Source: Snuella sedimenti (GTDB taxonomy: Bacteria; Bacteroidota; Bacteroidia; Flavobacteriales; Flavobacteriaceae). From it: a stretch of 64,000 bases of DNA. The notes beneath the pieces were generated by a model that made no database searches, was not told the origin of the DNA, and saw only the letters and a list, made by a program, of their open reading frames with translations. The stretch covers positions 62,001-126,000 of the forward strand of contig NZ_JAELVQ010000010.1 of NCBI RefSeq assembly GCF_016428595.1, in the 5' to 3' direction. Position numbers and translations under genes: made by a program. This document shows positions 1-64,000 of the stretch, in pieces (position 1 is the first letter of the stretch; the number at the start of each line of letters is the position of its first letter).

Positions 1-24
1 AAATTCAGCATAATATTTAAAATA

Positions 25-324
25 ATGACCGAAGGAGGAGGAATAGGTAGTTTTTTACCATTTATATTAATGTTTGTAGTAGTGTATTTCTTTATGATTG
101 CACCACAAATGAAGCGTGCTAAAAAAGAGAAAAAATTTAACGCCGAGTTAAAACGGGGCGATAAAGTAATCACTAAAAGTGGACTGCACGGCAAGATATT
201 AGAATTAAACGATAAAGATGGTAGTTGTATTATCGAAACCATGTCGGGTAAAGTTAAGTTTGAGCGCTCTGCACTTTCAATGGAGTTGAGTGCCAAACTA
301 AATGCAACTCCAGTAACAAAATAA
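25..324 (+). CDS. yajC: Sec translocase accessory subunit YajC
   Basis: This 99-residue protein has one N-terminal membrane helix (about residues 8-28) followed directly by a basic stretch (KRAKKEKK) and the family motif GDKVITKSGLHGKI. YajC sits in the inner membrane and associates with SecDF, which assists export through SecYEG. The length is normal for the family. The upstream neighbour is outside the window, so operon membership cannot be judged. A clear intrinsic terminator follows 60 bases after the stop. Confidence 0.95.
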   Translation: MTEGGGIGSFLPFILMFVVVYFFMIAPQMKRAKKEKKFNAELKRGDKVITKSGLHGKILELNDKDGSCIIETMSGKVKFERSALSMELSAKLNATPVTK

Positions 325-383
325 AGAACAGCTATTCCTGTTTAAAGACCGCTTAATTGTGGTTAATTATCCATAAAAATTAT

Positions 384-416
384 GAGACTGTCTTAGACTA
401 AAGGCAGTCTCTTTTT
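384..416 (+). terminator. Intrinsic terminator after yajC
   Basis: The arms GAGACTG (384-390) and CAGTCTC (405-411) form a 7-bp stem with a 14-base loop, followed by five T. The stem sequence resembles the ends of the palindromic element 80 bases downstream, which may or may not be coincidence. Confidence 0.85.
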
Positions 417-498
417 AATTTGGGCGGTATGCGATAGTGTATTCTCAATATTGAAAGAACTAATTATTTACAGTTAAAAGAAATTAATTGAAAGCTAA

Positions 499-659
499 GA
501 GACTGTTTAAATTCCACCTTTTGGTTTTGTTATGCCCCTTTTTTCACCACTTTTCGTTATGAAAATCCTCATTTAGCGCTGCTAAACTCCGGTTTTAAAG
601 CCTTAATTGGCAAAAAAATGACCTATAACAAATTTCAAAAACGAATTTTAAACAGTCTC
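499..659. mobile_element. MITE-like palindromic element
   Basis: The 362-base gap between yajC and the M14 gene contains no ORF. It holds a 161-bp imperfect palindrome. Its ends are GAGACTGTTTAAATTC (499-514) and the complement of GAATTTTAAACAGTCTC (643-659), with weaker symmetry running inward to a TTTAGC/GCTAAA apex near 575-590. TAA flanks both ends (496-498 and 660-662), as a 3-bp target duplication would. No transposase is present. Such ends and a TNA-type duplication fit a non-autonomous relative of IS5-family elements; that assignment is inference. Confidence 0.6.
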
Positions 660-686
660 TAAATCAAAGTCTGATTATTTGGAATT

Positions 687-2420
687 TTAGTTAACTCTGT
701 AAACAGGGTATTGCAAATGTGCTTTTTCGTAATGTTCACTTTGTTTGTGTAGCCAGTCTAATTGCGCATACCAATTGTTGTTAAATTCAGTTAAGTCTTT
801 TTTCCTGTGTTCAAAGGCTTCCTTTAACCCTGGGTTGTCATTTAATAATTTTAACGCCTTGTCTTCCCAAACATAAGGAGAGAATCCTTCTTTTTGCTGA
901 AGTATTGTGTCAAAGAAGTTCCAATTAAAGAAGGAGTCGAAAGCTTGCGGTTCTAGGGTCTCTAATAAATACCTAAAGGCATATTGCTTGGTACTTATTA
1001 TATAATCACCTTTTGAGAAGGTAATTTCTTTTTCTTCCTTTGTTATTTCAGTATTGTAATGGGAGTAATGACCTTCATAAGGTGCTTTTTTTGTTTCAAA
1101 TGATTGAATCTTATAGCTTTCAACTGTAAGTGTGGTGTCCTTTTTAAAAGGAGTCATTTTAACCTGATTTAGTTTTAGTAAGTCGATTACATTATGCCAG
1201 CCTTGGGGAATAACATAAGCAGAAGGGGTTTTTACTTTAAGACTCGGAATAAAGTGGTTTTGGTAAGGCGTGTCTTTTGTAAACGGTTGTGTTCTATAAA
1301 ATTTAAGACGATTTTTACCTGTAATCTCACTAGGAATGCGTTCGCCTTTAAACCCTTTAAAATTCACGGTACTCGTTTTGGTGGTATCAATTTTCCAATC
1401 TAATGGGTAGTATTTGCTTTTGTGTAATTCTAAGGGTGCTTCTTTTCTAATAGCAGTAATTTTTTCACCATCTTCTTCGGTAATTTCAATCATACTTTTT
1501 AAAAGTTCGTAAGTGCCTTCAACTCTTTTTGGGTATGGCTTTAGCATGTGTGTTTCAATCATCATGCCTAAGGTGTTAAATAAGGTTGTATAGCCAGTTG
1601 AATACCTTGGGTAATCCATAAATTGGGAAAAGCCTTTTTCGGGTAGATTATTGAAAACATTTACATAAGGCGTAATATCCCAATGTTTTTTAGTTAATTT
1701 TTGTTCTAGTTTCGGCATCATGCTGTCGTTTAAATAACCGCCTAATTTGCCGCTAAGTTTATTATGTTGGGTAAATAAATGTGTAAGCGTGTATTGGTAG
1801 TCGGCACCATTGCTCACATGCGTATCAATAAAAACATCTGGTTGTACTAAATGAAATATTCTTGTAAATGCTTTTGCATTTTTGGTATCACATTTTATGA
1901 AATCTCGATTTAGATCGTAGTTTCTGGCGTTGCCTCTAAAACCATATGATTTTGGTCCGTTTTGATTGGTACGGGTTGTAGAGTTCCGGTTTAAAGCCCC
2001 TCCAACATTGTAAATAGGAATGGTTGTTAGAACTGTGTTTTTGGGAGGTGTAATATGCCCATTTACCAAGTCTCTAAAAAGCATCATAGTGGCATCTATA
2101 CCGTCAGATTCACCTGGGTGGATGCCGTTGTTTATCAATAAAATGCGTTTATTCTTTCTAATTTCATGGAAATCAAAAGCACCATCAGGGTTTAATGTAA
2201 CTAAATGTAATGGTTTACCCGAATCTGTCTCGCCAATGGCTTGAATGGAAATTTCAGGGTAGGCGTTAGCTAAATCTTCATAAAATTGAATGGTTTGGTA
2301 GTAAGTTGCTGTTTCGACACCGTTGGATTTTTCGAAATGGGTTTCAAAATTATAATATGGTTTTTCATTGGATGGGTTACAAGATACTAAAAGTACAAAG
2401 GCAATAATAATTATACGCAT
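687..2420 (-). CDS. M14 family zinc carboxypeptidase, lipoprotein
   Basis: This 577-residue secreted protein has a lipoprotein signal ending in the lipobox LLVSC at residue 14, so it should be anchored in the envelope. The M14 zinc-binding signature is visible as HPGES (His and Glu ligands, about residue 102), with a later His in DTHVSNG and the candidate catalytic Glu in IETHMLKP. The C-terminal third is a beta-rich extension with no family I recognise. The gene is monocistronic: the upstream gene is divergent and the MITE-like element lies downstream. Substrate unknown; trimming of peptides in the periplasm or outside the cell is likely. Confidence 0.85.
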   Translation of the reverse strand: MRIIIIAFVLLVSCNPSNEKPYYNFETHFEKSNGVETATYYQTIQFYEDLANAYPEISIQAIGETDSGKPLHLVTLNPDGAFDFHEIRKNKRILLINNGIHPGESDGIDATMMLFRDLVNGHITPPKNTVLTTIPIYNVGGALNRNSTTRTNQNGPKSYGFRGNARNYDLNRDFIKCDTKNAKAFTRIFHLVQPDVFIDTHVSNGADYQYTLTHLFTQHNKLSGKLGGYLNDSMMPKLEQKLTKKHWDITPYVNVFNNLPEKGFSQFMDYPRYSTGYTTLFNTLGMMIETHMLKPYPKRVEGTYELLKSMIEITEEDGEKITAIRKEAPLELHKSKYYPLDWKIDTTKTSTVNFKGFKGERIPSEITGKNRLKFYRTQPFTKDTPYQNHFIPSLKVKTPSAYVIPQGWHNVIDLLKLNQVKMTPFKKDTTLTVESYKIQSFETKKAPYEGHYSHYNTEITKEEKEITFSKGDYIISTKQYAFRYLLETLEPQAFDSFFNWNFFDTILQQKEGFSPYVWEDKALKLLNDNPGLKEAFEHRKKDLTEFNNNWYAQLDWLHKQSEHYEKAHLQYPVYRVN

Positions 2421-2501
2421 ATATTCACTTTTTCGATAAATCTACAATTAAAATGATCATGTACAAATAATAAGTGCTAGATATCAAAGATTGTTTGAAA
2501 C

Positions 2502-2532
2502 TTGTTATCCACTAATGCTTTTCGTATATTTG
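2502..2532 (+). promoter_or_regulatory. Bacteroidota-type promoter of the pro leader
   Basis: TTG (2502-2504), a 20-base spacer and TATATTTG (2525-2532) match the -33/-7 consensus TTG, 17-23 bases, TAnnTTTG. The predicted start of transcription falls at or next to the ATG at 2538, so the leader ORF would be read from a virtually leaderless RNA. Confidence 0.8.
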
Positions 2533-2537
2533 CACCT

Positions 2538-2639
2538 ATGGGAAAAGGATTAAATGTTTTGAAGAACTACAGAATTTACGATTTTAACTTTTTGGTTTTT
2601 AGAATCCAATCGGATAAATTTATCCCTCCTGCCCTTTAA
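2538..2639 (+). CDS. Putative 33-aa leader peptide of the pro operon
   Basis: This ORF begins five bases after the -7 element and reads MGKGLNVLKNYRIYDF, then NFLVFRIQSDKFIPPAL. Two adjacent proline codons (CCT CCT, 2625-2630) lie two codons before the stop codon. The operon downstream carries proC, proB and proA. Its position between a strong promoter and an intrinsic terminator, and the placement of the Pro codons beside a hairpin, suggest an attenuation leader. I know no named family for it, and there is no conservation evidence here. Confidence 0.55.
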   Translation: MGKGLNVLKNYRIYDFNFLVFRIQSDKFIPPAL

Positions 2640-2671
2640 AAACTTCACCCGAAGTAACCACATAGAAAGGG
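2632..2671 (+). promoter_or_regulatory. Hairpin overlapping the leader stop codon
   Basis: CCCTTT (2632-2637) pairs with AAAGGG (2666-2671) and encloses an ACTTC/GAAGT hairpin (2642-2655). The 5' arm is the end of the leader ORF including the first base of its stop, so a ribosome halted at the Pro codons just upstream would melt it. A candidate pause or competitor hairpin for an attenuator. Confidence 0.45.
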
Positions 2672-2755
2672 TTGCTACTATTCTTTATTTTAAACAACCA
2701 TATTAGGCGCTTATTTATTAGGTGTTCTATTGTCTTGTTTTTATTTTTTAATGTA

Positions 2756-2792
2756 CTGCCTCCACAATATGTGGCTAGGTAGAATCTTTTTT
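2756..2792 (+). terminator. Intrinsic terminator before the GNAT gene (candidate attenuator)
   Basis: CTGCCT-CCACA (2756-2766), loop ATA, then TGTGG (2770-2774), a two-base bulge and AGGTAG (2777-2782) form an 11-bp stem, followed by AATC and six T ending at 2792. The next gene starts at 2795. A terminator placed immediately before the first gene of an operon, downstream of its promoter, is the hallmark of attenuation. Confidence 0.75.
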
Positions 2793-2794
2793 GT

Positions 2795-3232
2795 ATGACT
2801 ATAAAAACCTTTGATGCTTATTCTAAGCTATCTATTATTGAAATAAACCGTTTGACTAATTTTTTGCACGAACATTCGGGAGAATTTAGAGACAGTAAGC
2901 GTGCCATTAAAAAATCTTTACAATATGCTATAAAAGATATAGCTGGATTGGGAGGTTATGTTTTTACAATAGAGAACCAAAGTGAAATATTAGGAGCGGT
3001 AGTTGTTAATAAAACAGGAATGGATGAGTACATACCAGAAAACATATTGGTGTACATAGCTGTAAATAAGGCATACAGAGGTTATGGTATAGCAAAAACC
3101 TTAATAGATTACACCCTTAAATATTGTAAGGGGGATATAACATTATATATCAATAAAAATAACCCTGTTGTGGGGCTGTTCGAAGAAAAAGGATTTAAAA
3201 AAAGAAACATAGAAATGCGTTTAGTACGCTAA
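2795..3232 (+). CDS. GNAT-family N-acetyltransferase
   Basis: This 145-residue protein has the GNAT fold signature: the acetyl-CoA loop appears as NKAYRGYGIAKTLID (about residues 90-105) and the C-terminal motif as NPVVGLFEEKGFKKR. The substrate is not predictable. It is the first gene after the leader and terminator and is followed closely by a small ORF and proC-proB-proA, so it is probably co-transcribed. In many Flavobacteria a GNAT gene heads the arginine/proline cluster, so it may be a remnant of that arrangement. Confidence 0.85.
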   Translation: MTIKTFDAYSKLSIIEINRLTNFLHEHSGEFRDSKRAIKKSLQYAIKDIAGLGGYVFTIENQSEILGAVVVNKTGMDEYIPENILVYIAVNKAYRGYGIAKTLIDYTLKYCKGDITLYINKNNPVVGLFEEKGFKKRNIEMRLVR

Positions 3233-3271
3233 TGCGTGATTGAAAACATAGGCGAATAATTAAAAATTAAA

Positions 3272-3469
3272 ATGCAAATGAAAATTTTAAAAGTAAAAAG
3301 AAAAACAGTTTACGAAAAACGATATAGTATAAAAATGGGAGAGCTTACAACAAAGGTTACTTACATTAAAAAGTATTTGTTTGGATGGCCAATTAAAACA
3401 TTACATAAATATAGGGAAACGTACTATGGTGAAGTAAAGGAATGTAGAGACTGTATGCTATTTATTTAA
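3272..3469 (+). CDS. Small hypothetical protein (65 aa)
   Basis: A basic, soluble 65-residue protein with no domain I recognise. It ends CRDCMLFI, with a Cys pair two residues apart. It lies 39 bases after the GNAT gene and 27 bases before proC, so it is in the same operon. The start could be the second ATG (3278, MKILKV). Codon use resembles its neighbours, which favours a real gene. Confidence 0.6.
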   Translation: MQMKILKVKRKTVYEKRYSIKMGELTTKVTYIKKYLFGWPIKTLHKYRETYYGEVKECRDCMLFI

Positions 3470-3496
3470 TATCTAAAACAATAATAACTAAAACAT

Positions 3497-4303
3497 ATGA
3501 GAGTACTAGTAATAGGAGCCGGAAATATGGGGCTTACTTATGCACAAGGTATGTCTAAATCGAAGTTGCTTAAAAAAAGGAACATTATGGTTCTGGACAA
3601 CTCTGAAGAAAAGCTGGAAGAACTTCATCAAATGTCTCACTTCGATGCTTTTAAAGAATTAGACGATTGTGTGCCACAGGCAGATATTATTTTTATTGCG
3701 GTGAAGCCCTACCATTCTGAGGCTTTACTTCGTGCTATGCAATCTTTGGTAAACCCAGAACAAATAATTATTTCAATTATGGCGGGTGTCACGATCGATT
3801 CCATGAGAACATTAACAGGATTAAATAAAATAGTTAGAGCCATGCCTAATTTACCTGCTAAAATAGGAAAAGGGCTAACGTCTTATGTGGCTTCACCTGA
3901 AGTATCCAGAATAGAGCTGCTAACGGTCGAAAGTTTGTTGGATACCACTGGGAAATCAATTAGGGTATCGAATGAGAATTTTATAGATGCTTCTACAGGA
4001 ATTTCAGGTAGTGGCCCTGCCTATGTGTTTTATTTTATGCAGAGTATGATGGAAGCTGCCTTGCAAATGGGGTTTTCTAAAAATGACTCAACCGTTTTGG
4101 TGAGCCAGACATTTACCGGAGCGGTCGAACTTTTTAACCAGTCTAATTTGTCACCTAACTCCTGGATGGATCGAGTCGCTTCAAAAGGTGGAACGACTAG
4201 AGCTGCTTTAGATTCTATGGCAGATAACAATGTAAACGAATTAATAAAAGAAGCTGCCTTTGCAGCCTTTCAACGTGCAATAGAATTAGGAGAAGAACAT
4301 TAA
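3497..4303 (+). CDS. proC: Pyrroline-5-carboxylate reductase
   Basis: ProC catalyses the last step of proline synthesis, NAD(P)H-dependent reduction of 1-pyrroline-5-carboxylate. The 268-residue length is normal. An N-terminal Rossmann motif GAGNMG (residues 7-12) is followed by the VKP segment and by the C-terminal dimerisation signature with SGSGPAY and VASKGGTTRAAL. It lies four bases before proB, so all three proline enzymes are encoded together. Confidence 0.96.
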   Translation: MRVLVIGAGNMGLTYAQGMSKSKLLKKRNIMVLDNSEEKLEELHQMSHFDAFKELDDCVPQADIIFIAVKPYHSEALLRAMQSLVNPEQIIISIMAGVTIDSMRTLTGLNKIVRAMPNLPAKIGKGLTSYVASPEVSRIELLTVESLLDTTGKSIRVSNENFIDASTGISGSGPAYVFYFMQSMMEAALQMGFSKNDSTVLVSQTFTGAVELFNQSNLSPNSWMDRVASKGGTTRAALDSMADNNVNELIKEAAFAAFQRAIELGEEH

Positions 4304-4307
4304 TAGT

Positions 4308-5078
4308 ATGTATACAGAAAAAATAGTTATAAAAGTTGGGACTAATGTAATGACCAATAAGGACAATCGAATTGTCAGGCCCGTATTACGACGTCTCGTT
4401 CGTCAAATAGCCGAACTTTATGAGCGTGGTATTATTACTATACTGGTATCATCGGGCTCTGTGATTGCAGGGAAAGAGGTTTTGGGTAAATCTAACATAA
4501 ACGATAGAACGCAACGGCGACAGGTGTATTCGGCCATTGGCCAGCCCAGAATGATGCGTTTGTATTACAATATATTTCACGATTACGGTATGAAGTGTGC
4601 GCAGGTGTTGCCTACCAAAAGGGATTTTAGTCCCGGAGTACATCGCGAAAATATGATAAATTGTTGCGAAGGATTGCTATCGGAAGGTGTTATCCCTATT
4701 GCAAATGAAGATGATGCCGTATCCGTGACCATGTCTATGTTCTCTGATAATGATGAGCTAGCCAGTCTTATTGCACAACTGATGAATGCCGATAAACTGA
4801 TCATTCTAACGGATATTGATGGTATTTATAGCGGACATCCGGATTCGGAGGCCAGTGACCTTATAGAACATGTTGATCCTGATGAAAATTTGGATAAATA
4901 CATTAAAGACAGTAACAAAAAAGAAGAAGAAGGCCGTGGTGGTATGGGATCGAAGTTGGATTATGCACAACAAGCTGCAGCTAAAAATATACCTACTTAT
5001 ATAGCCAACGGTAAAAGGGATAATACGATAATTGATATTATTGAAGGAAAGAATATAGGGACTAAAGTGGCCCTTTAA
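4308..5078 (+). CDS. proB: Glutamate 5-kinase, PUA-less
   Basis: ProB phosphorylates glutamate in the first step of proline synthesis. The 256-residue chain is only the amino-acid kinase domain (KVGTNVM near the start, SSGSV, NENDAVS-like ANEDDAVS, and GRGGMGSK). It lacks the roughly 100-residue C-terminal PUA domain found in E. coli ProB, as in other short bacterial forms. Feedback inhibition by proline may therefore differ. Ten bases separate it from proA. Confidence 0.94.
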   Translation: MYTEKIVIKVGTNVMTNKDNRIVRPVLRRLVRQIAELYERGIITILVSSGSVIAGKEVLGKSNINDRTQRRQVYSAIGQPRMMRLYYNIFHDYGMKCAQVLPTKRDFSPGVHRENMINCCEGLLSEGVIPIANEDDAVSVTMSMFSDNDELASLIAQLMNADKLIILTDIDGIYSGHPDSEASDLIEHVDPDENLDKYIKDSNKKEEEGRGGMGSKLDYAQQAAAKNIPTYIANGKRDNTIIDIIEGKNIGTKVAL

Positions 5079-5088
5079 AACACAACAA

Positions 5089-6288
5089 ATGAAATTAATA
5101 ACAACAGCAATAAAAGATCATGTGTTGTCCAGTATGATAAGGTTATTAGACGCTAACCACGAAGCTTTACTGGAAGCAAATAAGAAGGATTTAGAGGGGT
5201 TTAATAAGGACGATCAGGCCATGTACGATCGTTTAATTATTAATGAAGACAAGATAAACAGCATGGTGCAGGCTATTAAAGAGGTGAAAGAGCAGGAGGA
5301 TCCAGTAGAAAAGATCATTTCTGGCAATACGTTGCCAAGCGGATTGAAAATAGAAAATAGAACAGCACCTTTTGGAACGATCATGATTATTTATGAATCA
5401 CGCCCCGATGTAACCATTGAAGCAGCAGCACTGGCCTTTAAGGCCAATAATAAAATTCTTTTAAAAGGTGGTAAAGAAGCCCTGAACAGTAATGTTCTGC
5501 TTGTTGATCTATGGCATCGTGCCCTCAAAGAGAACAGTTTAAGTACAAACTACATAAGGTTGCTTAAAATGAACAGGGAACAAACACAGGACTTTCTTAA
5601 AAAACCTACGGAGCCTTTAGATCTGATCGTACCTAGGGGGGGAGAGCGGTTAATTGCGTTTGTTAAAGAACATGCAAAGTGTGCCGTACTGGTAAGCGGA
5701 AGAGGGAATAATTTTTTATATGTTGATAAAGAAGCCAATTGGCAGCAGGCAATAGAGGTTATCCTTAATGCTAAAACCCACAAAATATCTGCGTGTAACG
5801 CATTAGACAAAATTTTAATAGACGTAAACATTCCGGAGTATGAGGCAAAACTAAAAGCGTTAAACACCATTTTAAAAACAAATGGAGTTGAGGTATTGGT
5901 TGATGAATTAACCCTTCGTACTTTGAAGGAGGAAACGATCATTGGGGATGATGCAGTGTGGTATGAAGAGTTCCTGGCAATGAAATGTTGCATTGGTTCG
6001 GTAGACAGCTTAAAAGAAGCTGTTAACAAGATAAACAAATATTCGGGAGGACACTCGGCTTCAATAATTACAACCAACAATGACACCGCCCAAACCTTTA
6101 TGGAAGCGGTAGACTGTGCAGCTGTTTATAAAAACGCATCTACCCGATTTACTGATGGGGGCGCGATGGGCGTTGGTGCAGAACTGGCAATTAGTACAGA
6201 TAAATTACACCATCGTGGTCCTTTAGGTCTTAAGCAATTGGTTACCAATAAGTATTATGTTTATGGAGATGGCCATGTACGTATGTAA
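5089..6288 (+). CDS. proA: Glutamate-5-semialdehyde dehydrogenase
   Basis: ProA reduces glutamyl-5-phosphate to the semialdehyde. The 399-residue protein has the aldehyde-dehydrogenase-like fold with the signatures IYESRPDVT, LKGGKEA, the catalytic Cys in ISACNALDKIL and the C-terminal ASTRFTDGGAMGVGAE. Last gene of the proline operon; no strong terminator is seen after it. Confidence 0.96.
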   Translation: MKLITTAIKDHVLSSMIRLLDANHEALLEANKKDLEGFNKDDQAMYDRLIINEDKINSMVQAIKEVKEQEDPVEKIISGNTLPSGLKIENRTAPFGTIMIIYESRPDVTIEAAALAFKANNKILLKGGKEALNSNVLLVDLWHRALKENSLSTNYIRLLKMNREQTQDFLKKPTEPLDLIVPRGGERLIAFVKEHAKCAVLVSGRGNNFLYVDKEANWQQAIEVILNAKTHKISACNALDKILIDVNIPEYEAKLKALNTILKTNGVEVLVDELTLRTLKEETIIGDDAVWYEEFLAMKCCIGSVDSLKEAVNKINKYSGGHSASIITTNNDTAQTFMEAVDCAAVYKNASTRFTDGGAMGVGAELAISTDKLHHRGPLGLKQLVTNKYYVYGDGHVRM

Positions 6289-6442
6289 CCGTATTAATAG
6301 ATCACCCGGGACGGGGTATTTCATATCTGATATAAAAATTTTCTAATGATTTCGTAGGGAAAAAAATAATATAGGTGTCTTACTAACAAACAGGCCTGAT
6401 AAAGGAAACAAAACAGTATTAGTAACCCTAAATTTTATAATT

Positions 6443-6910
6443 ATGAAATCTTTAAAATATGTAGCGCTTCTTGTAGCATTCGTTTTTTCTTCTATAATAT
6501 GTGCACAAGAAGCGGAAACGTCTAATGAATTGAAGGCGACAAGCGAAACAAAAGTTGATAAAACTTCTTATTATGAAAAGCGAGCGCTAGAAGATGCTAA
6601 GTATGAACAGCAGTTTAAAGCTGATAATGAAGAAGAAGAGCTTGCATTTTGGGAAGACCAAAAAACATATGAAGCGGAATTAAAAGCGCGGGATCGAAAA
6701 GCTTATAGAGCTTATATGCGAAGAAAAAGAAAGGCTTATGCCGAGCATTACGGACATTGTGATCACCATTGTCACCACAGTGGCCATTATTATCACCATG
6801 CAACATTTTATTATTATGGTTATAACAGATACCATTATGAAAGGTATCCACGATCTAGCACTACAAGAGTAAGCATTGGAACTCCAAAAGTACGATTAGG
6901 GTTGTTTTAG
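6443..6910 (+). CDS. Secreted His-rich hypothetical protein
   Basis: This 155-residue protein has a Sec signal peptide (residues 1-21, cleaved after SSIICA), a charged, probably helical middle rich in Glu and Lys, and a striking C-terminal patch. Residues 102-119 contain nine His and two Cys, followed by a Tyr-rich stretch. The patch could bind Zn, Cu or Ni, or may simply be a surface adhesion region. I do not recognise a family. It forms its own transcription unit between proA and a convergent terminator. Confidence 0.7.
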   Translation: MKSLKYVALLVAFVFSSIICAQEAETSNELKATSETKVDKTSYYEKRALEDAKYEQQFKADNEEEELAFWEDQKTYEAELKARDRKAYRAYMRRKRKAYAEHYGHCDHHCHHSGHYYHHATFYYYGYNRYHYERYPRSSTTRVSIGTPKVRLGLF

Positions 6911-6917
6911 TAGTTAA

Positions 6918-6986
6918 AAGTGCCTGTCCTGGTCAAAGTTTGCATAAACTAATATCCATTTGAAAATCAAACTTTAGGGCAGGCTT
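6918..6986. terminator. Long bidirectional terminator hairpin
   Basis: AAG-GCCTG-CCT and CAAAGTTTG on the left pair with CAAACTTT-AGG-CAGGC-TT on the right. The right arm is followed by ATTTTTT on the + strand. It lies between the convergent His-rich gene and the YdeI-like gene, whose stop codon overlaps the right end. Confidence 0.65.
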
Positions 6987-7581
6987 ATTTTTTGTATCTG
7001 TCGTTTAGTCCAATACCCTGTAAAATAAGGGGTATGATCTTTTTTAACCGTGTTTGCAACGTGGTTTCTCTTTTCGCAGAACTAATATATTCGCAGAATT
7101 CACGTTGCTTATAGGGTGTTAAGGATTCAAAACAATTGTTTAGTGCTTCGTCTTTATCAAGACTATTTTTTAGAGTCTGCGGTATGGCAATTTCTTTTTT
7201 ATTCTTGTCTGGTTTTAGGACACGTCCTAATTTTTGGTTGTCTATTGCTTCTTTTATGTAATTTAAAACGATGGTTTTGTCAATTTCATCAATTGATTTA
7301 AATCGCATTTGGCGTAATGCCTTTGTTTTGTATTCTTGGGCATTTATTAAAAGATTATGATCATCCTTTAAAAATATACCATTAAAGAACCAAAGGCCAA
7401 AGTGTTGCTTAAAAGCACTTAGTCCAACAACATTTTTGTTGTTTAGAGTGTAAACAGGAGCGTTCCATTTGATGGTTTCTTCTAATTCTGTATTAATTAA
7501 GATATTTCGCAACACATGTAAGGCACTCGAAAAATGAGGATGCAATTCAATATAAGCTTCAACGGATGTTACCTTTTCCAC
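6985..7581 (-). CDS. DUF1801/YdeI-OmdA-like protein
   Basis: This 198-residue cytosolic protein combines an N-terminal DUF1801-like domain (ETIKWNAPVYTL, GLWFFNG) with a C-terminal YdeI/OmdA-type segment (EYISSAKRETTLQTRL), a combination common in Bacteroidota. The biochemical role of the family is unclear. The start is GTG, 11 bases after the stop of the sulfatase gene, so the two are probably co-transcribed. Confidence 0.8.
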   Translation of the reverse strand: MEKVTSVEAYIELHPHFSSALHVLRNILINTELEETIKWNAPVYTLNNKNVVGLSAFKQHFGLWFFNGIFLKDDHNLLINAQEYKTKALRQMRFKSIDEIDKTIVLNYIKEAIDNQKLGRVLKPDKNKKEIAIPQTLKNSLDKDEALNNCFESLTPYKQREFCEYISSAKRETTLQTRLKKIIPLILQGIGLNDRYKK

Positions 7582-7592
7582 ACGTTTTAAAT

Positions 7593-9062
7593 TTATTTAT
7601 AGAGCCCAGTATTTCCTTTTTCTAGTACAGGCATAAGTTTGTTGACAATACCTGGATGCTTAGAAGCAATATTAATGCTTTCCAAAGGATCGGTGTCATG
7701 ATCATATAGTTCGATAGTAGGCTCGGCTTTTCTAAAGTATTTTGTGAGTCTATAGCGCTCTGTTCTTAAGGAAATACCATTTTTAAAATAACTGTAGGCA
7801 ACATCATCTTGAGAAGAGGAATTGTTGTTGTTTAACAAGTTTATAAAACTTTCGCCATCTATGGGGTGTTTAGTATCCACATTGCACAGAGCCATTAAAG
7901 TGGGATAAATATCAACTGTTTCTACAATAGATGTAATAGGTTTTGTTTGTTTGCTGTTAGGTACTTTTATAATTAAAGTACTTTTCAAGGCATTTTCAAA
8001 AATGGTATGTTTCCCCCATACTTGTTGATCACCCAGATGCCATCCGTGGTCTCCCCATACCACAATAATGGTATTGTCGTCGAGTCCAAGTGCTTTAATT
8101 TCATCAATTATCGACCCAATTAAATGGTCTGTATAGCTAATGCAGGCATAGTAGGCATGTTTTAGTTGTTTTGTATAGCCATCGGATGCAGGCTGGTTAA
8201 GTGCAGGTTTTTCTTCTCCCAATTTATAACCGTTTAATTCGTGGCTGTTGTGTAAACTTTGTGGGTTGACATTTTGCGGGATTGCAGGATTGTCAGTGAT
8301 TGGAATGGCATCTCTGTTGTATAAGTCCCAGTACTTTTCGGGTGCTGTAAATGGCAAATGCGGTTTAAAGAGACCTACGCTTAGAAAAAATGGCTTTGTA
8401 TTTTTTTTGAGTTCTTTTAGTTTATCTATAGCTAATTGAGTAGTTAGACCATCTACATAACCAGTATCACTAACTTTTCCTTTTTCATAGGGTTTAACCT
8501 GTCTGTTCAAGCTTTGTCTGTTTTCACCATTGGCATAGCCAAAGAAAGCGTTCCAACCAGTTCGCCATTTCCCCGGATTAAAAATCAGTTCATCCCAGCT
8601 GTAGGGTAGTTCTCTTTTATTAGAAGGTTGTTCGGTATAGCCATAGAGAAGACCATCAGCAGAGTGACTAATTTTACCAATACCTACAGTATGGTAGCCA
8701 TTTCTCTTTAATTGATGAATAAAGGTTTCTGGAATATCTGTCTCGGGTTGGTTAGAGAGTACATGTTGGGTAATGTCATTTCCAAGATGGGCTTTTGTTG
8801 TTGGCCGCATACCAGTTAGTAAGCAATGTCTGGAAGCACCACAGGTAGGTACATTTACAAAATGGTTTTTAAACAAAAAACCTGTTGCTGCTAACTTATC
8901 AAGATTTGGAGATTGCACTACTGGGTTGTTATAACAGCCTAAATCCGTTCTTAAATCGTCTACAGCAATGAATACGATATTGGGTTTTTCATTTTGTTTG
9001 CCACATGATACCAATGTGGTTGTTGAAATAATAAATAACCTAAGTAGTGTTTTAATGAGCAT
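7593..9062 (-). CDS. Sulfatase (iduronate-2-sulfatase-like), lipoprotein
   Basis: This 489-residue arylsulfatase-superfamily protein has a lipoprotein signal (lipobox LVSC). The metal site is seen in VAVDDLRTDLG, and the formylglycine motif is CGASRHCLLTG, i.e. C-x-A-x-R rather than the commoner C-x-P-x-R; its Cys must be oxidised by a maturase that is not in this window. Distal metal ligands are in VVWGDHGWHLGDQ and the Lys in WGKHT. The family removes sulfate esters from polysaccharides such as algal sulfated glycans. The exact substrate is unknown. Confidence 0.9.
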   Translation of the reverse strand: MLIKTLLRLFIISTTTLVSCGKQNEKPNIVFIAVDDLRTDLGCYNNPVVQSPNLDKLAATGFLFKNHFVNVPTCGASRHCLLTGMRPTTKAHLGNDITQHVLSNQPETDIPETFIHQLKRNGYHTVGIGKISHSADGLLYGYTEQPSNKRELPYSWDELIFNPGKWRTGWNAFFGYANGENRQSLNRQVKPYEKGKVSDTGYVDGLTTQLAIDKLKELKKNTKPFFLSVGLFKPHLPFTAPEKYWDLYNRDAIPITDNPAIPQNVNPQSLHNSHELNGYKLGEEKPALNQPASDGYTKQLKHAYYACISYTDHLIGSIIDEIKALGLDDNTIIVVWGDHGWHLGDQQVWGKHTIFENALKSTLIIKVPNSKQTKPITSIVETVDIYPTLMALCNVDTKHPIDGESFINLLNNNNSSSQDDVAYSYFKNGISLRTERYRLTKYFRKAEPTIELYDHDTDPLESINIASKHPGIVNKLMPVLEKGNTGLYK

Positions 9063-9192
9063 ATGGAATAGTCGATTTTTGAGCTTTAAATATAATGTAT
9101 TATTAGAAAAATAATTGTGTTACAAAACATAAAGACATGTTTTGTAAATTCTAGATCCGCCTTTGGTTTGAAATACTGTTGAAAATTGCTCG

Positions 9193-9792
9193 TTATCTCA
9201 AAATCCTTAGTGCTGGAACATACTTAAAAGATTTGTGCTTATGTATCCTGATGGTATTGATTATTGTTACCATTATATTATACAAATAGAGACAGATGAG
9301 AGGGATAAAAAAGGTTAGTATACCAAACCTCCAATTGGGGAGTATTTTAGTAAAAATATTTCCAAGCCCTAGCATTCCAGATATAATAAAAATGTAATAG
9401 AGAAATAATAAAAGCACCCAGGAAATTTGAAAGTTTAATATGGATTTTCCCAATTCATTAACCCCTTTTAGTTTATCCTTTTTTAGTATCCATAGGGTTA
9501 AAGGAATGATTATACCTAACAATGGAAAAAATAAAAAGCCTAGAGCCGAAGCGCTCATTAAGGTTAAATAACTTTGGTCTTCCTGTACTTGCCAATCCAC
9601 AATATCATCGGGTGATGTGTTTAAGGCAACAGCCAATCGTTTTAAGGTGTCCCCTCTCGGAACGGTTTCATTATTTTCAATCCTTTGGATGGTTCTTAAG
9701 CTTAGACCTGATATTTCTGCCAATACTTCTTGAGAGAACCCTTTTCCGGTTCTTAATTCTTTTACACGTTGCGCTAAATTTAAATGGTCCAT
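9193..9792 (-). CDS. XRE-family regulator with a membrane domain
   Basis: The first about 65 residues form a Cro/C1-type helix-turn-helix (FSQEVLAEISGLSLRTIQRIE). Residues 75-190 contain about four membrane helices resembling DUF4870. The 199-residue protein is thus a predicted membrane-tethered DNA-binding protein. It has its own promoter region and no obvious operon partner. Target and signal unknown. Confidence 0.85.
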   Translation of the reverse strand: MDHLNLAQRVKELRTGKGFSQEVLAEISGLSLRTIQRIENNETVPRGDTLKRLAVALNTSPDDIVDWQVQEDQSYLTLMSASALGFLFFPLLGIIIPLTLWILKKDKLKGVNELGKSILNFQISWVLLLFLYYIFIISGMLGLGNIFTKILPNWRFGILTFFIPLICLYLYNIMVTIINTIRIHKHKSFKYVPALRILR

Positions 9793-9901
9793 TTTGTTTG
9801 ATTTTTATTTGCGGTAAAAGTATTTTGGATTTGTTATAGTTGATAGCGTCTTTACTACGTCATATTTACGTCATTAGTGTCAAACTGTTGATATTGTTAC
9901 A

Positions 9902-9948
9902 AAAACAACAGCTTGATATAAAATATTTGCTTTTTATGCCAAGCTGTT
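9902..9948 (-). terminator. Intrinsic terminator after pepT
   Basis: Read on the reverse strand, AACAGCTTG and CAAGCTGTT (9940-9948 and 9907-9915) form a 9-bp stem, with a second AT-rich stem inside, followed by GTTTTTGT. It ends the pepT transcript. Confidence 0.75.
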
Positions 9949-9974
9949 GCGCAAGATTATATTTTTCACCGTGA

Positions 9975-11210
9975 TTATTTTTTCATTGCGGTTAACTCGG
10001 CAATTTTACAAATAACCTCAGTGGCTTTTATCATACTTTCTACAGGTACGTATTCGTAACGCCCATGAAAGTTGTGTCCTCCTGCAAAAATATTGGGGCA
10101 GGGAAGGCCCATGTAACTTAATTGCGAACCGTCTGTGCCACCGCGAATGGCTTTTATTAAAGGTTTTATCCCAAGCTGTTTCATAGCTTCTTCTGCTATG
10201 TCAACGATATGCATTACAGGTTCTACTTTTTCTTTCATGTTATAGTATTGGTCTTTAATTTCCAAAACAATAACGTCATTACCATATTGGGCATTTATTT
10301 CATTGGTTATTTTTTGCATGACTTCTTTACGCGCTTCAAAATGGCCACGGTCGTGATCACGGATAATATACTCTAAAACCGTTTCTTCAACTTTACCTGT
10401 GATGTCGCATAAATGAAAAAAGCCTTGGTATCCTTCTGTGTGCTCAGGGGTTTCCAACCGTGGTAACGAATTAATAAATTCGGTTGCAATGTACATGGAG
10501 TTGATCAGTTTGCCTTTTGCATATCCCGGATGAACAATCTTTCCCTTAACGGTAACTTTTGCCCCGGCGGCATTAAAGTTTTCGTATTCTAATTCGCCAA
10601 CTTGGCTGCCATCCATAGTATAGGCCCAGTCGGCTCCAAACTTTTCAACGTCAAATTTATGAGCGCCACGCCCTATTTCTTCATCAGGAGTAAAACCAAT
10701 ACGAATGGGGCCATGTTTAATTTCAGGATGTTGTATAAGGTATTCCATAGCAGACACAATCTCACAGATACCAGCTTTGTCATCGGCTCCTAAAAGTGTA
10801 TTGCCATCTGTTGTAATTAAGGTTTGACCCTTATACAGTAAAAGATCTTCAAAATAACTAGGGGATAGTATGATGTTTTTTTCGGCATTAAGTACAATAT
10901 CCTTTCCATCATAGTTAGAAATAATTTGCGGTTTTACATTAGTACCCGTAAAATCTGGTGTGGTGTCGAAATGCGAAATAAAGCCAATGGTAGGTACTGC
11001 ATGTTCTACATTACTGGGTAACGTGGCCATAATATAGGCGTTTTCATCAATGCTAACATCTTGCAGGCCGATAGTTTTTAATTCATCTACCAGCTTATTT
11101 GCTAAATCCCATTGTTTTTTGGTACTCGGTGTCGTATTGGACTTAGCGTCAGATTGGGTGTCTATCGTTACGTAGCTTATAAAGCGGTCTATAATACGTT
11201 GTTTATCCAT
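9975..11210 (-). CDS. pepT: Peptidase T (tripeptide aminopeptidase)
   Basis: This M20-family dinuclear zinc enzyme removes N-terminal residues from tripeptides in the cytosol. The 411-residue length is standard. The metal and catalytic residues are visible in [32 protein letters not shown] and the C-terminal [12 protein letters not shown]. It is a single gene transcribed away from pyrD, with its own terminator. Confidence 0.96.
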
Positions 11211-11305
11211 TATTTGATAGCGTTTTTTGGGAATATTAAGTTATTTAAGGGAATAACCTTTTATGGGGTTAAAAATACGATTATTAATTTTTTTCCCTTT
11301 TGAAT

Positions 11306-11336
11306 TGGTTGATTTTTTATTTAGAAGTATTTTTGC
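11306..11336 (+). promoter_or_regulatory. Promoter of pyrD
   Basis: TTG (11306-11308), a 20-base spacer and TATTTTTG (11329-11336) match the Bacteroidota consensus. The ATG of pyrD follows 13 bases later. Confidence 0.75.
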
Positions 11337-11349
11337 ATAAATAATACTG

Positions 11350-12378
11350 ATGTACAAATTATTACTTCGTCCTTTATTTTTTAAAATCGATCCAGAGAAG
11401 ATTCATCATTTTATATTTTCATTAGTAAAGAACACTTCTAAAATACCGGGGTTTAAAGCACTTTACAGAAGTTTGTATGTTGTTGACGATAAACGACTGG
11501 AACGTAAGCTATTTGGGATTACTTTTAAAAACCCCGTTGGACTGGCGGCTGGGTTCGATAAAAATGCCGTGTTATACAATGAATTGGCAAACTTTGGTTT
11601 TGGTTTTATAGAGATAGGTACCGTAACTCCTAAGGGACAGTCTGGAAATCCGAAAAAGCGCTTATTTCGATTAAAGGATGACCAAGGGATTATAAATCGC
11701 ATGGGCTTTAATAACGAAGGTGTTGAGGCTGCTATTTCTCAGCTAAAAAAGAATAAGGGAAAACTTGTTATTGGGGGCAACATAGGAAAGAACACAGCTA
11801 CAAAGCCTGAAAATTATACCAAAGATTATTTAGCGTGTTTTAATGCCTTGCATCCATATGTAGATTATTTCGTTCTTAATGTTAGTTGTCCTAATGTGGG
11901 AAGCCATGCCAAGTTAAACGATAAGGAATACTTAGAAGAATTGATAAGTGCTGTACAAAAAGCCAATAAGACATTTGAAAAGCAAAAGCCGATTCTTTTA
12001 AAAATAGCACCGGATTTGAATGATAATCAATTAGATGAAATTGTAGAATTGGTTAACGCTACGAATTTGGATGGCGTTATAGCTAGCAATACCTCTACCG
12101 ATAGGCGTAATTTAAAAGCTACTAAGGAACAGTTGGAAGCTATAGGGAATGGCGGTTTGAGTGGGCAACCCATAAAAGAAAAATGCACACGCACCATAAA
12201 ATACTTAGCAGAGAAAAGCAATAAAGCCTTTCCCATAATAGGTGTGGGAGGTATTCACTCAGCAAACGATGCTTTGGAGAAAATAAAAGCAGGAGCCGAT
12301 TTGGTACAGATTTATACAGGGTTTATTTACGAAGGGCCAGGACTAGTGAAGGCTATTAACAAGGCGTTGTTAAAGTAA
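11350..12378 (+). CDS. pyrD: Dihydroorotate dehydrogenase, class 2 type
   Basis: PyrD oxidises dihydroorotate to orotate in pyrimidine synthesis. The 342-residue chain has the N-terminal helical extension of class 2 (quinone-linked, membrane-associated) enzymes (residues 1-45), the FMN-site motifs [17 protein letters not shown] and GVGGIHS, and a C-terminal [11 protein letters not shown]. Oddly, the catalytic position in the motif NVSCPN is Cys180; class 2 enzymes normally have Ser there, and Cys is the class 1 residue. It is followed nine bases later by a LysE-type exporter gene. Confidence 0.94.
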
Positions 12379-12386
12379 AGGTTAAG

Positions 12387-13004
12387 TTGGAATACTCTGT
12401 GTTAATATCGTTTACTTTAGCATCGGCAGCCTTAGCTATAAGCCCAGGACCCGATAATGTTTATGTGCTGATGCAGAGTATAGTGCATGGCAAGAAATAT
12501 GGGATTGCAACGGTTTTAGGTTTAATGACAGGTTGTTTGGTACACACTACTCTGGTGGCTTTTGGCGTCTCAACCATAATACAGCAAAATGATAAGCTGT
12601 TTTTAATTATAAAATTGTTTGGGGTTGGTTACTTGTTCTATTTGGCATTTAGCGTATATAGAAGCAATGCTCAACTTGGTTTAGATGCTCATGGTGTGCC
12701 CAAAAAGAGCCTCTTTAAATTATATAGGCAAGGTTTTATAATGAATGTCCTTAATCCAAAGGTGTCGTTGTTCTTTTTAGCTTTTTTTCCGGGTTTTTTA
12801 TTTAGTGACTACCTAAGTAATGTAAGTCAGTTTTATATTTTAGGGGGATTCTTTATAGTGGTATCCTTTATTGTATTTTCAAGTATTGCATTATTGTCTG
12901 ATAGTATTGCTGTTTATATTAAAGGGCATAAAAGAGCAGGTGTTTTTTTTAAGTGGTTTCAAATAATTGTTTTAATGTGTATTGGTATTTTAATTTTGAT
13001 TTAG
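12387..13004 (+). CDS. LysE-family amino-acid exporter
   Basis: This 205-residue inner-membrane protein has about six helices. The family signature is the N-terminal SPGPDN motif (residues 20-25), followed by GLMTGCLVH and the conserved NPK segment (FIMNVLNPKVSLFF). It starts at TTG, nine bases after pyrD. The exported amino acid is not predictable. Confidence 0.88.
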   Translation: MEYSVLISFTLASAALAISPGPDNVYVLMQSIVHGKKYGIATVLGLMTGCLVHTTLVAFGVSTIIQQNDKLFLIIKLFGVGYLFYLAFSVYRSNAQLGLDAHGVPKKSLFKLYRQGFIMNVLNPKVSLFFLAFFPGFLFSDYLSNVSQFYILGGFFIVVSFIVFSSIALLSDSIAVYIKGHKRAGVFFKWFQIIVLMCIGILILI

Positions 13005-13067
13005 ATAAACTATCTTCGATTAAAACTTTGCACATTTATAGAGGCAATCATTTTAATTGAGAGGCAA

Positions 13068-13077
13068 GCCACGTGGC
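13068..13077. promoter_or_regulatory. Perfect 10-bp palindrome GCCACGTGGC
   Basis: GCCACGTGGC lies 66 bases before the HMG-CoA lyase start in an otherwise AT-rich stretch. It has the form of a dimeric regulator's operator. No regulator can be assigned. Confidence 0.3.
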
Positions 13078-13143
13078 ATTTAAAATTTATTATAGAGCAA
13101 ATAAAAATGATTCTTGTAGAAGCTTTTAATATGTTTAAAAGGT

Positions 13144-14007
13144 ATGAATGACCATGTTAAAGTTATTGAGTGCCCAAGAGATGCAATGCAAGGCATAAAA
13201 GCTTTTATACCTACATCTCAAAAGGTTCAATATATTCAATCTTTGTTAAGGGTTGGGTTCGATACTATAGATTTTGGTAGTTTTGTATCGCCTAAGGCTA
13301 TTCCCCAAATGGTGGATACAGCTGCGGTTTTATCGCAATTGGATTTATCGAGTACAACCAGTAAGTTATTGGCAATAGTAGCTAACGAGCGTGGTGCTAT
13401 GGAAGCGTCAAAACATCCAGAGATAGATTATTTGGGCTATCCTTTTTCTATTTCAGAAAACTTTCAAATGCGTAATACGCATAAAACCATAGCGCAGTCC
13501 GTCATCATTTTAAACACTATTTTAAATATAGCAGACCAAAGTAATAAGGAGGTGGTTGTATACATCTCTATGGGATTTGGAAATCCCTATGGCGACCCTT
13601 GGGATGTAGATATTGTGGGGGAATGGACCGAGCGTTTAAATGGCATGGGAGTAAAAATACTCTCATTAAGTGATACCATTGGTAGTTCTACACCCGAAAG
13701 TATAGCATATTTGTTTTCTAACTTAATTCCAAAATACCCACACATAGAGTTTGGTGCGCACTTGCACACTACGCCTAGTTCTTGGTTCGAGAAAGTTGAT
13801 GCAGCCTATAAAGCTGGTTGCAGGCGATTTGATGGTGCCATTCAAGGTTTTGGAGGATGTCCAATGGCAAAAGATGAGTTAACTGGAAATATGCCAACCG
13901 AAAAACTGTTGTCTTACTTCACAACCGTTAAAAGCAATACCCTGAATGCACTTAGTTTTGAGAGTGCTTTTAATGAGGCTTCCAAGATTTTTAATGTGTA
14001 TTATTAA
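13144..14007 (+). CDS. Hydroxymethylglutaryl-CoA lyase
   Basis: The enzyme splits HMG-CoA to acetyl-CoA and acetoacetate, the end of leucine degradation. The 287-residue protein keeps the key residues: Arg-Asp in ECPRDAMQG (about residue 11), the metal ligands in GAHLHTTP, the catalytic Cys in GFGGCPMA and the following Asn in TGN. A HMGL-like TIM barrel. No leucine-catabolic partner gene lies next to it. Confidence 0.93.
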   Translation: MNDHVKVIECPRDAMQGIKAFIPTSQKVQYIQSLLRVGFDTIDFGSFVSPKAIPQMVDTAAVLSQLDLSSTTSKLLAIVANERGAMEASKHPEIDYLGYPFSISENFQMRNTHKTIAQSVIILNTILNIADQSNKEVVVYISMGFGNPYGDPWDVDIVGEWTERLNGMGVKILSLSDTIGSSTPESIAYLFSNLIPKYPHIEFGAHLHTTPSSWFEKVDAAYKAGCRRFDGAIQGFGGCPMAKDELTGNMPTEKLLSYFTTVKSNTLNALSFESAFNEASKIFNVYY

Positions 14008-14059
14008 TTTTTTTATTGTAATATTCTGTTTGTTAAATAGTTATGTTTTCTTGTTAAAA

Positions 14060-14084
14060 TTTATTTAAAATTAATCTAAATAAA
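14060..14084. promoter_or_regulatory. Operator candidate 1 upstream of the porin
   Basis: TTTATTTA (14060-14067), nine bases and TAAATAAA (14077-14084) form an inverted repeat containing AATTAATC. It abuts the -33 element of the porin promoter. The half-site AATCTAAATAA resembles DtxR/MntR-type metal-regulator boxes; the assignment is inference. Confidence 0.5.
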
Positions 14085-14085
14085 C

Positions 14086-14116
14086 TTTGTGTATCTCATA
14101 ATGAGTTTTAAATTTG
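14086..14116 (+). promoter_or_regulatory. Promoter of the porin gene
   Basis: TTTG (14086-14089), 19 bases and TAAATTTG (14109-14116) are a near-perfect Bacteroidota promoter. It implies an untranslated leader of about 55 bases containing the second operator candidate. Confidence 0.85.
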
Positions 14117-14133
14117 CACTTCGAAATTAATAG

Positions 14134-14156
14134 TTATTTATAATTAATCTAAATAA
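14134..14156. promoter_or_regulatory. Operator candidate 2 in the porin 5' leader
   Basis: TTATTTA (14134-14140), nine bases and TAAATAA (14150-14156) repeat the first box, with the same AATTAATCTAAATAA core. The two boxes are 74 bases apart (about seven helical turns) and flank the promoter, which suits repression by a dimeric regulator. Confidence 0.5.
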
Positions 14157-14176
14157 ATATAATATTTAATCAAGTA

Positions 14177-15340
14177 ATGAAAAGAGTAACAACATTTTTA
14201 GCTATTTTAATGGGTGTATCATCATTTGCGCAAACAGTAAGTCAAGATACAACAGCAACTAAAAACCAACAACAAAATGCAGTACAGAACATTTTAAGTG
14301 GTAATAGGTCGCAAGGTATAACTGTTGGAGGTTATGCACAAGTAGATTATAACCAACCAGAAGGAGGGAATGGTAAATTGGATGTGCATAGAATGGTAAT
14401 GCTTTTGGGATATAAGTTTAATGATAGAGTGCAATTCGTAACCGAAATTGAATACGAGCATGTTAAGGAAGTGTACATTGAGCAAGCGTTTTTGAATTAT
14501 AGCTTAAATGATAACTTAAATATTCGTGGAGGTTTAATGTTGGTGCCTATGGGAATCGTAAATGAGTATCACGAGCCTACTACTTTTAATGGTGTTGAGC
14601 GCCCAAGCATGGATAAAAGTATAGTTCCGACTACTTGGAGAGAAGTAGGTGTTGGTGTAACTGGAAAGTTTAACGATGCAAGTTTACGTTACCAAGCTTA
14701 TCTTTTTAATGGATTTAAGTCTATAAATGGATCAAAAACTTTAGGGGGAAGTAATGGTTTGCGAAATGGACGTCAAAAAGGAGCAGAATCAACAATTAAT
14801 ACACCTAATTTATCTGCCAAGTTAGATTATTATGGTTTACCAGGATTACGTTTAGGGTTGTCAGGTTATTTTGGGAATACTCAAGCCGAAGATGCTGTTG
14901 ATAAAATTGATGGTGCAGATGTTGGCGTAACCATGTTTGGTTTAGATGCTAGATATATTAATAAGCGTTTTTCTGCAAGAGGACAGTATATTCATGCTTT
15001 AATTAGTGATGCCGATGATTATAATGCTTTAAATTCTGCAAATTTAGGTTCTGAATTAAAGGGATGGTATGCAGAAGCTGCTTATAATTTATTGCCATTA
15101 GATAATGAGCAAAAATTAGATGCATTTGTAAGATACGAGCAATATGATACCCATGCAGCAACTAAAGATGCAGGTATTACTAGAAATTTAGGATATAATA
15201 GAAACGAGTGGACAACAGGTTTAAGTTATCACGTTGCTCCAGGAGCTGTTGTTAAAGCAGATTATCAAATTTTTGATAACGCCGTTGACGGTAACAAATC
15301 CGTAGGGCAACTTAACATAGGATTTGGCGTTTGGTTCTAA
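14177..15340 (+). CDS. Outer-membrane porin
   Basis: This 387-residue protein has a Sec signal peptide (cleaved after SSFAQ, about residue 19) and a series of amphipathic beta strands ending in Phe (IGFGVWF), as barrel proteins do. The GGYAQVDYNQPEGGNGKLDVHRM start resembles phosphate-selective porin O/P-like proteins of Bacteroidota. Substrate unknown. Two operator candidates around its promoter suggest metal-dependent control. The FMN-binding gene follows after a terminator and its own promoter. Confidence 0.82.
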   Translation: MKRVTTFLAILMGVSSFAQTVSQDTTATKNQQQNAVQNILSGNRSQGITVGGYAQVDYNQPEGGNGKLDVHRMVMLLGYKFNDRVQFVTEIEYEHVKEVYIEQAFLNYSLNDNLNIRGGLMLVPMGIVNEYHEPTTFNGVERPSMDKSIVPTTWREVGVGVTGKFNDASLRYQAYLFNGFKSINGSKTLGGSNGLRNGRQKGAESTINTPNLSAKLDYYGLPGLRLGLSGYFGNTQAEDAVDKIDGADVGVTMFGLDARYINKRFSARGQYIHALISDADDYNALNSANLGSELKGWYAEAAYNLLPLDNEQKLDAFVRYEQYDTHAATKDAGITRNLGYNRNEWTTGLSYHVAPGAVVKADYQIFDNAVDGNKSVGQLNIGFGVWF

Positions 15341-15362
15341 GGAATATTCTTTAAGTGTTAAC

Positions 15363-15397
15363 AGCTAAAGCAGGGAATTTAATTTCCTGCTTTAGCT
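15363..15397 (+). terminator. Strong hairpin terminator after the porin
   Basis: AGCTAAAGCAGGGAA (15363-15377) and TTCCTGCTTTAGCT (15384-15397) form a 14-bp stem. The following tract is T-rich but interrupted, so part of its role may be RNA protection. Confidence 0.7.
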
Positions 15398-15411
15398 ATT
15401 TGGTATTTTAG

Positions 15412-15444
15412 TTGTTTATAAAAGTAAATAATTCAATACTTTTG
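15412..15444 (+). promoter_or_regulatory. Promoter of the FMN-binding operon leader
   Basis: TTG (15412-15414), 22 bases and TACTTTTG (15437-15444). The first leader ATG follows at 15449, close to the expected transcription start. Confidence 0.7.
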
Positions 15445-15448
15445 CCAC

Positions 15449-15502
15449 ATGAAACGAGCATTAAGAAATTTTAAAAATTACTTCACAAAAGGAAATGTTT
15501 AA
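15449..15502 (+). CDS. Possible upstream leader ORF (17 aa), copy 1
   Basis: MKRALRNFKNYFTKGNV begins four bases after the -7 element and overlaps the start of the conserved 18-aa ORF by eight bases. In copy 2 the equivalent ATG is in frame with the 18-aa ORF, giving one 33-aa peptide; here a one-base insertion separates them. It may be translated and coupled, or be decayed. Confidence 0.3.
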   Translation: MKRALRNFKNYFTKGNV

Positions 15503-15551
15503 AATTTTTAATGAGAGAACGAGTGTAGGGAGTGGTTGCACACGTTCTTAA
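15495..15551 (+). CDS. Conserved 18-aa leader peptide, copy 1
   Basis: MFKIFNERTSVGSGCTRS. Copy 2 encodes MFKIFNERTSVRSGCTRS, one residue different, although the two downstream proteins are unrelated. AAGGAA sits just before the ATG. The last codons, including the single Cys codon (15537-15539), form the 3' arm of hairpin A and the 5' arm of pairing B, so translation of this ORF should control access to the GTG start at 15597. Confidence 0.6.
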   Translation: MFKIFNERTSVGSGCTRS

Positions 15552-15596
15552 TTTTATAATTACAATAAAATCAATTAATTACTAAAATTTAAACGT

Positions 15597-16124
15597 GTGA
15601 AATTTAAACCCGTTTTTATATTGCTTTTAGCAGTTGTTATGTACTCTTTTGGCTTGCCAAAAACTATTCAGAAAAAAGTGGATGCTGCAATAAAGGATGC
15701 TTTTAATATTGAAACGTTCCATTTTACGAATGTTCGAATTCTCGATGAGGATACTAAAGACTTGCCTTCTCAATTTGGGGAAGACAACCTGTTTAAAATA
15801 ACTGTTGATGATGCGCTTTTAGGTTATGCCTATGTGGCTAAAGCTCCGAGTAAAACGGATGAATTTGATTATTTGGTATTATTGGATAAGGACTTGATTG
15901 TTTTAAAGACAAAGGTGCTAGTATATCGAGAAGATTATGGAGGAGAAATTGGAAGCAAACGTTGGTTGAAACAATTTATAGGTAAAAAAGAAGGAGATGC
16001 CCTAAGATATGGAGATAATATCGTTGCTATCTCTGGAGCCACTATTTCTGTACGTTCCATGACCAATGCCATGAATAATTTATTACAATCATTAAAAATA
16101 CTTCACTCTAAAAATATCTTGTAA
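15597..16124 (+). CDS. FMN-binding domain protein, exported
   Basis: This 175-residue protein has an N-terminal signal or anchor (residues 5-20) and an FMN_bind domain. Its SGATIS motif (residues 146-151) is the covalent flavinylation signature, with Thr149 the likely FMN acceptor; an ApbE transferase would be needed and is not in this window. Such domains carry electrons on the outer face of the inner membrane. GTG is the start and lies inside a predicted stem. The next gene begins at the very next base. Confidence 0.85.
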   Translation: MKFKPVFILLLAVVMYSFGLPKTIQKKVDAAIKDAFNIETFHFTNVRILDEDTKDLPSQFGEDNLFKITVDDALLGYAYVAKAPSKTDEFDYLVLLDKDLIVLKTKVLVYREDYGGEIGSKRWLKQFIGKKEGDALRYGDNIVAISGATISVRSMTNAMNNLLQSLKILHSKNIL

Positions 16125-16613
16125 ATGCAGCTTAACGGATTAATACATGTGCTTCCTAAAGAGATTAAATTATTAATTGGGGCATTTGTTATTGTCTTAA
16201 GTGTTGGTTTTTACACTGGTTTACTATTTGTTGGAGAAACATCAACAGCGCATCCAAACGGAATTGAAGAGCAGTTTTTAGGGAATGAAGACGATGAAAA
16301 TGCAACTGTAATGCGTTTTAAAAAGAGCGACAAGGAAATGCTAACCTTGGTGCATAACCATATTTTATCACTGTCTATTATTTTCTTTTTATTAGGTGTT
16401 ATTGTTTCTATTACCCAGTTAGCAAAGAAATTAAAACTATTTTTAATTGTAGAGCCTTTTATATCTGTTATACTTACCTTCGGAGGGCTTTACCTGCTAT
16501 GGAAGGGCATTTTGTGGATGAAATATGTCGTTATGTTTTCTGGTCTTTTAATGACACTTGTCTTTACTATATCGATTATTATTGTCCTAAAGCAGCTGCT
16601 GCAAAAAAAATAA
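16125..16613 (+). CDS. Four-helix inner-membrane protein
   Basis: 162 residues with membrane helices at about 16-36, 80-98, 104-124 and 134-156. An acidic extracytoplasmic loop (residues 37-70) separates the first two, and His77/His79 (VHNHI) sit at the start of the second. No family recognised with confidence. It abuts the FMN-binding gene with no gap, so it is likely its membrane partner, possibly a haem or quinone contact; that is inference. Confidence 0.7.
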   Translation: MQLNGLIHVLPKEIKLLIGAFVIVLSVGFYTGLLFVGETSTAHPNGIEEQFLGNEDDENATVMRFKKSDKEMLTLVHNHILSLSIIFFLLGVIVSITQLAKKLKLFLIVEPFISVILTFGGLYLLWKGILWMKYVVMFSGLLMTLVFTISIIIVLKQLLQKK

Positions 16614-16680
16614 CTTACTTCTTTTTTGTTTATATTTGAGTTAGCCTTGTTAATGCTACCTCATGGTGTAACAATAAAAT

Positions 16681-16699
16681 AAAGCTTTAGGCTTTTTTT
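16681..16699 (+). terminator. Short intrinsic terminator
   Basis: AAAGC and GCTTT with a TTTAG-type loop, followed by further T. Weak stem, but well placed after the FMN-binding operon. Confidence 0.45.
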
Positions 16700-16766
16700 A
16701 ACAATTAAAGGTTAAACTTTTAGGGATGTCAGGTGTCTAAAGGCAAACTTCTAATTAAAAATAACA

Positions 16767-19529
16767 TTGAAAAAATCCTTATTACTTCTTTCGTTTCTTT
16801 TTTCTATAACATTATATGCCCAAAAGTTTACATTAGAAGGTGTTGTTAAAGATAATACCTCTTATGTATTAGAAGGTGCTTCAGTTTACCTGCAAAGTAT
16901 TAAAGATAGTGTTGTTATGGCTTATGGTATAACAAATAAAGAAGGTGCATTCTCCATTCGGGTGAATGCAGAAGACGCTCCTAAAATACGTTTTAATATT
17001 GCTTATTTGGGTTATAAACCATTCAGTAAGGACGTATTGGTCCCAGAAGGAGATAATTTAAACATTGGAACTATTGAATTAGAGGATCAAGTTGAGGCAT
17101 TGGATGTTGTATCGGTTATTGGTAAGGCACCCCCAGTAGTTGTAAAAAAGGATACCATTGAGTATAATGCAGATAGTTTCAAAACACTTCCTAACGATAA
17201 GGCAGAAGACTTATTAAAAAAGTTGCCAGGTGTAGACATAGATATGGATGGTAACATTACGGTAAATGGAGTAGAGGTAGAGGCTATTAATGTAGATGGC
17301 ATGCGGTTTTTTGGAGAGAAAAAAGGCGATATCGCTTTAAAAAACATCCCGAGTAATGTGGTGAGTAAAGTGCAGGTTACCGATTACAAAACCAACATGC
17401 AGAAGTTTACAGGAGAAGAATCCGATTCGGGAACTAAAGAAATTAATCTTAAAATAAAGAAAGGTAAGAACAGGGCCTATTTTGGAGATGTTAAATTGGG
17501 TTATGGTACTGATGATAAGTACCAGGCCAATGCCAATATATTTCAACTTATTGATGGTAAACAGTTAGGTATAATTTCCGGTACTAATAATATTAATATG
17601 TCTAGGGGTTTTAATGCATTGCCAGACACCAACACGAGTAATGGACATATTGATTCTGATTTTTTAGGAGCTAATTATTCTAAGGGGAAATGGGATGAAA
17701 CTAGAGTGAATGGAAATTACAGGTATAGTTCACAACATACTGATACCGAACAGAAAACCTATAGGGAAAATTTCTTGCCCAATTTAAATTATATTACCGA
17801 TTCCAAAAGCAAGGGGTACAACGATTCTGATAGTCATCAAGGTGGATTGGATTTAAATTTCCTAATAGAACCAAAGAATAAAGCTTCCAATAAAAGAGTA
17901 CAGTTATCAAACGATATAAATTTTAATAGTTCGAATAGTGTGTCTTTTTCTGAAGTAGAAACAACCGCTCTGTATAGTAATGGTGATTTGGTAAGTGATT
18001 ATAATTCGACCAATGAAACTACAAATTCGAATTATACATTAAATAATACACTTAGGGTAACACCTTTAACGGGAAACTGGCGGGATTATATGAATTTTGA
18101 ATTAAGTACAAACTTTACTAAAGGTAATACGAATAGCAAGCGGTTTTCAGAAAATGTTTTGTACAATAAAAACACAACGGTTGTACAAGATCAGATAAAT
18201 GATGTTGAAAATGGAAATACAAACATACGGTTTGGTGCCATATGGAGTAAAGAGGTCGGGTCTAATTTTAGAATTATTCCGCGATATTCAGTTACCGTTA
18301 ATTCGCAAAAAAATGAGAAGAATGTCTATGACTATAACGAAACAACCGAGATTTATGATGAGTTTAATGACTTGTTAAGTACGGATAGTAAGTATGTTTC
18401 TCTGGTTATAAAACCATCTTTAAGACTTCGGTATGAATACAACTACTTTAGGTTTGAAGTGGAAGGTGCTTATACTGATACCTATCGTAACAATAAGGAC
18501 AACTTGGTAGCAGCTCGAAATTTTAAAACGGATTTTAAATATTTTACCTATTCAGGTAGAATCCGTTATAGAGATAAAAATGGCTATAAAAATATTTCAT
18601 TAAGATATAATCAGGATGTGAATGTGCCATCGGCAAATCAATTACAGCCAATAGAAGATGTTAGTAATATCACGCATATTCGTAAAGGGAATCCGTTATT
18701 AGAGCCCGAGGTTAATCATAGCATAAGTTTTGAATATCAGAACAATTTAGCATTTCATCACATAAATATTAGTGGTAATGCAAGAGCGGGGTTTGTTCAG
18801 GATAAAATAATAAACGCGACTACCACCGATGCAGATTTAATTAGGTATACTACCTACGATAATATTAATGGTGATTATTCACTATCGGGGAATGCGGCTA
18901 TTTCAAAATCGTTTTTCAATAAAAAAACGAATATTAACTTAAATGCCAGAATACAAGGTGCTTTTAGAAATAATCTATCCATTCAGAACAATGTAAAGTT
19001 TACGGCACAAACGACTACAATAACACCCTCGGTTTCGTTTAGATATGCCTACGATAATAAGATAGAATTAAATGCTTCGTACAACTATTCTATGAACAAA
19101 AGTGTTTATGATACAGACGCCTTTAAGGATAACGATTATTTTGTTCAGAATGTTAGGATAGATACACAAGTCTTTTTCTTTAAAAATATTTTTCTGTCCA
19201 ATAAACTGTCATACCGTTACAATAGTAGGGTTGGAGACGATTTTGATGGAGATGCTGTGTTTTGGAACGCAGGAATTGGAGCCGAGTTGTGGAATAATAA
19301 AGCAACTTTAACATTGGTAGGTTACGATATGTTAGGTAAGAATAATGGTTATAGGCGCACCGTTGCAGAAAGTTATATTCAAGATGTTGAAAGCAAAATA
19401 CTAAAACAATACTTCATGCTTAATTTTACTTATAAGTTTGGCCGTTTTGCTGGTCAAAATATGAATGTTGGTAGCGGTGATTACAGACGAGGCAGAAGTT
19501 TTAGATCAAGGGGAGGCGGACGAGGTTAA
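16767..19529 (+). CDS. Outer-membrane beta-barrel protein with CarboxypepD-like N-domain
   Basis: This 920-residue protein has a signal peptide (cleaved after LYAQ, about residue 18), a carboxypeptidase-regulatory-like beta domain (20-105), a plug-like region (110-215; VNGVEVEAINVDGMRFF) and a large barrel. It belongs to the TonB-receptor-like outer-membrane protein group of Bacteroidota. The tail is RGRSFRSRGGGRG, unusually Arg/Gly-rich for a barrel C-terminus, so the usual terminal Phe signal is absent. TTG is the likely start because MKKSLLLL follows. Substrate unknown; no SusD partner. Confidence 0.85.
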   Translation: MKKSLLLLSFLFSITLYAQKFTLEGVVKDNTSYVLEGASVYLQSIKDSVVMAYGITNKEGAFSIRVNAEDAPKIRFNIAYLGYKPFSKDVLVPEGDNLNIGTIELEDQVEALDVVSVIGKAPPVVVKKDTIEYNADSFKTLPNDKAEDLLKKLPGVDIDMDGNITVNGVEVEAINVDGMRFFGEKKGDIALKNIPSNVVSKVQVTDYKTNMQKFTGEESDSGTKEINLKIKKGKNRAYFGDVKLGYGTDDKYQANANIFQLIDGKQLGIISGTNNINMSRGFNALPDTNTSNGHIDSDFLGANYSKGKWDETRVNGNYRYSSQHTDTEQKTYRENFLPNLNYITDSKSKGYNDSDSHQGGLDLNFLIEPKNKASNKRVQLSNDINFNSSNSVSFSEVETTALYSNGDLVSDYNSTNETTNSNYTLNNTLRVTPLTGNWRDYMNFELSTNFTKGNTNSKRFSENVLYNKNTTVVQDQINDVENGNTNIRFGAIWSKEVGSNFRIIPRYSVTVNSQKNEKNVYDYNETTEIYDEFNDLLSTDSKYVSLVIKPSLRLRYEYNYFRFEVEGAYTDTYRNNKDNLVAARNFKTDFKYFTYSGRIRYRDKNGYKNISLRYNQDVNVPSANQLQPIEDVSNITHIRKGNPLLEPEVNHSISFEYQNNLAFHHINISGNARAGFVQDKIINATTTDADLIRYTTYDNINGDYSLSGNAAISKSFFNKKTNINLNARIQGAFRNNLSIQNNVKFTAQTTTITPSVSFRYAYDNKIELNASYNYSMNKSVYDTDAFKDNDYFVQNVRIDTQVFFFKNIFLSNKLSYRYNSRVGDDFDGDAVFWNAGIGAELWNNKATLTLVGYDMLGKNNGYRRTVAESYIQDVESKILKQYFMLNFTYKFGRFAGQNMNVGSGDYRRGRSFRSRGGGRG

Positions 19530-19603
19530 TTTATAGAAATTCATAAGAAATAGAATAGCTAGGCACTTCAAGTTAATTGTTAAAACTGGCAAAACTAATA
19601 CAT

Positions 19604-19618
19604 AATATCTTAGATATT
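19604..19618. promoter_or_regulatory. Palindrome within the guaB promoter
   Basis: AATATCT-T-AGATATT is a perfect inverted repeat (7-bp arms) six bases upstream of the -7 element, i.e. in the spacer between promoter elements. An operator candidate for guaB; the regulator is unknown. Confidence 0.4.
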
Positions 19619-19623
19619 AATTG

Positions 19624-19631
19624 TATATTTG
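19624..19631 (+). promoter_or_regulatory. -7 element of guaB
   Basis: TATATTTG, 26 bases before the ATG. The -33 element is not clear. Its position shows that the longer ORF beginning at 19577 cannot be the translated form. Confidence 0.65.
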
Positions 19632-19657
19632 CACGCAATTATAATCGTAATTGCATC

Positions 19658-21130
19658 ATGACTGCACATCAAAACAAAATAGTAGGAGAAGGATTAACTT
19701 ATGATGATGTCCTTTTAGTTCCAGCTTTTTCAGAGGTTTTACCGAGAGAAGTAAGTATTCAAACAAAATTTACGCGTAATATTACCATTAATGTCCCAAT
19801 AATTTCGGCAGCAATGGATACCGTAACCGAAAGTAAAATGGCTATTGCCATGGCACAAGAAGGTGGCATTGGTGTTTTACATAAAAACATGACTATTGAA
19901 GCGCAAGCTTTAAAAGTAAGACGCGTTAAGCGTGCAGAAAGCGGAATGATTATAGATCCGGTTACTTTACCTCTTACAGCCAAGGTTGTCGATGCTAAAC
20001 AATATATGGCAGAACACGGTATTGGCGGGATTCCTATTGTAGATGAATCGGGAACGTTAAAGGGTATTGTTACCAATAGAGATCTGCGTTTTGAGCATGA
20101 TAACAAGAAGCCTATTATTGAGGTTATGACTAGTGAAAATCTAGTAACAGCAGCGGTTGGTACGTCATTAAAAGATGCTGAAGAAATCCTTCAAAAACAT
20201 AAAATAGAAAAGCTACTTATTGTAGACGATAATTATAAATTATCTGGTCTTATTACGTTTAGGGACATTACAAAGCTTAGTCAAAAACCAAATGCAAATA
20301 AAGATGAATATGGGCGCTTGCGTGTAGCTGCAGCTATTGGTGTAACTGCCGATGCTGTTAACAGGGCAGAAGCTTTAGTAAATGCAGGTGTTGATGCAGT
20401 GGTTATCGATACAGCTCATGGCCATACAAAAGGTGTTATAGGCGTTCTTAAAGAAATAAAAGCGAAGTTCCCCGATTTAGAGATTGTAGTAGGTAATATA
20501 GCAACAGGGGCAGCTGCCAAATATCTGGTAGAAGCTGGAGCCGATGCTGTAAAAGTTGGTATTGGACCAGGATCTATTTGTACAACGCGTGTAGTTGCAG
20601 GTGTTGGTTTTCCTCAGTTTTCAGCAGTGCTTGAAGTGGCAGCCGCAATAAAAGGCAGTGGTGTTCCGGTAATTGCCGATGGTGGTATTCGTTATACAGG
20701 TGATATTCCTAAAGCTATTGCAGCAGGAGCCGATTGTGTGATGTTAGGCTCGCTTTTAGCAGGAACGAAAGAATCACCAGGAGAAACCATTATTTACGAA
20801 GGAAGAAAATTTAAATCGTATCGCGGAATGGGATCGGTAGAAGCCATGAAAGAAGGTAGTAAAGATCGTTATTTCCAAGATGTTGAAGACGATATTAAAA
20901 AATTAGTGCCAGAAGGTATTGTTGGACGTGTACCTTATAAAGGAGACCTGTACGAAAGTATCCATCAGTTTATTGGTGGTTTGCGAGCAGGTATGGGGTA
21001 TTGTGGGGCTAAAGATGTTGAGACTTTAAAAGAAACAGGGCAGTTCGTTAAGATCACGGCGAGTGGTATTAATGAAAGCCATCCACATGATGTAACGATT
21101 ACAAAAGAATCTCCTAATTATAGTAGATAA
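19658..21130 (+). CDS. guaB: IMP dehydrogenase
   Basis: GuaB oxidises IMP to XMP, the committed step of GMP synthesis. From ATG 19658 the protein has 490 residues, the normal length, beginning [20 protein letters not shown]. It has two CBS domains in the insert (about 95-210) and the catalytic loop [11 protein letters not shown], the flap MGSVEAM and the YKG segment. An in-frame TTG at 19577 is rejected because the promoter lies inside that extension. A terminator follows at 21153. Confidence 0.97.
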
Positions 21131-21152
21131 GCAAAATAAAATAATAAAGCAC

Positions 21153-21189
21153 AAAAAAGCACGACTGCAATTAAAAGTCGTGCTTTTTT
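21153..21189. terminator. Terminator after guaB
   Basis: AAAAAAGCACGACT (21153-21166) and AGTCGTGCTTTTTT (21176-21189) form a textbook hairpin with T tracts on both strands. It may also serve the convergent metallophosphatase gene. The rest of the interval to 21330 shows nothing. Confidence 0.9.
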
Positions 21190-21329
21190 CAATTGGCTAA
21201 AAAAATGCCCTTTTTTACCCGTTTTTTGTCTTTTTCTTCTTCCGTAGCTCGACTATACAACTCAAAAAAGCTTTCAAATGTGCAAAAAATGCCTGATTTT
21301 TGCTTCAATCTAAAAAGTTTAAAAGTTCA

Positions 21330-22313
21330 TTATTTAATTAAGGCACGATCCCACACTTTTCCGGTTTTTTCATCTATCATTTCGATAGAAACGCGATCCC
21401 CGTCAATTTTAACAGAAAGTACATAGTACATTGCTTCGGGTAGGTTTGTTATAGTGCCATTTGCTGCACGAAACATATAAGGAGCGTGTCCTTTCTTTAT
21501 GTTTTCGTCCGTTCGTTTACCATAATAGGCATCATTTTTAAGCGCATCGTTTTCACGTCTAAGAGGATAAATAGTGGCACCAGCACCAGCAGAAATAATA
21601 TAATTTGTAGTGTTGCGCTTGGTACGGTAATAAATATGGTCATGACCACTAAAAACAGCAGTAACATTGTATCTGTCATACAGTTTTGTAGTCTTTGTTT
21701 CTTTGCCTTCTACATCCTTATATGACTTTGCTCCTAGGGTGTAATGCGGACGGTGTTTGAAGATGAAAATATGTTTTCCTTTTGCGTTTCTCAGTTCTTT
21801 TTTCAACCATTTAAGCTTGACTCTGTCATTATTTATTTTTGGCCAGGGCAGTGCGATAAATTTAGCATTGCCATATTCAAAACTATACATGGCCTTCTTC
21901 ATGCCAAAAAAATTAGTAAAATTCTCGACACCATCATCTCCACCCGATTCTTCATGATTACCTACAGTTGGCCACATGGGGTACTTGCGCATAAACCAGC
22001 CACCCATTTTATCAAGTTTGTCATAATCTTGCTTTCCTTTTTTACCTCCACCAGTATTAACAAGATCAGCTGTTGTGATACAAAAATCTGGTTGTAGAGA
22101 GTCAGCTCGCTTTAAAACGTTAGGAAAATGTCTCGACCCTTTTGAGTCTCCAAAAACTAAAAAATGCATGGTCGCTACATGTTTGCCAGTTTTGGTCTTT
22201 AAAGCCTTCATTTTAGGCTCTGGATTATATGGATTGTCTATTTCCTGAGCATTGGTACGGATTGATAGTAATAAAGTTATAAAAGCGATTACTATGTATT
22301 TATATACTGACAT
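21330..22313 (-). CDS. Secreted calcineurin-like metallophosphatase
   Basis: This 327-residue protein has a signal peptide (cleaved after RTNAQ, about residue 22) and the binuclear metallophosphatase motifs in order: FGDSKGSR, a degenerate D-x-H/D-x-x region, GNHEESG and GHDHIYY. Calcineurin-like extracellular phosphoesterase. It lies nine bases after the fucosidase gene, so both are probably in one operon. Substrate unknown. Confidence 0.88.
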   Translation of the reverse strand: MSVYKYIVIAFITLLLSIRTNAQEIDNPYNPEPKMKALKTKTGKHVATMHFLVFGDSKGSRHFPNVLKRADSLQPDFCITTADLVNTGGGKKGKQDYDKLDKMGGWFMRKYPMWPTVGNHEESGGDDGVENFTNFFGMKKAMYSFEYGNAKFIALPWPKINNDRVKLKWLKKELRNAKGKHIFIFKHRPHYTLGAKSYKDVEGKETKTTKLYDRYNVTAVFSGHDHIYYRTKRNTTNYIISAGAGATIYPLRRENDALKNDAYYGKRTDENIKKGHAPYMFRAANGTITNLPEAMYYVLSVKIDGDRVSIEMIDEKTGKVWDRALIK

Positions 22314-22322
22314 CTTGTATTT

Positions 22323-23657
22323 TTAGTTGCTTTCTATTTTTTGGCCAGCTTCACTGTAAAGATCGACTTCACCATCTAAAAGCACGGCTATAACCGTAAC
22401 GTCTTTGTCTTGCACCGATTCAGGTAAGTCGATATAAAGCAAGCCTGGAACAGCACTCCAATATTGTTTGCCAACTACTTTGTAGGGAAGTTTGGTGCCA
22501 TTGCCAACAACCCAAATACGATTTACTTTATTCTTTAAACCCTTAATTAGCAAAGGCCCGTTAGGTTTATTGTCTACGTATAAGTATAAAATCTTTTTAT
22601 CCTTAGATAAGGCAGTGTATCCGTTAAAATGCCCATGTGGTATACCGGCTCGAGTACCATAAATAGCAGCTTTGTGCTTGTTGGTCCAACGTCCTAAGCC
22701 TTGTAATATTTCAACTTGTTCTTTAGGAATAGTGCCATCTGGTTTTGGCCCTATATCTAAAAGTAAATTTCCTCCCATACTAATACAATCTACCAATATT
22801 CTAATTATTTGATTCGTACTTTTATAGGTCGTATCATTAGGTTGGTAACCCCAAGAGTTATTCATGGTCATACAAAGTTCCCAGTATTCGTTGTCTGGTT
22901 TAGAAATGGGGACACCTTGTTCAGGTGTAGCATAATCCCCATAACCTTGAAGGCGTGAGTTTATAATGGTATGTGGTGTTTTGGAGAGTAGTAAACTGCG
23001 AATTTCTTTGGCTTTCCATTTTTCAGCCGATTGTTCCCAATCTCCATCAAACCAATACAGGTCTGGATTGTATCGCGTTAGTTCTTTTAATTGTCCGAAA
23101 TTAAATTTTCTAAATTTTTCCCAACGATCTGCATCGTCGCTATAACGTTTTTTATTTCTTGTAAAATTAGGATAGTCGGGGTGGGACCAATCCAATAAGG
23201 AGTAATAAAGCCCCAATTTTAAACCTTCATTTTTAACAGCTTGAGCAAAAGGACTTATTAAATCACGTTTTGCCTTTGCTTTATCGACCGTATTCAAGTC
23301 ACTTTGTTTGGTGTCCCATAAAGCTACCCCATCATGGTGCTTTGTTGTTATGACTGTATATTTTGCACCACTTTCTTTAATTAAGGAAGCCCAATAATTT
23401 GGATCATAGTTTTTTGCGTTAAACCCATTAAGCTGTTTCATGTAGTCATCATGGGAAATATAGCCATTAAAGAAAGACCAAGATTCGTCAATACCATTTA
23501 CAGCATAAATGCCCCAATGAATAAAAATACCTAGTTTGGCATCTTTAAACCAAGCAAGGCGTTCTGCTTTTGGAATTTCCTGTTCTTGAGCAGAGAGATT
23601 GGTTAAGGAACTAGTTAATAAAATAAAAAGTAATAAGATTGAATTTTTATATGTCAT
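22323..23657 (-). CDS. Alpha-L-fucosidase (GH29), secreted
   Basis: From ATG 23657 the protein has 444 residues, with a signal peptide (TNLSAQ). GH29 signatures: ERLAWFKDAKLGIFIHWG, TTKHHDG, the catalytic nucleophile Asp in DLYWFDGDWE, and GGNLLLDIGPKPDG. It hydrolyses terminal alpha-L-fucose, probably from algal or animal glycans, in the periplasm. An in-frame TTG at 23693 is rejected: the extension contains a promoter-like TATCTTTA and would bury the signal peptide. Confidence 0.93.
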   Translation of the reverse strand: MTYKNSILLLFILLTSSLTNLSAQEQEIPKAERLAWFKDAKLGIFIHWGIYAVNGIDESWSFFNGYISHDDYMKQLNGFNAKNYDPNYWASLIKESGAKYTVITTKHHDGVALWDTKQSDLNTVDKAKAKRDLISPFAQAVKNEGLKLGLYYSLLDWSHPDYPNFTRNKKRYSDDADRWEKFRKFNFGQLKELTRYNPDLYWFDGDWEQSAEKWKAKEIRSLLLSKTPHTIINSRLQGYGDYATPEQGVPISKPDNEYWELCMTMNNSWGYQPNDTTYKSTNQIIRILVDCISMGGNLLLDIGPKPDGTIPKEQVEILQGLGRWTNKHKAAIYGTRAGIPHGHFNGYTALSKDKKILYLYVDNKPNGPLLIKGLKNKVNRIWVVGNGTKLPYKVVGKQYWSAVPGLLYIDLPESVQDKDVTVIAVLLDGEVDLYSEAGQKIESN

Positions 23658-23709
23658 TTTTTTAATATTTAATGGTCTAAAGATACAATTCAAATTTCGA
23701 ATTGTTTAG

Positions 23710-23946
23710 CTACTCTTGATATATCTGACCACGATGAGGCCTTAGAGCATCGCGTATGGGTTTCATGTTATTTTCGTTAACAACCAAATAAGCTATGGCA
23801 TGTGTGTCGTTTAAACTTTCAAATCCAGTAATGGATATGTTTAAGTTTTTAATTTGGATATACTCCTTTAAATGAATTTCATGATGCTCGGCAATTTTCA
23901 GGGCCTCAGGGCCATAAAAATCCCAAATGAGTTTGAGGTTTCGCAT
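23710..23946 (-). CDS. Small conserved-looking hypothetical protein (78 aa)
   Basis: A soluble 78-residue protein with alternating hydrophobic pattern (INITGFESLNDTHAIAYLVV-type strands) and no recognised domain. It looks like a compact ferredoxin-like fold, which is only an impression. Its coding character and position between two transcription units support a real gene. Upstream of the fucosidase and on the same strand, 52 bases away, but the fucosidase has its own promoter-like element. Confidence 0.65.
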   Translation of the reverse strand: MRNLKLIWDFYGPEALKIAEHHEIHLKEYIQIKNLNISITGFESLNDTHAIAYLVVNENNMKPIRDALRPHRGQIYQE

Positions 23947-24032
23947 GGTACTTTATTAAGAGCGTTATGAAAGCAAAGATATATAATATAACAGCGTAAT
24001 ATTTTTGCTTTTTAACCGTTTTTTAAATCAGC

Positions 24033-24062
24033 TTGTATTATAGGTATATATTAGTATTTTTG
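24033..24062 (+). promoter_or_regulatory. Promoter of the PPIase operon
   Basis: TTG (24033-24035), exactly 19 bases, and TATTTTTG (24055-24062). About 105 bases of untranslated leader follow before the ATG at 24173. Confidence 0.8.
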
Positions 24063-24172
24063 TAGTTATCGTTATTGTTTTTTTTTTGATCCAAAGGAGC
24101 TGTTGCCAAAAAATCAAATTGTACGAGGGTAGTTAAATAAATGTTGTTTAACATTAAAAAGAATAGGATTAA

Positions 24173-26128
24173 ATGAAGTTAAGGTGTTTACTTGCTATAT
24201 GTGGTGTTTTGTTTTTGTCTAATCTTCAAGCACAAACCAATCAGGAGGATATACTTTTTATAGTGGACAACGATCCCGTTTACGTCTCTGAATTTTTGAG
24301 GGTTTATAATAAGAACCTAGATTTGGTTCAAGATGAATCCCAAAAGGATGTTGATGAGTATTTAACGCTTTTCACTAATTACAAATTAAAATTAAAGGAA
24401 GCTAGAGCTTTGGGCTTACACAAAAAGCCGTCTTATATTAGAGAACTGAGAAATTATAAGAAGCAGCTGATGCAAGGCTATATTACCGATGCAAAAGTTA
24501 CTGATGCTTTGATACAAGAGGCTTACGATAGAATTTCTTATGATGTAAAGGCCAGCCATATTTTAGTAAAGGTTTCCGAAAATGCAAATCCGAAAGATAC
24601 ACTGGCTGCCTATAATACAGCTATTAACTTACGTAATAGAGCTTTAAAGGAAGGGTTTGAAAAGGTTAGGGAAGAAGTGCATAATGGACAAACTGTTTTT
24701 GGTGAATCTCTTGGGTACTTTTCTGGATTTAAAATGGTTTATAAATTTGAAAATGTAGCTTATAATACTAAAGTAGGAGACATATCTCAAGTTTTTAGAA
24801 CCCGTTTTGGATATCATTTTCTAAAAGTATTCGACAAGCGAAAATCCCGTGGCCAGGTAACTGTAGCCCACATTATGATTGCTAACAAGCAAATGGATAC
24901 CGTTAACATGACACCCGAAACCCGTGTTAAGGAAATATATAAAAAGTTAGAGCAAGGAGAAGATTTTGAATCATTGGCCAAGCAATTTTCCGATGATAAA
25001 AGCACGGCGTCCAGAGGTGGTATGTTGGAGCCATTTTCTGGGGGACAATTAACTTCCCAGATTTTTGAAGACGAGGCTTTTGGTTTGGTTAATATTGGAG
25101 ATGTATCTCAGCCTTTTAAAACAGAATTTGGTTGGCATATTGTAAAACTCTATGACAGAAAGCCTATACGGCCTTTTGAAGCGCTTAAACCAGAATTAGA
25201 AGTACGCGTAAAACGAGATGATCGCTCCAGATTAATTGATGAAGCCTTAATAGAAAATCTTAAGAAGAGGTATAATATAAATAGCCAACAACCAGATTTA
25301 AGTTATTTTGTATCCATATTAAACGAGGATTACTTTAAGCGCACATGGGTGCTGCCAAGCGATTTTACGGCAAATAAACCATTAGTTAAAATTGTTGATG
25401 AGCAGTTAACTTATAAAGATTTTGCAGATTATTTATTAAAGGCACAAAGGCAAATGGAACCCAGGGCGCCATTTCCCTCTATTGTGTCGAAAAAATACAA
25501 TGCTTTTTTTAATAGTCAGCTTATTAAATATCGAGAAGATCATTTAGAAGAGGAAAATGAAGAATATGCCCATGTGGTTAATGAGTATAGAGACGGGCTT
25601 CTGTTGTTCGATTTAATGGAATCTACTATTTGGAATATATCAGAATCAGACTCACTCGATCTTCAAAATTTTTACAATTCGCATAAGGCTAAATATATGT
25701 TGCCAAAGTGCGTAGATGCAATTGTTGCGACGTCAACAAATCAAAAAGCCCTTAAAAAAGTTGCTAAATTATTACATAAAGGCTTGCCTGTAGAACAAAT
25801 AAAGAACCTGGTAAATAGTAACAATACCATTCAGGTTATTTTTACTTCGGGGGTAATGGATGCATCACATCAGGCCCTTCCTAAAGATTTTGTGTTTAAA
25901 AAAGGCATGTCTAAAGTATATTATCACCACGATGCTTTTGTTGTTGTTCAGGTAAATAAAGTACTGCCAGAAGCTCAAAAAGCTTTTGAAGATGCCAAAG
26001 GCTCGGTTATTTCAGATTATCAGATTTACAAAGAGTCTAATTGGATTAAGGAGTTGAGGGAAAAGTTTAAAGTAACCGTTAATCAAGAGGCATTAAAAAA
26101 AGTGAAACTTCAAATTAAAAGTCAGTAG
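24173..26128 (+). CDS. Periplasmic peptidyl-prolyl isomerase with two parvulin domains
   Basis: This 651-residue protein has a signal peptide (SNLQAQ, about residue 21), a SurA-like N-terminal helical chaperone region, and two PpiC rotamase domains: one with SHILVKV, GYFSGF and FGYHFLKVFD (about 130-225), one with AHIMIA, RGGMLEPFSGG and FGWHIVKLYD (about 230-330). A long C-terminal region has no named domain. Such proteins chaperone outer-membrane proteins. First gene of a three-gene chaperone operon; its stop overlaps the next start by one base. Confidence 0.9.
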   Translation: MKLRCLLAICGVLFLSNLQAQTNQEDILFIVDNDPVYVSEFLRVYNKNLDLVQDESQKDVDEYLTLFTNYKLKLKEARALGLHKKPSYIRELRNYKKQLMQGYITDAKVTDALIQEAYDRISYDVKASHILVKVSENANPKDTLAAYNTAINLRNRALKEGFEKVREEVHNGQTVFGESLGYFSGFKMVYKFENVAYNTKVGDISQVFRTRFGYHFLKVFDKRKSRGQVTVAHIMIANKQMDTVNMTPETRVKEIYKKLEQGEDFESLAKQFSDDKSTASRGGMLEPFSGGQLTSQIFEDEAFGLVNIGDVSQPFKTEFGWHIVKLYDRKPIRPFEALKPELEVRVKRDDRSRLIDEALIENLKKRYNINSQQPDLSYFVSILNEDYFKRTWVLPSDFTANKPLVKIVDEQLTYKDFADYLLKAQRQMEPRAPFPSIVSKKYNAFFNSQLIKYREDHLEEENEEYAHVVNEYRDGLLLFDLMESTIWNISESDSLDLQNFYNSHKAKYMLPKCVDAIVATSTNQKALKKVAKLLHKGLPVEQIKNLVNSNNTIQVIFTSGVMDASHQALPKDFVFKKGMSKVYYHHDAFVVVQVNKVLPEAQKAFEDAKGSVISDYQIYKESNWIKELREKFKVTVNQEALKKVKLQIKSQ

Positions 26129-26982
26129 TGCAAAAAAATATAGCCATTATTATACTATTGTTTATAGTAGCAACATCGTGTACTTTTTTTAAGGAAACAG
26201 ATGACCGTGTTCCAGTAGCCAGAGTGAATGAAACCTATTTATATTATGATGACATAAAAGATTTGGTTTCTGAAGGGACATCGAAAGCAGATAGTACACT
26301 TATGGTGCAAAATTTCATTAATCGTTGGGCAACAAAGCAATTGTTTATGGATGGCGCGATGCTTAATTTAAGTGAAGCTAAGCAGGAGATATTTAATAAA
26401 CTTGTAGAACAATATAAAAGTGATTTATATACAAAAGCTTATATAGAAGCCTTGGTAAAGCGAAGTATAGATACCTTGGTAACACAAGATGAGGCGGAGG
26501 CTTATTATGAAAGCAATAAAGAGGTTTTTAAGTTAAATGAAGAGCTTATAAAGTTTCGTTACATTAATGTAGATGAGAATATTATCGATTTTAAAGCCAT
26601 TGAAAAAAAGTTTAAGCGCTTTAATCCAGACGATAAAAAAGAATTGGATTCCATATCTATTCAGTTTAGGTCCTATTCGTTAAATGACTCCATTTGGATA
26701 AAAGTAAGTCAGGTAATTGATAAAATTCCAGTAATAACTTCAGAAAATAAAAGCCAACTGTTAAAAAAAACTAATTTTATACAGCTCAAAGATTCATTAG
26801 GAGTATATTTGATGCAAATTAATGATGTTTTGATGCGAAATGATACGGCACCACTGGAATATGTGAAGCCAACTATAGATCAAATCGTTATTAACAAACG
26901 AAAGCTTGAACTTATTAGGGAATTAGAAAAAGACATTACAAAAGATGCAATTAAGAATAAACAATTTGAAATCTATAATTAA
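26128..26982 (+). CDS. PPIase-related lipoprotein lacking the rotamase domain
   Basis: 284 residues with a lipobox (VATSC, residue 17). It has a SurA/PpiC-like N-terminal helical region (DDIKDLV, QLFMDGAML) but no recognisable parvulin domain. It lies between two PPIases and shares its GTG start base with the preceding stop, so it likely works as a chaperone subunit with them. Its 3' end overlaps a possible ATG of the next gene. Confidence 0.75.
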   Translation: MQKNIAIIILLFIVATSCTFFKETDDRVPVARVNETYLYYDDIKDLVSEGTSKADSTLMVQNFINRWATKQLFMDGAMLNLSEAKQEIFNKLVEQYKSDLYTKAYIEALVKRSIDTLVTQDEAEAYYESNKEVFKLNEELIKFRYINVDENIIDFKAIEKKFKRFNPDDKKELDSISIQFRSYSLNDSIWIKVSQVIDKIPVITSENKSQLLKKTNFIQLKDSLGVYLMQINDVLMRNDTAPLEYVKPTIDQIVINKRKLELIRELEKDITKDAIKNKQFEIYN

Positions 26983-26983
26983 T

Positions 26984-28399
26984 TTGAAACATTTCATTTT
27001 TTTATGTATTACCTTATTGGGAATGCACGATATATTAGCACAGGAAATTATCGAGGAAGCTGTAGAAGAGAAAAGCACAGAAGCAAAAGCTTCTGTTAAT
27101 ACGGTACAAGGGCAAAAGGTAGATGGTGTAGCAGCGGTGGTAGGTGATTTTATAATTTTAGAGTCTGATATACCAAAAGAACTTGAGCAGATTAAAGCAG
27201 CCGGAGGTTCTGTTGAAGGTCTTGACAATTGCCAAGTAATGGGTATGCTCCTTGAGAACAAACTGTATCAGCACCATGCTATTCAAGATAGTATTGTTGT
27301 AGCCGATGCAGAAGTTCGTAGAAGTGTAGACTACCAGATTGAACAGTTTTTAACACAAACCAATGGGTCTATGGAACGACTTTTAAAGTTTTATGATCAA
27401 GAAGATGAAAAGAGCTTTAGGGATGAAATGTATGAGATTAATAAAGCTGGGATGTTAGCGAGAGAAATGCAGTCTAAAATTATTGAAGAAGTCGAGATAA
27501 CCCCAGAAGAAGTTAGGGTATTCTTTAATAAAATACCTAAAGAAGACCGCCCTGTATTTGGAACAGAGCTTAAAGTGGCACAAATAGTAGCCGAACCGAA
27601 GGTATCCGAAGAAGAAAAGCAAAGAGTTGTAGATCGTTTGTTACAATTTAAGGCAGATGTTGTTGAAAACGGTGCTAGTTTTGCTTCTAAAGCCATATTG
27701 TATTCTGACGACAAAGAATCGGTAAGTAGAGGAGGTAAGTTTACATTAGATAGAACCAAACCTAGAATGGTTAAGGAGTTTAGACAAGTTGCTTTCTCCC
27801 TTCAAGAAGGCGAGGTGTCCGATCCTTTTGAGACAGATTATGGATTTCATATTATTTACTTGGAAAAGGTAAGAGGACAAGAATACGATGTTAGGCATAT
27901 TCTTTTAATACCCAAAGTTTCGAGCGAAGCTGTTAAGGAAGCTAAAGAGCGCCTTGAAAAAGTAAGACAGCGTATTGTAGATGGTGACATTTCATTTGCC
28001 GATGCTGCAAAAGAAGCCAGTGATGAAAAAGAAACCAGAGGTGACGGAGGGCAACTTATCAACCCGAAAACACAAGATTATAATTTTGAATTAACAAAAA
28101 TGGATACCGAATTGTATACACAAATCCAAAATTTAAAAGACGGTGAAGTAAGTTTGATTCAGACTGAAACAGATAGAACAGGTAATGTAAAGTATAAAAT
28201 ATTGATGGTTACCGATAGGATTGATGAACATGAAGCAGATTATGCCCGTGATTATTTAAAAATTAAAGAGCTTGCTTTAAGGGAAAAACAGTTAAAAGCA
28301 ATTGAGAAGTGGCAAAAGGAAAAGATCATGGATACTTATATTAAAATATCGGGAGATTATAGGGATTGCGATTTTTCTAGTAACTGGTTAAAAAAGTAA
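26984..28399 (+). CDS. SurA-like periplasmic PPIase
   Basis: From TTG 26984, one base after the preceding stop, the 471-residue protein starts MKHFIFLCITLLGMHDILAQ, a clean signal peptide. An ATG 39 bases upstream (26945) would add 13 hydrophilic residues inside the previous gene and is less likely. SurA N-domain (VAAVVGDFIILESDIP), parvulin 1 (RGGKFTLDR, DYGFHIIYLEK) and parvulin 2 (VRHILLIPK, GDGGQLINP). Chaperone of outer-membrane proteins. Last gene of the operon before the MoxR gene, which starts four bases on. Confidence 0.9.
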   Translation: MKHFIFLCITLLGMHDILAQEIIEEAVEEKSTEAKASVNTVQGQKVDGVAAVVGDFIILESDIPKELEQIKAAGGSVEGLDNCQVMGMLLENKLYQHHAIQDSIVVADAEVRRSVDYQIEQFLTQTNGSMERLLKFYDQEDEKSFRDEMYEINKAGMLAREMQSKIIEEVEITPEEVRVFFNKIPKEDRPVFGTELKVAQIVAEPKVSEEEKQRVVDRLLQFKADVVENGASFASKAILYSDDKESVSRGGKFTLDRTKPRMVKEFRQVAFSLQEGEVSDPFETDYGFHIIYLEKVRGQEYDVRHILLIPKVSSEAVKEAKERLEKVRQRIVDGDISFADAAKEASDEKETRGDGGQLINPKTQDYNFELTKMDTELYTQIQNLKDGEVSLIQTETDRTGNVKYKILMVTDRIDEHEADYARDYLKIKELALREKQLKAIEKWQKEKIMDTYIKISGDYRDCDFSSNWLKK

Positions 28400-28403
28400 G
28401 CCT

Positions 28404-29357
28404 ATGTCCGATGTAGCAGCCGTTAATCAATTTGTAAAACGTTATAAGGATTTAAAGACAGAAATAGCCAAGGTAATTGTTGGGCAAGAGGATGTCGTAA
28501 ACCAAATATTGATCTCTATTTTTTCGGGGGGTCACTCATTGCTTATAGGGGTTCCCGGTTTAGCAAAAACACTCATGGTTAATACCATTGCCCAAGCTTT
28601 AGGACTGGATTTTAAACGTATTCAATTTACGCCAGACTTAATGCCAAGTGATATTTTGGGTAGTGAAATTCTAGACGAAGACAGGCATTTTAAGTTTATT
28701 AAAGGGCCTGTGTTTGCTAATATTATTTTAGCTGATGAGATTAACAGGACGCCACCCAAAACACAGGCAGCATTGTTGGAGGCTATGCAGGAACGGGCAG
28801 TAACCGTTGCTGGTCACCATTATAAATTGGATTTGCCTTATTTTGTATTGGCTACGCAAAACCCAATAGAACAGGAGGGGACTTACCCATTGCCCGAGGC
28901 GCAATTAGATCGTTTTATGTTTGCAGTTAATTTAAACTACCCATCGTTTAATGAGGAAGTAGAAGTCGTTAAAGCAACTACAACAGACCAACAAAGTAAA
29001 ATAAATGCCTTGTTCACTGCTAAGGAAATAGTCGACTTTCAGCATTTAATTCGTCGTATTCCAGTAGCCGACAATGTGATTGAATATGCCGTAACTATGG
29101 TTGGTAAAACACGCCCCGATAGTAAAGCTGCAACCGATTTGGTTAAAACATATATCGATTGGGGAGCTGGACCAAGGGCCTCACAGAATTTAATTTTGGC
29201 AGCAAAAACACATGCAGCCATCCACGGTAAATTCTCGCCAGATATTGAAAATGTACAGGCAGTTGCCCATAGTATCTTAAGACACCGTATCATTAAAAAT
29301 TACAAGGCTGAAGCTGAGGGAATTACCGAGGAGCAAATTATTAAAGATTTATTTTAA
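28404..29357 (+). CDS. MoxR-family AAA+ ATPase
   Basis: 317 residues with Walker A GVPGLAKT (about 49-56), Walker B ILADEINR, sensor 1 ATQNP and the MoxR C-terminal lid. These ATPases assemble or mature protein complexes, often with a DUF58/VWA partner; none is adjacent here because the next genes are on the other strand. Four bases separate it from the PPIase operon, so it may be co-transcribed. Confidence 0.93.
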   Translation: MSDVAAVNQFVKRYKDLKTEIAKVIVGQEDVVNQILISIFSGGHSLLIGVPGLAKTLMVNTIAQALGLDFKRIQFTPDLMPSDILGSEILDEDRHFKFIKGPVFANIILADEINRTPPKTQAALLEAMQERAVTVAGHHYKLDLPYFVLATQNPIEQEGTYPLPEAQLDRFMFAVNLNYPSFNEEVEVVKATTTDQQSKINALFTAKEIVDFQHLIRRIPVADNVIEYAVTMVGKTRPDSKAATDLVKTYIDWGAGPRASQNLILAAKTHAAIHGKFSPDIENVQAVAHSILRHRIIKNYKAEAEGITEEQIIKDLF

Positions 29358-29371
29358 AAGGAGTATCGGTC

Positions 29372-29971
29372 TCAATTATCGAGTAAGAAGTCGATCCCCT
29401 TTATGAGTTCGGTAATGGATTGTTCGTCCAAAAGATCGTAAAAGCCTCTTATTTGTTGGTTTTTATCAACTAAAGCAGTAAAAGAAGAGTGGTAAAAGTC
29501 AATGCCATTATTTAAAGGTTTAAAACTAGTTCTAAATAACGTTGCTACGTGGTCAAGCTGACTTTGCTTTCCGTTAAGAAAATGCCATTTTGAATTTAGT
29601 ACTCCTGTACTGTTAGCATATGATTTTAAGATTGGGATGGAATCGTTCTTAGGATCGATACTAAACGAAAGTATCATAAAATCGTCAGCGTTTTTATATA
29701 CATGGGCAACACGCGTTAAACCAACTTTCATTTTCGGACAGATACTAGGGCATCTCGTAAAGAAAAAGTTTGCTATGTAGACTTTTCCTTTGGTGTTTTT
29801 CCCTGTAACTTTTTGGTTTAACTGATTCGTGAATTCAAAGTTCTCAATATTGTAATTCACCTTTTTGCCATTAGAGTCAATGTAATGACTTAGAATGGGA
29901 AGATGTGTCTTTGAAACACAGGACAGGTTTATAGAAGTAAAGCCGATAAGGAGTAATAGCCTAATTAGCAT
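29372..29971 (-). CDS. SCO1/SenC-family copper chaperone, lipoprotein
   Basis: 199 residues with a lipobox (INLSC, residue 18) and a thioredoxin-like SCO fold. The copper site is complete: C74-P-S-I-C78 and His161 in DFYHSS. SCO proteins insert copper into cytochrome oxidase CuA or other copper enzymes. Its start overlaps the end of the upstream gene by 11 bases; that gene encodes a putative copper protein, so it may be the client. Confidence 0.9.
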   Translation of the reverse strand: MLIRLLLLIGFTSINLSCVSKTHLPILSHYIDSNGKKVNYNIENFEFTNQLNQKVTGKNTKGKVYIANFFFTRCPSICPKMKVGLTRVAHVYKNADDFMILSFSIDPKNDSIPILKSYANSTGVLNSKWHFLNGKQSQLDHVATLFRTSFKPLNNGIDFYHSSFTALVDKNQQIRGFYDLLDEQSITELIKGIDFLLDN

Positions 29972-31112
29972 TGAAGTAGTTTTTTGTTTTTATAGCCATT
30001 TCTTTATCGTAAAAAAATAAAAACATACTAGCCATCATGTCTTGTAGTTCATCTGATGTATTATTGGTTGAAAGTATTAATTCATAATCATGATCGGGAA
30101 ACATTAGTACCCCTTTAATACTTGAAAATGCTGGTGTAGAGTTAAGTCCTATACGGTTTTTGTGGTTTTTAACAATGCAATTATAGAGTATTTCATTGGT
30201 TGTTACATCTTTTAAAATAAATTGCTCTGCAAAAGGGTGTAAGTGAGGTGTTATTTGATGTAACCTAAGGGTATCTTGAATAGCGAGTTGCTTGGTGACG
30301 TTGCATCTAAATACTTGTTTCCCTTTTTTAATTTTCCAGTGTCCAGATACTATTTGTCCGTTGTCGTCGTAATAAGTATGGTTTTTTGTTTCAATAGGAA
30401 CACAAGAATTATTATCAAGTATACTAACATATTTATCGTCCATTTTGGTTAAATCAAACGGAAGCATCATAAATAAGGTTTTTGGAAATAAAGGCTTGAT
30501 GTTTTTATGGTTACTATAGTTAATGGAAATAGTATGTTTTATTTGAAAAATAGAATCTGTTATATTATGATTTAGCGTTTGTGTAGACATAAAAAACGTT
30601 TCGTCGCTAAAAAAGGGGTAACCATAACCTTTAGGAAAGTTCACGGTTTCAATACCATGTGATAACGAAATGAGCCTAGGGTGTTGTTGATACATTCTGT
30701 TTAACAAGTTCCATCTTCCATGATGCTCTTGCTCTATATAATCAATATTGGAATGGCAAATAAAGTCGTTAGAAGCAACCGCATTGTTTTTAGAAAATTT
30801 TGCTTGGACTTTAAAACCTGTCATCCATAGTAATTCGTTTTTAGAAGTATCCAAATAAAAATTATGGGTTGCTAGGGGGCCTTCCATAGATTTGTAAATA
30901 TTGTCAATTAAAAAGGAGGGAGATTCAAATGTTAGCTGGTTGCTGGCAACATCTTTCTGCCAATTGGGATCTACTATTCTAAAAAAATGTAACAGCTGTG
31001 TTTTTACAATGGCTTTGTGCCTGTTAGATAAATTAAAATAGTATATTAGGCTACCGGTACCAATTATAATTAGAATGATTGTAGTAATTTTATGCCACGT
31101 CTTTAAAGTCAT
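29961..31112 (-). CDS. Putative PHM/DBH-like copper monooxygenase-fold protein
   Basis: A 383-residue protein with one N-terminal membrane anchor (residues 9-27), the rest extracytoplasmic. I see a candidate type-2 copper site: His290-Leu-His292 followed 73 residues later by Met363 in a MMASMFLFFYD segment. In peptidylglycine hydroxylating monooxygenase the CuM ligands H242-x-H244 and M314 have nearly the same spacing. A second site could involve His120 (ICHSN) and His193 (FQIKH), but the PHM His-His pair is absent. The overlapping SCO gene supports a copper role. Fold and function are inference. Confidence 0.5.
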   Translation of the reverse strand: MTLKTWHKITTIILIIIGTGSLIYYFNLSNRHKAIVKTQLLHFFRIVDPNWQKDVASNQLTFESPSFLIDNIYKSMEGPLATHNFYLDTSKNELLWMTGFKVQAKFSKNNAVASNDFICHSNIDYIEQEHHGRWNLLNRMYQQHPRLISLSHGIETVNFPKGYGYPFFSDETFFMSTQTLNHNITDSIFQIKHTISINYSNHKNIKPLFPKTLFMMLPFDLTKMDDKYVSILDNNSCVPIETKNHTYYDDNGQIVSGHWKIKKGKQVFRCNVTKQLAIQDTLRLHQITPHLHPFAEQFILKDVTTNEILYNCIVKNHKNRIGLNSTPAFSSIKGVLMFPDHDYELILSTNNTSDELQDMMASMFLFFYDKEMAIKTKNYFNAN

Positions 31113-31182
31113 ATTATTGCATTAGATATTTAAAATTACTAATAATTTTATGATAAACTTCAAAACAGCGTATCATTAATCT

Positions 31183-32250
31183 ATGAAGAGTTTTTTTAAA
31201 CGCGATGAATTGTTTTTCGTTAGGTTGTTTGCTTTCCTTGCATTTTTAATTCCGTTTATTTTATTGCCTAAAGTATGGTTTTCCAAAAGAATGTTTCCCA
31301 TGATTCCTCTGTTTGAAGGCATTCCTGTTCCCAATTTTATGGTAGATTTAGTTTTGATTGTTTCTTTTTTTGCTTTCTTTTTCGTCTTTGTTTTTAAGCC
31401 TTATTGGAGATTGGGGATTCCTATAGTACTTATTTACATTTATTGGGCATTGTTGGATCAAAATAGGTTGCAGCCCTTTTATTTCGAAATTGTATTTATG
31501 GTTTTTGCTTTAATTGAGTTTAGGAATAACCCTGCCTTATCCAAACAATGTATTCTTTTAATTTTAGTGGGAACTTATTTTTGGAGCGGATTACATAAAT
31601 GTAACATGGCATTTTTTGAAATATGGGGCAATGGTTTAAATAAGCGTATTCCATTTGTTCCGCTTTGGGCTAGACAGAGTTTTACTTATGCAGTGCCTTT
31701 TTTAGAGGCGTCATTTGGTGTTTTTTTAATTTTTACCAAAACACGTAAGTGGGGAATTTGGCTAATTACAATTATGCACGCTATGATTCTAACAACGTTC
31801 ACCATTGGTGGCTATGGATATGCCGTGTTCCCCTTAACATTGTTTAATGTGTTTACTTTGTTTTATTTGTTTTACAATAAAGAGTTTTCAATTAATGATC
31901 TAATTAGAATAAGAAAGCCAAAGGCAATAATTCTTTTTTTAATAGCAATTGTTTTTCCTTTTTTTAATTTTTTTGGATTTTATGATCATATTCTTGGATT
32001 TAGTTATTTTTCAGCAAAACCTAAGTATTGTAGAATTCATTTTGCTAAAACCGAAAAGATAAATGATTTGCCAGATCATATTAGAATAAATGTCAGGGAG
32101 TTTAACGAGGAGTATTACATCGATCTTAATGAATGGGCTGGGAGAACTATTGGGGTAATGGTATATCCAGAAGATCGTGTTTATCAAAAAATACAAGAAC
32201 ATGTAAACTCGTATTTAGAAACTAGTAACTCTCATTTAGAATATTATTAA
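31183..32250 (+). CDS. Polytopic membrane protein, HTTM-like
   Basis: 355 residues with about eight membrane helices (residues 14-265) and a soluble C-terminal tail of about 80 residues. The central LLDQNRLQPFYFEIVFM and GTYFWSGLHKCN segments resemble HTTM/vitamin-K-carboxylase-like membrane proteins of Bacteroidota. No catalytic role can be assigned. Its stop overlaps the next start by one base. Divergent from the copper-protein gene across a 70-base gap. Confidence 0.6.
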   Translation: MKSFFKRDELFFVRLFAFLAFLIPFILLPKVWFSKRMFPMIPLFEGIPVPNFMVDLVLIVSFFAFFFVFVFKPYWRLGIPIVLIYIYWALLDQNRLQPFYFEIVFMVFALIEFRNNPALSKQCILLILVGTYFWSGLHKCNMAFFEIWGNGLNKRIPFVPLWARQSFTYAVPFLEASFGVFLIFTKTRKWGIWLITIMHAMILTTFTIGGYGYAVFPLTLFNVFTLFYLFYNKEFSINDLIRIRKPKAIILFLIAIVFPFFNFFGFYDHILGFSYFSAKPKYCRIHFAKTEKINDLPDHIRINVREFNEEYYIDLNEWAGRTIGVMVYPEDRVYQKIQEHVNSYLETSNSHLEYY

Positions 32251-33371
32251 TGCAGAAACCTTTTACGAGACTTTTTGGACTGGATTTTTTAAGGGCGCTA
32301 GCAATTAGTTTAGTTGTGTTATCTCATACTACCTTTTTGATGTTTCCTAATGAAAGTACTTTGATTATAGAATCAATTAGGGCTATGGGAGCCATTGGAG
32401 TCGATTTGTTTTTTGTTTTAAGTGGGTATTTGATAGGGGGTCTGTTGTTGAAATTAATAAAAAAACATCATTTTGCTTGGTCTGCACTGTTAACATTTTG
32501 GAAACGGCGCTGGATGCGAACCTTACCCAATTATTTTTTAATTTTAATACTAAACATTTTAATTGCCTATCTATTAGGACAATCACTGCCAAAATCAATT
32601 GCGCTATACCCATTGTTTTTACAAAATATAATATCGGAGCACCCCGATTTTTTTACCGAAGCATGGAGTTTGTCCATAGAGGAATATGCCTATTTACTGT
32701 TGCCTTTAATGCTGTTTTTGGTTGTTTTTTCTTTTAAAAAATCAAATCGAGAATCGCTGTTTATTAAAACCGTAGTGTTGGTTGTAATTGGGCTCGCATT
32801 TTTTAAGATAATCTATTTTTTCAATAATGAAGTGCAGAATTATAAGGATTGGAGCCTGTCTTTTAGAAAGGTTGTTATTTACAGGTTAGATAGTATTTAT
32901 ATTGGGTTTATTCTAGTTTATTTATTAAAAAGAAGGCCTTTTTTTTTCAATAAGTATAAGCATATTATGTTAGTTCTTGGCTTAATTATGTTTGTGCTAC
33001 TTCATTTTTTTATGTACAGTTTTAATCTTTTACCCCAAACACATTTGTGGTTCTATGTGTTTTTTTACTTGTGGGGTGTTGTTTGTAGTTTAGCATTATT
33101 GTTTCCCTTTTTTGTGAACTTGCATTATAGTGGCTTGGGGAAAGGCTTTATAACATTTATTAGCACACGTTCTTATGCTATTTATTTGGTAAACTATTCC
33201 TTAATATTGTTAAATATACAGTCATTTATAGATATGTCTAAATTAGATCTGCTGGAAAAAATGGGAGTGCTTATGGCATTTTTGGGAACCACATTAGTGT
33301 TATCTAATTTAATTTATCGCTATTTTGAGTTACCCATATTAAAATTAAGAGATCGTAAATTCCCTAGATAA
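32250..33371 (+). CDS. Acyltransferase-3 family membrane protein (copy 1)
   Basis: 373 residues, about ten membrane helices. The family signature is intact: GLDFLRALAISLVVLSHT with the catalytic His near residue 25, FFVLSGYLIGG, RRWMRTLPNY and EAWSLSIEEYAY. These enzymes O-acylate cell-surface sugars or lipids. It starts one base inside the preceding stop. The next gene is a paralogue. Confidence 0.88.
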   Translation: MQKPFTRLFGLDFLRALAISLVVLSHTTFLMFPNESTLIIESIRAMGAIGVDLFFVLSGYLIGGLLLKLIKKHHFAWSALLTFWKRRWMRTLPNYFLILILNILIAYLLGQSLPKSIALYPLFLQNIISEHPDFFTEAWSLSIEEYAYLLLPLMLFLVVFSFKKSNRESLFIKTVVLVVIGLAFFKIIYFFNNEVQNYKDWSLSFRKVVIYRLDSIYIGFILVYLLKRRPFFFNKYKHIMLVLGLIMFVLLHFFMYSFNLLPQTHLWFYVFFYLWGVVCSLALLFPFFVNLHYSGLGKGFITFISTRSYAIYLVNYSLILLNIQSFIDMSKLDLLEKMGVLMAFLGTTLVLSNLIYRYFELPILKLRDRKFPR

Positions 33372-33373
33372 TT

Positions 33374-34534
33374 TTGAAACCTTTAAAGCAACGGATTTTT
33401 GGCTTAGATGTGGTAAGGGCACTGGCAATACTAATGGTTCTGGTGTCGCATTGTAATTATTTTTTTGAGGATTATGATAACCTGTTTATCGACTCATTAC
33501 AGTTGATGGGGGTTTTAGGGGTCGAAATATTTTTTGTTTTAAGTGGTTTTTTAATTGGGGGCATGCTCTTGCAGATGGTTCAATCACTACGTATGTCGTT
33601 TAATGATGTGCTTTACTTTTGGGTTAGACGATGGTTTAGGACATTGCCATTATATTTTTTAATGTTGCTAGCCAATATAGGTGTCGCTTTAATTGTGGGA
33701 GACAACTTGCCAAGTTTAATATGGAAGTATGTGTTTTTTCTCCAGAATTTTTCAAATGATTATTTACCATTTTTTCCTGAATCATGGAGCTTATCTGTTG
33801 AAGAATATGCTTATTTATTAGCCCCTTTAGTACTTTGGGGAAGCTTTAAAATGTTTAAGAATAAGAATATAAATAGAGATAATTTGTTTTTGGTGGTTTC
33901 AGCTTGTCTGGTATTAACTTTTGTATGTGCCAAAATTTTTTATCATGTATCACATATTGGCGAACCACAATCACTTAAAATATGGAATTCAAATTTAAAG
34001 GCGCTTGTTGTTTATAGATTGGATGCTATTTTTTATGGCTTTATATTGGTTTATTGTTTTAATAAATACCATGACAAAATTAAGCAAAATAAAAGAAAAT
34101 TGTTTCTGTTGGGAATAGTAATGTGCTTGGTCGTTGCAGGGCTACTTCCTTTATTAGGGATTACCATCGAAGCGTACCCTGTTTACTGGAATGTATTTTA
34201 TCTACCGATAATTTCGATAACAATTGGTTTAACGATTCCTTATTTGTATTTCTTCAAGGTAGAAAACGCCTATACAAAAAGAATAGTTACAAACATAAGT
34301 TTGTATTCCTATAGCATGTACCTTCTGCATTATACATTTTTACTTTACCTAATGCGCTTACTTATAAATTTTCAAGATTTAACTTTATGGTATCGCTTTA
34401 TATGTGTTTTGGCTTATCTATTGCTAACCTATGTACTGTCCAGATTTGTTTACCTTTATTTCGAAAAACCAATGACTAATTTGCGAGATGCTAAACAATT
34501 GAAGAATATATTGGTTAAACACGTTGTTAATTAA
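33374..34534 (+). CDS. Acyltransferase-3 family membrane protein (copy 2)
   Basis: 386 residues, starting at TTG two bases after copy 1. It has the same signatures (GLDVVRALAILMVLVSHC, FFVLSGFLIGG, RRWFRTLPLY, ESWSLSVEEYAY). The two copies are clearly related through the whole N-terminal half, so they arose by tandem duplication and diverged. Probably different acceptor or donor specificity. Confidence 0.88.
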   Translation: MKPLKQRIFGLDVVRALAILMVLVSHCNYFFEDYDNLFIDSLQLMGVLGVEIFFVLSGFLIGGMLLQMVQSLRMSFNDVLYFWVRRWFRTLPLYFLMLLANIGVALIVGDNLPSLIWKYVFFLQNFSNDYLPFFPESWSLSVEEYAYLLAPLVLWGSFKMFKNKNINRDNLFLVVSACLVLTFVCAKIFYHVSHIGEPQSLKIWNSNLKALVVYRLDAIFYGFILVYCFNKYHDKIKQNKRKLFLLGIVMCLVVAGLLPLLGITIEAYPVYWNVFYLPIISITIGLTIPYLYFFKVENAYTKRIVTNISLYSYSMYLLHYTFLLYLMRLLINFQDLTLWYRFICVLAYLLLTYVLSRFVYLYFEKPMTNLRDAKQLKNILVKHVVN

Positions 34535-34704
34535 TTAATTTTCATAGATAAAAAATAACAAAACGTTAATTTATTTCTGTTAAAATACCCCTTTCTTAAA
34601 TTAAATTCATCTTTTAACCTATATAGCTTTATTACCCTTTATAGTTGATATAAATTTTGTAATTTGCAAAACTTTTAAAAAATAGGAAATTTAAAATATA
34701 TTAT

Positions 34705-36972
34705 ATGGCATTTGACATCGATATGATTAAGGGTGTATACACCAAAATGGCAGAACGTGTAGATATAGCACGTGATATTGTGGGAAAACCATTAACGTTA
34801 TCTGAAAAGATTTTATATTCACATCTTTGGGATGGAAAACCTACTAAAGCACTTGTTAGAGGAAAAGATTATGTAGATTTTGCGCCAGATAGAATTGCAT
34901 GTCAAGATGCGACAGCTCAAATGGCATTATTACAGTTTATGCAAGCTGGAAAAAGTAAGGTTGCTGTACCTACAACAGTACATTGCGACCATTTAATCCA
35001 AGCTAAAGAAGGTGCTGCTAAGGATTTAATACATGCTAATAATGTAAGTAGTGAAGTATTTAACTTTTTGGAGTCTGTTTCCAATAAATATGGCATCGGG
35101 TTTTGGAAACCAGGAGCAGGTATTATACACCAAGTAGTATTAGAAAATTATGCTTTTCCTGGAGGAATGATGATTGGTACAGATTCTCATACTGTTAATG
35201 CAGGTGGTTTGGGAATGGTTGCTATAGGTGTTGGTGGAGCAGACGCAGTGGATGTTATGGCAGGAATGGCTTGGGAATTGAAATTTCCGAAATTAATAGG
35301 TGTTAAATTAACAGGTAAATTATCTGGTTGGACAGCACCTAAAGATGTTATTTTAAAAGTAGCAGAAATATTAACTGTAAAAGGTGGTACAGGTGCTATT
35401 GTTGAATATTTTGGCCCTGGGGCAACGTCGATGTCATGTACAGGAAAAGGGACCATTTGTAATATGGGAGCCGAAATTGGAGCAACAACCTCTACGTTTG
35501 GCTATGATGAGTCTATGGAGCGTTATTTACGTTCTACCGATAGAGCCGATGTAGCTGATGCTGCCAATGCAATAAAAGACTATTTAACTGCTGATGCTGA
35601 AGTTTATGAAAATCCTGAGAATTATTTCGATCAAGTTATCGAAATCAATTTATCAGAATTAGGCCCTTTATTAAACGGACCATTTACTCCAGATTTATCG
35701 ACGACTGTAGGTAAGGAAATGTCTGAAAAAGCAAAAGCTAACGACTGGCCATTGGCCGTAGAGTGGGGCTTGATTGGATCGTGTACCAATTCATCATATG
35801 AAGATTTATCCCGTGCCTCATCTGTAGCACAACAAGCGTTGGATAAAGGTTTGAAAATGAAAGCAGAATTAGGCATAAATCCTGGATCCGAGCAAGTAAG
35901 GTATACAGCAGAACGTGATGGTATTCTTGATGTTTTCGAAAAATTAGATGCTAAAATATTTACGAATGCTTGTGGACCATGTATTGGACAATGGGCAAGA
36001 TATAGCGATCCTAAAAACGCACCAAAGAATAGTATTGTACACTCATTTAACAGAAACTTTGCTAAGCGTGCCGATGGTAACCCAAACACACATGCGTTTG
36101 TTGCGTCACCAGAATTAACAGCAGCGATTGCTATTTCTGGACGTTTGGACTTTAACCCGTTAACCGATAAGCTTATCAATGAAAAGGGAGAAGAAGTAAT
36201 GTTCGATGAACCAACAGGATGGGAATTGCCGCCAAAAGGTTTTGAAGTACAAGATAATGGTTATTTAGCACCAGAAGAAGACGGGAGTAGCGTACAGGTT
36301 AATGTGGCTGAAGATTCCGAACGTTTACAGCTGTTAACCCCTTTTGAGCCTATTGGAAATACTATTACAGGAGCTAAACTATTAATTAAAGCCCTAGGAA
36401 AATGTACAACAGACCATATTAGTATGGCTGGACCTTGGTTACGTTTTAGAGGACATTTAGATAATATTGCCAATAATACATTTATTGGAGCAGTAAACGC
36501 TTTTAACGAGAAAACGAATTTTGTTAAAAATCAATTAACAGGCGAATACGGAGGCGTGCCAGATGCACAACGTGAATATAAAAAGGCAGGTGTTAAAACT
36601 GTTGTTGTTGGTGATCATAATTATGGAGAAGGTTCTTCAAGAGAGCATGCGGCCATGCAGCCAAGACATTTAGGTGTTGCCGCAGTGATCGTAAAATCGT
36701 TTGCCCGTATACACGAAACAAACCTTAAAAAGCAAGGTATGCTAGGTTTAACCTTTGCAAATGAAAATGATTATGATTTAATTCAGGAAGACGATACCTT
36801 TAACTTTTTAGATTTAAATGAATTTGCTCCAGGTAAGCAACTAACCATTGAAGTGGTACATGCCGACGGAAGCAAAGATATTGTTAAAGCAAATCACACT
36901 TATAACGAAGCTCAAATTGAGTGGTTTAATGCTGGTTCTGCCCTTAACTTAATAAAACTTCAAAATGCTTAG
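34705..36972 (+). CDS. Aconitate hydratase
   Basis: 755 residues, close to the mitochondrial-type aconitase. The three Fe-S cluster Cys appear in [11 protein letters not shown] and ACGPCIGQW; other active-site motifs are [20 protein letters not shown] and [15 protein letters not shown]. It interconverts citrate and isocitrate in the TCA cycle. The gene ends in a strong terminator; another TCA gene (mqo) lies 1 kb downstream. Confidence 0.96.
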
Positions 36973-36995
36973 TAATTGCACTTGCATTTAATGAT

Positions 36996-37028
36996 AAAAA
37001 AATCCAGCTAGAAACAGCTGGATTTTTT
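36996..37028 (+). terminator. Terminator after aconitase
   Basis: AAAAAATCCAGCT and AGCTGGATTTTTT with loop AGAAAC. Confidence 0.9.
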
Positions 37029-37082
37029 GTTTTATGCCAATGTTAAAATCAATATAATTGTATTTTTACTAAAATTTGATAT

Positions 37083-37856
37083 ATGAATTCCAGAGCAGAT
37101 CAATTAAAGGCTTTCGATAGATTATTAACCATCATGGATGAATTGCGTGAGCAGTGTCCCTGGGATAAGAAGCAAACAATGGAAAGTTTGCGACACCTTA
37201 CCATAGAGGAAACCTACGAACTTGGTGATGCTATTTTGGACAACGATTTACAAGAAGTAAAAAAGGAACTTGGAGATGTTTTACTCCATATTGTTTTCTA
37301 CGCTAAAATTGGAAGCGAAACAAAGACTTTTGATATTGCCGATGTGTGTAATGGTATTTGTGAAAAGTTAATAAGCAGGCATCCCCATATCTATGGAGAT
37401 GTTACGGTTAACAACGAAGAAGATGTTAAGCGTAATTGGGAAAAATTAAAGCTAAAAGAAGGGAAAAAGAGTGTTTTGGAGGGCGTTCCAACTAGTCTCC
37501 CAGCACTGGTAAAGGCAAATAGAATTCAGGAGAAAGTTGCAGGAGTAGGTTTCGATTGGGAGGCACCACATCAAGTTTGGGAAAAGGTAGAAGAAGAGCT
37601 CAGTGAATTAAAAGAAGAGGTTAAAGTTGGTAATGCAGACCGTATGGAAAGCGAATTTGGAGATGTGCTATTTTCAATGGTAAACTATGCTCGATTTTTA
37701 AATATAAACCCAGAGAATGCTTTAGAGCGTACAAATAAGAAATTCTCTAAGAGATTTCAATACCTCGAAGCTAAAGCTAAAAACTTAAATAAACCATTAA
37801 AGGATATGACCCTTGCCGAGATGGATGTGTTTTGGGAAGAAGCTAAAAAACTTTAA
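37083..37856 (+). CDS. mazG: Nucleoside triphosphate pyrophosphohydrolase MazG
   Basis: 257 residues with two tandem MazG domains. The first carries CPWDKKQTMESLRHLTIEETYEL and ELGDVLLHIVFYA, the second EELSELKEEV and EFGDVLFSMVNYARF. It hydrolyses NTPs to NMP and pyrophosphate, cleaning the nucleotide pool and, in E. coli, modulating ppGpp. Single gene between the aconitase terminator and mqo. Confidence 0.94.
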   Translation: MNSRADQLKAFDRLLTIMDELREQCPWDKKQTMESLRHLTIEETYELGDAILDNDLQEVKKELGDVLLHIVFYAKIGSETKTFDIADVCNGICEKLISRHPHIYGDVTVNNEEDVKRNWEKLKLKEGKKSVLEGVPTSLPALVKANRIQEKVAGVGFDWEAPHQVWEKVEEELSELKEEVKVGNADRMESEFGDVLFSMVNYARFLNINPENALERTNKKFSKRFQYLEAKAKNLNKPLKDMTLAEMDVFWEEAKKL

Positions 37857-37988
37857 TAGGCTTTGAAAAAATAGTTTTTGAGTGGTTGTAATTTTATCAT
37901 ATTTATAAATAGTATCCCACTATTATTTTAATAGTTTAAAATCAAAAATATTGCAATAAACAACGATTCTAATATTTTTATAAACAAC

Positions 37989-37996
37989 TATCTTTG
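37989..37996 (+). promoter_or_regulatory. -7 element of mqo
   Basis: TATCTTTG, 30 bases before the ATG at 38027. It overlaps the in-frame TTG at 37994, which therefore cannot be the start. Confidence 0.65.
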
Positions 37997-38026
37997 CAGC
38001 CAATTATTAAAATCAAGGCTTCAAAA

Positions 38027-39379
38027 ATGGCTAAAACAATAAAACATTCAGAGTTTGTACTTATAGGTGGAGGTATAATGAGTGCTACTTTAGCAATATT
38101 GCTTTTTGAAAAATTTCCCGGAAAAAAAATCACTATCATTGAAAAGCTTCCAAAAATGGCGGAGGAAAGTTCGGAAGCGTGGAATAATGCTGGAACTGGA
38201 CATGCGGGTAATTGTGAGTTAAACTATACACCAGAAAAAAAGGGGACAATAGATCCCCAAAAGGCTATTACAATTGCTGAGCAATTTCAGGAAACTCTTG
38301 GTTTTTGGAGGGATTGTGCTGAAAAAGGCTATATTAACAATATTTCTAAATGTATACATTCCGTCCCCCATATTAGCTTTGTTCAAGGGAAAAAGGATAT
38401 CGCCTTTTTAGAAAAAAGATGGCAGGTTTTAAAAGAGATTTCCCATTTTAAGGATATGATTTTCTCTAAGGACGTTGAAGAAATAAAGCAGTGGGTTCCA
38501 TTGATGATGGACGGGCGATCGGGTAAAGCGAAAGATGTGGCAGCTACATACTTTGAGGACGGTTATGATGTTAATTTTGGAGAAATTGCCGATCAAATTT
38601 TTCGTTTTTTGGCGAAGCAAGATAATGTACAATTGCTAAACCACAGTAATGTTTACAATTTACAGCAAACAAACAATAAGCGTTGGTTGTTAAGTGTTAA
38701 GGGACAGAATGTAGGTAGGCATTGGAAATTGGTTACAAACTATCTTTTCATAGGAGCCGGTGGAGGTACTTTGCCATTACTGGAAAAATCGAATATAAAA
38801 GAAGCCAAAGGTTATGGCGGTTTTCCTATAAGCGGTTTATGGCTGCGTTGTACAAATCCAGAAATCATTGAAAAACATGAGGCTAAGGTATATGGAAAAG
38901 CCAAAAAAGGGTCGCCTCCAATGTCGGTGCCGCACATGGATACCCGCATGATCAATGGACGAAAGGAATTACTGTTTGGTCCCTTTGCGGGCTTCACTAC
39001 CAAGTTTTTAAAACATGGTTCCATGTTTGATTTACCACGGTCCGTTGAGTTCGATAATATTATGAGCCTTTTAGGGGCAGGGTACCAAAACTTACCATTA
39101 GTTAAGTACCTTGTTAAGCAGGTGAGCTTGAGTTTTAAAGACCGTATGGAGATGTTACGTGAATTTTATCCAGAGGCTAATGATGATGATTGGAAAATGG
39201 TAGTGGCTGGACAGCGCGTACAAATTATTAAACGGAATAAAAAAGGGTTTGGTAAGTTGGAATTTGGTACGGAAATCATAGTGTCTAAAGATAAAACAAT
39301 TGCAGCACTTTTAGGAGCTTCACCAGGAGCCTCTACTTCGTATTCCGTAATGAAAAATGTTCTTGAAAAATGTTTTTAA
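38027..39379 (+). CDS. mqo: Malate:quinone oxidoreductase
   Basis: Mqo oxidises malate to oxaloacetate at the membrane and reduces quinone. From ATG 38027 the protein has 450 residues, somewhat shorter than the usual 490-500. FAD-binding GGGIMSATLAILL near the N-terminus is followed by the signature SSEAWNNAGTGHAGNCELNYTPE-type segment, and GAGGGTLPLL and GASPGAST near the end. Confidence 0.92.
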   Translation: MAKTIKHSEFVLIGGGIMSATLAILLFEKFPGKKITIIEKLPKMAEESSEAWNNAGTGHAGNCELNYTPEKKGTIDPQKAITIAEQFQETLGFWRDCAEKGYINNISKCIHSVPHISFVQGKKDIAFLEKRWQVLKEISHFKDMIFSKDVEEIKQWVPLMMDGRSGKAKDVAATYFEDGYDVNFGEIADQIFRFLAKQDNVQLLNHSNVYNLQQTNNKRWLLSVKGQNVGRHWKLVTNYLFIGAGGGTLPLLEKSNIKEAKGYGGFPISGLWLRCTNPEIIEKHEAKVYGKAKKGSPPMSVPHMDTRMINGRKELLFGPFAGFTTKFLKHGSMFDLPRSVEFDNIMSLLGAGYQNLPLVKYLVKQVSLSFKDRMEMLREFYPEANDDDWKMVVAGQRVQIIKRNKKGFGKLEFGTEIIVSKDKTIAALLGASPGASTSYSVMKNVLEKCF

Positions 39380-39387
39380 TCAAAAAG

Positions 39388-39448
39388 AATTCCTCGAGGC
39401 TCTCCCTCAGAGTTTCCAGTGAACTTGTCATTCTGGCGGAGGGAATCC
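39388..39448. repeat. Degenerate REP-like intergenic repeat
   Basis: ATTCCTC on the left and GAGGGAAT on the right bracket a GC-richer stretch (CTTGTCATTCTGGCGGAGGG) unlike the surrounding DNA. This type of TGTCATTC-containing dispersed repeat is common between flavobacterial genes. Only one copy is in this window. Confidence 0.4.
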
Positions 39449-39452
39449 AAAT

Positions 39453-39484
39453 AAAAGCGGTTGGCGTTTAAATCAACCGCTTTT
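39453..39484. terminator. Bidirectional terminator between mqo and the DUF349 gene
   Basis: AAAAGCGGTTG (39453-39463) and CAACCGCTTTT (39474-39484): an 11-bp stem with a 10-base loop and T tracts in both directions, between convergent genes. Confidence 0.85.
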
Positions 39485-39498
39485 GATGGCTGTATATT

Positions 39499-41580
39499 TT
39501 AATAAAGTTCCTTTATTTTTTTTAGTTTAGATTTCCAAAGTTTTAAGGATTCTTTGTGCGCTTTAATATTGTTAAGTACTTCCTTAACGAGAGGATTATC
39601 GTCATCAACGTTTGTGAAAAACTGTAAATTGTTCTCTAATTGATTGATTTGATTTTTTGTTTCGTCAATTTTTTTGCGAATAAAAGAACGTTCGTTATCT
39701 AAGTTGCTAGTGTCATCAGAATCTCCGCTATTTAAGTTCTCTAATTTGTTTTCAAACTTGATCATTTCAATTTCATTCTTACCCATTTTTAAACTGGATA
39801 ACAATTCATCTATAGCTTTATTAAATTTACCTTCGATATAACGTTTGTCGTTTGGTACTCTGCCTAAATCTTTCCATTGATTTATATAGGTTTTTATTGT
39901 ATCCAAATCTGCAGATCTATCACCAGATAATTTTAAGTTTTTTAAGATATCTAAAAGCTCATGCTTTTTATTAAAGGCTTCTAGGTGTTCCTTACTGGCA
40001 GCATTTTTAATGGCATGTAACCTGTCGAAGTAATGGTTGCAGGCAGTTTTAAATTGTTTCCAAATTTTATCACTGTCTTTACGAGGTACATGACCAATTT
40101 TTTTCCAATCACTTTGGATTTTTTTCATCAAAGAGGTGGTTACCTCAAAGTCTTCACTGTCTTTATTGTCCTCTGCTATTTTAACAAGTTCTAATTTCTT
40201 TTGAAGATTGTTGTATTGTTCCTTTTTTAAGTTCTTATAAAAAGCATTTTTCTGGCGGTTAAAACGTCTTACAGCATCTTTAAATTTTGCCCAAGTACTT
40301 TCGTTTACTTTTAAAGGTACTTTTCCCGCATTGAAAAAGTCGTTTCGTAAACTTTCAACTTCCTTAATTTTCTTTTGCCAACCATTATGGGAGCTAGCTC
40401 CTTGCTCATTTATGGCTTCTATACCGGCAATGATTTCGAGTTTTTTATCGAGATTTTTTTCATAAACTTTATCAAGATCTTGATAGTATACTTGCCGTTT
40501 GTCGTTAATGACCTTTGTTGCCGTTTTAAAGCGTTGCCAGATGGTTTCACGATGTTCTTTGCTTACTGGTCCTAACTCCTCTTTCCACATTTTGTGAAGC
40601 TCTTGTAGCTCTCTAAAGGCGCGTAATACATTGTCGTCTTTGGCCAATTCTTCGGCACGCTCAATGATTTTAAGTTTTTTATCTAAATTGTGCTTAAAGT
40701 CTAGATCCCTTAAATCACGATTTAAATGTAAGAAATCGTAAAACATTTCTACATGATGGTGGTAGCTATTCCATGCATTGTTGTATTTGTCTCTTGGAAT
40801 AGGGCCTGTATTTCTCCAACGTTCTTGTAGCTCTTTAAAATGCTTATATGTAGTGTTTATGTTTTCTTCAACGTTGATAAGCCCCTTGAGTTCTTCAATA
40901 ATTTCAAGTTTAGTTGCTAAATTTTGTTTTAGGTTTTTCTCTATGTTCTTATAGTGCTCATTAAGTTTAGCACGGTAATTTCTATAGGCTTCTTTATAAC
41001 GTTTTTGGATAGGAGATGAATAGTAGAAATCAATTTCGTTCCCACCGTCATTTAAAAATTCTTCTTTTTTTTCATCGAGCAGTGCCTGAAATTTAGTTTT
41101 AAATTCAGAGTTTATACTCTCGACATGCGATTTTATAGCTTGTACTTTTTCTTTTTTTAGAAGGTGTTCAAGTTCTATAGCTAGGGATTCAAGAGACATT
41201 TTGTCGTATTCCTTAACCTCAATAGTATGGCGCTCTTTATTGCCTTCATCTTCAGCGTCTTCGGCATTCGATTCATCTATTTCATTGAGAACTTCATCGT
41301 GTCCTTCTTCTTCTTCTTCTTCTTCCTCTTTTTCTTTATCTGTGTTATTGGAAGTTGCGGTTTTATCAGAAGTGTTTGGTGTGGAATCTGTCTGAGTAGT
41401 ATGGGCAGAAGTATTGTTTTCAGTTACAGTTTCAAGATTGTTATCTTCAACTATATCTATTTCTGCGTCCTTCTTTTCAACTTGGGAAGTATTCGTCACA
41501 TCGTCATTATTAGATGGATTTGCAGGGGTATTAACGCTTTCGTTTTCTTCTGCTTTTTGCGTATTGTTTATCTCAGACAT
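39499..41580 (-). CDS. DUF349 repeat protein
   Basis: 693 residues. The first about 120 are acidic, low-complexity and probably disordered, with a run of eight Glu (encoded by repeated GAA/GAG). The rest is helical and contains about six DUF349 units of roughly 70 residues, each with a W-k-x-x-G-x-V/I-P-r-x-x-x-d/n-x-x-W pattern (for example ERWRNTGPIPRDKYNNAW). Cytosolic; function unknown. It has its own promoter. Confidence 0.88.
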   Translation of the reverse strand: MSEINNTQKAEENESVNTPANPSNNDDVTNTSQVEKKDAEIDIVEDNNLETVTENNTSAHTTQTDSTPNTSDKTATSNNTDKEKEEEEEEEEGHDEVLNEIDESNAEDAEDEGNKERHTIEVKEYDKMSLESLAIELEHLLKKEKVQAIKSHVESINSEFKTKFQALLDEKKEEFLNDGGNEIDFYYSSPIQKRYKEAYRNYRAKLNEHYKNIEKNLKQNLATKLEIIEELKGLINVEENINTTYKHFKELQERWRNTGPIPRDKYNNAWNSYHHHVEMFYDFLHLNRDLRDLDFKHNLDKKLKIIERAEELAKDDNVLRAFRELQELHKMWKEELGPVSKEHRETIWQRFKTATKVINDKRQVYYQDLDKVYEKNLDKKLEIIAGIEAINEQGASSHNGWQKKIKEVESLRNDFFNAGKVPLKVNESTWAKFKDAVRRFNRQKNAFYKNLKKEQYNNLQKKLELVKIAEDNKDSEDFEVTTSLMKKIQSDWKKIGHVPRKDSDKIWKQFKTACNHYFDRLHAIKNAASKEHLEAFNKKHELLDILKNLKLSGDRSADLDTIKTYINQWKDLGRVPNDKRYIEGKFNKAIDELLSSLKMGKNEIEMIKFENKLENLNSGDSDDTSNLDNERSFIRKKIDETKNQINQLENNLQFFTNVDDDNPLVKEVLNNIKAHKESLKLWKSKLKKIKELY

Positions 41581-41618
41581 TTTAAAAATGTTTAGGTTCG
41601 TTAAATTTCTTTAAAGCT

Positions 41619-41649
41619 TAAATATACTAACAACTCTATATATTTACAA
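41619..41649 (-). promoter_or_regulatory. Promoter of the DUF349 gene
   Basis: On the reverse strand, TTG (41649-41647), 20 bases and TATATTTA (41626-41619), one base off the -7 consensus. Confidence 0.5.
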
Positions 41650-41689
41650 AGGAGTAGCTATGTTTTAATAATTAATTTATTTGTTTTAA

Positions 41690-42430
41690 TTAGGAATTCC
41701 ATATAGACCAAGCTTTTTCGGCCTGAAATTGTAACATGGATAAGCCGTTAACGGTTGTGGCGCATTGCGCTTTTCCAAGTTTAAGAAATTTAGTCTCTTC
41801 TGGATTGTAAATTAAATCGAATAATATGTGTTTGTCGGTAATGGCATCGTATGGAATATCCGGGCAATTATCAATATTTGGGAAGGTACCTAAAGGTGTA
41901 CAGTTTATAATGAGTTGATGTGATTTAATATCATTTTCTGTCAATGAAGCATACGTGAAATCTATTCCTTTTGAAGCTTTTCTGGAAACATAGCTAGTAT
42001 GTATGCCCAGTTTTTTAAGACTGTAGGCAATAGCCTTACTAGCGCCACCTGTACCTAATATTAAGGCATTTTTATGGTGTGGCTTTAAAAAGGGTTTTAG
42101 AGATTTTTTAAATCCGTAGCAATCGGTGTTGTAGCCAATTAGTTTTCCTTTTTTTGTGATCTTAATTGTGTTTACTGCACCAATGGCCTTTGCTTTTTTG
42201 TTTACTTTGTCTAGATAGGGTATGACTTGTTCTTTATAGGGGATGGTTACATTTAGACCTTTTAATCCTTCTGTATTTTTAATTATTTCAGGAAATAAGT
42301 CGATCGATTCTATATCGAAATTCTCGTAGGTTGTATTTGTTATTTGTTCTTCTTCAAACTTTAGTTTAAAATATGTTTTTGAAAATGAATATGAAATATT
42401 CTTACCTAATAGACCTAATTTTTTAATCAT
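41690..42430 (-). CDS. aroE: Shikimate dehydrogenase
   Basis: AroE reduces 3-dehydroshikimate with NADPH in aromatic amino-acid synthesis. From ATG 42430 the protein has 246 residues: GLLGKNISYSFSKTYF (substrate site), NVTIPYKE with the catalytic Lys, GAVNTI, NTDCYGF and the GTGGASKAIA cofactor loop. An upstream in-frame ATG at 42463 would add 11 residues inside the previous gene. The chosen start overlaps the DUF368 stop by eight bases, a translational coupling arrangement. Confidence 0.93.
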   Translation of the reverse strand: MIKKLGLLGKNISYSFSKTYFKLKFEEEQITNTTYENFDIESIDLFPEIIKNTEGLKGLNVTIPYKEQVIPYLDKVNKKAKAIGAVNTIKITKKGKLIGYNTDCYGFKKSLKPFLKPHHKNALILGTGGASKAIAYSLKKLGIHTSYVSRKASKGIDFTYASLTENDIKSHQLIINCTPLGTFPNIDNCPDIPYDAITDKHILFDLIYNPEETKFLKLGKAQCATTVNGLSMLQFQAEKAWSIWNS

Positions 42431-43442
42431 GTATTTTTCTGGTTTTTTGTCCATAAATTTCAAGTGCTAGCACAATGGCTATTCCCAGTATTATAAAGCC
42501 GATGGCGTAATAGGTTTCTGCATGTAATTCTGGGATATACCGCTTGTAGTTCGCTATTATTTTTTCTCCTGTAGAATCCAGTAGAAAGCTACCGTTAGCT
42601 TGTACTTTATAAATTGTTTTTTTCCAAGGCCATACTACGCCTAAAGAGCCTATAATAAAACCTATGATAACAGATAGCGTAATACTTTTATAGTGTTTTA
42701 AAATGTAATTTAACAGATGGGAAAAAGTTACTAGCCCAGTAACCGATCCTAATGTGAAAACAGCCAAAACTTTAAGCATTCGCATGCGTTCCACTTTGTC
42801 AATGAAACTAAAATCGCCTTTAATGATTTCGTAAAATGTATCGTACAGAGCATTAACGGAATCAACCAAAAGAAGGACATAGTTTCCAAGAAGGATTAAA
42901 ATAAAAGAACCTGAAAAGCCAGGAAGGGTCATGCCCGATACACTTATGATTCCACAAAAAAAAACAAACCACAAATTGTCATTCTCTTTAGCTGGATTCA
43001 AAAAGCTAATGCTTACACCAATTATGATACCTATTGCCAAAGACGTATATGTTTTATAGTTCCAATCCCTAAAATCTTTATTTATATAATAGATAGAACC
43101 AATGATCATCCCAAAAAACACACTCCATACATAGAGTTCGTAATGCTTGATAAGGTAATCTAAAACCTTGGATACACTAAAGTAGCTTACAACCATACCA
43201 AAAAGGAGTAAGCTTAAAAAGCGACCATTAATATAGTTGTAAAAGCTTTTAAACCTTCCGTTTATGAGTAGTTTAAAGGCTTTTCTGTTTATTTTTTGTA
43301 GCGAATAAATAAATTCTTCATAAAAACCGGCAACAAAAGCAACAACACCGCCAGAAACACCGGGAACCTTATTGGCCGCTCCCATGCCTAACCCTTTGAG
43401 AATTAGAAATATTCTATCGGTAAATGTTCTGGTACTTTGCAT
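42423..43442 (-). CDS. DUF368 undecaprenyl-phosphate translocase (PopT-like), copy 2
   Basis: 339 residues with about nine membrane helices. The family signatures are KGLGMGAANKVPGVSGG, GSFILILLGNYVLLL and SHLLNYILKHYKSITLSVIIG. Members (PopT) return undecaprenyl phosphate across the inner membrane for cell-wall synthesis. It lies two bases downstream of a paralogue and overlaps aroE. Confidence 0.85.
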   Translation of the reverse strand: MQSTRTFTDRIFLILKGLGMGAANKVPGVSGGVVAFVAGFYEEFIYSLQKINRKAFKLLINGRFKSFYNYINGRFLSLLLFGMVVSYFSVSKVLDYLIKHYELYVWSVFFGMIIGSIYYINKDFRDWNYKTYTSLAIGIIIGVSISFLNPAKENDNLWFVFFCGIISVSGMTLPGFSGSFILILLGNYVLLLVDSVNALYDTFYEIIKGDFSFIDKVERMRMLKVLAVFTLGSVTGLVTFSHLLNYILKHYKSITLSVIIGFIIGSLGVVWPWKKTIYKVQANGSFLLDSTGEKIIANYKRYIPELHAETYYAIGFIILGIAIVLALEIYGQKTRKIHD

Positions 43443-43444
43443 TG

Positions 43445-44362
43445 TTATTTTTTAGATCCTAATTTTTCAAGAATAAAAATAGTTAAAAATCCTAGAATCA
43501 TTAAGGTTATAGCGAATCCAATTTGGTGCTCTCCACTAAAAGTATAAGGTGATACACTTTCTTGTAGGAGAGGTGTTTTTACACCTTTTGTGTTGGTGTG
43601 CCAAGCAATGGTTTCCTTCCAGGGCCAAACTTTATTTAAGGATCCAAATATGAAACCTGTAAGTAAAGCCAATGTAATATTATGGTAATGCTTGAAAAGC
43701 CATTTTAAAATATGACTAAAACTGAGCAAGCCAAAAACTGCACCAGCAATGAAAATGAATAATTTTTTTATGTCAAAATCATGAATGGCATCACTTAGTG
43801 TTTTGTATGCCCCAAGAATGATAAGGATGAAAGATCCTGAAATACCGGGTAATATCATAGCACAAATAGCAATTGCTCCGGCAAAAAACAGGAACGAACC
43901 ATTGGTACTCTCACTAATTATAGGAAGAGCACTAATATAGTAAGCAAGAGCACTACCAATAACCAATGCTATTACAGTGCGGATATTCCACTTGGTAATT
44001 TGTTTGCCAACATAATAAATACTGGCGATAATAAGACCAAAAAAGAAAGACCAAATTAGGACGGGGTGGTATTCTAATAAATATTTAGCTATTCTCATAA
44101 AAGAAACATAGCTAATAATAATTCCAATTAGAAGTGCTGCAATAAAGTTTCCATTTAACTGTGCCCAAAATGGTTTAATACCTTTACTGAACAGTGTTTT
44201 AAAAAGTGAGGCGTTTACATTGCTAATAGTTTCAATGAGTTCTTCGTAGATACCTGATATAAAAGCGATTGTTCCTCCTGAGACACCTGGAACAGCATCG
44301 GCAGCACCCATGGCTAGACCTTTTAAAGTAATGGTTAAGTAGTTGGATAAACGTCGTTGCAT
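43445..44362 (-). CDS. DUF368 undecaprenyl-phosphate translocase (PopT-like), copy 1
   Basis: 305 residues with the same architecture: KGLAMGAADAVPGVSGG, GISGSFILIILGAYKTL and SHILKWLFKHYHNITLALLTG. It is the first gene of the DUF368-DUF368-aroE operon. The two paralogues differ in one conserved position of the first loop (AADAVPG against AANKVPG), which may reflect different roles or a heteromer. Confidence 0.88.
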   Translation of the reverse strand: MQRRLSNYLTITLKGLAMGAADAVPGVSGGTIAFISGIYEELIETISNVNASLFKTLFSKGIKPFWAQLNGNFIAALLIGIIISYVSFMRIAKYLLEYHPVLIWSFFFGLIIASIYYVGKQITKWNIRTVIALVIGSALAYYISALPIISESTNGSFLFFAGAIAICAMILPGISGSFILIILGAYKTLSDAIHDFDIKKLFIFIAGAVFGLLSFSHILKWLFKHYHNITLALLTGFIFGSLNKVWPWKETIAWHTNTKGVKTPLLQESVSPYTFSGEHQIGFAITLMILGFLTIFILEKLGSKK

Positions 44363-44413
44363 ATTTTGATTTTAACAAAAAATCAAAGGTATGCATTTTA
44401 ATGAAACGTTAGC

Positions 44414-45802
44414 TTATAGATTCGCTTTTAGTAAGTTTTTTACAAGCTTTTTATTGGAGACTTTCGGAAAGAGTTCGTCGATAATAAAGCTGTATTCTTT
44501 ATTGTAGTCGAGTCCATTTTTTAAGTGGAATGTGCCCTTGTCAATTTCATTTAGCGATAAGTATAAGCCGGCCAAACGAAATTCCAATTCAGCATTTTCG
44601 GGATAAAACTCAACAGCTTGTTCAAAGTTGTAAATAGCGGCTTCGGGTTCTCCTAGTTTAATTAATAAATCGCCCCTAGATAGCCAAGTGCTTAATTCGT
44701 AATTCCCTAGCTCTAATGTTTTTTTGTACCCACGTTCGGCTTCTTCATAATAGTTTAACCTGTGGTTTATTTGTGAGTATAATTTCCAATAGATAACATT
44801 TTCGGTATCTATGTTAATAGCCTTGTTGATATAGTATAGCGCTTTTTTATAATTCTTTTTTCGATTATAAAACTTGGTAATGGCTATCCAACCTTTATCT
44901 AATAAAGGATCTTCGTGAACTGTTTTGTAAAAATATTGAACTGCTAAATCGTCTTTTTTTAACTTTTCATAGCAATGTCCTATACGTAGCAGTGCGAAGG
45001 ATGTTGGGTCATCTAATTTTAGGGTGATGCTATAGTTTTCAATAGCCTCTTCAAAGCGGCTCAATTTTTCAAGTACTTTACCGCGTTCAAGGTACGCGCC
45101 TACAAAGGTGTCGTCCGAGATAATGGCAAAATCGAAGGCAGCTAACGATTTTTTATAGTTTTTTAAGTTGTAATACTGCTTGCCAAGTTGGTGCCAAGCA
45201 ACTTCACTGTAAGGGTTTTTATCTAAAAAGATGTTGAGATAACTAATTGCTTCATTACTTTGATCTAAATATTCAAAGCAGTAAATAATATTATATAGTG
45301 CAGAATAATCCTCTATGTCTTCTTCTAAGCACTTCATAAAGGCCGTTTTGGCTTCCTCAAATTGATCTAGAAATAGGTATTCCATACCAATCAAAGAATA
45401 AAGGTCGGCAACATCGTCAGTTAATTCCAGCGCTTTTTTAAGTACATTAATAGCCTGTTGGTGCTCATCTTTTTTCGATAGTATATTGGCTTTTTGAATA
45501 AAGATTTCTTCGTTGGATGGATCTAAACTATAAAGTTGGTTTAGTAAAGTATCAGCTTCAATAAGCTTATTTTCAAAAACATATACTTCAACTTTAAAAA
45601 GTCTTAGGTTAATAGATGTGGGATGTTGGTCTAGACCTAACTTAATGGCTTTTTTGGCTAACGCTATCTTACCTTGATTTAAGTAGTGATGTATTATGTT
45701 CTCAAACTCTTCTGAATCGAAAAACAAAACGTGGTTCGTTTTTAACATCGATTCAAACTTAGTAAGCGGTAAATTGTTATTGTCTTCGGGACTAAACTCC
45801 AT
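44414..45802 (-). CDS. Tetratricopeptide repeat protein
   Basis: 462 residues from ATG 45802 (a GTG two codons upstream is possible). About eleven TPR units run through residues 45-445, with typical patterns such as AIENYSITLKLDDPTSFALLRIG. No signal peptide and no enzymatic domain. A scaffold for protein interactions; partner unknown. The 52-base gap to the DUF368 genes suggests possible co-transcription. Confidence 0.88.
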   Translation of the reverse strand: MEFSPEDNNNLPLTKFESMLKTNHVLFFDSEEFENIIHHYLNQGKIALAKKAIKLGLDQHPTSINLRLFKVEVYVFENKLIEADTLLNQLYSLDPSNEEIFIQKANILSKKDEHQQAINVLKKALELTDDVADLYSLIGMEYLFLDQFEEAKTAFMKCLEEDIEDYSALYNIIYCFEYLDQSNEAISYLNIFLDKNPYSEVAWHQLGKQYYNLKNYKKSLAAFDFAIISDDTFVGAYLERGKVLEKLSRFEEAIENYSITLKLDDPTSFALLRIGHCYEKLKKDDLAVQYFYKTVHEDPLLDKGWIAITKFYNRKKNYKKALYYINKAINIDTENVIYWKLYSQINHRLNYYEEAERGYKKTLELGNYELSTWLSRGDLLIKLGEPEAAIYNFEQAVEFYPENAELEFRLAGLYLSLNEIDKGTFHLKNGLDYNKEYSFIIDELFPKVSNKKLVKNLLKANL

Positions 45803-45957
45803 AGGCACAATCGTATGTTTCTACCCTAATAAATTTAAGGTTCTAAAGCTTTTTTTTGGAAGAATTACTCAAATGTTTTTAACAAAGTAATGAACAAGTA
45901 CTGTTTTTACTTTTAAAATTGTTTGTTTTATATTGATAGTTAGTGTGTTACGTGTTT

Positions 45958-47145
45958 TTATTGCTTTTGGGTTATCTCATCTAGTATAGCAATAATGATG
46001 CCACAACCCTTAATAATTTCGTCGTTTGAGATGGTTAGAGGTGGGGTGATTCTTACTGCTTTAGGTTCGAAGAGCAACCAAAATAGTATCAATCCTTTAG
46101 TTTGAGCATTAAGAATTAAGTTATTTGCAATAGTATCCGATGGCATAATAAGAGCCAACATTAATCCTTTTCCTCGTATTTCTTTAATAAGCGGGTGTGC
46201 TAAATGTTTACGAATTAGCGTTTCTTTTTCCAGGGTTTGCTGCATTAAGTTACTGGTTAGGACTTCTTGAAGCGTGGCGTACGCAGCAGCTGCAATAAGC
46301 GGATGCCCCCCAAAAGTTGTAATATGCCCCAGTTTTGGTTGGTCTTGAAGCAAATTCATAAGTTTGCTCGAAGCTGTAAAGGCGCCAATTGGTAATCCAC
46401 CCCCTAAGCCTTTACCACTAACTAAAATATCAGGAATACAGTTATAGTGTTCAAAACCAAAGAGTTTTCCTGTGCGACCAATACCTGGTTGTATCTCGTC
46501 CAAAATTAGTAAGGCCCCAACTTTAGAGCATTGTTTTTTTACCTTTTCTAAATAGCCATTTTTTGGTTCAATAAAGCCTGCACCCCCTTGAATGGTTTCT
46601 AAAATAACACAAGCAGTTTGGGTTGTAATGTGTTTTAAATCGTCTGTGTCATTAAACGAGATGAAGCGTGTATTGGGTATTAACGGTCTAAATGCTTGTT
46701 TGCGCTCTTCAAATCCCATAACGCTCATAGCGCCCATGGTATTGCCATGATATGCTTTATGTGCTGCAATGACCTCACTTCTTCCTGTAGCCCGTTTAGC
46801 GAGTTTTAAAGCACCTTCTATGGCTTCGGTACCAGAATTAGTTAAGTAGGTTTTTTCTAAAGGCTCTGGTAAGTTTTTAGCTAATAGTTTAGTGAGCTGT
46901 ACAGCCGTTTTCTGGATGTACTCGCCATATACCATTACATGCAAATATTTATCTGCTTGTTCCTTTATTGCCTTGTTTACTTTCGGGTGTTTGTGTCCCA
47001 AAGTACAGGCAGAAACACCCGCAACAAAGTCTAAATAAGCTTTGTTCTTGGTGTCGTATATGTACGCCCCTTCAGCATGGGAGATTTCCAGGGCAAGGGG
47101 ATGGGGTGATGTTTGCGCTTGGTATTTAAAAAAATCTGAGGTCAT
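45958..47145 (-). CDS. Class III pyridoxal-phosphate aminotransferase
   Basis: 395 residues, in the acetylornithine/aspartate aminotransferase family. The PLP site is seen in SGTEAIEGALK, ILDEIQPGIGRTGK and the cofactor Lys in VSGKGLGGGLPIGAF. The best guess is an acetylornithine- or ornithine-type transaminase, but a different amino donor is possible. It starts two bases after the OstA-like gene's stop, so they are co-transcribed. Confidence 0.85.
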   Translation of the reverse strand: MTSDFFKYQAQTSPHPLALEISHAEGAYIYDTKNKAYLDFVAGVSACTLGHKHPKVNKAIKEQADKYLHVMVYGEYIQKTAVQLTKLLAKNLPEPLEKTYLTNSGTEAIEGALKLAKRATGRSEVIAAHKAYHGNTMGAMSVMGFEERKQAFRPLIPNTRFISFNDTDDLKHITTQTACVILETIQGGAGFIEPKNGYLEKVKKQCSKVGALLILDEIQPGIGRTGKLFGFEHYNCIPDILVSGKGLGGGLPIGAFTASSKLMNLLQDQPKLGHITTFGGHPLIAAAAYATLQEVLTSNLMQQTLEKETLIRKHLAHPLIKEIRGKGLMLALIMPSDTIANNLILNAQTKGLILFWLLFEPKAVRITPPLTISNDEIIKGCGIIIAILDEITQKQ

Positions 47146-47147
47146 GA

Positions 47148-48938
47148 CTATTTGCCCGTTTTGTTTTTTAAGGAGTCTTTAGCCTTTTGTTGGTCTTTAA
47201 CATGTTGTGGTAGCCTTCTGGAAGCCTTAGGATCTTCATCTTCTTTGGTTTTAGCTTCGCTATCGGCTTTTTCCATACGTTCTAGCATCGCGTCATCAAA
47301 AAAGTCTTCTTGTGGCACATAATCATCTAAACCTTTTATTTTAGGAAGGTTTAATGGTGGATCGTCTTTAAATAAATCGTCGACACTTTTTGGACGTTCT
47401 TCTTCACGCCAATCAAAATCTTTTAGTCGTTTGTCCCTTTCTGGATATTTAGACTCAGGGAACAGACTTCCGTCAATTTGATTTAGTCTCGTATATTCCT
47501 CAATATCACCTTCAGAAAACAGCATATAAATACTTCCCGATTTGGCTTTGTCTATTCCTATTAATTCTTGTTTTTCATTTCGTGTGTAAAAGATAGACTC
47601 TGCATTTTTATTAATATTTACTTGGTGCAACGTGTTTTCTTCATTGAATAGCCCAACCAAGCGTAAACCTTTTATTTGGTTATAGCCGTCGTCGCTGAGT
47701 GTATCTTTACTTATAATAAAGGCGTTATTAAAAACAATAAGGGAATCTAGCTTTTCCGTTTTGGTATTCGATATTAAATGAATGGTATCGCCAGTCATTT
47801 GGTTTTCTATGTTCCAAAGAATAGGTTTACGTTTGGTAGAAAAGGCATCATTCGTGCCTGAACGAGAGATGTTTATTAACTGCATTAAACCAGTTTGTTG
47901 GTTAAAGTGTATGGAATCTGCTTTGCCGCTTAAATCTGATTTATAAATTTTTACATTTCTAAAGGCTCTGGTAATACGTTTTTCGGGTTTACCGGTAACC
48001 ATTAAGGTGTCGCCGTGTATGTAAATGGAATCTTTTTCTTGTACACTAATTGCTAAGGCTCTTTTCGTAATGAAAACAGAGTCTTTTTCCTTAAAAACCT
48101 CCGCATAATGACCTTTTATAATACTATTGTTTACGGTGTCTGTAACGGTAATGTTGTTGGTAGCGGAAGCAAAACTTTTGGTATTGTCAAAATATAAGCT
48201 ATCGCCTTCTACGGTACGGTTGTCGTAATCTATCCTGGCTTTTTTAATGGCATAGCCTATTTTGGTTTTGGTGTCGTAAAATCCTTTTTCGCAGTAGGTA
48301 ACGCTTTCTTTTGTTGTTATGGTTGATGGGCCGTATAAATATGCGTGACCAGTATCGGAATAAAAGTCGAAAAAGTTTGATTTTACTGTAGCTTCTTCAT
48401 TAACGAGTACCACATCGGTAACAAACTGGTATTTTTTTTGGTTCATATAATAGCGCCCTATCCTGCTAGTAATGGTTCCAGAAGAGTCTTTTACTACTTT
48501 GCCTCCAGTTCTATAGTAGGCTTGTTGTTTTGCACGGTCAAAATACAGCGTGTCCGATGTTACGGTAGAATTAGGATCCTTTAGTACTACTTCGCCACTA
48601 GCATAGGCTAATAAAGATTTACCACTGTATTCAATATATTTAGAGGTCATGGTTATGGTGTCTCCTTCAATCATTTTTACATTGCCATAGGCTTCTATAA
48701 ACTTTTCTGTATCATAATGGATGGCCTTGTCACACCATAAATCGATGCTTCCATGGACAATATGAACTTGTTGTGAGTCGTCGCGAGTAAAAATCTTAGC
48801 TCCTGGATAGTTTTCTTCATCGTAAGTTAAAAAACCCGAATACGGGATTTCAATGACTTTCTTTTCCTGTGCGCCAAGACCAAATGAAATGGTTAGACAA
48901 ATAGCTGTTAGAATGTAAAAGCGATATGGTATTCTCAA
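47148..48938 (-). CDS. OstA-like periplasmic protein (LPS transport)
   Basis: 596 residues with a signal peptide (GLGAQ, about residue 23) and repeating LptA/OstA-type beta elements over residues 35-260 (GNVKMIEGDTITMTS, GEVVLKDPNSTVTSDTLYFD). The Bacteroidota OstA-like family is thought to help carry lipopolysaccharide across the periplasm. The last 90 residues are charged and low in complexity. No barrel is present, so it is not LptD itself. Confidence 0.85.
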   Translation of the reverse strand: MRIPYRFYILTAICLTISFGLGAQEKKVIEIPYSGFLTYDEENYPGAKIFTRDDSQQVHIVHGSIDLWCDKAIHYDTEKFIEAYGNVKMIEGDTITMTSKYIEYSGKSLLAYASGEVVLKDPNSTVTSDTLYFDRAKQQAYYRTGGKVVKDSSGTITSRIGRYYMNQKKYQFVTDVVLVNEEATVKSNFFDFYSDTGHAYLYGPSTITTKESVTYCEKGFYDTKTKIGYAIKKARIDYDNRTVEGDSLYFDNTKSFASATNNITVTDTVNNSIIKGHYAEVFKEKDSVFITKRALAISVQEKDSIYIHGDTLMVTGKPEKRITRAFRNVKIYKSDLSGKADSIHFNQQTGLMQLINISRSGTNDAFSTKRKPILWNIENQMTGDTIHLISNTKTEKLDSLIVFNNAFIISKDTLSDDGYNQIKGLRLVGLFNEENTLHQVNINKNAESIFYTRNEKQELIGIDKAKSGSIYMLFSEGDIEEYTRLNQIDGSLFPESKYPERDKRLKDFDWREEERPKSVDDLFKDDPPLNLPKIKGLDDYVPQEDFFDDAMLERMEKADSEAKTKEDEDPKASRRLPQHVKDQQKAKDSLKNKTGK

Positions 48939-48999
48939 AGTATAAGTGTTTGTGGCAAAAATAACGATAATAATATATTATAATTGTATGGTAACAAAA

Positions 49000-49025
49000 A
49001 ACGCTCCAAAATATTTTGGAGCGTT
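49000..49025 (-). terminator. Terminator after purA
   Basis: AACGCTCCAAAATATTTTGG then AGCGTT is a perfect 26-bp palindrome. On the reverse strand it is followed by a run of T (48994-48999). Confidence 0.88.
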
Positions 49026-49049
49026 AAATATATCATTATTGGTTTAGTA

Positions 49050-50333
49050 TTAAACCAATTGTTGTCTAAAAATTGTTTGTTTTCTATCTGGCCCAACTGA
49101 TACGATGGTAATAGGGATTTCCAGTTCTTTTTCTAAAAATGCAATGTATTCGTTTAGAGCTGCCGGAAGTTGTGAAGCATCATCCATAGCAGTTAAATCT
49201 TCATTCCAACCTTTAAAATCGGTATAGATTGGTTCTACATTTTCTGGATCGATATTGTATGGAAAATGCTCTATTATTTCTCCTTTGTATTTGTAAGCGA
49301 TACATACTTTAAGTGTTTTAAAACCAGAAAGCACATCGCCTTTCATCATCATTAATTGTGTTACACCATTAACTTGACAAGCGTATTTTAAGGCAACAAG
49401 ATCCAACCAACCACAACGTCTTGGACGACCAGTAGTCGCACCAAATTCGTTTCCTACGCGTGCCATAGTTTCGCCATCGCTATCAAACAACTCGGTAGGA
49501 AAGGGGCCAGAACCAACACGGGTGGTGTAGGCTTTAAAGATACCAAATACTTCGCCAATTTTATTAGGGGAGACTCCTAAACCTGTACAGGCTCCTGCAG
49601 CTGTTGTGTTGCTGGAGGTAACAAACGGATAGGTTCCAAAATCGATATCCAGTAATGAGCCTTGAGCACCTTCAGCAAGAATGGTTTTACCTGCTTTTTG
49701 TGCTTGGTATACATATTCTTCGGAATCAATAAACTTAAGCGATTTTAAAATTTTTACGGCTTCAAAGAACTCAGCTTCAAGTTCTTTCAAATCGTATTGA
49801 ATGTCTACATTGTAAAATGAAATCATGGATTCATGTTTGTCGGCCAGAGCCCTATAGCGATCCTTCCAGTCGCTCAACTCCAAATCGCCAACACGAATAC
49901 CATTTCTTCCGGTTTTGTCCATGTATGTTGGACCAATACCTTTAAGGGTAGATCCAATTTTCGCCTTTCCCTTAGCAGCTTCACTTGCAGCATCCAATAA
50001 ACGATGTGTAGGTAAGATAATATGTGCTTTACGGGAAATAAGCAATGATTTTCTATAGTCTATGTTTTGTTCTTCTAATTTGTCAAGTTCTTTTTTAAAG
50101 ATAACAGGGTCGATAACAACGCCGTTACCAACCAAATTGGTAGCATCTTCATGAAAGATTCCTGACGGAATGGTATGTAATACGTGCTTTTTACCATTAA
50201 AAACCAGGGTATGACCGGCGTTTGGGCCACCTTGAAAACGTGCTATAATATTATAGTTAGATGTAAGTACGTCAACAATTTTTCCTTTGCCTTCGTCTCC
50301 CCATTGTAATCCTAGTAGTAAATCTACTGCCAT
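49050..50333 (-). CDS. purA: Adenylosuccinate synthetase
   Basis: PurA joins IMP and aspartate using GTP, the first step to AMP. The 427-residue length is normal. Signatures: GLQWGDEGKGKIVD (P-loop, catalytic Asp), GGPNAGHTL with the catalytic His, GIGPTYMDKTGRNGIR and TTGRPRRCGWLD. It lies 12 bases after the Fur-family gene and near a Rel/SpoT gene; PurA is a known target of ppGpp in other bacteria. Confidence 0.97.
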   Translation of the reverse strand: MAVDLLLGLQWGDEGKGKIVDVLTSNYNIIARFQGGPNAGHTLVFNGKKHVLHTIPSGIFHEDATNLVGNGVVIDPVIFKKELDKLEEQNIDYRKSLLISRKAHIILPTHRLLDAASEAAKGKAKIGSTLKGIGPTYMDKTGRNGIRVGDLELSDWKDRYRALADKHESMISFYNVDIQYDLKELEAEFFEAVKILKSLKFIDSEEYVYQAQKAGKTILAEGAQGSLLDIDFGTYPFVTSSNTTAAGACTGLGVSPNKIGEVFGIFKAYTTRVGSGPFPTELFDSDGETMARVGNEFGATTGRPRRCGWLDLVALKYACQVNGVTQLMMMKGDVLSGFKTLKVCIAYKYKGEIIEHFPYNIDPENVEPIYTDFKGWNEDLTAMDDASQLPAALNEYIAFLEKELEIPITIVSVGPDRKQTIFRQQLV

Positions 50334-50345
50334 TGTAAAAAATAA

Positions 50346-50798
50346 TTAGTTGGTTGATTTTCTGTTTCCGTAAAAGTAGAGTGAGTGATTGTTGATTTCA
50401 ATATCAAAAATCTCTTCGATTGTTTTTTTTATTGATTCGATTCTGGGGTCGCAAAATTCTATAACTTCTCCAGTATCTGTAAGGATAACATGATCGTGTT
50501 GCCTGTCGAAATATGACTTTTCGTAGTGTGCTTGGTTTTGTCCAAACTGATGTTTTCTAACCAAACCACATTCCAAAAGCAACTCTATGGTATTGTACAA
50601 AGTAGCGCGAGATACACGATACTTTTTGTTTTTCATGCTAAGATATAATGACTCTATATCGAAGTGTTCGGTATTATTATAAATTTCTTGCAGTATAGCG
50701 TAGCGTTCGGGTGTTTTTCGATGCCCGTTATTTTCTAAGAAACTTGTAAATACGCTTTTTACTATTTCTTGATTTTTTGTATCTGCCTTTGCATTCAT
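50346..50798 (-). CDS. Fur-family regulator lacking CxxC zinc pairs
   Basis: 150 residues with the Fur winged helix ([31 protein letters not shown]) and dimer domain. The HDH motif (His101, His103) is kept, but the usual CxxC pairs are gone: the first site reads VILTDTG, and only Cys77 and Cys116 remain. Structural zinc binding must therefore differ. It could be a Fur-, PerR- or Zur-like sensor. It is co-directional with purA and has its own -7 element. Confidence 0.9.
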
Positions 50799-50808
50799 AA
50801 TTTCGTCG

Positions 50809-50816
50809 CAAATTTA
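50809..50816 (-). promoter_or_regulatory. -7 element before the Fur-family gene
   Basis: TAAATTTG on the reverse strand, ten bases before the ATG and just after the rel stop. No clear -33 element. It would allow fur-purA transcription apart from rel. Confidence 0.5.
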
Positions 50817-50824
50817 CACTTTTT

Positions 50825-53038
50825 TTACACTCTAGAGACCTTATCTATACCATTAATTTTTTTAAGCTTCTCTAAAAGCTTTTTTAATAGTGTTTTATTT
50901 TTTACAATCACGTTAATTTTTCCCGAAAACAAACCATCATCACTTTCAAAACTCAAGCTTTTCATGTTTACGTGCATATTGGACGAAATAATTTGTGTGA
51001 TGTCATTAACTAAGCCAATATGATCAATACCCGAGACAACAATTTGAGCTAAAAACTCTTGCTGTGTTGAGTCGATCCATTTGGCAGGCATAATTCGGTA
51101 GGCATAGTTAGATTGCAAGCTTAAGGCATTTGGGCAGTTTTTTTTGTGCACCTTGATGCCTTCGGTAACAGTAACAAAACCAAATACTTCATCGCCGGGA
51201 ATCGGATTGCAGCAATTTGCTAATTTATAGTCAAGCTTTTCTTCTTCTTTACCAAAAACAATAGAGTCGTAGTTAGCTGTTACTTCTTCTTTGTCCAGTT
51301 CATCTTTGCTTATATGGGGCTTTCTAGATATTTTATTTTTAATAAAACTCATTAAGACATTGCTTCTGGAAGCAGCAAAATCTTTAAGCATCGTATTATC
51401 AATAGTGCCAATACCTACACGGTAAAATAAGTCTAAACTGGTTTTAAGTTTAAAATAGTTAACCAATTCGTTAACGGAGGATTCGTTAAGGGTTATTTTA
51501 AGTTGTTTTAATTTTCTTCGTAGAATTTCCTTGCCTTCTTCGCCAATACGTTTTTTGTCCTCCTTTAAAGCCGATTTTATTTTGCTTCGCGCCCTGGCTG
51601 TGGTTGCATAGTCTAGCCAATTGGCATTGGGTTTGGCCGATTCTGATGTTAAGATACTAACTTGGTCACCGCTATGTAGCTCATGGCTTAATGGGACTAG
51701 TTTGCCATTCACTTTGGCGCCCCGGGTTTTCATGCCCACTTCGGTATGGATACTGAATGCAAAATCGAGCGATGTAGCACCCTTGGGTAACGATTTTAGT
51801 TCGCCCGCGGGTGTAAAAACAAATATTTCCTTGGAGTATAGGTTTAACTTAAATTGTTCTACAAAATCTACGGCATTGGTATCTGGGTTTTCTAATGCTT
51901 CTTGTAGTTTGTTGATCCAGTTTTCTAAGTTATCTTCTTTTTCACTAGCTTGTTTGTATTTATAGTGTGCAGCATAGCCTTTTTCTGCTATTTCGTTCAT
52001 GCGCTCACTGCGTATTTGAACTTCTACCCAGCGACCTTTAGGTCCCATTACGGTAATGTGTAAGGCTTCGTATCCGGTAGATTTAGGTGATGATATCCAA
52101 TCACGCAATCTAATGGGGTTGGGTCTAAAGTGATCGGTTACAACCGAATATATTTTCCACGCTAAAAATTTCTCATTTATATCTTCACTTTTGTAGATAA
52201 TCCTAATAGCAAACTTGTCGTAAACTTCGTCAAAGGAAACCCCTTGTTTAACCATTTTTCTACGAATGGAAAAAATGGACTTGGGTCGTCCTTTTATGGT
52301 ATACTCAAGTTGTTCTTTGTCTAAAGACTTTTTTATGACGTCACTAAATTCTTTAATATACAGGTCTTGTTCTTCCTTACTTTCTTTAATTCTGTTAAGG
52401 ATATCGAAATATACATCGGGTTCTGTATATTTTAGGCCTAGATCTTCTAGTTCTGTCTTTATATTATAAAGCCCAATACGGTGTGCTAAGGGCGCATAAA
52501 TGTATAAGGTTTCTGAAGCTATTTTAACTTGTTTGTCAGAACGCATTGCGTCCATAGTTTGCATGTTATGGAGCCTGTCTGCTATTTTAATGATTATAAC
52601 GCGGACGTCGTCATTCAATGTTAACAGCATCTTTCTAAAGTTCTCCGCCTGTAGGGATACGTCCATATCTTTTTTAAGGGAAGATATTTTGGTAAGACCG
52701 TTTACAATGCGAGCAACTGTATCGCCAAATAAGCGTTCTATGTCATCAATAGTGTAATTTTTACTGTCTTCTACAACGTCATGAAGCAAAGCAGCAGCAA
52801 TGGATGTTGCATCTAAGCCAATTTCCTGGGCAACAATTTTAGCTACTGCCAGTGGGTGGAAAATATATGCTTCACCGGATTTTCTGCGTTGATCTTTATG
52901 AGCATCTAATGCCACATCAAAGGCGCTACGAATAAGTTTTTTATCATCGTTAGTGAGTGTGGTGTAACTAACTCTTAATAACTCTTTGTAGGCTTTGGTA
53001 ATGGCTGCGTTCTCTTTTTCTATAGCTTCCTCTGTCAT
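50825..53038 (-). CDS. Bifunctional (p)ppGpp synthetase/hydrolase (Rel/SpoT)
   Basis: 737 residues with the full long-RSH order: HD hydrolase (FHPLAVAKIV, LLHDVVED, about 45-150), synthetase (GRPKSIFSIRRKM, WISSPKSTGYEALH, about 235-345), TGS (VFTPAGELKSLPKGATSLDF, about 390-450), helical region with a Cys-containing CCNPIPGDE element, and a C-terminal ACT domain. The intact HDxxED-type motif indicates active hydrolysis, so it is the bifunctional type. Stringent-response control sits directly beside fur and purA. Confidence 0.95.
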   Translation of the reverse strand: MTEEAIEKENAAITKAYKELLRVSYTTLTNDDKKLIRSAFDVALDAHKDQRRKSGEAYIFHPLAVAKIVAQEIGLDATSIAAALLHDVVEDSKNYTIDDIERLFGDTVARIVNGLTKISSLKKDMDVSLQAENFRKMLLTLNDDVRVIIIKIADRLHNMQTMDAMRSDKQVKIASETLYIYAPLAHRIGLYNIKTELEDLGLKYTEPDVYFDILNRIKESKEEQDLYIKEFSDVIKKSLDKEQLEYTIKGRPKSIFSIRRKMVKQGVSFDEVYDKFAIRIIYKSEDINEKFLAWKIYSVVTDHFRPNPIRLRDWISSPKSTGYEALHITVMGPKGRWVEVQIRSERMNEIAEKGYAAHYKYKQASEKEDNLENWINKLQEALENPDTNAVDFVEQFKLNLYSKEIFVFTPAGELKSLPKGATSLDFAFSIHTEVGMKTRGAKVNGKLVPLSHELHSGDQVSILTSESAKPNANWLDYATTARARSKIKSALKEDKKRIGEEGKEILRRKLKQLKITLNESSVNELVNYFKLKTSLDLFYRVGIGTIDNTMLKDFAASRSNVLMSFIKNKISRKPHISKDELDKEEVTANYDSIVFGKEEEKLDYKLANCCNPIPGDEVFGFVTVTEGIKVHKKNCPNALSLQSNYAYRIMPAKWIDSTQQEFLAQIVVSGIDHIGLVNDITQIISSNMHVNMKSLSFESDDGLFSGKINVIVKNKTLLKKLLEKLKKINGIDKVSRV

Positions 53039-53100
53039 AAATTAAAAATAACATAAAGAATGTTAATTACCAATAGGTTTGTGGTTTTTGTAGTGTATTT

Positions 53101-53679
53101 TTAAGGTTCAGGGGCTAAAAAGTTGACTAGCTGTGAAATAGCTTTTCCTCTGTGTCCAATACTGTTTTTTAGGCTTAAATCCATTTCTGCAAAAGTATCA
53201 TTATGACCATCGGGTTTAAAAATGGGGTCGTAACCAAATCCTTTGTCTCCCTTTTTGCTTTTGGTAATACTACCAGGGCAAATACCGGTAAAGGTGTGGA
53301 GGGCGTCGTTAAGGTATAGAGCAATTACGGTTTTAAACTGGGCGCTTCTATTGGATTGGTGCCCTAGTTCGGAAAGTAATTTGTTTATGTTGTCATTGGC
53401 ATCCCGCTGTTCGCCTGCATAGCGCGCCGAATACACTCCCGGAGCACCGTTTAGTGCCGATACCTCTAAACCGGTATCGTCGGCAAAACAATCCATCCCA
53501 TAATGTGTTTTGATATATTGCGCTTTTTGAATGGCATTACCTTTAATGGTATTTTGGGTTTCGGGAATGTCTTCTAAACAGTTTATGTCTTTTAAACTTA
53601 AAAGCTGAATGTGTTCTGGCATTAAAGCTTGTACTTCTTTAAGCTTATTTAGATTATTGGTAGCAAAAACAAGTTGCAT
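53101..53679 (-). CDS. rdgB: dITP/XTP pyrophosphatase (RdgB/HAM1)
   Basis: From ATG 53679 the protein has 192 residues and starts MQLVFATNNLNKLKEV, the family N-terminus; an in-frame ATG eight codons upstream adds nothing conserved. Other motifs are FADDTGLEVSALNGAPGVYSARYAG, GFGYDPIF and SIGHRGKA. It removes non-canonical purine nucleoside triphosphates. 44 bases after the sirtuin gene. Confidence 0.95.
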   Translation of the reverse strand: MQLVFATNNLNKLKEVQALMPEHIQLLSLKDINCLEDIPETQNTIKGNAIQKAQYIKTHYGMDCFADDTGLEVSALNGAPGVYSARYAGEQRDANDNINKLLSELGHQSNRSAQFKTVIALYLNDALHTFTGICPGSITKSKKGDKGFGYDPIFKPDGHNDTFAEMDLSLKNSIGHRGKAISQLVNFLAPEP

Positions 53680-53747
53680 AGAGTCGTTGGTTTTAAAGGT
53701 CAAAAATACAACTATATTGAGTTAAACAAAAGAACAAGAAGCTCTGT

Positions 53748-54437
53748 TTAGCCAACTGTGGTTATTATTTTTTGTATGGCTTCTTTTACACCTGTTGTAG
53801 CAGGTTTGTCAATTACGGTTAAATTGTGCTTGCTTTCTATGGCAGGTTTTGGGTCGATAAAATATATAGGGGTGTTGTTTGGAACGTAATGCATTAAACC
53901 TGCTGCTGGGTATACTTGCATGGATGTGCCAATAATCATGAGTATATGCGCTGTTTCACAAATATTAATGGCGGGCTGCATCATGGGAACTTCTTCGCCA
54001 AACCAAACAATATGAGGTCGCAGTTGGTGGCCTTTTTTACATGTGTCACCTAGTACAAGATCGCTTGTCCACTTTTGGATATCTAACGCATCATGGGTGC
54101 TTCTTACTTTTAACAGCTCACCATGTAAGTGAATGACATTGGAACTTCCTGCACGTTCGTGAAGGTCGTCAACATTTTGGGTAATGATGCTCACCTTAAA
54201 CTCATTTTCCAAGGCCGCTAAATCTAAATGCGCTTTATTGGGATTGACTTCAAATAACTGACGCCGCCGCTGGTTATAAAAATCGAGTACTAATTCTGGG
54301 TTTGCCCGAAAACCTTCTGGAGTTGCTACTTCCATAACATCGTGACCTTCCCATAATCCGTTGGCATCCCTAAAGGTTTTAATCCCGCTTTCGACACTCA
54401 TGCCTGCTCCAGTAAGTACAACGACATGCTTTTTCAT
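53748..54437 (-). CDS. cobB: Sir2-family NAD-dependent protein deacylase
   Basis: 229 residues with GAGMSVESGIKTFRD (NAD site), TQNVDDLHERAG and the catalytic His in IHLHGE. The zinc-binding Cys pairs of classical sirtuins are missing (only one Cys, in GDTCKKGHQ), as in some class III sirtuins. It removes acyl groups from lysines in the cytosol. Confidence 0.92.
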   Translation of the reverse strand: MKKHVVVLTGAGMSVESGIKTFRDANGLWEGHDVMEVATPEGFRANPELVLDFYNQRRRQLFEVNPNKAHLDLAALENEFKVSIITQNVDDLHERAGSSNVIHLHGELLKVRSTHDALDIQKWTSDLVLGDTCKKGHQLRPHIVWFGEEVPMMQPAINICETAHILMIIGTSMQVYPAAGLMHYVPNNTPIYFIDPKPAIESKHNLTVIDKPATTGVKEAIQKIITTVG

Positions 54438-54632
54438 TTGTTATTAGGTTATTGGTTGTTTGATTGTTGGTTAATTGTGTTATGGTAGGGCATATTAACT
54501 TTAAACTACTTCAATTAACAAAGCAATTCGCGCCGTTCAGACAGACAATTTTTAATAGCAAAGTTAAAGGTAATCATCCTGTTATTTTGCACAAAGTGAA
54601 ATAGCCCATCATTTTTTGCATAAAAACTTTAG

Positions 54633-54640
54633 TAGTTTTG
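54633..54640 (+). promoter_or_regulatory. -7 element of trmH
   Basis: TAGTTTTG, four bases before the ATG at 54645, so the mRNA is probably leaderless. Confidence 0.6.
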
Positions 54641-54644
54641 TGTT

Positions 54645-55310
54645 ATGATTGATGTAAAATTACTAGAATATCTTGAAAGTTATATGACCGATAGTCGAAA
54701 AGCGCGATTTGAATCGGTTTTATCACAGCGCACCAAGCATTTTACCGTAGCGACCGAAGATGTATACCAATTGCACAATACCAGTGCTGTGATACGGAGT
54801 TGTGATGTTTTTGGAATTCAGGAAGCGAATATCGTAGAAGAGCGCAATACCAAACGGATTGATAGGGAAATAGCTATGGGCGCACAAAAGTGGGTAGATT
54901 TAAATCGCTATACGAGTGTGAAAGATTGCATTGCCGATTTAAAGCAAAAAGGATACCAAATTGTAGCGACTACACCACATACGAATGATTGTTTATTGCA
55001 CGAGTTTGATATTAGTAAAAAGTCCTGTTTTTTCTTTGGAAGGGAAACCGAAGGCGTATCACAAGAAGTTTTGGATGCTGCCGATAGTTATTTAAAGATT
55101 CCAATGGTAGGTTTTACCGAGAGTTTAAATATTTCTGTGTCAGCAGCGATTATTTTACAGCATGTCACTACTAAATTAAAACAAACGAATATTGCATGGC
55201 AACTAACCGAAAGTGAGCAATTGGAAAAACGTTTGGATTGGTGTAAGAAGACGATTAGGAGTTATGAAGAGATTGTAGATCGTTTTCATAATAATCGTAA
55301 ACTGCCTTAG
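54645..55310 (+). CDS. trmH: tRNA (guanosine-2'-O)-methyltransferase, TrmH type
   Basis: 221 residues with the SPOUT knot motifs FFGRETEGVSQEVLDAAD and IPMVGFTESLNISVSAAI, and an N-terminal region (RKARFESVLSQRTKHFTV) typical of TrmH. TrmH methylates G18 in the D-loop of tRNA. Single gene with a near-leaderless start. Confidence 0.92.
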   Translation: MIDVKLLEYLESYMTDSRKARFESVLSQRTKHFTVATEDVYQLHNTSAVIRSCDVFGIQEANIVEERNTKRIDREIAMGAQKWVDLNRYTSVKDCIADLKQKGYQIVATTPHTNDCLLHEFDISKKSCFFFGRETEGVSQEVLDAADSYLKIPMVGFTESLNISVSAAIILQHVTTKLKQTNIAWQLTESEQLEKRLDWCKKTIRSYEEIVDRFHNNRKLP

Positions 55311-55426
55311 GGAAAGTCACGAGGCATTTGTTGGGTAAGTATTTGGGTTTCTAGGTAGTTATTGTAGTTTTTAAACTTCAATTATCTGGTAAATAGTTAT
55401 ATTTAAGAAACATAATAAAGTATATC

Positions 55427-55803
55427 ATGAAGCATAATATGGTAGGCTGGTTTGAAATTCCCGTAAATGATATGGAACGGGCTAAAGCGTTTTATGAAGC
55501 TGTTTTTCAAGTGGAGATAAAAGTATACACGATTTTGGAGGTTTGCTCATGGGGTGGTTCCCTGATAGGGGGGAAGTACCTGGTGCCCAAGGCACACTAA
55601 TTAAACAAGATACTTATGTGCCAAGTTGGGAAGGAGTACTTATTTATTTTATGAGTGAGGATGTTCAAAACGAATTGAATAGAGTTGAAGTTGCAGGAGG
55701 GGAAATATATCAGCCAAAGACCCAAATATCTCCTGAGCACGGATATATGGGCGTGTTTATAGATAGCGAAGGCAATAGAATAGCATTGCATTCAAAAGAG
55801 TAA
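55427..55803 (+). pseudogene. Frameshifted VOC-family (glyoxalase-like) protein
   Basis: The N-terminal part starts at ATG 55427 (MVGWFEIPVNDMERAKAFYE, a VOC family opening) but changes frame near 55527-55530. The rest (MGWFPDRGEV to ALHSKE, ending 55803) is in a frame two bases away. Removing one AC of the ACAC at 55527-55530 restores VYDFGGLLMGWF, which joins both parts into an intact protein of about 124 residues. Either a recent inactivating insertion or an assembly error. Confidence 0.85.
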
Positions 55804-55851
55804 GGGAGACGGAGGCTTATTTTAATGAGTAATTTTAAGTTACAGGAGGTA

Positions 55852-56628
55852 TTACAGTCGGTTACTTCGGCTTTTGCTTAGAAGTTTGAATTCTTCATAG
55901 CATTCACTTATGGCGTCCAATATTTGTAAGTCGTTTGCTGTTTGAATAAAACCTTTGGAATAATTACACTGACTTACAATTTCATCAAGATCTACACGGT
56001 CTACATTTAAAAGTACGGTAAGCATTTCTCTGTCAAATCGGGAGGCAAGCAAGTTTCTAATTTCATCATCCTGCTTCATTTTTTTAAGCTTGCGAAGTTC
56101 GTTTGGTTTTTTTCCGAACATACGGTGCAGAAAGTCGGCCGGGTTAAAAATAGAGCCTAAAACCTTACTTACAGCACCAGGTGAAGTAGCTTCATAACCT
56201 GTATTGGGAAGTCCGGATATACTATACCTGTAATTGTTGTTAATAATGGGTACTTGCTTTATGTCTACTTCTAAATAGCCAGTAAGTCTTAATTGGTTAA
56301 CAACTACTTCTTCGAGAGCTAAGGCAAGCTCTGTTAGTTCAATTTTGGAATCCCCAAACTTTATCCAGTCATTGGTAACACGTACTTTTATGGATTTAAA
56401 ACCTAAATAGGAAAAATGAAGGGTGTCGTTTGCCTTGGCAGAAATTTGAAATTCCCCTTCATTATTTGTTGTTGTCCCTATAACCTGGTTAAGGTTTACA
56501 ATATTAACACTTTCAAGAAAACTGCCGTCAGCAGCATTAACTACTACCCCTTTTATTTTACTAGTGTTTTGCCCCATACATAATGTAAAGGTTGTAACAA
56601 ATAAAAAAAGTAGCAGATAATACTTCAT
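55852..56628 (-). CDS. CarboxypepD-regulatory-like secreted protein
   Basis: 258 residues with a signal peptide (TLCMGQ, about residue 20) and a carboxypeptidase-regulatory-like beta domain (residues 24-100: IKGVVVNAADGSFLESVNI). The C-terminal half is helical and charged with no known domain. Such proteins occur in the Bacteroidota envelope. Function unknown. Single gene. Confidence 0.75.
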   Translation of the reverse strand: MKYYLLLFLFVTTFTLCMGQNTSKIKGVVVNAADGSFLESVNIVNLNQVIGTTTNNEGEFQISAKANDTLHFSYLGFKSIKVRVTNDWIKFGDSKIELTELALALEEVVVNQLRLTGYLEVDIKQVPIINNNYRYSISGLPNTGYEATSPGAVSKVLGSIFNPADFLHRMFGKKPNELRKLKKMKQDDEIRNLLASRFDREMLTVLLNVDRVDLDEIVSQCNYSKGFIQTANDLQILDAISECYEEFKLLSKSRSNRL

Positions 56629-56670
56629 ATGTTTATTTTTTTAAATGGTCATGTTTTAGACTTAAGCCAG

Positions 56671-56701
56671 CCCTGAGCGAAGCCAAAGGGCCAGCGCAGG
56701 G
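56671..56701. repeat. REP-like palindromic repeat
   Basis: CCCTG (56671-56675) and CAGGG (56697-56701) enclose AGCGAAGCCAAAGGGCCAGC in a GC-rich patch within AT-rich DNA. CCCTGAGCGAAGCC-type repeats are common between genes in this group. Only one copy here. Confidence 0.45.
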
Positions 56702-56885
56702 TGTAACATCGATATAATCAATTCTTTGTATGACTATATTTTAGTTAAGAATGTTTCGTCATTTTAACATGTAATTCTTAATTTGTTATAAAAGTACTAA
56801 ACTAAACAACAAGATAGGGGGTCTATGTTTTATTTTTGACTTAAAATTAACAAATCCAAGAAACCTTAAAAGATATATTTAAATT

Positions 56886-58661
56886 CTATCGTCTGGACCG
56901 TTTAGGTCTAGAAAAATTTGAACCTCCTTGGTTTGACTTAAAATCGGATCCTGAACGTCTTGGTTTTGAATTTGAAAATCGTTTTTCACCATTTTTTTTA
57001 CCATCTCGTCTGCCGCCACGACCTTTGCCGTCGCGCCTACCTCCTCGATCTCTGTTTTCTGATACTTCAACATTTACAAAACGCCCATTGTGCTTAAAAT
57101 CTGTAAAGAAAGTTAGTACCTTTTCTTGTAATTCTTTTTCGGTATTAAAAAATGAGAAACTATCTTTTACTTCAACTTTAAAGACATCGTCTCTGCCAAA
57201 ATCTAGCATTTCCTTTAAGAAATCCTTTAGGTTCATCCAATCGAAACCGTCTTTTTTGCCTACATTAATAAAGTAACGGGTAGAATTACCATTTCCTTTA
57301 TAATCGCGACCACTATCGCTTTCACGGCTACCAGATTCAGAAACGTTTAAATCTCTTGACTTTTGGTAATAATTATAAAAACGTGTGAATTCTACAGAAA
57401 AGAACTTTTTTATTAGTTCGTCTTTGGTTGTATCTTCAAATAATTCATTAATGCTACTTAAGTACTTGTCAATTTCGTGATTTACTTCAGTATTATGTAC
57501 TTTATTGGCTAGTGACATTAATTGTACTTCGCAAATTTCCATGCCGTTTGGAATGTCTTTTTTGTCGAAATTTTTCTTAATGATACGTTCTATGCTTTTA
57601 ATTTTACGAACTTCACTTTTAGAAACAATAACCATTGAGACCCCTGTTTTCCCGGCACGACCTGTACGGCCAGAGCGGTGGGTGTACGTTTCAATTTCGT
57701 CTGGTAACTGGTAGTTTATAACATGAGTAATGTCGTCTACATCAATACCACGGGCAGCAACATCGGTAGCAACCAACATTTGTATTTGTTTGTTTCTAAA
57801 GGATTTCATTACTAAATCGCGCTGATTCTGACTTAAATCGCCGTGTAAAGCAGCAGCGCTATAGCCATCCTCAATAAGTTGTTCGGCAACTTTTTGAGTG
57901 TCCCGCTTGGTACGACAGAAAACTACAGAGAAAATATCTGGGTTCGCATCAGCCAAACGTTTTAAGGCCTGGTAGCGATCTCTGGCATTTACCAAATAGT
58001 ATTCGTGAGATACATTACTGGTACTTTCATTTTTGTTTCCTACTGTTATTTCAATAGGTTGGTGCATGAATTTTTTAGCAATGCTAGCTACTTCTTTAGG
58101 CATTGTTGCCGAAAATAGCCAAGTGCTTTTGTCTTCTGGAGTGTGTGATAAAATGGATGTTATATCTTCATAGAAGCCCATGTTTAGCATTTCGTCGGCT
58201 TCATCTAAAACAGCATATTCTATTTTCGAAATATCCACCAAACGTCTGCTTATCATATCTTTCATACGTCCTGGAGTGGCAACAATAATTTGGGCTCCTT
58301 TTTTTACATCCCTTGCTTGTTCTGTAATACTTGCACCCCCATAAATAGCAACGACATTTAGTCCCTTACAATATTTACCATATTGTTTTATTTCATTGGT
58401 TATTTGTAAGCAAAGCTCACGGGTAGGTGATAAGATAAGCCCTTGTGTGGTGCGGCTATCTACATTTATTTTTTGTAACATCGGAAATCCGAAAGAAGCG
58501 GTTTTTCCGGTACCTGTTTGTGCTAACGCTACTAAATCGCCTTCTTTCTCTAATAAAATAGGAATGGCTTTGTTTTGTACTTCACTTGGTTTTTCAAAGC
58601 CTAAATCGGCAATAGCGTGTAAAAGGTCTTCATTGAGACCTAAATCTTGGAATGTGTTCAT
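56886..58661 (-). CDS. DEAD-box RNA helicase with DbpA-like C-domain
   Basis: 591 residues with all helicase motifs: Q-motif, AQTGTGKT, PTREL, DEAD, SAT, HRSGRTGRAG. The C-terminal part contains a DbpA/CsdA-type RNA-binding domain (about 460-530) and a basic Arg/Gly-rich tail (GRGGRRDGK). A cold-shock/ribosome-assembly helicase of the DeaD type. Its transcript has a 120-base leader, and the gene is single. Confidence 0.92.
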   Translation of the reverse strand: MNTFQDLGLNEDLLHAIADLGFEKPSEVQNKAIPILLEKEGDLVALAQTGTGKTASFGFPMLQKINVDSRTTQGLILSPTRELCLQITNEIKQYGKYCKGLNVVAIYGGASITEQARDVKKGAQIIVATPGRMKDMISRRLVDISKIEYAVLDEADEMLNMGFYEDITSILSHTPEDKSTWLFSATMPKEVASIAKKFMHQPIEITVGNKNESTSNVSHEYYLVNARDRYQALKRLADANPDIFSVVFCRTKRDTQKVAEQLIEDGYSAAALHGDLSQNQRDLVMKSFRNKQIQMLVATDVAARGIDVDDITHVINYQLPDEIETYTHRSGRTGRAGKTGVSMVIVSKSEVRKIKSIERIIKKNFDKKDIPNGMEICEVQLMSLANKVHNTEVNHEIDKYLSSINELFEDTTKDELIKKFFSVEFTRFYNYYQKSRDLNVSESGSRESDSGRDYKGNGNSTRYFINVGKKDGFDWMNLKDFLKEMLDFGRDDVFKVEVKDSFSFFNTEKELQEKVLTFFTDFKHNGRFVNVEVSENRDRGGRRDGKGRGGRRDGKKNGEKRFSNSKPRRSGSDFKSNQGGSNFSRPKRSRR

Positions 58662-58789
58662 TCTTGTATAAGTATTCGATTATGTTTATGTGGTGTTACA
58701 TAAGAAGCGAATCGACATACTTAAAACTTAACCTTCCAGTAACACATCCTCACTCTGAGGAATTATACCCATTTCTGGGTTTCAAGCGG
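58662..58789 (-). promoter_or_regulatory. Long structured 5' leader of the helicase gene
   Basis: Transcription should start near 58785, so about 120 bases precede the ATG. Two stems are visible on the reverse strand: CCTCA/TGAGG (58752-58764 region) and CCC/GGG in CCCAGAAATGGG. Cold-shock helicase genes often carry long regulated leaders. The rest of this 337-base gap (58798-58998) shows no ORF or repeat. Confidence 0.5.
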
Positions 58790-58818
58790 CAAAGATACAT
58801 AAAAGTTTTGAGTTACAA
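58790..58818 (-). promoter_or_regulatory. Promoter of the DEAD-box helicase gene
   Basis: On the reverse strand, TTG (58818-58816), 18 bases and TATCTTTG (58797-58790). Confidence 0.7.
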
Positions 58819-58998
58819 GTTTTTAGTTTAAAAGTTACGGTTTTAATGCTTGAACGTTGCACGATTGTTTATGGTTAGGCTTTCACTGCTCGCTAATTTA
58901 TTGATTTGATGTTGCCATAAAGATATTTCACATCCAAGAGATCGTGTCGTCATTTTTTAGAGAGTCTCATAACTTTTTTGTAAAGGTGTTTCAATTGG

Positions 58999-60231
58999 TT
59001 ATTCCCTTAAGTTTTTAATCCGTTGTAAAAGGGTTGGGTGGGAATAGTGCATAAAAACATAGGTTTTGTGAGGTGTTAAATTACTTAAACTGTTTTTTGA
59101 TAATTTTTTAAGAGAAGTAATTAACGGTTCGGCTTTGTAAGTGTTCTTGGCATAATCATCGGCCTGGTACTCAAATTTTCTTGAAAAAACATTCATAATC
59201 AATCCAGTAATTTCGCTAATGGGGCTGTATAACAAACCGAAAGCTATAAGCCCGATATGAAAACTTGGTATGTCGACTCCTAATGCATTCGACAGTAATG
59301 GGTTTGAAATAAAAAGGGATAATATGTAAAGTGTAAATCCTGTTAGTAGGATAGAAGTACATAGATTAAAAATAATGTGTTTCTTTTTATAGTGGCCAAC
59401 TTCGTGAGCTAGTACGGCAACGATTTCGTCTTCTTCTAAATCATTAATTAGTGTATCATAGAGTGTGACGCGCTTTTCACTACCAAATCCCGAAAAATAG
59501 GCATTGGCTTTGGTGCTACGCTTTGAGCCATCGATTACAAAAATCTTGTCCAGTTTAAAGCCTACAGTTTTAGCGTATTCAGAAATTTTATCCCTCAGTG
59601 ATCCAGCTTCTAATGGGGTTTGCTTATTAAATAAGGGCACGATTAGTTTTGAATAAAACATATTCATGAATATGGTGAAAATAGCTATTAACCCCCAAGT
59701 ATAAAGCCAAAACTGTGATTTGGTAAGCTCATAAAACCAAATAATTAAAGCAAGGAGGCCTCCTCCAACGATTATCATCATTAACCAACCTTTTAATTTA
59801 TCAAGGAAAAATGTTTTTTTTGTGGTTTTGTTAAATCCGAATTTTTCTTCTATAACAAAGGTACTGTAATACGAAAATGGCGTTGTAATAATGTCACTTC
59901 CAATCATAATGATTCCAAAGAACAATAAAGCAATAATAATGCTATTATTGCTATAGCTCCTAGCAATAGTATCAACAAATTCAAAGCCGTCAAAAACTAG
60001 AAACCCTAATGTTAATAGTAATGAAAACGTTGAGGTAAGTAAGCCGAATTTATAGTTGGTTAGCTTATATGATTGCGATTTTTTGTACTCGGCATCATCG
60101 TAAACATCTTGTAAATCTTTTGGCAAGTTGTCATTAAAATGTTTCGCGTTTAATGCACTGATGATTTTATCGACTATAAAATTGATAACAATAATTCCGA
60201 TGATAATATAGAAAAGGGTGTTTGCGGTCAT
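58999..60231 (-). CDS. M48-family membrane metalloprotease
   Basis: From ATG 60231 the protein has 410 residues. About six membrane helices surround the zinc motif HEVGHYKKKH (about residue 285), and a later ENE-type Glu lies in FEYQADDYA. It is of the CAAX-protease/Ste24 type, acting in the inner membrane. The 18 extra residues of the longer frame (start 60285) are encoded by a REP-like repeat and are rejected. Confidence 0.92.
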   Translation of the reverse strand: MTANTLFYIIIGIIVINFIVDKIISALNAKHFNDNLPKDLQDVYDDAEYKKSQSYKLTNYKFGLLTSTFSLLLTLGFLVFDGFEFVDTIARSYSNNSIIIALLFFGIIMIGSDIITTPFSYYSTFVIEEKFGFNKTTKKTFFLDKLKGWLMMIIVGGGLLALIIWFYELTKSQFWLYTWGLIAIFTIFMNMFYSKLIVPLFNKQTPLEAGSLRDKISEYAKTVGFKLDKIFVIDGSKRSTKANAYFSGFGSEKRVTLYDTLINDLEEDEIVAVLAHEVGHYKKKHIIFNLCTSILLTGFTLYILSLFISNPLLSNALGVDIPSFHIGLIAFGLLYSPISEITGLIMNVFSRKFEYQADDYAKNTYKAEPLITSLKKLSKNSLSNLTPHKTYVFMHYSHPTLLQRIKNLRE

Positions 60232-60249
60232 ATTTATTTTTCTGTTGTC

Positions 60250-60286
60250 ATTGCGAAGATCCCGATTACTTGGGAAGCGTGGCAAT
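60250..60286. repeat. REP-like palindromic repeat
   Basis: ATTGC (60250-60254) and GCAAT (60282-60286), with an inner CCC/GGG pair, match the widespread TGTCATTGCGA...GTGGCAATCT repeats of Bacteroidota. It sits just upstream of the M48 gene. Confidence 0.55.
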
Positions 60287-60347
60287 CTGTTTAAATTACG
60301 TTGAAATTATAAGATTACTTAGGTCATAATTCCTTCTTAATGGAAGT

Positions 60348-61145
60348 TTATCTGAAATCCCGTTGTCTTTTGGCTTCAAAAATAAGAATTCCTGCGGCAA
60401 CAGAGACGTTCATGGAATCTATTTCGCCTTGCATGGGGATAATAATGTTTTGATCGGAGCTGTTTAGCCATTCTTCACTTAAACCGGTAGCTTCTGTTCC
60501 AACAACAATAGCTGTAGGTTTTGTGAAATCTTGCGTGTGATAGTTTACAGAAGCCTGTAAGGCCGCACAATAGATTCTAATGTTTTTAGCTTTTAAAAAT
60601 TGAATGATTTCAGTAGTGCTACCCATGGCAATTTGTTTGGTAAATACGCAACCTACACTAGAGCGTATAATGTTGGGGTTATACAAATCGGTTTTAGGAT
60701 TGGCTATAATAACGGCATCGACATTGGCAGCGTCGGCAGTTCTTAATAGTGCCCCTATGTTGCCTGGTTTTTCGGGAGCTTCTGCAATTAAGAGTAGCGG
60801 TTTTTCGGTTTTAAGTTTCAAGTTCTCTAAGCTGTGTGGTTTGGCTTTTACAACAGCTAGAACACCCTCTGTAGTATCTCGATAGGCCAGTTTTTGATAG
60901 ACCTCTTTTGAGATCTCAATAGTGTTTATTTGTTGAAGGGTTAATTTGTTTAACCGTTCTTCTGAAATTAACTCAGGATAAAATAAGATCGTATTGATCT
61001 CATAATCGCCTTTTATTGCTAACGAAATTTCACGTTCGCCTTCAATTAAAAACACCCCAGACTTTTTACGCTCACGCGATTTGTCCCTTAGCTGAACCAG
61101 TTGGCGAATATATGTGTTATTGATGCTGGAAATTTGTTTGTTCAT
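60348..61145 (-). CDS. SpoU-family rRNA/tRNA 2'-O-methyltransferase
   Basis: 265 residues: an N-terminal substrate-binding domain (RDKSRERKKSGVFLIEGERE) and a SPOUT catalytic domain with EKPGNIGALLRTADAA, VVGTEATGLS and IPMQGEIDSMNVSVAAGI. Probably methylates rRNA or tRNA ribose; the exact target cannot be told. Divergent from the lipoprotein gene at 61221. Confidence 0.92.
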   Translation of the reverse strand: MNKQISSINNTYIRQLVQLRDKSRERKKSGVFLIEGEREISLAIKGDYEINTILFYPELISEERLNKLTLQQINTIEISKEVYQKLAYRDTTEGVLAVVKAKPHSLENLKLKTEKPLLLIAEAPEKPGNIGALLRTADAANVDAVIIANPKTDLYNPNIIRSSVGCVFTKQIAMGSTTEIIQFLKAKNIRIYCAALQASVNYHTQDFTKPTAIVVGTEATGLSEEWLNSSDQNIIIPMQGEIDSMNVSVAAGILIFEAKRQRDFR

Positions 61146-61220
61146 TGCAAAGGCAAATGTAATTTAAATTTGTGTAATTTTATTTCTAGCAATGCGACAA
61201 AACGGACTTATTGAATTATT

Positions 61221-61994
61221 ATGAAGTATTTTTATTTTTTGATCGTCATTAGTTCCTTTTTAGCCTGTAGACAACCTGGAGAGGCTAATGTAAAAAAAGT
61301 GGATGGTCCTAATCAATTTCCTAAAGCTATTACTGAAGTATTTAAGGCTCATGGCGGACTGGCATTGTGGTATAATATGCGGTCTTTGGAGTTTGAAATA
61401 CAAAAGCAAGACCAGAATGAGTTAACCATAACTGATCTAAAAAGCAGGAAGTCATTTGTCGATTTGCCCAATCATAGTATTGGTTATAATGGAACCAAAG
61501 TATGGTTATTGAATAAAGATACGGTTGCTTATAAAGGAAATGCTAAGTTTTATCATAATCTTATGTTCTATTTTTTTGCCATGCCATTTGTATTGGCGGA
61601 TGATGGCATTATATACTCGGAAGTTAAGCCTTTAGAGTTTGAGGGCAAGCAGTATCCTGGGATTAAAATAACATACAGCAGTGGTGTTGGGGAATCACCA
61701 GATGATGAATATGTCCTATATTTCGATCCAAAAACCAATCAAATGGTTTGGTTGGCATATACCGTTACCTATTTTTCCAAAGAAAAAAGTAAAACCTATC
61801 ATTTTATCAAATACGATAGTTGGCAAAGTGTAGACGGCCTAAAAGTGCCAAAAACGCTCGTATGGTTTAACTATGAAAACAATCTACCAACTACAGAACG
61901 GAACCGTTTAGAGTTTACTGAAGTAAAATTTTCGGAAACACCTCCAAAGGCAACTGTTTTTGAAAAGCCCGAAGATGCTGCCTTTGTTGATTAA
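61221..61994 (+). CDS. DUF6503-like lipoprotein
   Basis: 257 residues with a lipobox (SFLAC, residue 16) and a beta-rich body (AHGGLALWYNMRSLEFEI, KTYHFIKYDSWQSVDGLKVPKTLVWF) typical of DUF6503 proteins of Bacteroidota. It resembles LolA-like lipid-binding folds, but its function is unknown. Convergent with the DUF3810 gene, eight bases apart. Confidence 0.75.
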   Translation: MKYFYFLIVISSFLACRQPGEANVKKVDGPNQFPKAITEVFKAHGGLALWYNMRSLEFEIQKQDQNELTITDLKSRKSFVDLPNHSIGYNGTKVWLLNKDTVAYKGNAKFYHNLMFYFFAMPFVLADDGIIYSEVKPLEFEGKQYPGIKITYSSGVGESPDDEYVLYFDPKTNQMVWLAYTVTYFSKEKSKTYHFIKYDSWQSVDGLKVPKTLVWFNYENNLPTTERNRLEFTEVKFSETPPKATVFEKPEDAAFVD

Positions 61995-62001
61995 ATTAAT
62001 G

Positions 62002-63069
62002 TCATAATGTACTTGAAGCAAAATAATTGACAAACAGCGCAACTACATAACTGTAACTTTCCATACCCTTATCTTGTTTATTGGCTTTTAAATAATTGCT
62101 ATAAAAAAGTTTGAACAGGGGTTCGGTTGGATTTTCATGGGCTTCCCAGAACTCACGGACTTCCTTGTAGTTATTTAAAATTCCTTTGTTAACATCGGCC
62201 ACTACATCTTCAAATAAACATTCATCCCGGTTGTAAATTTCGTTCAAGCAATAGCGTAAAGCGAAGGTGTATCCAGCATAATTAAAATATTTGTTATCGT
62301 GGTTAATAGCAGCCAAGCAGCCAATGAAATTAGCTTCATTTTCCGCGGCATAGCCTAATTGATGTGCAATTTCATGGGATGTTGTCGTTGGGAATATGCT
62401 GGCAGGAATTAAAGCATCAACTTGCGCCTCATTCGTTAATGGATTTAGATAGCCACTAAAACCCATATACGTTAATGGATAACTAAACAACGATTTTTTG
62501 ACACTCTTTGGGTGGTATTCCAAATGCGGAAAGTGTTGTTTTAAGTTGTCATAGCCCTTTGGGGCTAAGGCAATAATTTTGCTTTTAGTGTAAGGAATAT
62601 CTATTTTAATTGTATCGTTCTTTTCAATCCTAAGGTGTGCAGTATTGGCTTTGGTAATTAGTTTCTTGGTTACGGCTTCAAGCTGTTCCGTGGTGTAGTG
62701 TGCATTAAGATTTAGGCTTTTATAAAGCGGCAAACGGTAATAGTTTAGTCCCCAAAGCACGTGAAAAGCAAAGTAAATAATGGAACAAGTAGCTGCAATG
62801 TCAATGAGCCAACCTTTCGTGTCTTTTCGTAAACGTTTTCTGTTTTTATAGAACCAACGTATAATGTAAACCAATGATATGCTATATACCAAATCTCCAA
62901 AAGAGAAGGGAAGCCAACCTAGTGTATATCTGGATATTTTTGCTATGTATGGATATATCCCATTGCTGTAATAAGATTCAATATATTCAGGATAGTGGGC
63001 AATCCATTTTATTATTAGATATTGAGGAATTAAGGTTAAGGCTATTAAGGTCTTCTTGTTTCTTAGCAT
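62002..63069 (-). CDS. DUF3810 membrane protein with HExxH motif
   Basis: 355 residues with about three N-terminal membrane helices (residues 8-120) and an extracytoplasmic domain. A zinc-protease-like motif HEIAHQLGYAAENEANF (about residue 230) has HExxH followed by Glu residues spaced as further ligands. The family is uncharacterised; a membrane metalloprotease is an inference. Confidence 0.8.
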   Translation of the reverse strand: MLRNKKTLIALTLIPQYLIIKWIAHYPEYIESYYSNGIYPYIAKISRYTLGWLPFSFGDLVYSISLVYIIRWFYKNRKRLRKDTKGWLIDIAATCSIIYFAFHVLWGLNYYRLPLYKSLNLNAHYTTEQLEAVTKKLITKANTAHLRIEKNDTIKIDIPYTKSKIIALAPKGYDNLKQHFPHLEYHPKSVKKSLFSYPLTYMGFSGYLNPLTNEAQVDALIPASIFPTTTSHEIAHQLGYAAENEANFIGCLAAINHDNKYFNYAGYTFALRYCLNEIYNRDECLFEDVVADVNKGILNNYKEVREFWEAHENPTEPLFKLFYSNYLKANKQDKGMESYSYVVALFVNYFASSTL

Positions 63070-63122
63070 GATCCAAAAATAAACAAATGTTTATTAATCA
63101 GAGGGCCTTATTTTGGGCTTGG

Positions 63123-63812
63123 TTAATATTTTAAAATTGGATAACCATTTTGACAAGCTATAGATTTGGGCTCTTGTGGTATATCGCAGGTAGATGTGAT
63201 AGACCATTTAATATTATACTGTTTTTCAGCAAGGTTATAAGCTTCAATTTTCTGAAAAAATAAAGACGTATCAATTTGATTGGAATATGCGATATACCCT
63301 TGTGGTCCGCCACATGCTTTCGCTCCATAGGGCGTATAGTTCCAATCAGTTGGATCGGTACAAGAAACACTATTGGATAGGCTGCTAATTCCGTTGAATA
63401 AAAGCATTAATTCCCGATGGTCTTTTTCTTGTTCGGATAGCTCTCGTTTTACAATTAACTGTTCGTCGTCAATTGAAATGATTCTTAGGTTGTAATTTCC
63501 TGGGAAATTTAGATCGGTTATTAAAATAAGGGATTCTTGGGTTTCCCAAGCACCTGTTTCATCATAAAAAGTTAAGGGCGGTGTGCCACACCATCCAGAT
63601 GTTCTTTGAGTAAAAATGGCATTTTTTTGAAACGATACACCGGGTGCATTGTCTTGTAGTTTAGAAGCCCGTTGGTAAATGGTTGTTTCATTCTCATATT
63701 TTGGGGCAATCCAATTACCAATAAGTAAATTTTCTGGATCTATATCAATATCTGAGTTACTTTGACAGGAAAAAAGGCATAAAGCCAGAGGTAGCAAATA
63801 GAATATTTTCAC
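63123..63812 (-). CDS. Cys-containing lipoprotein of unknown function
   Basis: 229 residues with a lipobox (LFSC, residue 16) and five further Cys (in SGWCGTPP, SVSCTDP, AKACGGPQ, TSTCDIPQ and IACQNGY) that could form disulphides. No family recognised. GTG is the start and belongs to the conserved leader element also found before the FMN-binding gene, so the two should share post-transcriptional control. Confidence 0.75.
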   Translation of the reverse strand: MKIFYLLPLALCLFSCQSNSDIDIDPENLLIGNWIAPKYENETTIYQRASKLQDNAPGVSFQKNAIFTQRTSGWCGTPPLTFYDETGAWETQESLILITDLNFPGNYNLRIISIDDEQLIVKRELSEQEKDHRELMLLFNGISSLSNSVSCTDPTDWNYTPYGAKACGGPQGYIAYSNQIDTSLFFQKIEAYNLAEKQYNIKWSITSTCDIPQEPKSIACQNGYPILKY

Positions 63813-63959
63813 ACGTTTAAATTTTAGTAATTAATTGATTTTATTGTAGTTATAAAATTAAGAACGTGTGCAACCACTCCTTACACTCGTTCTCTCATTA
63901 AAAATCTTAAACATTTCCTGTTGTGAAAAATGCTTAAATTTTATTAATGTTCGTTTCAT
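63810..63959 (-). repeat. Leader element, copy 2 (inverted copy of 15449-15599)
   Basis: This 150-base stretch reads on the reverse strand almost exactly as copy 1, from the leader ATG to the GTG start of the downstream gene. Both pairings are kept: AGAAC..GTTCT with GTGT..ACAC at the end of the leader ORF, and CACACGTT with AACGTGTG over the start codon (63817-63810). Upstream of it (63960-64000) I see no consensus TAnnTTTG promoter. Confidence 0.85.
63858..63959 (-). CDS. Leader peptide, copy 2 (33 aa; conserved last 18 aa)
   Basis: The ORF reads MKRTLIKFKHFSQQE followed by MFKIFNERTSVRSGCTRS. An internal ATG (63914) gives the same 18-aa peptide as copy 1. The 18 residues differ from copy 1 only at the Arg/Gly position, while the DNA upstream varies more and has a one-base length difference, which suggests selection on the short ORF or on its RNA structure. 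Confidence 0.6.
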   Translation of the reverse strand: MKRTLIKFKHFSQQEMFKIFNERTSVRSGCTRS

Positions 63960-64000
63960 CTTTATAGTTTATCATTAGATGATATTGTTTCTAAAAGGTT

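Follow-up and report, generated by a model that had tools for sequence, protein, structure and literature searches.

PATEs are non-autonomous derivatives of IS200/IS605 elements, and REP sequences and REPINs are short palindromic repeats associated with a RAYT transposase. For IS608, a guide (GR) 5' of a hairpin is described as pairing with the cleavage sequence (CR) 3' of this hairpin (PMC5934647). Repeats of the Correia/RUP type fuse to open reading frames (ORFs) or stay intergenic, with no mention of a new start codon in the excerpt (PMC2229807), and TAACTGA direct repeats in Beggiatoaceae and some Bacteroidetes are, again according to an excerpt, situated immediately upstream of start codons (PMC4679880). 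Here, we describe a repeat of approximately 150 bp from Snuella sedimenti (approximately 140–150 bp in most other genomes) that we regard, with a probability of roughly 80 %, as a non-autonomous mobile element which targets ATGAAA and takes over start codons. Its peculiarity, in this reading, lies in the start codons that it usurps and in an internal guide that co-evolves with the new start.

The window, i. e., the whole stretch of 64,000 nucleotides that was analysed, contains two copies, copy 1 at 15449–15599 on the forward and copy 2 at 63810–63959 on the reverse strand, with 92.7 % identity over an alignment of 151 bases. Their features are as follows:

15437–15444, + strand: TAnnTTTG promoter −7 box TACTTTTG, ending 4 nt before the left ATG
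15449–15602, + strand: element copy 1 with its target, delimited by the sharp ends common to the fetched copies and by the promoter box position in orthologs
15449–15451, + strand: left ATG of copy 1, the native start codon of the FMN-binding gene
15459–15513, + strand: H1, left imperfect palindrome (25-nt arms 15459–15483 and 15489–15513, 76 % complementary)
15515–15548, + strand: H2, middle hairpin GAGAACG..CGTTCTY, which would compete with the guide/right-end pairing
15539–15546, + strand: guide octamer b, CACACGTT, in the 3' arm of H2, covarying with the right end
15550–15589, + strand: H3, right hairpin (arms 15550–15562 and 15576–15589)
15592–15599, + strand: right-end octamer c, AACGTGTG, including the new GTG start codon
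15597–15599, + strand: new GTG start of copy 1, followed by AAA
15597–16124, + strand: host gene of copy 1, an FMN-binding domain protein (PF04205, E 1.8e-07) that begins with GTG AAA
63807–63959, − strand: element copy 2 with its target (ATG 63957–63959, element, GTG 63810–63812, AAA 63807–63809)
63863–63870, − strand: guide octamer of copy 2
63810–63817, − strand: right-end octamer of copy 2, including its GTG start
63123–63812, − strand: host gene of copy 2, a 229-aa Cys-rich protein with a lipoprotein-like N-terminus and no Pfam match

An earlier note on this DNA had pointed to two near-identical sequences of about 150 bp in front of two genes, to an 18-residue ORF ending in SGCTRS in each, to a hairpin together with a perfect pairing of two octamers, and to GTG starts for both downstream ORFs, and all of these descriptions were borne out. 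The ORF reads MFKIFNERTSV(G/R)SGCTRS, the hairpin is present in both copies, the octamer CACACGTT (15539–15546 and 63863–63870) pairs with AACGTGTG (15592–15599 and 63810–63817, respectively), and the downstream ORFs start at 15597 and 63812. In copy 2, an ORF of 33 residues opened by the outer ATG passes in frame through the 18-residue ORF. With up to three mismatches allowed, the hairpin pattern matched twice in the window versus not once in 100 shuffles, so the pair is not due to chance. Seen as a single strand, copy 1 contains two large palindromes, 15459–15513 and 15536–15602, the second of which joins guide b, H3 and right-end octamer c (arms 15536–15562 and 15576–15602). A likeness to the right end with five mismatches was also noted at 7576–7599 on the reverse strand, at the GTG start of the ORF 6985–7581, and may be due to chance.

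The repeat and its spread are directly observed. Searched against the whole genome (4.37 Mb, 57 contigs), copy 1 gave at least 42 BLAST matches, 40 of them with 94–100 % identity (40 of 160 candidates were scored), and pattern searches found 50 hairpins (up to three mismatches; reversed control 0), 93 right ends AATTACTAAAATTTAAACGYGTGAAA (up to three mismatches; control 0) and 88 left ends (control 2). Among the 73 comparable own copies with both ends, 42 are 93.3–100 % identical to copy 1 and the other 31 are older, which indicates a recent burst on top of older copies. With about 90 copies in the genome, a private duplication of a leader is ruled out, and the two window genes most probably owe the sequence to a mobile element that inserted at the start of each rather than to shared regulation. 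The further copies in related genomes that the earlier note had proposed to look for exist: the right end (up to two mismatches) turned up in 37 of the 397 genomes sampled within the family, presumably the Flavobacteriaceae, the own genome included, with all controls at 0. Allowing a GTG or ATG start, it was found in none of 286 genomes outside the family (the control gave one match, in G618) and in none of the eight other family members in that sample. The genera of the element-bearing contigs (Aquimarina, Seonamhaeicola, Arenibacter, Tenacibaculum, Maribacter, and others) presumably all belong to the Flavobacteriaceae; the records of the contig scan are assigned to this family or to the listed genera, with one metagenome-assembled genome labelled only Bacteroidia. 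Plasmid or phage cargo was dismissed, as the element was absent from the plasmids searched and had no exact-pattern match in viral contigs; as far as searched, it is chromosomal. A single 44-bp match was seen in a Pelagibacter phage. A known RNA family was likewise discarded, given no Rfam match above the gathering score in the window (the best permissive match reached 18.5 bits against a cut-off of 80), and literature searches (with subscription papers and preprints outside their scope) found no title or abstract opening that describes such an element.

The ends, the target and the new start codon can be read directly from the copies. Sharp ends are visible in the flanks of 30, then 50, copies, and the counts below refer to copies with both ends, 52 from the own and 89 from other genomes; those without a recognisable left end, or without an anchor after the guide, were excluded from the respective counts. 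ATGAAA forms the left junction of 49/52 own copies and of 74/89 copies from elsewhere. At the right junction, GTG occurs 45 times, ATG five times and GTA twice among the own copies, as compared to 69 GTG, 18 ATG, one TTG and one GTA elsewhere, and the following codon is AAA in 49/52 and 86/89 copies, respectively. An arrangement with ATGAAA on the left and RTGAAA on the right is compatible with no duplication at all, but also with a target duplication or recombination core of 5 bp (TGAAA). Sites with AAAC ahead of the left ATG are weakly preferred, with C favoured at −3 and −1, while a C at −1 is found in only 3 of 53 ATGAAA gene starts of the own genome. In two nested cases (L020 and L045), one copy is joined at the RTGAAA of another, showing that older copies are themselves targets.

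An ORF of 60 codons or more begins at the right end in 33 of the 52 own copies (the other 19 have none of this length) and in 85 of the 89 copies from other genomes. The matches listed for the named genomes, some of them orthologs of one another, include 82 right ends, and 80 of these open such an ORF at the RTG; of the two exceptions, one runs off its locus (L169) and the other opens an ORF of 29 codons (L217). Since RTGAA was required in the pattern, the contig scan (matches listed) favours copies with an intact start. Judged by their N-termini, the host genes are what we take to be, for example, murB, pgk, dnaN, dut, dnaJ, and the gene for aspartokinase. In 400 kb of the own genome, ATGAAA occurs 594 times; 70 of these sites lie at or close to a gene start, 83 between genes, and 441 within genes. 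An ORF is opened by 27 of 42 burst copies versus 70 of 153 start-or-intergenic ATGAAA sites in these 400 kb (p = 0.019, with criteria that are not identical), and a targeting of gene starts beyond tolerance was therefore not built upon. Older own copies open an ORF in 23 of 31 cases, which is not different from the burst copies.

Several copies are altered. At the gene starts in L126, L142, L147, and L164, there are deletion forms of approximately 30–55 bp that lack the hairpins and have the left end fused to the right, perhaps through the shared AAATTT(T)AAA, and another such form lies in the left flank of L020. In L180 (1855–2165), a copy is interrupted within H1 by another insertion with inverted ends GGGTTACCCATTTAG.., and additional G+C-rich palindromes are inserted in H1 or H2 in L108, L127, and L143.

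Empty sites are directly visible for one gene, namely the FMN-binding gene, on which the empty-site argument rests. It has a match in 43 of 120 sampled genomes of the family, and 29 orthologs were read besides the own gene. None of these 29 has the right end at its start codon; a hairpin-like match lies further upstream of the start in one ortholog (L261). Thirteen of the 29 start with ATGAAA, and in 17 the end of a TAnnTTTG box is exactly 4 nt away from the native start (5 nt in two, not near in ten). In the window, the same box ends 4 nt before the left ATG of the element. As this spacing is identical for the native ATG of the orthologs and for the left ATG, the element appears to have landed on the start codon and to have provided a new one. 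Within 40 nt of the left ATG, the box is found in 2/52 own and 8/89 other copies, with 142/5340 for random 40-mers. In F. psychrophilum, according to an excerpt, the TAnnTTTG promoter box lies at −12 to −5 (PMC9723704), and the transcript of the FMN-binding gene is thus predicted to begin at the A of the left ATG. The native gene would accordingly have been leaderless, and the element would now constitute its 5' untranslated region (UTR).

These sites also bear on the notion that we are dealing with a family of vertically inherited, cis-regulatory 5' UTRs that do not move. Related species do share copies at orthologous genes, as such a family would lead one to expect, but it would have to accommodate a single genome with 42 near-identical copies that precede unrelated genes or lie between genes, nested copies, orthologous starts without the element, and a patchy distribution over 37 of 397 genomes. 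An inherited, non-mobile family is hence strongly disfavoured and, in our estimate, scarcely credible. The mobile element is our preferred reading.

The consensus of 89 distinct sequences from other genomes comprises the hairpins H1, H2, and H3 as well as a closing helix of 3 bp. Most consensus pairs form in more than 90 % of the sequences, and double changes exist but are few (columns 101/128: A–T in 78 and T–A in 8; columns 15/63: T–A in 79, C–G in 3, and A–T in 2). Changes in guide b and right-end octamer c go together, as in the variants CACACGTT/AACGTGTG, CATACGTT/AACGTATG, CATTCGTT/AACGAATG, and CATGCGTT/AACGCATG, which were collected with a loose anchor that admits some false rows. A stricter anchor left 164 copies, in which the third base of b and the first base of the start were C/G in 111, T/G in 13, C/A in 4, T/A in 32, and others in 4 cases (relatedness ignored), i. 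e., a GTG start goes with CAC in the guide and an ATG start with CAT. A tree from which b and c had been left out gave 18 independent contrasts in the start base, of which 10 are concordant, none is discordant, and 8 are uninformative; the covariation of the pairing over the downstream start, which the earlier note had suggested to check, is thus confirmed. Among 44 positions around b, b3 alone changed in this one-way manner (C to T ten times, G to T once), and a second variable base gave six contrasts, three of them complementary on both sides. The pairing is therefore real and under constraint, which indicates that it matters to the element. The guide was also considered as recognising the target and rejected in this role: the C preference at −3/−1 is not predicted by the guide, the preferred target AACACATG shows no dependence on the guide class, and no guide match emerged at the left end or target.

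Part of the regulatory interpretation in the earlier note thus stands, as the pairing that can bury the start is constrained, while its other part, a conserved translated leader, does not. The second ORF ends in SGCTRS* in 34 of 52 own copies and in only 2 of 89 copies from other genomes, and the outer ATG, where present, opens a 17-residue ORF in 44/49 own and 31/77 other copies. Element lengths in other genomes lie between 125 and 171 and do not go up in threes, and the lengths of the leader and of the second ORF vary widely, as does the frame. The SGCTRS peptide belongs to the burst and not to the family. Stalling at the Cys codon, which the earlier note had raised as a possibility, is purely conjectural. 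Nor is the use of GTG by both window genes, which had been thought necessary for the pairing, a rule, since ATG is found in 18/89 other and 5/52 own copies, usually along with a CAT guide.

Could the covariation, then, reflect a translational switch, in which the guide pairs either within H2 (start free) or with the right end (start buried), with the balance set by a ribosome on the upstream ORF or by another signal, and with an element that spread as a portable riboregulator? The covariation of guide and start codon itself would fit, and folding gives median differences between buried and free RNA forms of +0.3 (own copies, n=83) and +0.2 kcal/mol (others, n=105), so that a switch is physically possible. 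In 11 of 13 orthologous pairs, moreover, the copies are better conserved than their upstream flank, and in 9 of 13 better than the DNA of the gene, figures that come from non-independent pairs and for which gene conversion is a possible cause. In F. johnsoniae, as stated in an excerpt, initiation is tuned by structure near start codons (PMC6847099), which likewise speaks for a switch. On the other hand, the upstream peptide and frame are not conserved, and copies from other genomes retain a pairing of at least 7/8 in 76 of 85 cases if they have a left end versus 9 of 20 if they lack it, a comparison in which age and some chance right ends are confounding factors. Furthermore, the hairpin-less forms of 30 to 55 bp at gene starts (L126, L142, L147, L164) indicate that genes do without the hairpins, and the host genes are, as far as we can assume from their N-termini, functionally mixed and include housekeeping functions. 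We therefore consider a switch as the origin of the repeat improbable and favour movement as the cause of the covariation, although an effect on expression may exist as well.

What moves the element was approached via its possible enzymes. Among the loci and matches listed, no copy encloses a gene or flanks a transposase gene, and the left and right ends in G000, G066, G247, G166, and G400 bracket no gene among the matches listed. Long left–right distances in L180, L195, and L202 were inspected as candidates for an autonomous copy and dismissed, as they look like another insertion or chance left ends. Three Y1 queries returned nothing in the ORFs of the examined loci from L096 on. The Y1 transposase domain PF01797 was present in 7 of 20 genomes with the element versus 13 of 20 without, and it had no match in G066 (13 right ends) or G247 (15 right ends). 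The own genome has six Y1 matches, and those that were read have other ends or contexts; its IS200 copies were discarded as a source because their ends differ by eye. Three copies or fragments of IS200-type insertion sequences that were read (L089, L090, L092) have different ends of their own. A RAYT as mobiliser was equally rejected, as it has no link to the repeat and the comparison of genomes with and without the element shows none. One RAYT-like gene (L088:1863–2429 and flanks) lies beside AACCTGACAGGT palindromes, which form a separate REP-like repeat. Reverse transcriptases (group II intron, retron) were set aside, with PF00078 in three of eight element genomes (G000, G400, G108) and no match in G066, G247, G166, G082, or G106. 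Tyrosine recombinases, finally, were found in all eight element genomes examined and also in all 14 control genomes, and their presence therefore says little; the own genome has 14 matches to them. The element may owe its movement to a recombinase of the host, to an enzyme that some genomes have since lost, or to another enzyme class.

A host enzyme would fit site-specific recombination, in which a tyrosine (or serine) recombinase encoded by the host would insert a circular form, whose core is TGAAA, into ATGAAA without any part for a single-strand transposase. This could account for TGAAA on both sides of nearly all copies and for head-to-tail nested copies, and of the three enzyme families only the tyrosine recombinases occur in all eight genomes, including the small G066 (4 matches). 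Yet they match all 14 control genomes as well, the flanks contain no recognisable pair of arm sites beyond ATGAAA and the weak upstream preference, and the covariation of guide and right end is left unexplained. Such a route is conceivable but rather unlikely.

For the element that takes over start codons, we propose the following course. The target, ATGAAA, is in practice very often the beginning of a gene. After insertion, the native ATG (with AAA) would stay behind on the left side of the element, and the right end would bring a new RTG as its last codon, directly before AAA, the second codon of the gene. The reading frame would be kept, the gene would begin with the GTG (or ATG) supplied by the element, and transcription driven by the native promoter and upstream region would give an RNA with the element as its 5' part. 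Owing to the start codon that the element supplies, genes can survive the insertion. In DNA, the pairing of guide and right end may be the means by which the right cleavage site is recognised when the element transposes as a single strand, like GR/CR of IS200/IS605; such a single-strand, IS200/IS605-like mechanism, which we base on this analogy, is the more tentative part of the overall statement, with somewhat less than even chances. In mRNA, the same pairing could cover the new start codon, with H2 as the competitor. Where it lies on a start codon, the right end may be kept as the start region of the gene, and copies elsewhere would decay.

Going further, the repeat might represent a class of start-codon-homing mobile DNA, in which one and the same pairing serves both DNA movement and a start switch in mRNA, spread over unrelated and even essential genes. 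We regard this wider view as doubtful; if true, a selfish element spreads ready-made translational control. A second, unrelated repeat of approximately 90–120 bp (family B) was also seen, which ends in ..AAACAGATG|AAA and in most cases contains CATCTG, complementary to CAGATG. There are 19 places in the fetched DNA that resemble its right end, not all with the hexamer, including sites around position 17257 in L278, 1677 in L081, 5488 in L216, and 4665 in L173. What we take to be a CRISPR operon (L087:1941–4168; G000:C2:1–5000) carries a RAYT-like Y1 gene between a cas9-like ORF and cas1; presumably, a family B copy and then an old family A copy follow between cas1 and cas2, with the repeat array thereafter, and the presumed cas2-like ORF starts at the GTG of the element. 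A family B whose CATCTG pairs with its own right end CAGATG would make start-codon homing a lifestyle rather than the feature of one family.

An insertion at a start codon would be expected mostly to break the gene, whereas here target and end fit in such a way that the gene continues. The native ATG remains as a false start, and annotation pipelines may misplace starts or report "leader ORFs". A class of apparently shared leaders in flavobacterial genomes would thereby be explained away, and the repeat would represent a case of a mobile element that lives on essential genes, with an internal pairing that co-evolves with the start codon of the host.

In comparison with known systems, the repeat shares with leader-peptide attenuators a short upstream ORF and mutually exclusive hairpins near the start codon, but its peptide and frame vary and its host genes are unrelated. 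Like MITEs (e. g., Correia elements and RUP), it is small, non-autonomous, dispersed, and structured; unlike these, it has no inverted repeat that joins its outer ends (20 and 11 inverted pairs were found in the two window copies, respectively, none of which does so), and its site is a single hexamer. The TAACTGA repeats, too, lie immediately upstream of start codons; they are, however, tandem repeats of 7 nt for which the excerpt describes no replaced start codon (PMC4679880). REP/REPIN sequences with their RAYT are likewise short, palindromic, chromosomal, geneless, present in many copies, and possibly moved in trans, but the present repeat differs by its start-codon target and the new start codon, and the two RAYT-like genes seen here adjoin or contain other palindromes. 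As for IS200/IS605, the differences lie in a guide pairing of 8 bp instead of 4 nt, in ATGAAA as the target, in a right end that bears a start codon, and in the lack of a Y1 gene inside any copy seen and of Y1 co-occurrence. An imperfect palindrome at each end is common to both, and subterminal ones were indeed found here, with H1 and H3 preserved across the alignment of 89 sequences from other genomes. A short fixed target retained in the left flank may be a further shared trait, and the topology of the right end, guide–hairpin–end, corresponds to GR–IPR–CR of IS608 as given in the excerpt (PMC5934647), here with a pairing that covaries.
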